Shown: piece by piece, positions 1 through 26,931 of the stretch | Position numbering within the stretch: position 1 is the stretch's first letter | How the letters are laid out: each line of letters starts with the position of its first letter | Source: a virus | Length of the DNA stretch: 26,931 nt | Strand: one strand, 5' to 3' | IMG/VR virus record: IMGVR_UViG_3300030331_000140 | Coordinates: 1-26,931 of that record | Made by a program: the position numbers and the translations under genes | Notes under the pieces: model-generated | What the model saw: the letters and a program-made list of their open reading frames with translations, nothing else | What the model was told of the DNA's origin: nothing | Databases searched by the model: none

Positions 1-365
1 TCAGCACAAGCCTCAAGACTTATAGGTTCTTTCTGTCCACGCTGCAGTAGATACTCAGCTAACATCGTGTCATAGATGTCACCGTCATACTTGAAGCCTG
101 ACTCCCACAACCACATCAAGTCATGCTGTGCATTGTGCATAATCAAGAGTGTTGTACTGTCTAATAAGATCTGTATGTTTCTAGCTCTTGATCCACCTAC
201 GTCCTGATCCTCTTTGTGATTCAGCGTAAACAAGTGTGTCTCTTCTACATTGTCTACGTTCTGTACACCTACTTGTACAAGTTCAAGGCCAGGTTCAAAT
301 GGGTCAAGTATGTTTTTGCCATTTCGTTTAGTGATTGTGTTCTCTACATCAAGTACAAGTCTCAT
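1..365 (-). CDS. DNA polymerase I (family A), N-terminal 3'-5' exonuclease part, truncated by window edge
   Basis: The first 121 residues are visible and the rest lies left of the window. They match the DnaQ-like 3'-5' exonuclease domain that precedes the polymerase domain in phage family A polymerases. Exo I is the DVE near residues 6-8. Exo II is the N..HD of HNAQHDLMWLWE, followed by YDTMLAEYLLQRG, which is typical of this fold. The enzyme would copy phage DNA and proofread. The ATG overlaps the TGA of the upstream helicase gene (ATGA), so the two are probably translationally coupled. The exonuclease assignment rests on motifs. The polymerase domain itself is inferred because it is not in view; a stand-alone exonuclease is the alternative. 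Confidence 0.82.
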   Translation of the reverse strand, partial: MRLVLDVENTITKRNGKNILDPFEPGLELVQVGVQNVDNVEETHLFTLNHKEDQDVGGSRARNIQILLDSTTLLIMHNAQHDLMWLWESGFKYDGDIYDTMLAEYLLQRGQKEPISLEACA

Positions 366-1609
366 GGTAAATACTGGCTCCTGTCTCCGTCTAGCTGACA
401 AGTAATACGTCCATGCCAACCTCCCTTGAGTTTGTTCTTGTCAACATTTATGTGTCTTTCGTTAGACTCTAAGTCTTCTTGCTCTTCACCTGCGAAGTCA
501 CCTTTGTTTATTTTGTTTCTTGCTATCAGTAACATCAGGTCTGCCTCTGCAGCGAGTCCAGTTTTACTACCTTCAATCATAGATTTATCTGGTGACGTTA
601 ACCCTTCTGCTGCAGCACTTAATTGTGACATCCACATTATCACACAGTTGTATTGCTTTGCTATGTTCCTTGCGTGTATTGCTGCATCCTTGAGATACAG
701 ATCTGTCCTATCTCCCTTACCTGTGGCAAACTTACTACCCATATCAAGAACTACAATGTCAGGCTCATAGGCTCTAATCACTGCCTCTGCCCATTCCATA
801 TCTTTACCTGAGCTATCTTTAATGAATATGTTTTTATCTACTAAGTCATAACGTGTAGCAGCTAAGACCATATTAGCTTGTACTTCACTAACACTCATAC
901 TTGTAGCAGCATTTAGATACCTAGCACCTACACGATGTGATGCTTCTTCATTACACAGTATAACACACTTAGCACCCTGATGGGCAAAGCCATTGGGTGC
1001 AGCTATAGTACTAGCATGGAAGCTAGTCTTACCTGTGTTAGGACGTGCAGCTACAACAACAAAGTGACCAGGACTTATGCCCTCTATATAACGTCCTAGT
1101 GATGGTATGTTCCACTTCCATTTAGATTGTTGGTCATTTAGTTTTAGTAATGTCTCTATACTTGTATCATCCCAATCGATGTTAAGCTTAGGTAAGAAGT
1201 TATCCTCGTAGTCACTGAGTATACTGCGTAAAGGTTCTAATCCAGAGCGTGAACCATTGACGTAATCAAAACCTATGTTAGCAATCTCTTCACCTACAAC
1301 TTGCTGGAATAACTTAGACAATACATCCGTAGCTATATCTTTAGACAGTGGTTTCTCTCTGCCTACCTTATGAAACAAATCATTAAAGACTTGCTTGTTA
1401 GCTGTGGTCATACTGCTGTTGTTAGCTAAAAACAAAGCTTCTAATTCAGACGGTGTTAAACTCTTATCGTATGTTTCCATAGCATAATCTAGAGTCTGCT
1501 TTATCTTACGCACATCTTTGGTAAAGATCTTATCAGGGCATCGTATACCCTTATGATCGTCATAGAAATCTTTATCCATCATAGTACGGATCAAAGCTAG
1601 TTCCATCAT
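362..1609 (-). CDS. DnaB-like replicative DNA helicase
   Basis: A 415-residue RecA-fold hexameric helicase that would unwind the phage replication fork. Walker A is ARPNTGKTS (residues 188-196). The catalytic acid region is NEE (220-222), Walker B is VVLDMGS (286-292), the H3-type motif is MSQLS (327-331), and GSKTGLAAEAD (347-357) fits the DnaB C-terminal pattern. Residues 1-165 have no zinc ribbon or Toprim domain, so unlike T7 gp4 the priming activity is in a separate gene (2679-3467). The start is supported by GAGAGGGG eight bases upstream; the second codon is also ATG. The stop overlaps the polymerase start. Function is well supported by motifs. Confidence 0.9.
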   Translation of the reverse strand: MMELALIRTMMDKDFYDDHKGIRCPDKIFTKDVRKIKQTLDYAMETYDKSLTPSELEALFLANNSSMTTANKQVFNDLFHKVGREKPLSKDIATDVLSKLFQQVVGEEIANIGFDYVNGSRSGLEPLRSILSDYEDNFLPKLNIDWDDTSIETLLKLNDQQSKWKWNIPSLGRYIEGISPGHFVVVAARPNTGKTSFHASTIAAPNGFAHQGAKCVILCNEEASHRVGARYLNAATSMSVSEVQANMVLAATRYDLVDKNIFIKDSSGKDMEWAEAVIRAYEPDIVVLDMGSKFATGKGDRTDLYLKDAAIHARNIAKQYNCVIMWMSQLSAAAEGLTSPDKSMIEGSKTGLAAEADLMLLIARNKINKGDFAGEEQEDLESNERHINVDKNKLKGGWHGRITCQLDGDRSQYLP

Positions 1610-1631
1610 GTGTGTCCCCTCTCTTTTAGTT

Positions 1632-1796
1632 TCAATTATAAGAAGCAGCTATTTGCTTCTGTCTTTTTCTATCTTGTATTTCCTTTTGTAGGTATGCACA
1701 ATCCTCCTCTATGGATTTACGCACACGCTTGTTTAAGTTTTTAGATTTTAATTTATTCTCAATCTTATTTAGCTGTTCTTCTAACTCTCTAATCAA
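1632..1796 (-). CDS. small charged coiled-coil protein (hypothetical)
   Basis: An open frame of 54 codons fills the gap between the 53-residue gene and the helicase. It starts with TTG (AAGGAT lies nine bases upstream) and overlaps the TAG of the preceding gene. The product is almost all charged helix (ELEEQLNKIENKLKSKN, then RKSIEEDCAYLQKEIQDRKR), with heptad-like spacing of Leu/Ile that suggests a coiled coil. No family was recognised. The non-ATG start lowers confidence, but composition and tight fit in the operon favour a real gene. Confidence 0.5.
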   Translation of the reverse strand: MIRELEEQLNKIENKLKSKNLNKRVRKSIEEDCAYLQKEIQDRKRQKQIAASYN

Positions 1797-1950
1797 ACTT
1801 TTTATCCTTGTTATAAACTCTAGCTAACTCTTCATCAAACTTTTTGTCTGACTCAAATATCTTACACGCCTCTAGCACTTCATCTACTGTCAAGTCAACG
1901 TATACTTTACCTAGCGGCACACGCTTATCTATTATTGCTGTCTTCACCAT
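1789..1950 (-). CDS. small hypothetical protein, 53 aa
   Basis: A 53-codon gene with a clear ribosome binding site (AAGGAG, seven bases before ATG). The product begins MVKTAIIDKRVPLGK and then has an acidic/basic helical stretch (VDEVLEACKIFESDKKFDEEL). Its start lies within the end of the upstream gene at 1925 (26-base overlap, different frame), and the following TTG-started ORF overlaps its stop. Function is unknown. The strong RBS is the main support. Confidence 0.68.
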   Translation of the reverse strand: MVKTAIIDKRVPLGKVYVDLTVDEVLEACKIFESDKKFDEELARVYNKDKKFD

Positions 1951-2119
1951 TTGTATCTCCTTGTATGCATGTTAGCCTTACTCCTACCCTACTCTCTGGT
2001 GTCATTGAATAGTACAACATATCATAGTTATTGAAACATTGATACATATCATCATACGTTCCTATCTTCCTGACTTCTGGCTCACCATTGAACAACCATA
2101 TAAATACTAACGTCCACAT
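1925..2119 (-). CDS. small two-cysteine protein with hydrophobic N-terminus
   Basis: A 64-residue protein with a hydrophobic, Trp-containing N-terminus (MWTLVFIWLF) and two cysteines 23 positions apart (C28 and C51), consistent with an exported or membrane-associated peptide carrying one disulfide. Its ATG overlaps the TGA of the upstream membrane-protein gene (TGATG), so it probably depends on coupled translation; the RBS is weak. Similar layouts appear at 5179-5352 and 18823-19023, which suggests a small paralogous family. Function is unknown. Confidence 0.7.
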   Translation of the reverse strand: MWTLVFIWLFNGEPEVRKIGTYDDMYQCFNNYDMLYYSMTPESRVGVRLTCIQGDTNGEDSNNR

Positions 2120-2268
2120 CAGAACATCGGATTCATTAGGTCAAATCTTTCGTACCAACTGCTACCCTCTAAGGCTAACCACATCAGCACAGGCACACCC
2201 AGTATGAGTATTACACACACTAGGAATGCCCATCCTAAACCTTTTGTTGTGCAGTAATGTTCAGCCAT
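2119..2268 (-). CDS. small single-pass membrane protein, 49 aa
   Basis: A 49-codon ORF starting inside the end of the upstream gene (eight-base overlap, AGGA six bases before ATG) and ending in a TGATG overlap with the next gene. After MAEHYCTTKG there is one long hydrophobic segment (roughly residues 12-34, including WAFLVCVILILGVPVLMWLA), then a short polar tail. It is predicted to sit in the inner membrane. No role is evident. It is one of three tiny membrane proteins in the leftward operon (with those at 2476 and 4632). Confidence 0.65.
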   Translation of the reverse strand: MAEHYCTTKGLGWAFLVCVILILGVPVLMWLALEGSSWYERFDLMNPMF

Positions 2269-2476
2269 AGTTTTTCCTATACTTCTTAGGGAAGTGCTCT
2301 TTGTTCAACCCTCTGCTAACTTGCTCTGCTGCCCACGAGTAGTTTACATTCCAGTGTCTCGCTGCATCAGCTATACTCTTGAAGTCTTTACCGTGTAGCC
2401 TACAAGCCCTGCCTCTCTGCTTTTGCGTTGGCTCTACCTTGATACGGATATGGCATGGTACATTCTTTGGTTGCAT
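2261..2476 (-). CDS. small basic DNA-binding protein, NUMOD1/HTH-like
   Basis: A 71-residue basic protein. The stretch KDFKSIADAARHWNVNYSW, followed by AAEQVSRGL, resembles the NUMOD1-type helix-turn-helix (pattern SIaeAA..l.vs...v...i..G) found next to HNH endonucleases and as free-standing phage DNA-binding modules. No nuclease domain is attached. It may bind DNA as a small regulator or may be the remnant of a homing-endonuclease accessory domain. It abuts the upstream gene at 2476. The motif resemblance is clear by eye; the function is inference. Confidence 0.72.
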   Translation of the reverse strand: MQPKNVPCHIRIKVEPTQKQRGRACRLHGKDFKSIADAARHWNVNYSWAAEQVSRGLNKEHFPKKYRKNYG

Positions 2477-2679
2477 TATTTGTCTCCTATATTTCTTGGT
2501 GCATATACTTCACCGTTGTATTGGCTACCTGTTTCAGTGTCTGTTCCGAAGTTGAAGTACGCTAGTACTACTAGTAGTGCCATTATCCAGTAGAAGGTAA
2601 CCTTAACCCACTTGATAAATGCTTCGTATGTTTGCTTTGCTTCTAGCTCTGCTGCTTCTCTTGGTTGCATACCCTTCAT
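2476..2679 (-). CDS. small membrane protein, 67 aa
   Basis: A 67-residue protein with an amphipathic N-terminus (MKGMQPREAAELEAKQTYEAF) and one transmembrane segment at about residues 26-44 (KVTFYWIMALLVVLAYFNF), then a polar tail of about 23 residues. The ATG overlaps the primase stop codon (TAATG), and GAGGAG lies eight bases upstream. A second Met at codon 4 is an alternative start. Membrane location is likely; the role is unknown. Confidence 0.72.
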   Translation of the reverse strand: MKGMQPREAAELEAKQTYEAFIKWVKVTFYWIMALLVVLAYFNFGTDTETGSQYNGEVYAPRNIGDK

Positions 2680-3467
2680 TAAACTATCTCCTCTAGTTTC
2701 TTTATGTCTGCGTCTACTTTATATTTAATATCATCATAGAGTCTTAACGCTATAGTTTCTAACCCTGTGTAAGCCTCTATCTCTCTCTTGTACTCTAGTG
2801 TTTTATATGCAGCGTCAGGGTCTAATGCTACAATAACCTTGTAAAAATTATCTAAATGTTGCATATTAGATACACTGAATGATGTACCTAGTATAGCCAA
2901 ACCTGTTAGTCCAGGAAATAGTTTGGCTGCTACGGTAGCACTAATAACATCCTCAACCACTATTACCACACCACTAGGTTTACCTACAACACGAGTGAAT
3001 ACAGTAGGTGTCTTGTCATAACGCTTCCACTTAACTTGTCCTGCATAAGATGTGCATCTACCAACTGCCCCTACAAGTCTACCTTTGTCATAGATAGGAA
3101 ATACTACTCGTGAGTCCATCACATCATACATCAAGTCCTCACCATACAAACCCCACCTGCCAATGAATCTTTCAAACTGCTTATGTTCTACAGTAGGTTT
3201 AACTACATACTCAGGCCAAGTAAATAACTCGTGCTCCGACTCAGGCTCTTCATACTGGTTAAGTCTACGTTGTATCTCTTCTGCTGTCATACCTGATGAC
3301 ACAACACCCTTAACTCTGCAGTCAAGCTTGTAACAGTTGTAAAGCAAAGTACCACCATCTCGTGTAGCAGTGAATGTGTTCTTACCTCTGCACACAGGGC
3401 AGTCACCTCTATGTCTATAATCTTCTTTTAGATCAAGGGTTTCTAGGTAGTTCCTAATGTTGTCCAT
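2679..3467 (-). CDS. DNA primase (zinc ribbon plus Toprim)
   Basis: A 262-residue primase corresponding to the N-terminal half of T7 gp4. A four-Cys zinc ribbon is present: CPVC at 23-26, then C45 and C50 in CYKLDC. The Toprim core follows, with E172 in VVED and the DPD acidic pair at 216-218 (VALDPDAA). It would make RNA primers for the lagging strand and work with the DnaB-like helicase encoded separately at 362-1609. The start has CGGAGGAG upstream and overlaps the recombinase 3' end by 14 bases, so the two genes are co-transcribed and probably coupled. No helicase motifs are present. Confidence 0.88.
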   Translation of the reverse strand: MDNIRNYLETLDLKEDYRHRGDCPVCRGKNTFTATRDGGTLLYNCYKLDCRVKGVVSSGMTAEEIQRRLNQYEEPESEHELFTWPEYVVKPTVEHKQFERFIGRWGLYGEDLMYDVMDSRVVFPIYDKGRLVGAVGRCTSYAGQVKWKRYDKTPTVFTRVVGKPSGVVIVVEDVISATVAAKLFPGLTGLAILGTSFSVSNMQHLDNFYKVIVALDPDAAYKTLEYKREIEAYTGLETIALRLYDDIKYKVDADIKKLEEIV

Positions 3468-4398
3468 CTCTGCTCCTCCGTTTATTTAATGCATTACTTG
3501 CGCCACTAAATGTGTTTACTAGGTATGGCTTGACTGACTCAGGGTTTACATGCCCTGTCACTTGCATCAACTCAAGAGTCTCAACACCTGCCTCTACCAT
3601 CTCAGTGATTGCAGTCCTGCGTAGATCCATAGCTGTCAGTTTCTTTGGTAGTCCTGCAGCTTCCTTGACTTCATTGATTGCATCATCGATGTGGTCAATA
3701 GCGTATGGCACGTATGCACCTGCCACTGGTGTAGTCTTGGGTGCTACATAGTCTTGGAATCCAAAGTCCTGACTCTGTTGCCTGAGCATAGAAAGTAGAT
3801 CATCAGGTATCGGCAAGTGCACATCAGCACCACGTTTACTTTGTGTTAAATCAATACGTTGTGCGCTGAAGTTAATGTTGTCCCAAGTCAAGGTACGCAT
3901 ATCTCCAACACGCTGCGCCCACTCGTATGCCATGTGCACAATCAATCCAATGCTACGCCACTTGAAGTTACCGTATGCTGTATCAAGAAAAGACACTACT
4001 TGATCACGAGTCCACTTGACCTTGCGTGGCTTAGTGCTCTTCGTCTTGATCAAACGCACTGGGTCATTATCCATTACGTCTAACCTCATGCTGTACTTCC
4101 ATGCCGTAGACAAGACAGCCTTGCGGTAGTTAGCTGTGCGTACACCAGATACAAGCCACTTCTCGTAAGCCAGGTTAGTGTGTCTAGCTTTGATGCTGCG
4201 TACTGTGTAGTTACCTAAGAGCCTACCCTCTACATTAGTCTTAAGTATTACATCCAAGTGTGTCTCGTAGTCTTTCTGTGACTTAGCACTTAAGTTGCGA
4301 AAGTTATCGCTGTGTAAATAGAAATCTACAATAGCTGACAACTTCGATGTATGCTTAGGTATGTCTATCACTTTCTCCTCACTTTCCAATATACCCAT
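3454..4398 (-). CDS. tyrosine recombinase / phage integrase
   Basis: A 314-residue tyrosine recombinase with an N-terminal SAM-like core-binding region (about residues 20-115) and a C-terminal catalytic domain. Candidate catalytic residues are R163 (EWAQRVGDMRTLTW), K188 (TQSKRG), R260 (MDLRRTAITEM), H283 (VTGHVNPESV) and Y292 (KPYLVNT). The His expected at the start of HxxR is Met257. It would integrate or resolve phage DNA. The ATG at 4398 has a weak, distant RBS; GTG at codon 10 follows GAGGAG closely and is an alternative. It lies among replication genes and not beside an obvious att site or repressor, so a role in genome resolution is also possible. Confidence 0.87.
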   Translation of the reverse strand: MGILESEEKVIDIPKHTSKLSAIVDFYLHSDNFRNLSAKSQKDYETHLDVILKTNVEGRLLGNYTVRSIKARHTNLAYEKWLVSGVRTANYRKAVLSTAWKYSMRLDVMDNDPVRLIKTKSTKPRKVKWTRDQVVSFLDTAYGNFKWRSIGLIVHMAYEWAQRVGDMRTLTWDNINFSAQRIDLTQSKRGADVHLPIPDDLLSMLRQQSQDFGFQDYVAPKTTPVAGAYVPYAIDHIDDAINEVKEAAGLPKKLTAMDLRRTAITEMVEAGVETLELMQVTGHVNPESVKPYLVNTFSGASNALNKRRSRDGQH

Positions 4399-4449
4399 GA
4401 TTCCATGCAGTGACCTTTGCCAATCAGCATGTCAATCAAATAAACTATG

Positions 4450-4635
4450 TTAAGCCTTCCCTCCTTTTGCCACTGGTGGTTTCTTGCGCTGAACGTCTGA
4501 TTGTTTTGGCCTCCTAGCATTACGTTTAGCAGCACGCTCATTGCTATCATTATCCGTTTTAGGTAAATCCGCAAGCCTGTCGGTAATATCATCATGTGGA
4601 TCATCTTTCGGGTCAATTTCATCATCGGTTGTCAT
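4450..4635 (-). CDS. small highly charged hypothetical protein
   Basis: A 61-residue protein of strikingly split charge: an Asp-rich first half (MTTDDEIDPKDDPHDDITD) and a Lys/Arg-rich second half ending RKKPPVAKGGKA. It is probably disordered. The ATG overlaps the TGA of the tiny membrane gene upstream (ATGA), with AAGGAA about ten bases before it. A longer frame reading in another phase over the same bases lacks this support. Function is unknown. Confidence 0.6.
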   Translation of the reverse strand: MTTDDEIDPKDDPHDDITDRLADLPKTDNDSNERAAKRNARRPKQSDVQRKKPPVAKGGKA

Positions 4636-4739
4636 CTTCTTCGGTTCCTTCCATCGTCTTCACCTTTGTATGTATCATATACAAACCAGACAAACGCTAG
4701 AAGATAAACTACGATCATCAGTATAGGTATCTTAAACAT
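4632..4739 (-). CDS. tiny membrane peptide, 35 aa
   Basis: A 35-codon ORF between two better supported genes. Residues 1-22 form one hydrophobic segment (MFKIPILMIVVYLLAFVWFV), followed by a charged tail ending GRNRRR, the positive-inside pattern of a single-span peptide. The stop overlaps the next start as ATGA, supporting real coupling. The RBS is weak. Function is unknown. Confidence 0.55.
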   Translation of the reverse strand: MFKIPILMIVVYLLAFVWFVYDTYKGEDDGRNRRR

Positions 4740-4752
4740 TAGAACGCTGCTT

Positions 4753-5064
4753 CTACACGTTAATGTACTGATGGGTATTCATAACGTATTCAACACCCAT
4801 CTCGTAGTCAGGACTTGTAGAGTATAGCTCTGCCAATGCATCCACTGTAGCTCTTACGTTAGTGTAGAACTGACCTGATGTATCCTGGTAGTCCTCAAAG
4901 TCATGGTTCACAGGTATGACTGTTACTACTTCTTTCCAGTGTTTCCATCTGTGATCCTCTGGCTTATCATCAGGGTTTAAACACTTACGATGTCTTTCAT
5001 ATACGAATATAACTGCATCGTTGTGCTCACCTACTTTTACTTTATACGTCTTGTCTTCTAACAT
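4753..5064 (-). CDS. hypothetical protein, 103 aa
   Basis: A 103-residue soluble protein with no family I recognise. It opens with MLEDKTYKVKVGEHNDAVIFV (beta-rich), has a basic/aromatic middle (RWKHWKEVVTVIPVNHDFEDY) and an acidic helical C-terminus. The start has a strong RBS (GAGGAGG) seven bases upstream. It sits in the leftward early operon between small genes, so an early host-takeover or metabolic helper role is possible but unsupported. Confidence 0.75.
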   Translation of the reverse strand: MLEDKTYKVKVGEHNDAVIFVYERHRKCLNPDDKPEDHRWKHWKEVVTVIPVNHDFEDYQDTSGQFYTNVRATVDALAELYSTSPDYEMGVEYVMNTHQYINV

Positions 5065-5065
5065 T

Positions 5066-5203
5066 TTACTTCCTCCTCTTCTTAACGAAGCTTTCTACAA
5101 TTCTTTTGTTACTGCATATAACAATGACATATCCATCTTTGTCATACGCTACCCATTTCTTTTTGCGTTGCATAATAATTAATTTATTCTTAGCTCTAGA
5201 CAT
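5066..5203 (-). CDS. small basic hypothetical protein, 45 aa
   Basis: A 45-codon ORF in the gap between 5064 and 5179, overlapping the end of the upstream gene by 25 bases in a different frame. The product is basic at both ends (MSRAKNKLIIMQRKKKW and SFVKKRRK) around a short hydrophobic strand (GYVIVICSN). Its 3' end carries the GAGGAGG RBS of the next gene. The RBS is weak, so confidence is moderate. No function is assigned. Confidence 0.5.
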   Translation of the reverse strand: MSRAKNKLIIMQRKKKWVAYDKDGYVIVICSNKRIVESFVKKRRK

Positions 5204-5352
5204 GCTAGTGTCTCGCTATTGTTTGATACTAACACAGCAGCCTCACTCATTGCTGCAACACACTCTTCCAAACTAGTGTAAGTCTCAACGTGATAGTACT
5301 TTACAGACTGAGAATTAACTAATAACTGCATCCATACTAATGCCCAAACCAT
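5179..5352 (-). CDS. small two-cysteine protein with hydrophobic N-terminus
   Basis: A 57-residue protein with a hydrophobic Trp-containing start (MVWALVWMQLLVNS), a TYTSLEEC segment and two cysteines (C31, C51). The arrangement matches the proteins at 1925-2119 and 18823-19023: hydrophobic N-terminus, Thr-Tyr or Glu-Gln before the first Cys, and the second Cys about 20-24 residues later. Its ATG overlaps the stop of the winged-helix gene (TAATG). It is probably exported or membrane-anchored; function is unknown. Confidence 0.65.
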   Translation of the reverse strand: MVWALVWMQLLVNSQSVKYYHVETYTSLEECVAAMSEAAVLVSNNSETLACLELRIN

Positions 5353-5570
5353 TACGCTGCATCCTCTATCAATACATATCGTGTGTAGCGTTGGCCTGTC
5401 ACTGGATGTGAACTCTTTACACCATCAATGCGATAACCTAGCTTGCGTAACTCACTGATACGAGCAGTGAATGATTGTATGCTGTAGTCAAGCAATGCCT
5501 CACGTTGTGTCAAACCTTTGGTTGCTTTGAGGTGGTTAATTATCTTTGAATATTGTGTAGTTTTAGCCAT
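5352..5570 (-). CDS. small winged-helix DNA-binding protein (HTH_55-like)
   Basis: The start is placed at the ATG that follows AAGGAG by seven bases (MAKTTQYSKI), giving 72 residues; a more upstream ATG lacks an RBS. The body GLTQREALLDYSIQSFTARI, then SELRKLGYRIDGVK and a beta wing (RYTRYVLIED), fits the small phage winged-helix family like Pfam HTH_55. This is the best candidate transcription regulator seen in the window. It could act on the palindromes of the 10.6-11.9 kb control region, but no direct evidence links them. It overlaps the upstream gene by eight bases. Confidence 0.78.
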   Translation of the reverse strand: MAKTTQYSKIINHLKATKGLTQREALLDYSIQSFTARISELRKLGYRIDGVKSSHPVTGQRYTRYVLIEDAA

Positions 5571-5817
5571 TGTCTGTCTCCTTTTCATTTAATTTGGCTT
5601 CTCTTATGCCTAGCATAATCTCTTCGCATATGTCCATCAATGTTCTAGTGGACTCTGGTGGTAAACTTATTGTTTCACCAGTGGCATCGTGTGTAAGAAC
5701 GAGTCGGTTATTGTTCCACAATGTAGCTTGCCATCCGTAACCTAAACTTTCATTCTTTAATACTGTAGTGTAGCCATCATCTGATACGATTGCACCTTGT
5801 TTTGTCTTGTAGTTCAT
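5563..5817 (-). CDS. hypothetical protein, 84 aa
   Basis: An 84-residue protein beginning MNYKTKQGAIVSDDGYTTVL, with a predicted beta-rich first half (WQATLWNNNRLVLTHDATGE) and a helical acidic second half (TLMDICEEIMLGIREAKL). A strong AAGGAG lies upstream, and the ATG overlaps the TGA of the preceding gene. No family was recognised. Its 3' end contains the RBS and start of the winged-helix gene, so the pair is probably co-expressed. Confidence 0.72.
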   Translation of the reverse strand: MNYKTKQGAIVSDDGYTTVLKNESLGYGWQATLWNNNRLVLTHDATGETISLPPESTRTLMDICEEIMLGIREAKLNEKETDNG

Positions 5818-6149
5818 TGCTGTGTCTCCTTCTGTTTATCTGCAATGTCATGTACTCTATCCATGAATACAGCTAATGCCACATTAAAATCTGTAAGGCT
5901 ACAGTTTTCTGCAACATCCCTAATATTGTCCCAGAAATCATACTTATGTGGTTTTCTTGCCACGGTTCCAGGATTTGGCTTGTTATCTATAACCTCCTTA
6001 GCTGCATCATCGATTGCTCCAGTAAATGTGTTAAGCCACTTGAGTAGGTTGGGCTTGTCCGTTGGTACATCTACCATGTTAGCACCAATCTTCTTAGCCT
6101 CAGCTTGTGTGCCTACCCATTCACCTTGCTTATTCATGTATAGTCTCAT
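5814..6149 (-). CDS. conserved-type phage hypothetical protein, 111 aa
   Basis: A 111-residue protein starting MRLYMNKQGEWVGTQAEAKK and continuing with a VDVPTDKPNLLKWLN segment. This N-terminal block (GTQ, DVPTDKP.LL..LN) looks like one I associate with uncharacterised phage proteins, though I cannot confirm that. The rest is helical and charged, ending DKQKETQQ. The ATG overlaps the upstream stop (ATGA) and the stop overlaps the next start in the same way. No enzymatic motif is seen. Confidence 0.75.
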   Translation of the reverse strand: MRLYMNKQGEWVGTQAEAKKIGANMVDVPTDKPNLLKWLNTFTGAIDDAAKEVIDNKPNPGTVARKPHKYDFWDNIRDVAENCSLTDFNVALAVFMDRVHDIADKQKETQQ

Positions 6150-6358
6150 TTGCCTAGCACCCTCTGTAAATCTTCATCCGTTGTTTCTTTGACGTATACC
6201 CAATCGTATATACCTTCATCTGCGCCTAGCCGTGGCTTGAAGTATCCGACATCTCCTACCTCACCCATGACAACTTTTGCTGCGTTGGATGCATCGATGT
6301 CACTGTAGCCTAGAAACTGCACAGCTTTACCATTTTTATGATATGTTTTAACTTCCAT
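6146..6358 (-). CDS. hypothetical protein, 70 aa
   Basis: A 70-residue protein with mixed alpha/beta character (MEVKTYHKNGKAVQFLGYSD, then ASNAAKVVMGEVGDVGYF). It overlaps the upstream gene by 11 bases and ends in an ATGA overlap with the gene at 5814. No family or motif was recognised. Position and coupling support a real early gene. Confidence 0.66.
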   Translation of the reverse strand: MEVKTYHKNGKAVQFLGYSDIDASNAAKVVMGEVGDVGYFKPRLGADEGIYDWVYVKETTDEDLQRVLGK

Positions 6359-6542
6359 TATTTGTACTTACCCTCACATCTAATCGCCAATTAAAACCTA
6401 CCAAAGTTTTAGATGTTGCTAAACCTATATCTATTATGTGTTCTTGTATTACATCAGCAATTGTGTCTATTGTGTGATAGTCTAAGTCTTCTGCTGATAT
6501 AACAATGTCTTTAAACTGTTGTTTTTTATAAGGCGTGTTCAT
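6348..6542 (-). CDS. hypothetical protein, 64 aa
   Basis: A 64-residue protein (MNTPYKKQQFKDIVISAEDL, then a long helix DTIADVIQEHIIDIGLA and a terminal strand FNWRLDVRVST). The start overlaps the stop of the 59-residue gene upstream (ATGA), with GAGGAG about eight bases before it. Function is unknown. Confidence 0.66.
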   Translation of the reverse strand: MNTPYKKQQFKDIVISAEDLDYHTIDTIADVIQEHIIDIGLATSKTLVGFNWRLDVRVSTNNGS

Positions 6543-6718
6543 TCCAGTATCTCCTCTAGTTGATTAATAATAGCATTGCCTTTACAGATTTTATCTACTG
6601 CTAGGTGTCTCTCCTCTTCAGTGTTAAACGGAGACACAGCATCTACTTCCAGTTGTTTGAAGCTAAGTGCCACGTTAACTATCTTCTGTCTGTTAAAAAA
6701 TAAATCTTGTAGTCGCAT
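6539..6718 (-). CDS. hypothetical protein, 59 aa
   Basis: A 59-codon gene filling the space between 6542 and 6720. AAGGA lies nine bases before the ATG, and the TGA overlaps the next start as ATGA. The product is helical (MRLQDLFFNRQKIVNVALSF, EEERHLAVDKICKG, NQLEEILE). The stop-RBS-start junction GGACTATTAAAATG is identical to the one 508 bases upstream at 7226. Function is unknown. Confidence 0.68.
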   Translation of the reverse strand: MRLQDLFFNRQKIVNVALSFKQLEVDAVSPFNTEEERHLAVDKICKGNAIINQLEEILE

Positions 6719-6719
6719 T

Positions 6720-7226
6720 TTAATAGTCCTTATCCGTAACTTTTAATTTTTTATTGTGTAGCTTTTCTAGTTTACATAAAATTCTTTCTGCATTGCGTAC
6801 AGCATGAGCCATGTTTAGCATTATGTGTCCATCAAACATAGTTTGTACACAATTATGCATATAAGTTTCACAAGTATCTCCATAGATGTGATTTATCCTT
6901 ACAACAAATGCATCATACTCCACATCAGTAATTAGAATGTCACAAAAGTAGGCAACCTCATCCCAATTAGGGCGTTCTTTACCGTATAAATCTATTCTAT
7001 CATACCAATAATGCGGTACATAATTTGGATACTCGTCTGGAGAAATGCAAGCAGGGAATCTGCCATCTTCTTTAAAGTCTTGAGTAAACATACCCTTACT
7101 ATGTAAGACTACCTTTTTCCTGTTGATAACATATTCATATGTCTCACCATAATCATGATTATTTTGTGCTGAGTGACCCATCAGGTAGTTTATAGCACTT
7201 CTAGTTGTTTCTTGAGTATCATCCAT
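6720..7226 (-). CDS. hypothetical protein, 168 aa
   Basis: A 168-residue soluble protein with no family I recognise. It is rich in Tyr, His and Asp (for example PNYVPHYWYDRIDLYGKERP and THE segment DTCETYMHNCVQTMFDGHIM), with a basic helical C-terminus (RNAERILCKLEKLHNKKLKV). AGGAGG lies upstream of the ATG. It ends in KDY immediately before the 59-residue gene. The several His/Asp/Cys residues could bind metal, but no motif order supports a specific enzyme. Confidence 0.72.
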   Translation of the reverse strand: MDDTQETTRSAINYLMGHSAQNNHDYGETYEYVINRKKVVLHSKGMFTQDFKEDGRFPACISPDEYPNYVPHYWYDRIDLYGKERPNWDEVAYFCDILITDVEYDAFVVRINHIYGDTCETYMHNCVQTMFDGHIMLNMAHAVRNAERILCKLEKLHNKKLKVTDKDY

Positions 7227-7227
7227 T

Positions 7228-7329
7228 TTAATAGTCCTCCTCTAATCCTGACCATATGTATGCTAGGTATCGCCAAAAGGTTTTACCAAATGCTTCATTC
7301 ATTATGTCTTCTAGTTCTTGTTCAGTCAT
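7228..7329 (-). CDS. small hypothetical peptide, 33 aa
   Basis: A 33-codon ORF between the methyltransferase-like gene and the 168-residue gene, with a strong RBS (AGGAGG eight bases before ATG). The product is acidic and aromatic (MTEQELEDIMNEAFGKTFW, ending SGLEEDY). Its stop is two bases upstream of the next ATG, and its last codons carry that gene's RBS. The RBS quality argues that it is translated. Function is unknown. Confidence 0.6.
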   Translation of the reverse strand: MTEQELEDIMNEAFGKTFWRYLAYIWSGLEEDY

Positions 7330-7339
7330 TGTCTTCCTC

Positions 7340-8098
7340 CTATGCTCTGTTGAACTCATACACAGCCGTAGCAAACCCTCGTGGTGTTGCGCTGCGTATA
7401 TCTTTGGTACGCTTAGACTTACCGCCTAGCTTTAGGTGTTGTGCACTGTAGCCGTTGGGCTTGCACGTTGGTAACCTGTGAGGCATACGGAAAGATTCGC
7501 TAGTCCATAGACAAGTCTTCTTAGTGTATGCATCTTTGGGTGCAATGTGATCAGGCCATCGTGGGTGCTCTGCTTCATCGTCAGGTATGTACTCGCCATA
7601 CTCATACGGATGAAAACTGTAGTCAGGCTTACGCCACTTGGTTGCAAGTACTGATACTGGGTTTTCTATGAAGTAAGGTATACCTAACTCATTGAACAGC
7701 CTAGCACACCGCACAGCATGTTTCACTGCTTTGTCTTGGAATCCTGGATTTGCCTCCTCTTTACGCTTGAAGTGTGCTGCACCTGATACAGCCAAGTCTG
7801 TACAGACAGGAAATGCCATGCCAAATACTACACGTTTTGTATTAGGTATGGTGTCGTTACCTTGTAATTCACTAAGCTTAAACTCTAACTCTATATCTAA
7901 CAAAGTTTTTCTGTCGTGTAAGTCAGCATGTCTGTAGTGTATTGATCCTACATGTTCATCATTTTTGTTACCGTAGCCTTCGATAGTCCAACCCTCATGT
8001 TGAATATCAAATGCGTAACAAGTGTAACCATTCTTGGCCCAAGGCTTGAGTGCCTCACCAGTGTAGTCGTATAGACTAATTACTATTCCCTTGCTCAT
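7340..8098 (-). CDS. C5-cytosine DNA methyltransferase-like protein
   Basis: A 252-residue Rossmann-type protein. The N-terminus VISLYDYTGEALKPWAKNGY, followed by CYAFDIQ, fits the SAM-binding motif I region. The FPVCTDLAVSGAAHF block (96-110) corresponds to the catalytic PC loop of C5-cytosine enzymes, here FPVC. ENP (145-147) replaces the usual ENV, and a TCLW motif follows at 195-198, as in a phage-specific Dcm-like family. It may methylate or otherwise modify cytosine bases to protect phage DNA. No partner nuclease is adjacent. It is shorter than typical C5 enzymes and lacks an obvious large target-recognition domain, so a nucleotide-modifying role is the alternative. The RBS is AAGGAG. 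Confidence 0.74.
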   Translation of the reverse strand: MSKGIVISLYDYTGEALKPWAKNGYTCYAFDIQHEGWTIEGYGNKNDEHVGSIHYRHADLHDRKTLLDIELEFKLSELQGNDTIPNTKRVVFGMAFPVCTDLAVSGAAHFKRKEEANPGFQDKAVKHAVRCARLFNELGIPYFIENPVSVLATKWRKPDYSFHPYEYGEYIPDDEAEHPRWPDHIAPKDAYTKKTCLWTSESFRMPHRLPTCKPNGYSAQHLKLGGKSKRTKDIRSATPRGFATAVYEFNRA

Positions 8099-8273
8099 TA
8101 CTAGTCTCCTTCATCTCTCTTACTAGTGCAATAAAAGCATCTATTGTTTCGTAGTCTGCCTTGTCATACTTTTCTGTTAAGTCACTTAAGACATAAGCTT
8201 TCAAGGTTTTAAAGTCTAAGCTATTAACATAAACAATGACAGACTTAAGTAACTCCTTTTCTCTGTAGCTCAT
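8076..8273 (-). CDS. small helical hypothetical protein, 65 aa
   Basis: A 65-residue mostly helical protein (REKELLKSVIVYVNSL, KTLKAYVLSDLTEKY, IDAFIALVREMKETS). It overlaps the genes on both sides by 23-29 bases in other frames; AGAGGG sits just before the ATG. No family was recognised. Confidence 0.6.
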   Translation of the reverse strand: MSYREKELLKSVIVYVNSLDFKTLKAYVLSDLTEKYDKADYETIDAFIALVREMKETSNEQGNSN

Positions 8274-8439
8274 CCCTCTTGTTCCTCCAATAAGTTGATA
8301 ACTCTAGTCGTATGTATTCTAGATCAGGATAGTCAAGAAAGTCTTGCTGTATGTTATGCAAGTATGTACTATCCTGCCCTATCGTAGCTGTGTTACGCTC
8401 AGGTTCACCTTTGTATTTTACAATTACATCAACGAACAT
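8245..8439 (-). CDS. hypothetical protein, 64 aa
   Basis: A 64-residue protein (MFVDVIVKYKGEPERNTATI start, beta-hairpin-like, then a helical basic end YWRNKRDELQRKG). AGGAGAT lies upstream, formed by the last codons of the preceding gene (VGD stop). The 3' end overlaps the next gene by 29 bases. Function is unknown. Confidence 0.62.
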   Translation of the reverse strand: MFVDVIVKYKGEPERNTATIGQDSTYLHNIQQDFLDYPDLEYIRLELSTYWRNKRDELQRKGVT

Positions 8440-8440
8440 T

Positions 8441-8626
8441 TTAATCTCCTACAAGTTTCCATGTTCCTATTTTATTACCGTTGTAATCCCATATTGCTTT
8501 GGTTCGTTCAACACAGTCAAACTCGTCAACATCTCTCGCTATTCTTTTAAGTATATTAGATAGCTCAAAATGTTTTGCCTCTACAAAAGCATCATTGTCC
8601 ATGTTTATTTCACATTCAAATTTCAT
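8441..8626 (-). CDS. hypothetical protein, 61 aa
   Basis: A 61-residue protein (MKFECEINMDNDAFVEAKHF, then a helix SNILKRIARDVDEFD and a strand-rich end NGNKIGTWKLVGD). The ATG overlaps the preceding TGA (ATGA). No known family was recognised. The short spacing to both neighbours supports it as part of the early operon. Confidence 0.63.
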   Translation of the reverse strand: MKFECEINMDNDAFVEAKHFELSNILKRIARDVDEFDCVERTKAIWDYNGNKIGTWKLVGD

Positions 8627-8838
8627 GTTTGTCTCCTCTCGTCTGCTCTATCCGTATATGTACAGTAACCATCGTCAATTAGTCGTTTAGCTGTACGTCC
8701 AAACCACCCTTGCAAACGCCACGCTAAACCAGTGTCAATCAGGTATTGCCATGCTGCTGTCTCTTCCTCAAGATCAGCCATGACTAGCTGCTCACAAATT
8801 TGAACAGCTAATTCTGGTGTGAAGTTATACTCTTTCAT
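8623..8838 (-). CDS. small conserved-type phage protein, 71 aa
   Basis: A 71-residue protein with the block EEETAAWQYLIDTGLAWRL, then QGWFGRTAKRLIDDGYC. The sequence AWQ.LIDTG..W.LQGW.GRTA..LI.DG looks like a phage protein family I recall as uncharacterised, but I cannot name it. AAGGATGGA precedes the ATG, and the stop overlaps the next start. It is probably a small helical early protein; function is unknown. Confidence 0.75.
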   Translation of the reverse strand: MKEYNFTPELAVQICEQLVMADLEEETAAWQYLIDTGLAWRLQGWFGRTAKRLIDDGYCTYTDRADERRQT

Positions 8839-8842
8839 TTGT

Positions 8843-9193
8843 CTAATCCATCCTTGTTATAAAGTGCTTACCATTTGGTAGTGGTAGCGCCACGATAGCG
8901 TACTCGTAGAAGTATGCATAGCCATGCTTAGTAATCATTCTACCCATGTATGGTAAATCTGCATCTTCTTCGTGTTCAGATACGTAGTCACCTTCCTCGT
9001 TTATCGTGCCTTTAAACTCATACAATCTGCCACAGCCATATCTATCAGTCATGAACTGCACTATGTCTGCATCATTATCGTTGCCTACATATTCAGCAAC
9101 CCACATTGGCAGTACCCCTAAAGTTTCTGCAATTTGACCATCGCTGTATTCAGGGTGTGCTTTGTTGTTAGTGGCTAGCGTTAGTTGTATCAT
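8843..9193 (-). CDS. hypothetical protein, 116 aa
   Basis: A 116-residue acidic protein. Residues 15-38 (EYSDGQIAETLGVLPMWVAE) look like a small helix-turn-helix-type segment. A later beta-rich region (MGRMITKHGYAYFYEYAIVA) ends LPNGKHFITRMD. The ATG overlaps the stop of the 132-residue gene (TAATG), with GAGGAG upstream. A DNA-binding role is conceivable from the QIAETLGV segment but is weakly supported. Confidence 0.7.
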   Translation of the reverse strand: MIQLTLATNNKAHPEYSDGQIAETLGVLPMWVAEYVGNDNDADIVQFMTDRYGCGRLYEFKGTINEEGDYVSEHEEDADLPYMGRMITKHGYAYFYEYAIVALPLPNGKHFITRMD

Positions 9194-9591
9194 TATACTA
9201 TCTCCTCTGTTTTCATGAACCCTTCTCTAGCTTGCTGATCAGTTAGCTTGTACTCTATGCCTGTCTTTAGGTCTTGCACAATCCAAGGCATCTTACGTGC
9301 TTTACTCTTGTAGCCTACCAAACTGAAAGACATACCTTGATAGTCGTGTATCTTAGACGTATCCAAACCCATTAGTTTAGCCATCTGTGTCAAGTCTTTC
9401 TGTTCTTTAGTCTCTGCTCCATCAAGTAATACATTTACTTTGTATGTAGCCTCGCCACCATTGTAGGTACAGCTACCCACATTGATCTTAGCAATCGGTA
9501 TATCAATTGCCTCATCAAATGGATGCGCTAATAGTATACTCTGCATTTCAGCACGTAGATTTTTTAGTTGCTGTTTAGTAAAGTTAGTCAT
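9193..9591 (-). CDS. hypothetical protein, 132 aa
   Basis: A 132-residue protein with an N-terminal helix (FTKQQLKNLRAEMQSILLAH) and a beta-rich centre (KINVGSCTYNGGEATYKVNV). The C-terminus has positively charged strands (GYKSKARKMPWIVQDLKTGI) and a helix (DQQAREGFM). The RBS is AAGGAGG. It lies between the Gp88-like gene and the small genes downstream in the leftward operon. The K-rich beta C-terminus could contact nucleic acid. No family was recognised. Confidence 0.72.
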   Translation of the reverse strand: MTNFTKQQLKNLRAEMQSILLAHPFDEAIDIPIAKINVGSCTYNGGEATYKVNVLLDGAETKEQKDLTQMAKLMGLDTSKIHDYQGMSFSLVGYKSKARKMPWIVQDLKTGIEYKLTDQQAREGFMKTEEIV

Positions 9592-9603
9592 TTGTAATCC
9601 TCC

Positions 9604-10347
9604 TTATATGTCTACTACAAATCCTGTTGTGTCTTTCTTGGCTTTACCCTTTGCGTACAATGCCACAATGGAATTGCTAGGGTCAAGAAAGCGTAAGTCA
9701 TCTTTGTCTCCGTCTGTCACATTTATGCCACGCCACTGTGGTAGCTTGTACTCCCTACGGAATACCACAGCCGCATTCATACCATTGTCGAGTGCGTCTT
9801 GTAGCTTGGCAGCATACTGGATATTCGCACCTGAGTAAGACCACGTTAAGTGATAGTTTGGTATGTCCTTAGTCTTTCTGTTAGAAATCTTGGTGTAGTC
9901 ATAGAATTGTACTTCGGGAAACTCCTCAAATATATTACCCATGTAATCTGCAAAATCTATGAATTGACCTAGCTTGATTGTCTCCCAACGTATGTCTGTC
10001 GTGCCGTTCAATCTAACACATGGTTGTATACCACGCATTCTGCAATATTTACTAAACTTCCATATGTCTTTATACAAATCGTACATAAACTTATCTCTAT
10101 CTCTGTAGAATAATTCAGTTTTACGCATTCGTGCAGCTTGCACATTGTTGAACGCTCCACGGCCAGCACTGTATAAACAAGCGTCAACACAGCTAGCTTG
10201 TCCAGCCATAGGGCAAGAGTTGAATTGCTTACCATCAACCATAACTTTCCAAGGTGTCATATATAGGATAGCTGTTAGGTATTCGCTACCATCACCCTTG
10301 ATAGTTTTGGCATTAGTGCCTACTCCTAATAGTTTGTAATTACTCAT
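9604..10347 (-). CDS. Gp88-like / DUF7227-type cysteine-containing phage protein
   Basis: A 247-residue protein with the family hallmark NSCPMAGQASCVDACLYSAG (C45, C53, C57, spaced C-x7-C-x3-C) followed by GRGAFNNVQAARMRKT. Further conserved blocks are VRLNGTTDI (111-119), FYDYTK (148-153) and DGDKDDLRFLDP (212-223), ending AKKDTTGFVV. This matches the phage Gp88/DUF7227 family, whose function I do not know to be established. The Cys spacing with alternating beta/alpha blocks could hold a metal or iron-sulfur centre (inference). AGGAGG precedes the ATG. It is the second gene of the leftward operon, so it is expected early. Confidence 0.8.
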   Translation of the reverse strand: MSNYKLLGVGTNAKTIKGDGSEYLTAILYMTPWKVMVDGKQFNSCPMAGQASCVDACLYSAGRGAFNNVQAARMRKTELFYRDRDKFMYDLYKDIWKFSKYCRMRGIQPCVRLNGTTDIRWETIKLGQFIDFADYMGNIFEEFPEVQFYDYTKISNRKTKDIPNYHLTWSYSGANIQYAAKLQDALDNGMNAAVVFRREYKLPQWRGINVTDGDKDDLRFLDPSNSIVALYAKGKAKKDTTGFVVDI

Positions 10348-10359
10348 TTGGTAAACCTC

Positions 10360-10566
10360 CTATTTAACAAAACTATTTATGTTTCCGTCTTCTGTTATTT
10401 CACTAATCAAACCACCAAGACAATTACGAATTGTTATATGTCCATGTTTTTGATTTAACTGTTTAACTTCTGAAACGTATCGCTCTTTATCAACATTAGG
10501 TGCGGTAATGGCTAACGCTTTTGTTTGATCATAACCTTTGTAAATATAATATGTAATTACATTCAT
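10360..10566 (-). CDS. hypothetical protein, 68 aa (first gene of leftward operon)
   Basis: The start is set at the ATG seven bases after AAGGAGG (MNVITYYIYKGYDQTKALAI), giving 68 residues; a longer frame upstream to 10602 lacks an RBS. The product is mixed alpha/beta (YVSEVKQLNQKHGHITIRN). As the most promoter-proximal gene it should be expressed first. The candidate leftward promoter is about 80 bases upstream. No family was recognised. Confidence 0.72.
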   Translation of the reverse strand: MNVITYYIYKGYDQTKALAITAPNVDKERYVSEVKQLNQKHGHITIRNCLGGLISEITEDGNINSFVK

Positions 10567-10647
10567 TGTCTGTCCTCCTTGTGTTACTTCATGAGGGTGC
10601 ATCTACTTGGGAGGTTTTCAGATACACCCACAAAAAGTAACTTGATT

Positions 10648-10678
10648 AGTATAGTCACACCCTGAACCCATGCGTCAA
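10648..10678 (-). promoter_or_regulatory. candidate leftward early promoter
   Basis: Read leftward, TTGACG (10678-10673), 19 bases, then TATACT (10653-10648). Each hexamer is 5/6 to sigma70 consensus but the spacing is long. It points at the first leftward gene (start 10566). One arm of the inverted repeat at 10657-10665 lies between the two hexamers, which suggests operator control. Confidence 0.42.
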
Positions 10679-10717
10679 GAGCGCAAGAATAGGTTGGCCT
10701 ATCTTAGCTCAGGGTGT
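10657..10717. repeat. 9-bp inverted repeat over leftward promoter
   Basis: ACACCCTGA (10657-10665) and TCAGGGTGT (10709-10717) are perfect complements 43 bases apart. Between them lies a smaller hairpin, ATAGG-TTGG-CCTAT (10689-10702). One arm lies inside the candidate promoter, so it may be a paired operator, or an RNA fold if a transcript starts further upstream. Confidence 0.5.
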
Positions 10718-10962
10718 AACCGAATAGTCACAATCTGTTAGCTCTAACGTGTGCACATCTGTGTACTGTGCATAGTAACCACCCTTTAAGAGCACCCTAT
10801 AGCCAGGCATAAATATACCAGTCCTGGCCTTGCAGGTTAGCCCATGCAATTAAGCAAAATCGGCAAGATACGTTCATCACGAGTATACTATCAGGCATAC
10901 TAGCTGTCTTAAGTTATTCTATAATCGTTATTCGTTGTTTGTGTTTCTTTCTAGTTAGTTTG

Positions 10963-10986
10963 TAGTCGTTTAGTCGTTTAGTTATT
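10963..10986. repeat. short tandem repeat TAGTCGTT
   Basis: TAGTCGTT at 10963 and again at 10971, followed by a degenerate TAGTTATT at 10979; related TAGTTAGT and CGTTATTCGTT lie just upstream. The 8-bp periodicity is iteron-like but only two copies are exact. Confidence 0.45.
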
Positions 10987-11130
10987 TGATAGGGCGTTTC
11001 ACCGTATCCGTCTGAAGGTGTCTGCATCTAATCAAGATCAAGAGTTTTTAAACTTACTTTGACTAGAAGTTTTACGCTTCCGATGAAACTACGATAACCC
11101 GAACATTAATTGGATTGCAATAGTTTTTTT

Positions 11131-11195
11131 GCAGATTGTGTGCAGATTGTAGTTAAGCTATTGATATTAAATAAAAAGAATTTGCAGATTGTGTG
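11131..11195. repeat. three copies of GCAGATTGT
   Basis: GCAGATTGTG at 11131 and 11184, and GCAGATTGTA at 11142. The first two start 11 bases apart, close to one helical turn. It is adjacent to the palindrome cluster and AT-rich DNA, so an initiator or regulator binding site is plausible. Confidence 0.55.
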
Positions 11196-11216
11196 AAAAT
11201 AGTATGTATATCAATA

Positions 11217-11305
11217 TTTGTGATCACAAAAGGTGTGTGTGTATGTGCATCGTATGGGGTGTATTTGTGATCACAGCTATAGGGGTATGCTTTTTTGTGA
11301 TCACA
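11217..11305. promoter_or_regulatory. three TGTGATCACA palindromes (operator cluster)
   Basis: The 12-mer TTTGTGATCACA begins at 11217, 11264 and 11294. The first copy is a perfect 14-bp palindrome (TTTGTGATCACAAA, 11217-11230). Centres are 47 and 30 bases apart. Each contains GATC. The cluster suggests binding sites for a dimeric regulator or replication protein. It differs from a CRP site, which has six bases between TGTGA and TCACA. Confidence 0.62.
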
Positions 11306-11552
11306 TTACAACTATTGAAGCTATATCAGTAGCAAAACATAGCAAAAACAATAGTTTATATGTTAAATTAATAGCTAAAACTAATTTAGAATAGTTCTAA
11401 AAGTAAAAACCACATTAAAAAACCCATAAAAACAAGGCATATGACATTTTATTTATAGGGTACAGGCGTGGGCCACGGTGGGGGTATACGTTATACGTAT
11501 ATGTACAAATACACACACGAGGTTTTTTCACTGAGTTACGCAACGTAAACTG

Positions 11553-11580
11553 TTGACAGGCTCTTGACAGTGGCTATAAC
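11553..11580 (+). promoter_or_regulatory. candidate rightward promoter P1
   Basis: TTGACA (11553-11558), 16 bases, TATAAC (11575-11580). The same hexamers and spacing recur before the capsid gene at 23995, which strengthens the call. A second TTGACA overlaps the spacer at 11564. Palindromes AACATTAATGTT and GTTAAACATT lie just downstream and may be operator sites. Confidence 0.58.
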
Positions 11581-11598
11581 TATGGGGGACTAGGGGGC

Positions 11599-11671
11599 AT
11601 GTTAAACATTAATGTTATTACATAACAAAGATAATTAAATATATATCATATAAACATTAAATGTTTAACAT
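11599..11671. repeat. inverted and palindromic ACATTAATGT-type repeats
   Basis: ATGTTAAACATT (11599-11610) is repeated inverted as AATGTTTAACAT (11660-11671). Embedded are AACATTAATGTT (11605-11616, perfect palindrome) and AAACATTAAATGTTT (11652-11666, near-perfect). A further CATTAATG lies at 11729, within the second promoter. The spacing around two promoters suggests a repressor operator set. Confidence 0.55.
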
Positions 11672-11688
11672 AGGGGTAGCTATCCCCT
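11672..11688. other. short hairpin AGGGG-loop-CCCCT
   Basis: AGGGG (11672-11676) and CCCCT (11684-11688) pair across a seven-base loop, TAGCTAT. There is no following T-run, so it is not an obvious terminator. It lies between the two candidate rightward promoters and would be transcribed from the first. Confidence 0.35.
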
Positions 11689-11713
11689 ATACTAGTAACG
11701 ATAAGAAAAGTTG

Positions 11714-11743
11714 TTGACACTTTTCAAGCATTAATGTTACACT
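11714..11743 (+). promoter_or_regulatory. candidate rightward promoter P2
   Basis: TTGACA (11714-11719), 18 bases, TACACT (11738-11743). The -10 is 4/6 to consensus. A CATTAATG element lies inside the spacer. Transcription would start near 11750, giving a leader of about 160 bases that contains the 14-bp inverted repeat before the first late gene. Confidence 0.45.
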
Positions 11744-11788
11744 TACGTTAGTTACAAACAATATAATAACTATACAACTTTTTGTAGC

Positions 11789-11880
11789 TACGTGTGTAGA
11801 CTGTCTGTGTAAGTTTAAACCACAGTGTCTCCTCCTCCCTCTATGTAGTTTGTACTTAGGACTGGTAGTCTACACACGTA
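11789..11880. repeat. perfect 14-bp inverted repeat in late leader
   Basis: TACGTGTGTAGACT (11789-11802) and AGTCTACACACGTA (11867-11880) are perfect complements enclosing 64 bases. An inner hairpin CTGTG/CACAG (11805-11809 with 11821-11825) encloses the palindrome GTTTAAAC. In RNA this makes a long branched stem-loop just before the first rightward gene. In DNA it could be a paired protein-binding site. The loop is longer than a typical recombinase core. Confidence 0.62.
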
Positions 11881-11913
11881 TTTGTTGTAGTTTATGTAAA
11901 GTTTTTCTTGACA

Positions 11914-12171
11914 ATGCAAACCAAAGGCGTAAAACTATACGCATCCGAAAATGTATTACATGACTTCTATGATGCATTAGCTAATAATGACGCTAGTGCC
12001 ATACGTAAAGTTCACATTCCAAAGTCGGATGTGTTTTACGTTAGAGAAGCAATATATAATCGTACTGGTGAGTGGTATACACTGGACCATGTAGAACGTG
12101 CTATGTATCTTGAAGGTATGTTAACTAGATATGAGGTACTAGATCCAGACAGGGAAAGAGAGTATGGATAG
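11914..12171 (+). CDS. hypothetical protein, 85 aa (first rightward gene)
   Basis: An 85-residue protein starting at ATG 11914 (MQTKGVKLYASENVLHDFYD); a TTG six bases earlier is an alternative. It is acidic at the C-terminus (LDPDREREYG), with a helical centre (IRKVHIPKSDVFYVREAIYN). No clear Shine-Dalgarno is visible upstream, unlike most genes here; the upstream bases instead contain TTGACA. The sequence gives the impression of a conserved phage protein, but I do not know its function. Its stop region overlaps the next start by eight bases. Confidence 0.72.
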   Translation: MQTKGVKLYASENVLHDFYDALANNDASAIRKVHIPKSDVFYVREAIYNRTGEWYTLDHVERAMYLEGMLTRYEVLDPDREREYG

Positions 12172-12538
12172 CAATATGAAATTACCTATAGCACTTGTAG
12201 TTGCGATGGGTGTACAACTAGCAGGCGGTGTGTGGTGGGTATCACAACAAGCTGCTACTATAGCGAGTCTAGAAGAAGCAGTATCACAGTTTGCCAGTAA
12301 AATGGCTGTAGAGGATAGTGTTAATCTCAAGCGTGACGTAAAAGAAAACATGGATTACATTGATGGTGCGTTTGCTGAGATAGAAGAATTGTGGGAAGAA
12401 ACAGAAAGTTTGACTCTTACGATAGGCAAGATTACTGCTTTACAACAAAGACTGGCCCTGTTAGAAAATACTATGAAGTTTATGAATCGTGATCACATGG
12501 AAATGAAAGACCCAAGGAAACAGTATGGCTACGACTAA
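12164..12538 (+). CDS. membrane-anchored coiled-coil protein (i-spanin-like topology)
   Basis: A 124-residue protein with an N-terminal membrane anchor (KLPIALVVAMGVQLAGGVWW, residues 6-25). A helical, heptad-rich region follows (ASLEEAVSQFASKM, then IEELWEETESLTLTIGK and LQQRLALLENTMKF). This is the type II topology of an i-spanin (Rz-like), but no o-spanin lipobox or endolysin is seen nearby, so the lysis role is only a possibility. A start at the Met in position 5 is also possible. It overlaps both neighbours and lies at the head of the basic-protein cluster. Confidence 0.68.
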   Translation: MDSNMKLPIALVVAMGVQLAGGVWWVSQQAATIASLEEAVSQFASKMAVEDSVNLKRDVKENMDYIDGAFAEIEELWEETESLTLTIGKITALQQRLALLENTMKFMNRDHMEMKDPRKQYGYD

Positions 12539-12809
12539 GGATGTAGAGCGACTCCCCAGTGGCAAGTTAAAGTATCGGGGTGAAACATACCCGGGATACA
12601 ACAAACCAAAGAAAACACCTGGCGCTGCAAAGAAGTCAGCCGTGTTAGCCAAGAAGGGTGACGAAGTAAAGGTAGTTCGTTTCGGTGATCCTAATATGAG
12701 TATTAAGAAAGATAATCCTGAAAGACGTAAGAGCTTTAGAGCTAGACATAATTGTGATACGGCAACTGACAAGTTTACTGCAAGATATTGGAGTTGTAAA
12801 GCATGGTAA
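12525..12809 (+). CDS. small basic protein, DUF6321-like
   Basis: A 94-residue Lys/Arg-rich protein. The C-terminus, IKKDNPERRKSFRARHNCDT followed by ATDKFTARYWSCKAW, resembles the DUF6321 pattern (RKSF.ARH.......A.YW..K.W) seen in phage proteins. Two cysteines (in HNCDT and WSCKAW) could bind metal or form a disulfide. The N-terminal half (PSGKLKYRGETYPGYNKPKK) is probably disordered. It overlaps the preceding gene's stop by 14 bases. It is probably a virion or DNA-associated protein; function is unknown. Confidence 0.74.
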   Translation: MATTKDVERLPSGKLKYRGETYPGYNKPKKTPGAAKKSAVLAKKGDEVKVVRFGDPNMSIKKDNPERRKSFRARHNCDTATDKFTARYWSCKAW

Positions 12810-12988
12810 AAAAAGCTAAGAGTAAAGTTAATGCTGCAGGTAACTACACTAAACCGACAATGCGTAAGAACTTATTTAACAGCATCAAAGCAGGTGGTAA
12901 GGGTGGAGCGCCTGGACAATGGTCAGCACGTAAAGCGCAGATGCTTGCCAAGCAATATAAAGCCAAAGGGGGAGGATACAAAACATGA
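12803..12988 (+). CDS. small basic protein, 61 aa
   Basis: A 61-residue Lys/Gly-rich protein with the block VNAAGNYTKPTMRKNLFNSI and then GQWSARKAQMLAKQYKAKGG. This NYTKP.MRK.LFN.IKA...G....QWSARKAQ.LA..YKA.GGGYK pattern is one I associate with a conserved phage protein module of unknown function. It overlaps its neighbours by 4-7 bases. It is probably a structural or DNA-contacting protein because of its charge and its place upstream of the terminase. Confidence 0.74.
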   Translation: MVKKAKSKVNAAGNYTKPTMRKNLFNSIKAGGKGGAPGQWSARKAQMLAKQYKAKGGGYKT

Positions 12989-13353
12989 AACAAAATACAG
13001 GATATCATCCTGGGGGTAGCGTAAGACGCATGCCTAGAGGTATGTCACGTTTTAATAGAATGGGTAGACCAACGGGTAGACCAATGCGAAGAGGTAGACC
13101 TACATTAAGAAAACCACAAGTAGCTTCTCGTATTAATGCACCATCTATAGGAACACCTTCAACGAGAAGAACACCTCCATCAATGGCAAATCCAATTAGT
13201 AGATTTAACCAAGCTAATAGAAGATCATTAGGTAGATTAAATCAAGGTATGGCAAATCCAGTTCAAGCAAAATATACATATGCTAATGGTGGTCTAACTA
13301 AGTCTACTTCAGAGTTAAACACTGGTTTAAAAAAAGCAAGAGAAAGTAAATAG
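12985..13353 (+). CDS. arginine-rich disordered protein, 122 aa
   Basis: A 122-residue very basic protein with low sequence complexity (RMGRPTGRPMRRGRPTLRKP). It opens with GYHPGGSVRRM (residues 6-16) and ends with TYANGGLTKS, followed by a charged helix. The GY..GG and YANGG elements resemble motifs in the repeat protein at 14854 and the 560-residue protein at 21302. Its GGxV/GGL surroundings suggest a short linear motif with a common function in virion proteins. No enzyme signature is seen. It overlaps the preceding stop (ATGA). Confidence 0.66.
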   Translation: MKQNTGYHPGGSVRRMPRGMSRFNRMGRPTGRPMRRGRPTLRKPQVASRINAPSIGTPSTRRTPPSMANPISRFNQANRRSLGRLNQGMANPVQAKYTYANGGLTKSTSELNTGLKKARESK

Positions 13354-13365
13354 AGGGTTTGTTTT

Positions 13366-13440
13366 ATGTTTAGATACCTAAAAAGATTGTGGTGTGCGAT
13401 TATCAATCGTAAGTGTCACCCAGATTGTGATTGCTGTTAA
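13366..13440 (+). CDS. tiny cysteine-rich peptide, 24 aa
   Basis: A 24-codon ORF in an 86-base gap, with AGAGGG eight bases upstream. The product has a basic amphipathic start (MFRYLKRLWCAIINRK) and a Cys-dense tail, CHPDCDCC. Five cysteines in 24 residues and one His suggest metal binding or a disulfide-linked peptide. No annotated family is known to me. Confidence 0.5.
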   Translation: MFRYLKRLWCAIINRKCHPDCDCC

Positions 13441-13443
13441 GAA

Positions 13444-13782
13444 ATGAGAGCGCCTCAGAAGTCATTAAAGAAGTGGGGTGACCAGAAGTGGAGGACCAAA
13501 AGTGGTAAACCCTCTACGCAAGGCCCTAATGCTACTGGTGAACGTTACCTCCCTTCTAAGGCTATTAAGTCTCTTAGCAGCAGTGAGTATGCCGCTACAA
13601 CCAGAGCTAAACGAAAAGGCAAGGCGTCAGGTAAGCAGCATGTATCTCAACCTAAGAAAGTCGCAGATAAAACTAGACGATTTAGAGCGAACAAAGGTGG
13701 TGTCGCTAAAAGCCCAAAGCAACAAGCGGCTATTGCTATTAGTATGAAAAAACGTGGCGTTAAACCGAAAGGAAAAAAATGA
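13444..13782 (+). CDS. basic protein, DUF5872-like
   Basis: A 112-residue Lys/Arg-rich protein. The block KSLKKWGDQKWRTKSGKPST, then QGPNATGERYLPSKAIKSLS and EYAATTRAKRKGKASGKQHV, closely follows the DUF5872 pattern known in phages and giant viruses (W..Q.W.T.SGKPS..G..A.GERYLP..AI..LS..EYAATTRAKR). The C-terminus has ANKGGVAKSPKQQAAIAIS and a basic tail. Function is not established; charge suggests nucleic acid contact. The RBS is weak. It ends in an ATGA overlap with the next gene. Confidence 0.8.
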   Translation: MRAPQKSLKKWGDQKWRTKSGKPSTQGPNATGERYLPSKAIKSLSSSEYAATTRAKRKGKASGKQHVSQPKKVADKTRRFRANKGGVAKSPKQQAAIAISMKKRGVKPKGKK

Positions 13783-13928
13783 CTTTAACAAAATCTAATA
13801 AGAAAAAAGTAAAAGGTGTTATTAAGGGTTTAAATAAAGCTGTAAAAACACACCAAGGTCAAGCAAAGACTTTAAAAGGTATAGTTGGTAATGGCAAAGC
13901 AAAAAGACCCAAAAGTAGGAACAGGTAA
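13779..13928 (+). CDS. small Lys-rich protein, 49 aa
   Basis: A 49-codon gene whose ATG overlaps the preceding TGA, with AAAGGA seven bases upstream. The product is almost entirely basic (MTLTKSNKKKVKGVIKGLNK, then KTHQGQAKTLKGIVGNGKAK). A helical Lys-rich peptide with no acidic residues may bind DNA in the virion or form a head protein. It shares its 3' end with the start of the next gene. Confidence 0.64.
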   Translation: MTLTKSNKKKVKGVIKGLNKAVKTHQGQAKTLKGIVGNGKAKRPKSRNR

Positions 13929-14196
13929 AAAACCTAAAGGGTCTGGACGTAGATTATACACAGACGAGAACCCTAAAGATACTGTATCAATTAAGTTTGC
14001 TACTATGGAAGACGCAAGAGCTACCGTAGCTAAAGTAAAAAGAATAAAGAAGCCTTACGCAAGAAAAATCCAAATATTGACCGTAGCAGAACAACGTGCT
14101 AAAGTCATGGGCAAGACAGCGATAGCAAATGTCTTCAAACAAGCTAAAGCAGAATTGCGAAGGAAACATAAGAAAGATGCCGTATCTACAAAGTAA
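13891..14196 (+). CDS. conserved basic phage protein, 101 aa
   Basis: A 101-residue basic protein; the ATG at 13891 is preferred over a TTG six bases earlier. Its core, PKGSGRRLYTDENPKDTVSI followed by KFATMEDARATVAKVKRIKK and then ARKIQILTVAEQRAKVMGKT, is a pattern I associate with a conserved marine phage protein. It is helical with Lys/Arg-rich ends. The segment RKIQILTVAEQRA is moderately hydrophobic. Function is unknown; it is probably a virion or packaging accessory. It overlaps the next gene by 20 bases. Confidence 0.72.
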   Translation: MAKQKDPKVGTGKKPKGSGRRLYTDENPKDTVSIKFATMEDARATVAKVKRIKKPYARKIQILTVAEQRAKVMGKTAIANVFKQAKAELRRKHKKDAVSTK

Positions 14197-14857
14197 TATA
14201 CCGTACTTCAAAGCATGGGTACGTAGAGAATACACGAAGAATTTAGAAGAATATCACGGAGAGTTTTTACATTGTATGGTCATAGGTGTAACCACCATGC
14301 CAAACAGAACGTTAAGCTTTCAAGTTATATTTACTGGATGTGAGTCAGACTTTGATGACTCAGAGAATGTACATGGTGGTGCGATGTGGGCAAGGATGCC
14401 TCTGACTGCACTTGTAGCTGATACCCCCTTAGAGGAATGGCCTGAAGAGTTACCACCATATATGGCACAACCTTGGGATTGTATGTCTCATACACACTCA
14501 GTATATAAATTAGAAAGAGCAACTCCTGCGCCTTGGATAGCTAAAGTAGACGGTGAGTTCTACCCTGCTAAATATTATTTTACAGTAGACTATACCGACA
14601 GTGAAGTAGCAGATGATCCTGCACAACATAAACAGTCACACGTTCTGGAGTTGTTAGATGCAGGTGAATACACAGGTAACATAGTTGCGTTGCCCAATAA
14701 TAGAGTGAGAGTAACTCACCCTGCTTGGTTTGAAACAGGTCAAGGCGCTCCTGACTTTAGGCCAAATCAAAACATATATAACTCAAAAGAAGACGTAGAC
14801 TATGTATGGGATACGCAACGAGTATTTAACAATTTATATAGTGAGGAAGAACAATGA
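14177..14857 (+). CDS. conserved-type phage protein, 226 aa
   Basis: The start is set at ATG 14177 (MPYLQSNIPYFKAWVRREYT) because GGAAAC lies about 11 bases upstream; an upstream ATG at 14129 is less likely. The protein contains AQPWDCMSHTHSVYKLER, WIAKVDGEFYPAKYYFTVDY and NIVALPNNRVRVTHPAWFET, with alternating beta segments. The Trp/Tyr/Pro-rich blocks look like a structural or packaging-accessory protein. I recall similar proteins in marine phages but no function. It leads into the repeat protein with a four-base ATGA overlap. Confidence 0.72.
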   Translation: MPYLQSNIPYFKAWVRREYTKNLEEYHGEFLHCMVIGVTTMPNRTLSFQVIFTGCESDFDDSENVHGGAMWARMPLTALVADTPLEEWPEELPPYMAQPWDCMSHTHSVYKLERATPAPWIAKVDGEFYPAKYYFTVDYTDSEVADDPAQHKQSHVLELLDAGEYTGNIVALPNNRVRVTHPAWFETGQGAPDFRPNQNIYNSKEDVDYVWDTQRVFNNLYSEEEQ

Positions 14858-15318
14858 AAAAAATGAAGAAAAAAGGCTACTCAGCAGGTGGCTTAAAGAT
14901 GGTCAAAAACAAAGAAGGGAAGATGGTTCCTTTCTACGCTGCAGATGGCAAAGGTAAAATGGCCAACGGTGGTATGGCTAAAAAGAAAAAGAAAAAGGGT
15001 ATGGCTAATGGCGGTGCTGCTATGAAGAAAAAAGGCATGGCTAATGGTGGTATGACTAAAAAGAAAAAAGGCATGGCTAACGGTGGCGCTGCTATGAAGA
15101 AAAAAGGCATGGCCAATGGCGGCACTGCTATGATGAAAAAGAAAAAAGGTATGGCTAACGGTGGAGCCATGATGAAAAAGAAAAAGGGAATGGCTAACGG
15201 TGGAGCCATGATGAAGAAGAAAAAGGGTATGGCTAATGGTGGTGCTATGAAAAAGAAAAGTTATTCTAAAGGTGGCACAACTTATATCGACATGCGTAAA
15301 TCAGGATTGTTTAGATAA
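14854..15318 (+). CDS. MANGG-repeat Lys/Gly-rich protein, 154 aa
   Basis: A 154-residue protein made mostly of tandem (K/M)-rich units with the core MANGG: eight MANGG copies separated by KKK-rich linkers with GAAM, GMTK, GTAM or GAMM. It opens KGYSAGGLKMVKNKEGK and ends SYSKGGTTYIDMRKSGLFR, so GG motifs bracket the array. It has extreme positive charge and is predicted disordered; it may neutralise DNA, bind the capsid interior, or help head assembly (inference). Copy number probably varies between related phages because the DNA is repetitive. The ATG follows GAGGAA by eight bases. Confidence 0.78.
   Translation: MKKMKKKGYSAGGLKMVKNKEGKMVPFYAADGKGKMANGGMAKKKKKKGMANGGAAMKKKGMANGGMTKKKKGMANGGAAMKKKGMANGGTAMMKKKKGMANGGAMMKKKKGMANGGAMMKKKKGMANGGAMKKKSYSKGGTTYIDMRKSGLFR
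14959..15243 (+). repeat. tandem coding repeat (MANGG units)
   Basis: Eight copies of a sequence coding for MANGG, for example ATGGCTAACGGTGGA, separated by A/G-rich spacers coding Lys/Met. Units are 30-42 bases and differ by synonymous changes, so the array has diverged since duplication and was kept by selection on the protein. Confidence 0.85.
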
Positions 15319-15608
15319 TGTCAGATTTAACTAAAGAGCAAACAGATGCTATAGAAGCGTTGGGTTATACTGTTATAGGTAACACAGCGTTAGATATTAA
15401 TAAAGCCATTGTAATGGATAAACCAGATAGAGATGGTGGTTTTATAACGGAAGTACCAGAGTTAGAAGCTATTATTTCTGGTGCAGCCACTGTTGAAACT
15501 GTACGTGCAAGAGATGAAAAAGGTCACTACATTGCAGACGATCCTGCTACGCCTGAGAATGAAGCTTGGACAACTAAAGTAGTTAAAAAAGTTAAAGGCA
15601 AAAAGTGA
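15318..15608 (+). CDS. hypothetical protein, 96 aa
   Basis: A 96-residue protein starting MSDLTKEQTDAIEALGYTVI, acidic in the middle (DKPDRDGGFITEVPELEAII) and basic at the end (TTKVVKKVKGKK). Its ATG overlaps the preceding stop (TAATG), and its TGA overlaps the GTG of the following gene. No family was recognised. It is placed with virion-associated small genes. Confidence 0.68.
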   Translation: MSDLTKEQTDAIEALGYTVIGNTALDINKAIVMDKPDRDGGFITEVPELEAIISGAATVETVRARDEKGHYIADDPATPENEAWTTKVVKKVKGKK

Positions 15609-15970
15609 CAATACTATCAGACGCTAAATTTTTCTCAGCAGCTAAGGATCTTAGTGCAACTTCGGGTGGGGCTAGTGGTAACGTTATATACACTTGCCCC
15701 AATAATTATATTAGTCTGATTAGATTTTTACATGTATCAAATGGGGCATCTTCAACTAAGAAGTATAGCCTTCAATGGTTTGAAGCTTCAACAACAACTT
15801 ATCATTTAATTGTAGATGAGGGTAGCCTTGCAGCTAATACGCTACAAAACGTAATAGAGGGTGGGTCATATCTTGCCCTATCTGCAGGAGACAAAATTGT
15901 AGGTTTTGAAGAGTCTAGTTCAGACTTTCAGGTAACACTCTCTGGAGAAGAACATTACCAACCTACATAA
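15605..15970 (+). CDS. putative virion beta-sandwich protein, 121 aa
   Basis: A 121-residue, Ser/Thr/Gly-rich beta protein (NYISLIRFLHVSNGASSTKK, then YSLQWFEASTTTYHLIVDEG and GGSYLALSAGDKIVGFEESS). The style fits a small virion decoration, fibre or connector beta-sandwich. It begins with GTG overlapping the preceding TGA (GTGA). No catalytic motifs are seen. A structural role is inferred from composition and context; a short intergenic space (147 bases) follows. Confidence 0.65.
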   Translation: MTILSDAKFFSAAKDLSATSGGASGNVIYTCPNNYISLIRFLHVSNGASSTKKYSLQWFEASTTTYHLIVDEGSLAANTLQNVIEGGSYLALSAGDKIVGFEESSSDFQVTLSGEEHYQPT

Positions 15971-16117
15971 CGGCTATTCCGTATTGTCTCTACTAACTTA
16001 ACTTCATTTATGTACAACTATGTATGCTCAAAAAAAAAGGGCTAACATAGGAGTACAAACAAATTAACAAACAAATAATGATTTTAATGATGCTAGGAGT
16101 GCTTTTGGAGGAGGCTC

Positions 16118-16576
16118 GTGGACCCAGTAACAATTATCGGTGGTGCAACCGTAGCTTTCAATGCGTTGAAGAAAGGCTTTCAAGTAGGTAAAGACCTACA
16201 AAGTATGTCAGGACAGTTGACCCAATGGGCAAGTGCTATGAGTGATCTGTCTTATGCTGAACAAAAAAATAAGAACCCTCCTTGGTGGAAAGCACTTAAC
16301 GGACAGTCTGTGGAGGCCGAGGCCTTGGCTATTTTCACTGCCAAGAAAAAAGCACAGGCCATGCGCCAGGAGCTAAAAGATTGGATCTCGTTTAGTATGG
16401 GTCCTTCAGCCTGGGATGAACTGGTAGCCACTGAGGGACGTATACGTAAACAAAAGAAAGAGCAAGAGTATCGCAAAGCAGAGATACAAGAAGCTATTGT
16501 AACTTGGGGTGTAACAGGTTTGCTTTTACTTACAGGGCTTGGTATCTTTGGCTTTATATTATATATGGTGACATAA
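16118..16576 (+). CDS. conserved-type protein with C-terminal membrane segment, 152 aa
   Basis: A 152-residue protein starting with GTG after GGAGGAGG (MDPVTIIGGATVAFNALKKG). The soluble helical body contains NPPWWKAL, EAEALAIFTAKKKAQAMRQE and FSMGPSAWDELVATEGRIRK. One transmembrane segment lies at about residues 127-150 (TWGVTGLLLLTGLGIFGFIL). The NPP..K.L and EALA.F.AKKKA..MR.EL blocks look like a conserved marine phage protein. It lies just before the small terminase gene. The tail-anchor topology could suit an internal virion or membrane-interaction protein; a holin role is not supported. Confidence 0.72.
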   Translation: MDPVTIIGGATVAFNALKKGFQVGKDLQSMSGQLTQWASAMSDLSYAEQKNKNPPWWKALNGQSVEAEALAIFTAKKKAQAMRQELKDWISFSMGPSAWDELVATEGRIRKQKKEQEYRKAEIQEAIVTWGVTGLLLLTGLGIFGFILYMVT

Positions 16577-16948
16577 ATGACAAGAAATTTAACTGAGAAG
16601 CAACAAAAGTTCCTTGAGGTTTTGTTTGACGGTGCAGGTGGCGATGTTGTACAAGCTAAGAAACTAGCAGGGTACGGTGATGGCACTAGCACTACATCTA
16701 TTGTAGAATCATTGAAAGATGAGATAGGTGACAGAACACGTAGTTACTTTGCACGTACTGCACCTAAAGCTGCTATGGCTATGGTAGGTGCATTAAGTGA
16801 TCCTACAGAACTAGGCATACGAGATAAGATGTCAGCAGCTAAAGACTTACTTGATCGGGCAGGACTAGGTAAAGTAGAAAGAGTAGATGTATCGTCATCT
16901 AGCGGTGGCGTATTTATACTACCATCTAAAGAAGGGACAAACGAATAG
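16577..16948 (+). CDS. terminase small subunit
   Basis: A 123-residue protein with an N-terminal HTH-like DNA-binding block (LTEKQQKFLEVLFDGAGGDV, then AKKLAGYGDGTSTTSIVESL) typical of small terminases, and a helical middle (RTAPKAAMAMVGALSDPTEL, then KDLLDRAGL). It would recognise packaging DNA and regulate the large subunit. It lies directly upstream of the large terminase region. The ATG immediately follows the preceding stop codon. The terminal VFILPSKEG is a tail I have seen in small terminases. Subfamily is inferred. Confidence 0.82.
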   Translation: MTRNLTEKQQKFLEVLFDGAGGDVVQAKKLAGYGDGTSTTSIVESLKDEIGDRTRSYFARTAPKAAMAMVGALSDPTELGIRDKMSAAKDLLDRAGLGKVERVDVSSSSGGVFILPSKEGTNE

Positions 16949-17370
16949 CTAAATACCGTGAGTCATTAGGATACTGGGAATTACCTAAACCACACAAGGG
17001 TGCAGAAAAAGATTGGCACATAATAGCTAGAGTAACTAGGACAGTGCCTTTCGGATATAAAGTGCATCCTGACAATGACAAGATACTTGAGCCTATTGTA
17101 ACAGAGTTAGAAGCATTAGAGCTTGCAAAGAAACATCTTATGCAGTACTCTTACAGAGAAGTAGCACTGTGGTTAACAAAACAAACAGGTAGGTACATAT
17201 CTGATACAGGGCTAAAGAAAAGAGTAGACATTGAGCGAAAACGTAAGAAAGCAGCTACAATTAAACGGAAGCTTGCCCAAAGGCTCGAAGAAACGCTACA
17301 AGAAATCAAGAAGCTTGAAGAAGAATGTATCGGAGCCTACACAAGCAGAGCCAACGAAGCAAGAGCCTGA
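16945..17370 (+). CDS. ORF between small and large terminase, no ATG start
   Basis: An open frame (141 residues from ATA 16945, or 109 from GTG 17044). It contains LGYWELPKPHKGAEKDWHII, RTVPFGYKVHPDNDKILEPI and AKKHLMQYSYREVALWLTKQ, then TGLKKRV and a Lys-rich helix (ERKRKKAATIKRKL). The QYSYREVALWLTKQTGRYIS region resembles a resolvase-like HTH. Protein-like sequence continues upstream of the only GTG, but no ATG exists; ATA 16945 overlaps the TerS stop as ATAG and is preceded by AGGGAC. Start and unit are uncertain. It may be a terminase accessory, or fused to TerL by recoding. Confidence 0.6.
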   Translation: MAKYRESLGYWELPKPHKGAEKDWHIIARVTRTVPFGYKVHPDNDKILEPIVTELEALELAKKHLMQYSYREVALWLTKQTGRYISDTGLKKRVDIERKRKKAATIKRKLAQRLEETLQEIKKLEEECIGAYTSRANEARA

Positions 17371-18820
17371 AGTAGAAGTTGTAGCAGCAGAAGTCAAAGC
17401 ACCTGAGTTTGACGTTGATATTGCACAGGAAATAGTATTTAAACCAAACCCAGGTCCACAGACAAACTTCCTATCCGCATCTGAAAGGGAAGTTTTGTAC
17501 GGTGGGGCGGCTGGCGGTGGTAAAAGTTTTGCGATGCTGGCTGACCCACTTCACGGTTTAAATGATTCTAACTTCAGTGGTCTACTTGTTCGCCATACTA
17601 CTGAGGAACTTAGGGAACTTATACAGAAAAGCCAAGAACTTTATCCTAAAGCTATTCCTGGCATCAAGTGGAGCGAACGTAAGTCACAGTGGATTGCACC
17701 TAGAGGCGGTAGACTGTGGATGTCGTACCTCGACAAAGACATGGACGTAACACGATATCAAGGTCAAGCGTTTAACTGGATTGGCTTTGACGAACTTACA
17801 CAGTGGCCTACACCCTACGCTTGGGATTATATGAGGTCACGACTTCGTTCAGCATTTAGTTCTCAGCTAGGTTTGTATATGAGAGCTACGACAAACCCTG
17901 GCGGTAATGGACACCAGTGGGTCAAGAAAATGTTTATTGATCCTAGCCCTCCTAACGATTCATTCTGGGCAACAAATATTGAGACAGGAGACACGATAAA
18001 GTTTCCTAAAGGGCATAGTCGAGAAGGACAGCCCTTGTTTAAACGTAGGTTCATACCAGCTAGTTTATTTGACAATCCATATTTGTCAGACAGTGGTGAT
18101 TACGAAGCAATGTTATTATCATTGCCTGAGCATCAAAGAAAGCAATTACTAGATGGTAACTGGGACATAAACGAAGGAGCAGCATTTCCTGAATTTGATA
18201 GAAGCATACACGTTGTGGAGCCATACGATATTCCAAGATCTTGGGCTAGATTTAGAGCTTGCGACTATGGTTACGGCTCCTACACTGGAGTCTTATGGAT
18301 TGCTGTTTCACCAAATGAGCAATTGGTTGTCTACAGAGAGCTATATTGTTCTAAGATTACAGCTACAGATTTAGCGGATATGATTATAGAAGCTGAATCA
18401 AATGATGGTACTATGAGATACGGTGTGTTGGATTCATCCCTCTGGCATAAAAGAGGTGACACTGGCCCATCACTTGCAGAGCAAATGAACATGAAGGGAT
18501 GCAGATGGCGTCCTTCAGATCGCTCTCGTGGTTCTAGGGTTGCTGGTAAGAACGAAATGCATCGTAGGTTGCAGGTGGACGAGTTCACTGAGGAGCCTAG
18601 ACTCGTGTTCTTTTCCACCTGCACGAACACTATAGCACAAATACCAGCTATTCCGTTAGACAAGAAAAATCCTGAAGATGTAGATACAAATTCTGAAGAT
18701 CACTTGTACGATGCACTACGTTACGGTATAATGACTAGACCAAGAAGTTCTATATGGGATTATAATCCTGCAACCCAACGCTCTGGCTTTCAAATGTCAG
18801 ACCCTACTTTTGGATATTAA
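17315..18820 (+). CDS. terminase large subunit (start uncertain)
   Basis: An ATPase/nuclease that pumps DNA into the capsid. Walker A is GGAAGGGKS (residues 63-71 of this start), the Walker B region is FNWIGFDELTQW, and the coupling motif is ATTNPGG. The C-terminal RuvC-like nuclease has ACDYGYGSY, GVLDSSLWHKRG and EDHLYDALRYG, which carry the three acidic positions. N-terminal PNPGPQTNFLSASEREV precedes the ATPase. The frame has no ATG or GTG upstream of the ATPase: only TTG at 17231, 17273 and 17315. I report 17315 (501 residues); the extra N-terminal bases overlap the previous ORF. The activity is certain from motifs; the start is not. Confidence 0.9.
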   Translation: MKKNVSEPTQAEPTKQEPEVEVVAAEVKAPEFDVDIAQEIVFKPNPGPQTNFLSASEREVLYGGAAGGGKSFAMLADPLHGLNDSNFSGLLVRHTTEELRELIQKSQELYPKAIPGIKWSERKSQWIAPRGGRLWMSYLDKDMDVTRYQGQAFNWIGFDELTQWPTPYAWDYMRSRLRSAFSSQLGLYMRATTNPGGNGHQWVKKMFIDPSPPNDSFWATNIETGDTIKFPKGHSREGQPLFKRRFIPASLFDNPYLSDSGDYEAMLLSLPEHQRKQLLDGNWDINEGAAFPEFDRSIHVVEPYDIPRSWARFRACDYGYGSYTGVLWIAVSPNEQLVVYRELYCSKITATDLADMIIEAESNDGTMRYGVLDSSLWHKRGDTGPSLAEQMNMKGCRWRPSDRSRGSRVAGKNEMHRRLQVDEFTEEPRLVFFSTCTNTIAQIPAIPLDKKNPEDVDTNSEDHLYDALRYGIMTRPRSSIWDYNPATQRSGFQMSDPTFGY

Positions 18821-18822
18821 AT

Positions 18823-19023
18823 ATGAAATCATTTGTTGTTGTAATAAGTATGTGGGGTAACACAGGCACAGAATGGGTTTACACAGGTAATCAATACATA
18901 ATGCAAGAATTATTTACTAAAGAGCAATGCCAACAAATAGTGCAAAATTCTAATTGGGAAAAGCATGAGCAGAATGAATACTATGGTTTACAGTTTGATT
19001 GTTTTAATAAGGATGACCGATAA
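18823..19023 (+). CDS. small two-cysteine protein with hydrophobic N-terminus
   Basis: A 66-residue protein with a hydrophobic start (MKSFVVVISMWGNTGTEWVY), a region TKEQCQQI and two cysteines (C36 and C60, the latter in FDCF). The layout is like the leftward proteins at 1925 and 5179, so this looks like a late-operon member of the same small family. It ends with a TAATG overlap with the portal gene. An exported or membrane-associated location is likely; function is unknown. Confidence 0.68.
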   Translation: MKSFVVVISMWGNTGTEWVYTGNQYIMQELFTKEQCQQIVQNSNWEKHEQNEYYGLQFDCFNKDDR

Positions 19024-21131
19024 TGGCAGAAATAGATGATATATCTTTTGACACAGATGATGTAATAGCAGCAGAGACTGAAGAAGATAAACTTCTTGAA
19101 AATGTTAATAGTATTGTTACATTTGTAGGAGATCGATACAAACGTGCAGAAGATGCTCGTTTAGGAGATGAAGACCGTTGGATGAGAGCCTATCGTAACT
19201 ACAGAGGTATGTACGGACCAGACGTTCAGTTTACTTCATCAGAAAAATCAAGAGTGTTTGTAAAAGTAACTAAGACAAAAACACTAGCTGCTTATGGTCA
19301 GATAGTAGATGTTTTGTTTGGTAGTAACAAGTTTCCTCTTTCTGTAGATCCATCTATATTACCTGATGGTGTAGCTGAGTCAGTGCATATTAATCTAGAT
19401 CCTAATGCAGAAAAAGCTTCAGAAGAATTAAAGACAACGTTTACCACAGAAACAAACAAACCATATCTTATTACACCCGACACAAAATTAAAACCTGGTG
19501 AAACATTATATGATTTAGAAAAAAAGATGGGTAGTGTAAGTGATAAGCTATCATCTGTTTCAGAAAAAGTAATTGAAGGTGATGGCACAACCCCTACAAG
19601 CGTAACATTCCATCCTGCTATGGTGGCAGCTAAAAAGATGGAAAAGAAAATACATGATCAGCTACAAGAGTCAGGCGCAACAAAACATCTAAGATCTATG
19701 GCCTTTGAGATGGCATTGTTAGGCACAGGTGTAATGAAAGGTCCGTTTGCAGTAGATAAAGAGTATCCTAACTGGGATGACAATGGTGACTATGATCCAT
19801 TAACAAAAACTGTTCCTTCTACTAATCATGTAAGTGTTTGGAACTTTTATCCTGATCCTGAAGCTACATCTATGGATGATGCTGAATACGTTATTGAAAG
19901 ACATAAACTTTCTAGGAATCAATTACGTGCTTTAAAAGACAGACCTTACTTTATTGAAGATGCTATTGAAGAAGCTGTATCTACTGGTTCAGACTATATT
20001 CGTAAGCATTGGGAAATGAAAATGGAGGATGACGATAGTTACGGAGGATCTTACAGTGAAAGATGGGAAGTGCTAGAGTTTTGGGGTTATGTAGATAAAG
20101 ATATACTAGAGGTAAATGGTATAAAAATACCTAAAGAACTACAGGACTTGTATGAAATAAGTGCTAACATCTGGACAGTAAACGGTAAAGTTATTCGATG
20201 TGTACTAAATCCATTTAAACCAGCACGTATACCGTATTACGCAGTACCGTTTGAGCATAATCCTTACTCCTTCTTTGGCGTAGGTATTGCAGAAAACATG
20301 GATGACACACAGACTTTGATGAACGGTTTTATGCGAATGGCTGTTGACAACGCTGTGCTTTCTGGTAATCTTTTGATTGAGATTGACGAAACCAACTTAG
20401 TACCAGGTCAAGACCTAGCTGTACATCCTGGTAAGGTCTTTCGTAGACAGGGCGGTGCGCCTGGTCAAGCAATCTTTGGCACTAAGTTTCCAAACGTTGC
20501 AGGTGAAAATATGCAGCTATTTGATAAGGCAAGAGTATTAGCAGATGAGTCAACTGGTTTCCCATCTTTCGCTCATGGTCAAACAGGCGTTACTGGAGTT
20601 GGCCGCACTGCTTCTGGTATTTCTATGCTTATGTCTGCTGCCAACGGTAGCATTAGGACTGTTGTAAAGAATGTAGATGATTATCTTATTTCACCTCTAG
20701 GTAAAGCTTTCTTTTCTTTTAACATGCAGTTTGATTTTGATGAAAGCATAAGAGGTGACTTAGAAGTTAAGGCTAGTGGTACAGAAAGTCTCATGGCTAA
20801 TGAAGTACGTAGCCAACGCTTGATGCAGTTCTTACAGGTAGCACAGAATCCAGTGCTTGCTCCGTTTGCAAAAATGGATTACATTATTAGAGAGATTGCT
20901 AAAAGTATGGATCTTGACCCTGATAAAATTACTAACTCGATGCAGGATGCAGCTATACAAGCTGAGATAATGAAGGGCTTCCAACAACCTATGCAACCAC
21001 CGCCAATGCCACCTGAAGGTGCTCCAGCAGGTGCAGACGTCCAAGACCCAACTGGTGCAGGTGGCGGTAATATTGGAACAGGTATAGCCCCTGCTCCTGA
21101 AGAACCAGGGTTTACTGGTAATGTCGCTTAA
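19023..21131 (+). CDS. portal / head-tail connector protein
   Basis: A 702-residue protein consistent with the podovirus portal that forms the DNA gateway at one capsid vertex. It has an acidic N-terminus (DDISFDTDDVIAAETEEDKL), a long helical/beta core, and YAVPFEHNPYSFFGVGIAEN, followed by MDDTQTLMNGFMRMAVDNAV, a segment typical of the portal helical core region. A Pro/Gly-rich C-terminal tail ends EEPGFTGNV. Position after the terminase and before scaffold and capsid matches the usual order. No enzyme motifs are seen. The assignment rests on length, place and pattern. Confidence 0.84.
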   Translation: MAEIDDISFDTDDVIAAETEEDKLLENVNSIVTFVGDRYKRAEDARLGDEDRWMRAYRNYRGMYGPDVQFTSSEKSRVFVKVTKTKTLAAYGQIVDVLFGSNKFPLSVDPSILPDGVAESVHINLDPNAEKASEELKTTFTTETNKPYLITPDTKLKPGETLYDLEKKMGSVSDKLSSVSEKVIEGDGTTPTSVTFHPAMVAAKKMEKKIHDQLQESGATKHLRSMAFEMALLGTGVMKGPFAVDKEYPNWDDNGDYDPLTKTVPSTNHVSVWNFYPDPEATSMDDAEYVIERHKLSRNQLRALKDRPYFIEDAIEEAVSTGSDYIRKHWEMKMEDDDSYGGSYSERWEVLEFWGYVDKDILEVNGIKIPKELQDLYEISANIWTVNGKVIRCVLNPFKPARIPYYAVPFEHNPYSFFGVGIAENMDDTQTLMNGFMRMAVDNAVLSGNLLIEIDETNLVPGQDLAVHPGKVFRRQGGAPGQAIFGTKFPNVAGENMQLFDKARVLADESTGFPSFAHGQTGVTGVGRTASGISMLMSAANGSIRTVVKNVDDYLISPLGKAFFSFNMQFDFDESIRGDLEVKASGTESLMANEVRSQRLMQFLQVAQNPVLAPFAKMDYIIREIAKSMDLDPDKITNSMQDAAIQAEIMKGFQQPMQPPPMPPEGAPAGADVQDPTGAGGGNIGTGIAPAPEEPGFTGNVA

Positions 21132-21315
21132 ATCTTTTGTAAATAATAAAAAAGAGTGGGATGCATTCTGTGAAGAAATAGATTCAGAGATTGCAGATCT
21201 ACATAAACGTTTAGAGCAATCAGAAAGTATAACAGAGATACATCAAACTCAAGGCGGTATACGTGCGCTACGCAGATTAAAATATATGAGGGAAAAAGTT
21301 AATGGCAGTAAATAA
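21121..21315 (+). CDS. small helical protein after portal, 64 aa
   Basis: A 64-residue protein starting MSLKSFVNNKKEWDAFCEEI and containing HKRLEQSESITEIHQTQGGI, then RALRRLKYMREKV. It overlaps the portal 3' end by 11 bases and the next gene by 14. The helical, charged form and place suggest a head assembly or portal-associated factor, but there is no direct evidence. Confidence 0.7.
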   Translation: MSLKSFVNNKKEWDAFCEEIDSEIADLHKRLEQSESITEIHQTQGGIRALRRLKYMREKVNGSK

Positions 21316-22984
21316 AGAAGAAGACCAAATGATCATGGCTTTTATGGTGGACGATGGTAAGGATGTAGATCCTGTATCAGGTAACGAAGTGCCACCAGGT
21401 TCTTTAGCTAAAGAAGTAAGAGATGATATTCCTGCACAATTATCAGAAGGTGAATATGTAGTACCTGCTGATGTTCTTCGTTTTTATGGTATGAAGTTCT
21501 TTGAAGATTTACGAGAGAATGCTAAGATAGAGTTAGCTAGAATGGAAGCAGAGGGACGTATTGGTGGACAACCTGTGGATGCAGCAGTAGGTGGCTACAT
21601 GACAGGACAACCTACTCAATCAACAACACCCGATCCGTATGAACAGCAGAGGATGATGTATAGACAAGGCGCACCTGTTGCTATGGGTAATGCAGGTTAT
21701 TTTCCAGGCGGCACTGTAGGTTCTAGTATATTAAGTCCTACGTTTAATCCTGGAAATCCTGCTGGAAACGCAGCAAACACAAATATAAATACAAACATAC
21801 CAGAGCCTATAGTAGAAGATGGTATAACTTATATGCCACCTAGTAACTATTATGTAGGCTCTACCTTATTTGGTTCTGCACCTAGTCTTAAACCTCCGTT
21901 TACTCCTGTAACTTTGTATGGACCCAACGGTGAAATAGTTACAGCTAATACTCAGGCAGAGTATGACAATTACATAAGTCAAGATTATAAAACAACACAG
22001 ACTGTTACTGAAGAACCCACTGTAACTGGATCAGATAACGATGATATAAATCAAGAAGTAGCAAACCTAACAACTATTGAGCAACAAGCTGAAAGAGATG
22101 CTTACGCTGAAAAATTTGAAAGTGCGTTAGCAGGTACAGCTAGTGAGCAAGACTATATAAATATATATGGCAACTTAGCTTCTCAGCAAGCAACTCTCAC
22201 TGGCATGGCTGGAATGAATCCTCTGGTTGCTCCTGTAATACTTAAAACAATAGCAGACAAGAAAAAATTAAACGCTGCTCTAGAAAAGAAATATGGAGCC
22301 GACTGGAAGACAGATCCAAAATATTCAGACTTAGCCGCAAAGTTTAAAGAAATAGATGAAATGAGTATGGCAGACAGACTTAAAGCAGGGTTTGGTCAGT
22401 TTAAAAAAAATATGAGTGAAATTTTTAAAGACAAAGAAGAAGAGAAATATGTGCCTCAATATAGTGTGTATGGACTTTCTATGGGTGGACCACAGCCAAC
22501 AGTTCAAGATCTAAGTGATAAAATTGGTTTTGATATTTCAGATACTAGCCTCAACTCTAATGGTCATGTAACCCTGTTATCAGAACAAGAGCAAAGAAAT
22601 TTTGATGCTGCTGTAAGAATGGGTAATGGTTCAGTAGCTAGACACTACGCTATAATAAATGCATCTAGAGTAAAACGTTTACTAAGGGATGGTTTAAAAG
22701 AGGGTTTAACTGACTCTGAAAGAGAAAAGCTTGGTCTTGATAAAGATCCTGATCCTGTAATAACTCCAGTTCAACCTGAAACAGAAGCATCAAGTGATGA
22801 TGATCCTCCAGCACAAATATATACGCCAGAGGAGACACAGGCATTTAGAGATCAAACAGAAGGCACTTTTAAATCTGTTGATGAACTGGATAAAGAAGAA
22901 AAGGAAATATATCCTGGTGGTATTGGTATAAACAAAGGTGGACTAATAGACAGACCAAAAAAGAAGAAGAAAAACAAAAAGTAA
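21302..22984 (+). CDS. 560-aa structural-region protein with GG motifs
   Basis: A 560-residue protein. Conserved-looking N-terminal segments are VDPVSGNEVPPGSLAKEVRD and then AQLSEGEYVVPADVLRFYGM and KFFEDLR. A Gly/Asn/Pro-rich linker follows (GYFPGGTVGSS, NPAGNAANTNINTNI). A helical region has EEQAE-type charge, with KKLNAALEKKYGADW. The very basic tail, NKGGLIDRPKKKKKNKK, resembles the GG-Lys style of other small late proteins. It may be an internal virion or scaffold-associated protein; no enzyme signature is visible. Place between portal and scaffold supports a head role. Confidence 0.7.
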   Translation: MAVNKEEDQMIMAFMVDDGKDVDPVSGNEVPPGSLAKEVRDDIPAQLSEGEYVVPADVLRFYGMKFFEDLRENAKIELARMEAEGRIGGQPVDAAVGGYMTGQPTQSTTPDPYEQQRMMYRQGAPVAMGNAGYFPGGTVGSSILSPTFNPGNPAGNAANTNINTNIPEPIVEDGITYMPPSNYYVGSTLFGSAPSLKPPFTPVTLYGPNGEIVTANTQAEYDNYISQDYKTTQTVTEEPTVTGSDNDDINQEVANLTTIEQQAERDAYAEKFESALAGTASEQDYINIYGNLASQQATLTGMAGMNPLVAPVILKTIADKKKLNAALEKKYGADWKTDPKYSDLAAKFKEIDEMSMADRLKAGFGQFKKNMSEIFKDKEEEKYVPQYSVYGLSMGGPQPTVQDLSDKIGFDISDTSLNSNGHVTLLSEQEQRNFDAAVRMGNGSVARHYAIINASRVKRLLRDGLKEGLTDSEREKLGLDKDPDPVITPVQPETEASSDDDPPAQIYTPEETQAFRDQTEGTFKSVDELDKEEKEIYPGGIGINKGGLIDRPKKKKKNKK

Positions 22985-23006
22985 TTCCATATAACAATAA
23001 GGATAC

Positions 23007-23020
23007 CCAGCTTCGGCTGG
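23007..23020 (+). other. stable UUCG hairpin before scaffold gene
   Basis: CCAGC-TTCG-GCTGG is a 5-bp stem with a cUUCGg-type stable tetraloop, 23 bases before the scaffold start. There is no T-run, so it is probably an RNA processing or stability element and not a terminator. Confidence 0.55.
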
Positions 23021-23042
23021 CCCCATCATAAGGAGAAACAAA

Positions 23043-23990
23043 ATGGTAGAACAAACAGCAGCAGCAACGGAAGAAGCAAAGCCTATAATGGTAGACTCTG
23101 CAGCACATCGTAGAAATGCTAATCGTGCAAAGCAAGATGAAGAAGAGTTAAAAAAACTTTTAGAAGAACACACAGGTGTTTCAGATGAGAAAGAGGAATC
23201 CAGTAGCGAAACTGTTAAGGACACCGAAGTTCAGGCAGAGAGTAGTTCAGAACAAAAAGAAGAACCAAAAGCCGAAGCACAAGAAGAAGCTACAGACGAT
23301 GACCTAAGTGCAGAAGAAAAAACATTTAAGCAACGTTACGCTGACATTCAGCGACACATGCAAGACAAAGCTGAAGAGCACAAGAGAGAAATAGAAAAGC
23401 TGAAAGGTCAGCTAGACTCAGCAGCTAAGAATGAACTTGTTCTTCCTAAGAGTGATAAAGAGATAGAAGCTTGGTCTAAGAAGTATCCTGATGTGGCAGG
23501 TATAGTGGAAGCCATAGCAGATAAGAAAGCACAAGAGCGTTCACTAGATATAGACAAACGTTTGAAGGAAGTAGAAGAGTTACGTATAAATGCTAAACGT
23601 GAAAAGGCTGAGGCTGAGTTACTGAGCATACACCCTGACTTTCAAGATATACGTGCAAATGATGAGTTTCATGGATGGGCTAAGGCTCAACCTAAGTGGG
23701 TGCAAGACGCACTCTATGAGAATGTTGATGATGCTAAATCTGTAGCAAGAGTAATTGACTTGTATAAAGCAGATAATAACATCACTACAAACAAACGTGA
23801 CACTAGCGAAAAAGATGCAGCCAAGGCTGTAAAAGCCCGTGTTCGTAATACACCAGAGGCTGATGAAAGTAAATCATACCTTCGTGAGTCTGAGGTTAAA
23901 AAGATGTCCACTAGGGAATACGAAAAGCGTTCAGATGAAATTATGGAAGCTATCCGTAGTGGTAAGTTTATTTATGATTTATCTAAATAA
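23043..23990 (+). CDS. head scaffolding protein
   Basis: A 315-residue, highly charged helical protein. It has long coiled-coil-like runs (KRLKEVEELRINAKREKAEA, KAEEHKREIEKLKGQ) and an acidic N-terminal half (EEESSSETVKDTEVQAESSS-style composition). It lies immediately before the major capsid gene, the standard place for a scaffold that shapes the procapsid and is later removed. The C-terminus ends IRSGKFIYDLSK, a basic/aromatic tail that could be the capsid-binding element. AAGGAGA precedes the ATG. Assignment is by composition and synteny. Confidence 0.82.
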   Translation: MVEQTAAATEEAKPIMVDSAAHRRNANRAKQDEEELKKLLEEHTGVSDEKEESSSETVKDTEVQAESSSEQKEEPKAEAQEEATDDDLSAEEKTFKQRYADIQRHMQDKAEEHKREIEKLKGQLDSAAKNELVLPKSDKEIEAWSKKYPDVAGIVEAIADKKAQERSLDIDKRLKEVEELRINAKREKAEAELLSIHPDFQDIRANDEFHGWAKAQPKWVQDALYENVDDAKSVARVIDLYKADNNITTNKRDTSEKDAAKAVKARVRNTPEADESKSYLRESEVKKMSTREYEKRSDEIMEAIRSGKFIYDLSK

Positions 23991-23994
23991 TTGC

Positions 23995-24022
23995 TTGACA
24001 ACTAAAAAATCATAAGTATAAC
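23995..24022 (+). promoter_or_regulatory. capsid gene promoter
   Basis: TTGACA (23995-24000), 16 bases, TATAAC (24017-24022), followed by TA. This is the same hexamers and spacing as P1 at 11553. It lies in the 233-base gap before the major capsid gene, where extra transcription is expected. A hairpin follows at 24036. Confidence 0.65.
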
Positions 24023-24035
24023 TACTAACATGATA

Positions 24036-24057
24036 AGAGTGACTTATGTGTCACTCT
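24036..24057 (+). other. 8-bp perfect hairpin in capsid leader
   Basis: AGAGTGAC (24036-24043) pairs with GTCACTCT (24050-24057) across a six-base loop. It begins close to the predicted transcript start. No T-run follows, so a 5'-end protection or processing role is more likely than termination. Confidence 0.6.
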
Positions 24058-24075
24058 ATCGTGACTAACACTAAG

Positions 24076-24173
24076 CCACAACAAAGAACTACCCTGAAGT
24101 ATAGGCCCAACGCTATGAAGTCGGCCAACTGATTAGCATGTTGATACCCTAATATGAACGGCCTCTTTTGTGG
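24076..24173 (+). other. capsid leader with possible long-range RNA stem
   Basis: CCACAA (24076-24081) can pair with TTGTGG (24168-24173), and AAAG can pair with CTTT just inside with a bulge. This encloses smaller stems (ATAG/CTAT and CAAC/GTTG). Together with the 24036 hairpin, the 200-base untranslated leader looks structured. No known riboswitch class was recognised, and the stems are short. Confidence 0.35.
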
Positions 24174-24223
24174 ATATGACGTGTACATTTTAACATAGCC
24201 ATATCTATATAAGGAGAAACACA

Positions 24224-25294
24224 ATGGCTTTCGCAACAGCAGCAGGTTATGGCAATTTACCCAATGGTAACTTTTCGCCAATAATCTATTCCAAGCAGGT
24301 ACAACTTGCGTTTCGCAAGAGTGCCGTAGCTAATGCGATTACAAACTCTGATTATTTCGGAGAGATCGCAAATCAAGGTGATACTGTGAAAATTATCAAG
24401 GAGCCAGAAATTTCTGTATCCTCATACTCTCGCGGTACTCAAATCTCAGCACAAGACCTAGATGACGAAGAGTTTCAATTAACTGTCGATAAAGCTAACT
24501 ATTTTGCTTTTAAGATGGACGATATTGAAGAAGCTCATAGTCATGTAGATTTTATGCAACTTGCAACAGATCGTGCAGCATACAGACTTGCTGACCAGAT
24601 GGACCAAGAAGTTCTAGGCTATCTGTCAGGTTTTAAACAGTCTTCACTACACACTGATGCTGATACAGTAAATGACGTGGTAAACGGCACTAAAGCTGTA
24701 TCAACTGCAGGTTCAGACGAACTTCTTACTTCTATGAAGTTAAAGAAAGGTGACTTTGGAAACATCACTACATCTTCTGCTGGTGATCATTCAATTCCAT
24801 TGAAACCACGTCTAGGTGGCGCAACTGCTGCCGATACTGCAACAGCAACCCCATTACAAGTTATTGCTCGTATGGGACGCCTTTTAGATCAACAACAAGT
24901 TGATACAAGAGGTAGATGGTTGGTTGTTGACCCTGTATTTGTAGAACTACTCAAAGACGAAGACTCACGTATGTTAAATGCTGACTTCGGTGGAGCAGGA
25001 CTACAGAACGGTTTGGTATTGAATAACATTCACGGTTTCCGTATGTATACTTCATCAAACCTTCCTCATGTAGGAACAGGTTCAGGAACAACAGGTTCGG
25101 CTAACCAAAACTCAAACTTTGGTGTAATTGTAGCTGGTCATGATTCTGCAGTAGCAACTGCAGAGCAAATCAACAAGGTTGAAACTTATCGTGATCCAGA
25201 CTCATTCAGTGACATTGTTCGCGGAATGCACCTATATGGTAGAAAGATTCTTCGTCCAGAAGCAATCGTTACTGCCAAGTACAACGCAGCGTAA
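24224..25294 (+). CDS. major capsid protein
   Basis: A 356-residue protein that would form the icosahedral shell. It has the look of an HK97-fold coat protein: an N-terminal arm (FATAAGYGNLPNGNFSPIIY), SKQVQLAFRKSAVANAITNS, then GDTVKIIKEPEISVSSYSRG and DLDDEEFQLTVDKANYFAFK. A long helix follows (DRAAYRLADQMDQEVLGYLS), and the C-terminus contains VETYRDPDSFSDIVRGMHLY. It follows the scaffold gene and has its own candidate promoter and AAGGAG RBS, fitting very high expression. Assigned by pattern, length and synteny. Confidence 0.88.
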   Translation: MAFATAAGYGNLPNGNFSPIIYSKQVQLAFRKSAVANAITNSDYFGEIANQGDTVKIIKEPEISVSSYSRGTQISAQDLDDEEFQLTVDKANYFAFKMDDIEEAHSHVDFMQLATDRAAYRLADQMDQEVLGYLSGFKQSSLHTDADTVNDVVNGTKAVSTAGSDELLTSMKLKKGDFGNITTSSAGDHSIPLKPRLGGATAADTATATPLQVIARMGRLLDQQQVDTRGRWLVVDPVFVELLKDEDSRMLNADFGGAGLQNGLVLNNIHGFRMYTSSNLPHVGTGSGTTGSANQNSNFGVIVAGHDSAVATAEQINKVETYRDPDSFSDIVRGMHLYGRKILRPEAIVTAKYNAA

Positions 25295-25308
25295 GGGGGG
25301 ATTGAATA

Positions 25309-25845
25309 ATGGCTACTTATGACATGACTTCAAAAGCCACTGTTGGTGTTAATTCAGACAGCAGTGCAACAGCTACCTCTCGCCATCAAGCAATGGGAAT
25401 GTACATGCGTGAAGCACGTCTTGACATTGCTAAGTTGGTTGCAGCAGGGTACTCAAACGCAGATGGAGACATCTTCCAACTTCTAGAAATACCAGCAAAT
25501 ACACTAGTATTGTTTGCAGGTGCTGAAGTCGAAACTGCTTTTAATGGTACTTCACCAACTGTGGATATTGATTTCGCAGCAGGTGATGACATTGTTGATG
25601 GTGGTGACGTTTCTTCTGCAGGCTTCTTGGCCTCAGGATCAAACGGTCAGGCTATGGTTGTTGGAACAGGCTCTGCCTCAACTTTCACACAGCACGTAAC
25701 AACTACAGACACAATTGACGTTAAGTTGATTGCTGGTTCTGCAGATGTTACTTCTGGTATCTTACGTGTTATGGCATGTTGCATTGACACAGGTACTCGA
25801 GGACGTGTAGCTGCTGATGAAGTAGATAGAGATTTTCTTGCGTAA
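25309..25845 (+). CDS. capsid-associated beta-rich protein (decoration-like)
   Basis: A 178-residue Ala/Gly/Ser/Asp-rich protein (DGDIFQLLEIPANTLVLFAG, TVDIDFAAGDDIVDGGDVSS, IDVKLIAGSADVTSGILRVM), strongly beta. The position directly after the capsid gene is typical for a decoration or cement protein. GGGGGGAT precedes the ATG. The pair of Cys in MACCIDTG is unusual for this composition. Function is inferred from context. It is followed by a GC hairpin. Confidence 0.72.
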   Translation: MATYDMTSKATVGVNSDSSATATSRHQAMGMYMREARLDIAKLVAAGYSNADGDIFQLLEIPANTLVLFAGAEVETAFNGTSPTVDIDFAAGDDIVDGGDVSSAGFLASGSNGQAMVVGTGSASTFTQHVTTTDTIDVKLIAGSADVTSGILRVMACCIDTGTRGRVAADEVDRDFLA

Positions 25846-25861
25846 CATAACCTAAAAGTGG

Positions 25862-25881
25862 GGGGCTGGGAAACTAGCCCC
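25862..25881 (+). terminator. GC-rich hairpin, possible partial terminator
   Basis: GGGGCT (25862-25867) pairs with AGCCCC (25876-25881) across eight bases. It is followed by TCTACG, with only a weak T-run, so any termination is likely partial. It would lower tail-gene transcription relative to the capsid. Confidence 0.5.
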
Positions 25882-25907
25882 TCTACGTACATCTAAAGGG
25901 CATCAAT

Positions 25908-26636
25908 ATGGCTACTACATATCTTACACTTGTTAATGAACTATTACGTAGATTAAATGAGGTTACTCTAGACACTGCAGGTGATGGTTTTACAACTGTA
26001 CGTAATGTACAAGCTTTAGCAAAAGATGCAATCAATAATAGTATTAGACTCATTGTTCAAACTGGACAAGAGTTTCCTTTTTTAAAAACAACACAAACAC
26101 AAACACTTACTGCAGGTACTAGACAGTATAGTTTTCCTAGTGATTACTCTAGCACAGATTGGGATACATTTTATCTTAAAAAATTAACTGCTAAAGATAA
26201 TGCCCCTGTGAGACTAAGACCAATCAGTTACGATGACTATATTCAAAACCACAGAAATATTGATGACACAGGTAATCAAACAGACGGAGATAGTGCTCCA
26301 ATATATGTATATCAAACACTAGAAGAAAAGTTTGGTGTGACTCCTGTACCAGATGCAGCATACGAAGTAGAATACATCTACTGGTCTTTTCCCAGCGACT
26401 TAACTAATTTTAACGATACATCAGTTATACCTGATAGATTTAACCACGTTGTTATTGATGGCGCTATGATGTTTATGATGCGTTTTCGTAGCAACGAACA
26501 AAGTGCTGCTATGCATCAAAACAATTTTGATCAAGGTATAAAACAAATGCGTAGAGTTTTAGTTGACGATCCACTTGTTATAAGATCAACAGTATTAACA
26601 AGAACAAACACAAGTACGTTTGGGAGATTTATTTAA
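25908..26636 (+). CDS. tail tubular protein A / head-tail adaptor-like
   Basis: A 242-residue protein consistent with the podovirus tail tubular A/gp4-like connector. It has an N-terminal helical region (LTLVNELLRRLNEVTLDTAG, ALAKDAINNSIRLIV), then beta segments (TLTAGTRQYSFPSDYS, KFGVTPVPDAAYEVEYIYWS). A helical C-terminus (FNHVVIDGAMMFMMRFRSNE) follows. It would join the portal to the tail. A start at ATG 25908 is close after the terminator-like hairpin. Exact family (T7 gp11 or P22 gp4) is not distinguished here. Confidence 0.76.
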   Translation: MATTYLTLVNELLRRLNEVTLDTAGDGFTTVRNVQALAKDAINNSIRLIVQTGQEFPFLKTTQTQTLTAGTRQYSFPSDYSSTDWDTFYLKKLTAKDNAPVRLRPISYDDYIQNHRNIDDTGNQTDGDSAPIYVYQTLEEKFGVTPVPDAAYEVEYIYWSFPSDLTNFNDTSVIPDRFNHVVIDGAMMFMMRFRSNEQSAAMHQNNFDQGIKQMRRVLVDDPLVIRSTVLTRTNTSTFGRFI

Positions 26637-26638
26637 CA

Positions 26639-26931
26639 ATGGCAGATAATCTAGCCTCGTTTAAGATATTCTGTCAGGGTGGGCTAAACACTAGTAGAGA
26701 TGTTTTATCCCAAGGTGAAACTGCACCTGGTTCTGCTATAAAACTTACAAATTATGAGCCATCTGTTACTGGTGGTTATCGTAAGATAAATGGGTTTAGT
26801 AATGATTTTGGTACAGTAACAGGTACAGGAAACGTTCTTGGAGTCTGCGTAGTTAATGGTATCAATGATGGCGTGCTAGCTTGTCGAACTCCCTCTAGTG
26901 GTAATAATTATTTACATAAATACAATAACTC
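26639..26931 (+). CDS. tail tubular protein B-like / tail component, truncated by window edge
   Basis: The first 97 residues are visible. They include CQGGLNTSRDVLSQGETAPG, then AIKLTNYEPSVTGGYRKING and then FSNDFGTVTGTGNVLGVCVV. The GGL.TSRDVLSQGE..PGSA..L.NYEPS.TGGYR pattern is one I associate with podovirus tail beta-propeller or gp10/tubular B-type proteins. It begins two bases after the stop of the previous gene, and continues beyond the window. Exact homology (T7 gp12 or P22 gp10) cannot be decided from this part. Confidence 0.74.
   Translation, partial: MADNLASFKIFCQGGLNTSRDVLSQGETAPGSAIKLTNYEPSVTGGYRKINGFSNDFGTVTGTGNVLGVCVVNGINDGVLACRTPSSGNNYLHKYNN

Follow-up and report, generated by a model that had tools for sequence, protein, structure and literature searches.

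The window analysed here, the whole stretch of 26,931 bases, is a virus record of the HMO-2011 type whose nearest named phages are the roseophages CRP-603 and CRP-2. Its terminase module is homologous to that of HMO-2011-type phages and has the same gene order: the small terminase (TerS), a middle open reading frame (ORF) and the large terminase (TerL) lie in consecutive order, the reading frame switches each time, and this order is seen again in relatives. The last codons of TerS hold both the ribosome-binding site and the start of the middle ORF. The features of the locus are as follows.

16577 to 16948, + strand: TerS, small terminase, with an ATG start and a TAG stop (16946-16948); matches PHROG 2538, terminase small subunit (E = 1.3e-4), and is annotated as TerS in CRP-2 and CRP-603
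16928 to 16935, + strand: AAAGAAGG, a Shine-Dalgarno (SD)-like element within TerS, 9 nt before the ATA and unchanged across all 108 distinct loci of the ATA class
16945 to 16947, + strand: ATA, the putative start codon of the middle ORF, overlapping the TerS stop as ATAG
16945 to 17370, + strand: middle ORF between TerS and TerL, 141 aa; its frame opens at 16930 and it stops at a TGA (17368-17370)
17231 to 18820, + strand: TerL, large terminase, with a conserved TTG start; matches PHROG 979 (E = 1e-54) and PF03237
17231 to 17370, + strand: out-of-frame overlap of 140 nt between the 3′ end of the middle ORF and the 5′ end of TerL, of similar length in relatives

Elsewhere in the window, a 1.3-kb stretch (10603-11907) between divergently oriented modules lacks any canonical-start ORF of at least 60 aa. 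An Rfam search of the window, this stretch included, gave no match.

The sequence features described in the original prediction are real, including a TerL frame in which TTG is the only candidate start before the Walker A region. This frame opens after a TAG at 17225-17227, and the GGKS motif is preceded by TTG codons only (17231, 17273, 17315 and one more adjoining Walker A). The earliest start codon of the TerL frame is TTG at 199 of the 210 distinct loci compared. ATG occupies the homologous position in the distant HMO-2011, CRP-1 and CRP-345; the aligned N-termini read TMSEEEKTKL in CRP-345 and TLSENVRKQL in the window. The conserved TTG at 17231 is the sole oddity of TerL, and it is an ordinary, accepted alternative start. 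Unusual initiation had been proposed for both genes, and the proposal is supported for the middle ORF (ATA) but not for TerL. It had also been suggested that the ORF and TerL might be fused by a prfB-like +1 slippage at GCC TGA A, a candidate that was rejected on comparison with homologous phages. The codon preceding the ORF stop varies among relatives (GCC, AGT, GAG, AAC and others), as does the length of the overlap (between about 116 and 176 nt); moreover, upstream of this site there is already a conserved start for TerL. The likeness to prfB-type recoding goes no further than the sense codon and TGA with which the ORF ends, whereas neither the site nor the sequence is conserved here. Recoding into TerL is neither needed nor indicated.

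The middle ORF is without a canonical start near its N-terminus, as originally noted. The accompanying statement that the frame holds a single GTG at 17044 and no ATG was mistaken, as there is a second GTG at 17062 and an ATG at 17140, although both sit well within the conserved part of the protein. Start codons were compared across 203 distinct loci, most of them retrieved by protein-similarity searches with the ORF alone (the best 80 loci per search), together with the window and annotated phages. Loci from a pattern scan that selected for AATAR were excluded both from this tally and from the conservation statistics. An in-frame ATA at -4, overlapping the TerS stop as ATAA or ATAG, with no ATG, GTG or TTG between -30 and +9, is found in 111 of the 203 loci, which share ancestry and do not amount to 111 independent events; on the tree, whose backbone is weakly supported, the ATA loci fall into about four deep clades. 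A further 91 loci have no in-frame ATA, and in these the protein begins at a canonical start; the ATA and a canonical start occur together nowhere (0 of 203).

Among the 92 loci outside the ATA class, 80 have a canonical start between -30 and +9 (ATG at -8, -11, +2, +3 or +6, GTG at +6, TTG at +0, and a few others). Ten have other sequence separating TerS from the ORF, which then has its own ATG at or near the protein N-terminus, one (HTVC033P) has an ATG slightly farther upstream, and one (L345) has the ATA junction followed by a 1-nt insertion. When homologues with an ATG start are aligned, their N-termini fall no more than a few residues from the ATA, which is the only near-cognate codon common to all ATA-class loci. 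No second copy of the ORF was found in trans in the 9 virus records tested, each of which holds one copy, so that no canonical copy acts in trans there. Neither the window nor 50 kb of CRP-207 contains a phage tRNA that might explain the reading of AUA. These comparisons strongly support the earlier proposal that the ATA overlapping the TerS TAG is the likely start of the ORF.

Constraint on the junction was assessed in 108 distinct ATA loci that had been retrieved without selecting for the junction itself. TerS third codon positions show 7.3 changes on average in this set, as against zero at the AAA, GAA, AAC and GAA/CAA codons near the TerS stop. Three other degenerate TerS columns elsewhere are also unchanged, so the signal is the cluster and not any single column. 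The final TerS codon is GAA in 104 loci and CAA in 4, and the A of the ATA is thus kept even when the residue changes. Within the ATA class the bases AAA GAA GG are frozen, as is the AAC between the SD and the ATA. This AAC avoids AATGA, that is, an out-of-frame ATG at -8; relatives with the ORF in that other frame have AAT GAR TAG, and that ATG is their start. The clade that starts at ATG +2 has GAG as its final TerS codon (26 of 26), and with it the ATA is lost. TerS stops of the ATA class are TAA or TAG and never TGA, which would make an ATG, although few such changes would be expected, given the 5 TAA/TAG changes seen in the unbiased set; the stops of TerL and of the ORF in the same loci are often TGA. 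Predicted pairing to the anti-SD has a mean of -6.1 kcal/mol in the ATA class versus -3.2 kcal/mol in the class with ATG at +2, and the stronger predicted pairing with AUA is in line with compensation.

Within the ORF itself, the pN/pS ratio in the ORF frame is 0.41 for codons 1-30 and 0.25 for codons 31-75; the alternative frames give about 0.9 or more. Over codons 1-30, three groups gave 0.41, 0.22 and 0.13 in the ORF frame, as against 0.9 to 2.7 when read in either alternative frame; purifying selection on the N-terminal region is confined to the ORF frame. Evolutionary comparison shows which start codon is present, which frame is constrained and what is conserved. It also suggests a history in which an ancestral ATG at -8 was followed by a downstream frame change and then by an ATA 4 bases on, with the SD kept.

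Two loci, L179 and L180, have an unchanged TerS end and ribosome-binding site but a junction that reads GAATGA. Here the ATG is the start of an inserted gene of 56 aa; the ORF, farther on, begins at an ATG of its own. The junction therefore looks like a start position, which is AUG when a different gene follows. The 56-aa insert between TerS and the ORF (708-878 in L179), with its use of the TerS-end ribosome-binding site and an ATGA start, was observed in L393-L395 as well.

The AlphaFold2 model of the middle-ORF protein (mean pLDDT 77) has small strands, two helices and a long helix, a predicted layout of beta strands, helix-turn-helix-like helices and a long C-terminal helix. In Foldseek the model matched homologues from phages; weaker matches were to the portion of large serine recombinases that binds DNA (E of 0.16 at best in PDB, and 0.035-0.07 for annotated recombinases in BFVD). 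No clear family emerged from Pfam or PHROG, where PHROG 95 (integrase) was found in 2 of 18 members with a best E of 3.6e-4 and other matches were weak, and a sequence search against solved structures gave no match to the ORF protein. It is reasonable to view the protein as a putative DNA-binding packaging accessory.

Several explanations that dispense with an AUA start were weighed against these observations. The first has ribosomes slipping into the -1 frame where TerS ends, which would produce a TerS-ORF fusion and make a start codon unnecessary. It accords with the position of the ORF in the -1 frame of TerS in the window's clade, with a frame that is open across the junction, and with the SD-like element upstream. 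However, the junction has no slippery heptamer, and the -1 frame has a stop one or two codons before the ATA in 29 distinct loci: in 7 of these a TAA directly precedes CGA ATA, and in 22 more the frame opens one codon earlier. Slippage in the 7 loci would need the GAA next to the stop, and tRNA-Glu cannot re-pair with CGA, while for a slip on AAC the base to be re-paired varies (A, G or T). Moreover, relatives with the ORF in other frames start at a plain ATG, and frameshifting does not predict the exchange of ATA for ATG. Fusion of TerS and the ORF by frameshifting is considered unlikely, with a small chance of being correct.

Initiation at a downstream GTG, TTG or ATG would give a shorter protein, and this is how the gene appears in GenBank for CRP-207, where the annotation of gp62 (MZ892987.1 48065-48480; L004 1866-2285) begins at an internal ATG and gives 52 aa. 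In CRP-207 the conserved frame extends about 87 codons upstream to an ATA (about 139 aa), a gap left unannotated; AUA is missing from the starts that gene finders use as standard (ATG, GTG, TTG), with the result that a conserved gene is truncated in public records. The window offers the GTG codons at 17044 and 17062 for such a start, and in HTVC104P the homologue starts near the PFGYK motif. Against this, the offset of the first canonical codon takes about 25 different values, from 14 to 263 nt, and the pattern scan supplied 13 distinct loci whose entire 122-138 codons contain neither ATG nor GTG nor TTG. The purifying selection on the N-terminal 30 codons, which the ATG starts of other relatives include, likewise makes a downstream start very improbable.

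Some phages have pac sites within their terS genes, and the conserved block of about 20 nt might be a DNA signal of this kind to which the start of the ORF is incidental. Such a site would not predict that ATA is lost (to GAG) exactly where an ATG at +2 is gained, or that the choice between AAC and AAT tracks the frame of the ORF, and as a sole explanation it is scarcely credible. The same bases may have a DNA-level role in addition to that of an AUA start. Indel or assembly errors, raised in the original prediction and favoured only by the fact that single-base changes could restore an ATG, are effectively excluded by the recurrence of the arrangement, the frames and the missing canonical start, beyond chance or error, in the isolate genome of CRP-207 and in more than 100 distinct, independent contigs from many metagenomes.

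Taken on the sequence comparisons, the middle ORF is very probably translated from an AUA that shares bases with the TerS stop (AUAR) and is served by an SD within TerS. The AAAGAAGG element in the last TerS codons, 9 nt upstream, would place the initiator tRNA on the AUA, and ribosomes finishing TerS probably help initiation there. AUA is a weak start in bacteria. Its pairing with the initiator tRNA is imperfect, and for this reason low, fixed expression of the small DNA-binding-like packaging protein is to be expected. SD-directed and possibly TerS-coupled initiation at AUA, with low yield, is the most economical reading; we infer from it actual initiation at this codon, coupling to TerS translation and a dose-limiting purpose. 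The question of whether the lineage is locked into AUA as a dose limiter, with selection holding AUA against AUG, is evenly balanced. Were the TerS stop to change from TAA to TGA, an AUG would arise with TerS unaltered, and on the dose-limiter reading AUA would be kept because the protein must stay scarce or respond to IF3 levels.

Very few AUA starts are known from bacteria or their phages, and searches of the open-access literature turned up none reported from the terminase region of a phage. That a large group of marine phages has apparently kept an AUA start over long evolution suggests that the protein is deliberately made in small amount. These phages form a natural set in which AUA, AUG, GUG and UUG serve one protein with differing SDs, and in it the idea that the start codon and the SD coevolve to keep expression constant can be put to the test.

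Among the HMO-2011-type phages (CRP-207, CRP-603, CRP-2 and HMO-2011), the TerS-ORF-TerL order and the proteins are shared with the window. Ordinary ATG starts do occur in homologues, for TerL in the three distant phages named above and for the ORF in HMO-2011, CRP-1 and CRP-2, but ATA is kept in CRP-207 and in the window's close relatives. The geometry of the junction is identical to that of the 4-nt ATGA stop/start overlaps of translational coupling, with an SD in the upstream gene; here AUA replaces AUG and the coupling is putative. The infC gene of E. coli (encoding IF3) and IS911 have AUU starts, and the likeness is an AU-N start that limits initiation, in IS911 also within overlapping genes. 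These cases differ in using AUU rather than AUA and in serving IF3 autoregulation or a frameshift partner, of which there is no sign here. The closest experimental precedent for AUA with a strong SD is S. aureus ccpN, which together with infC and citZ starts with AUA, while cvfC1 starts with AUU; the AUA starts are conserved, have a strong SD and were found experimentally to yield about 10% of AUG in poor medium (PMC13009471). As in this set, in which the AUA or AUU start is conserved in several genes behind a strong upstream SD, the phage locus has a conserved AU-N start without a canonical N-terminal start and a strong conserved SD at suitable spacing, the pairing being moderate rather than extended. 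The S. aureus set comprises host genes with measured translation, whereas the present case is a phage gene with an AUAR overlap that is recognized by comparison only.
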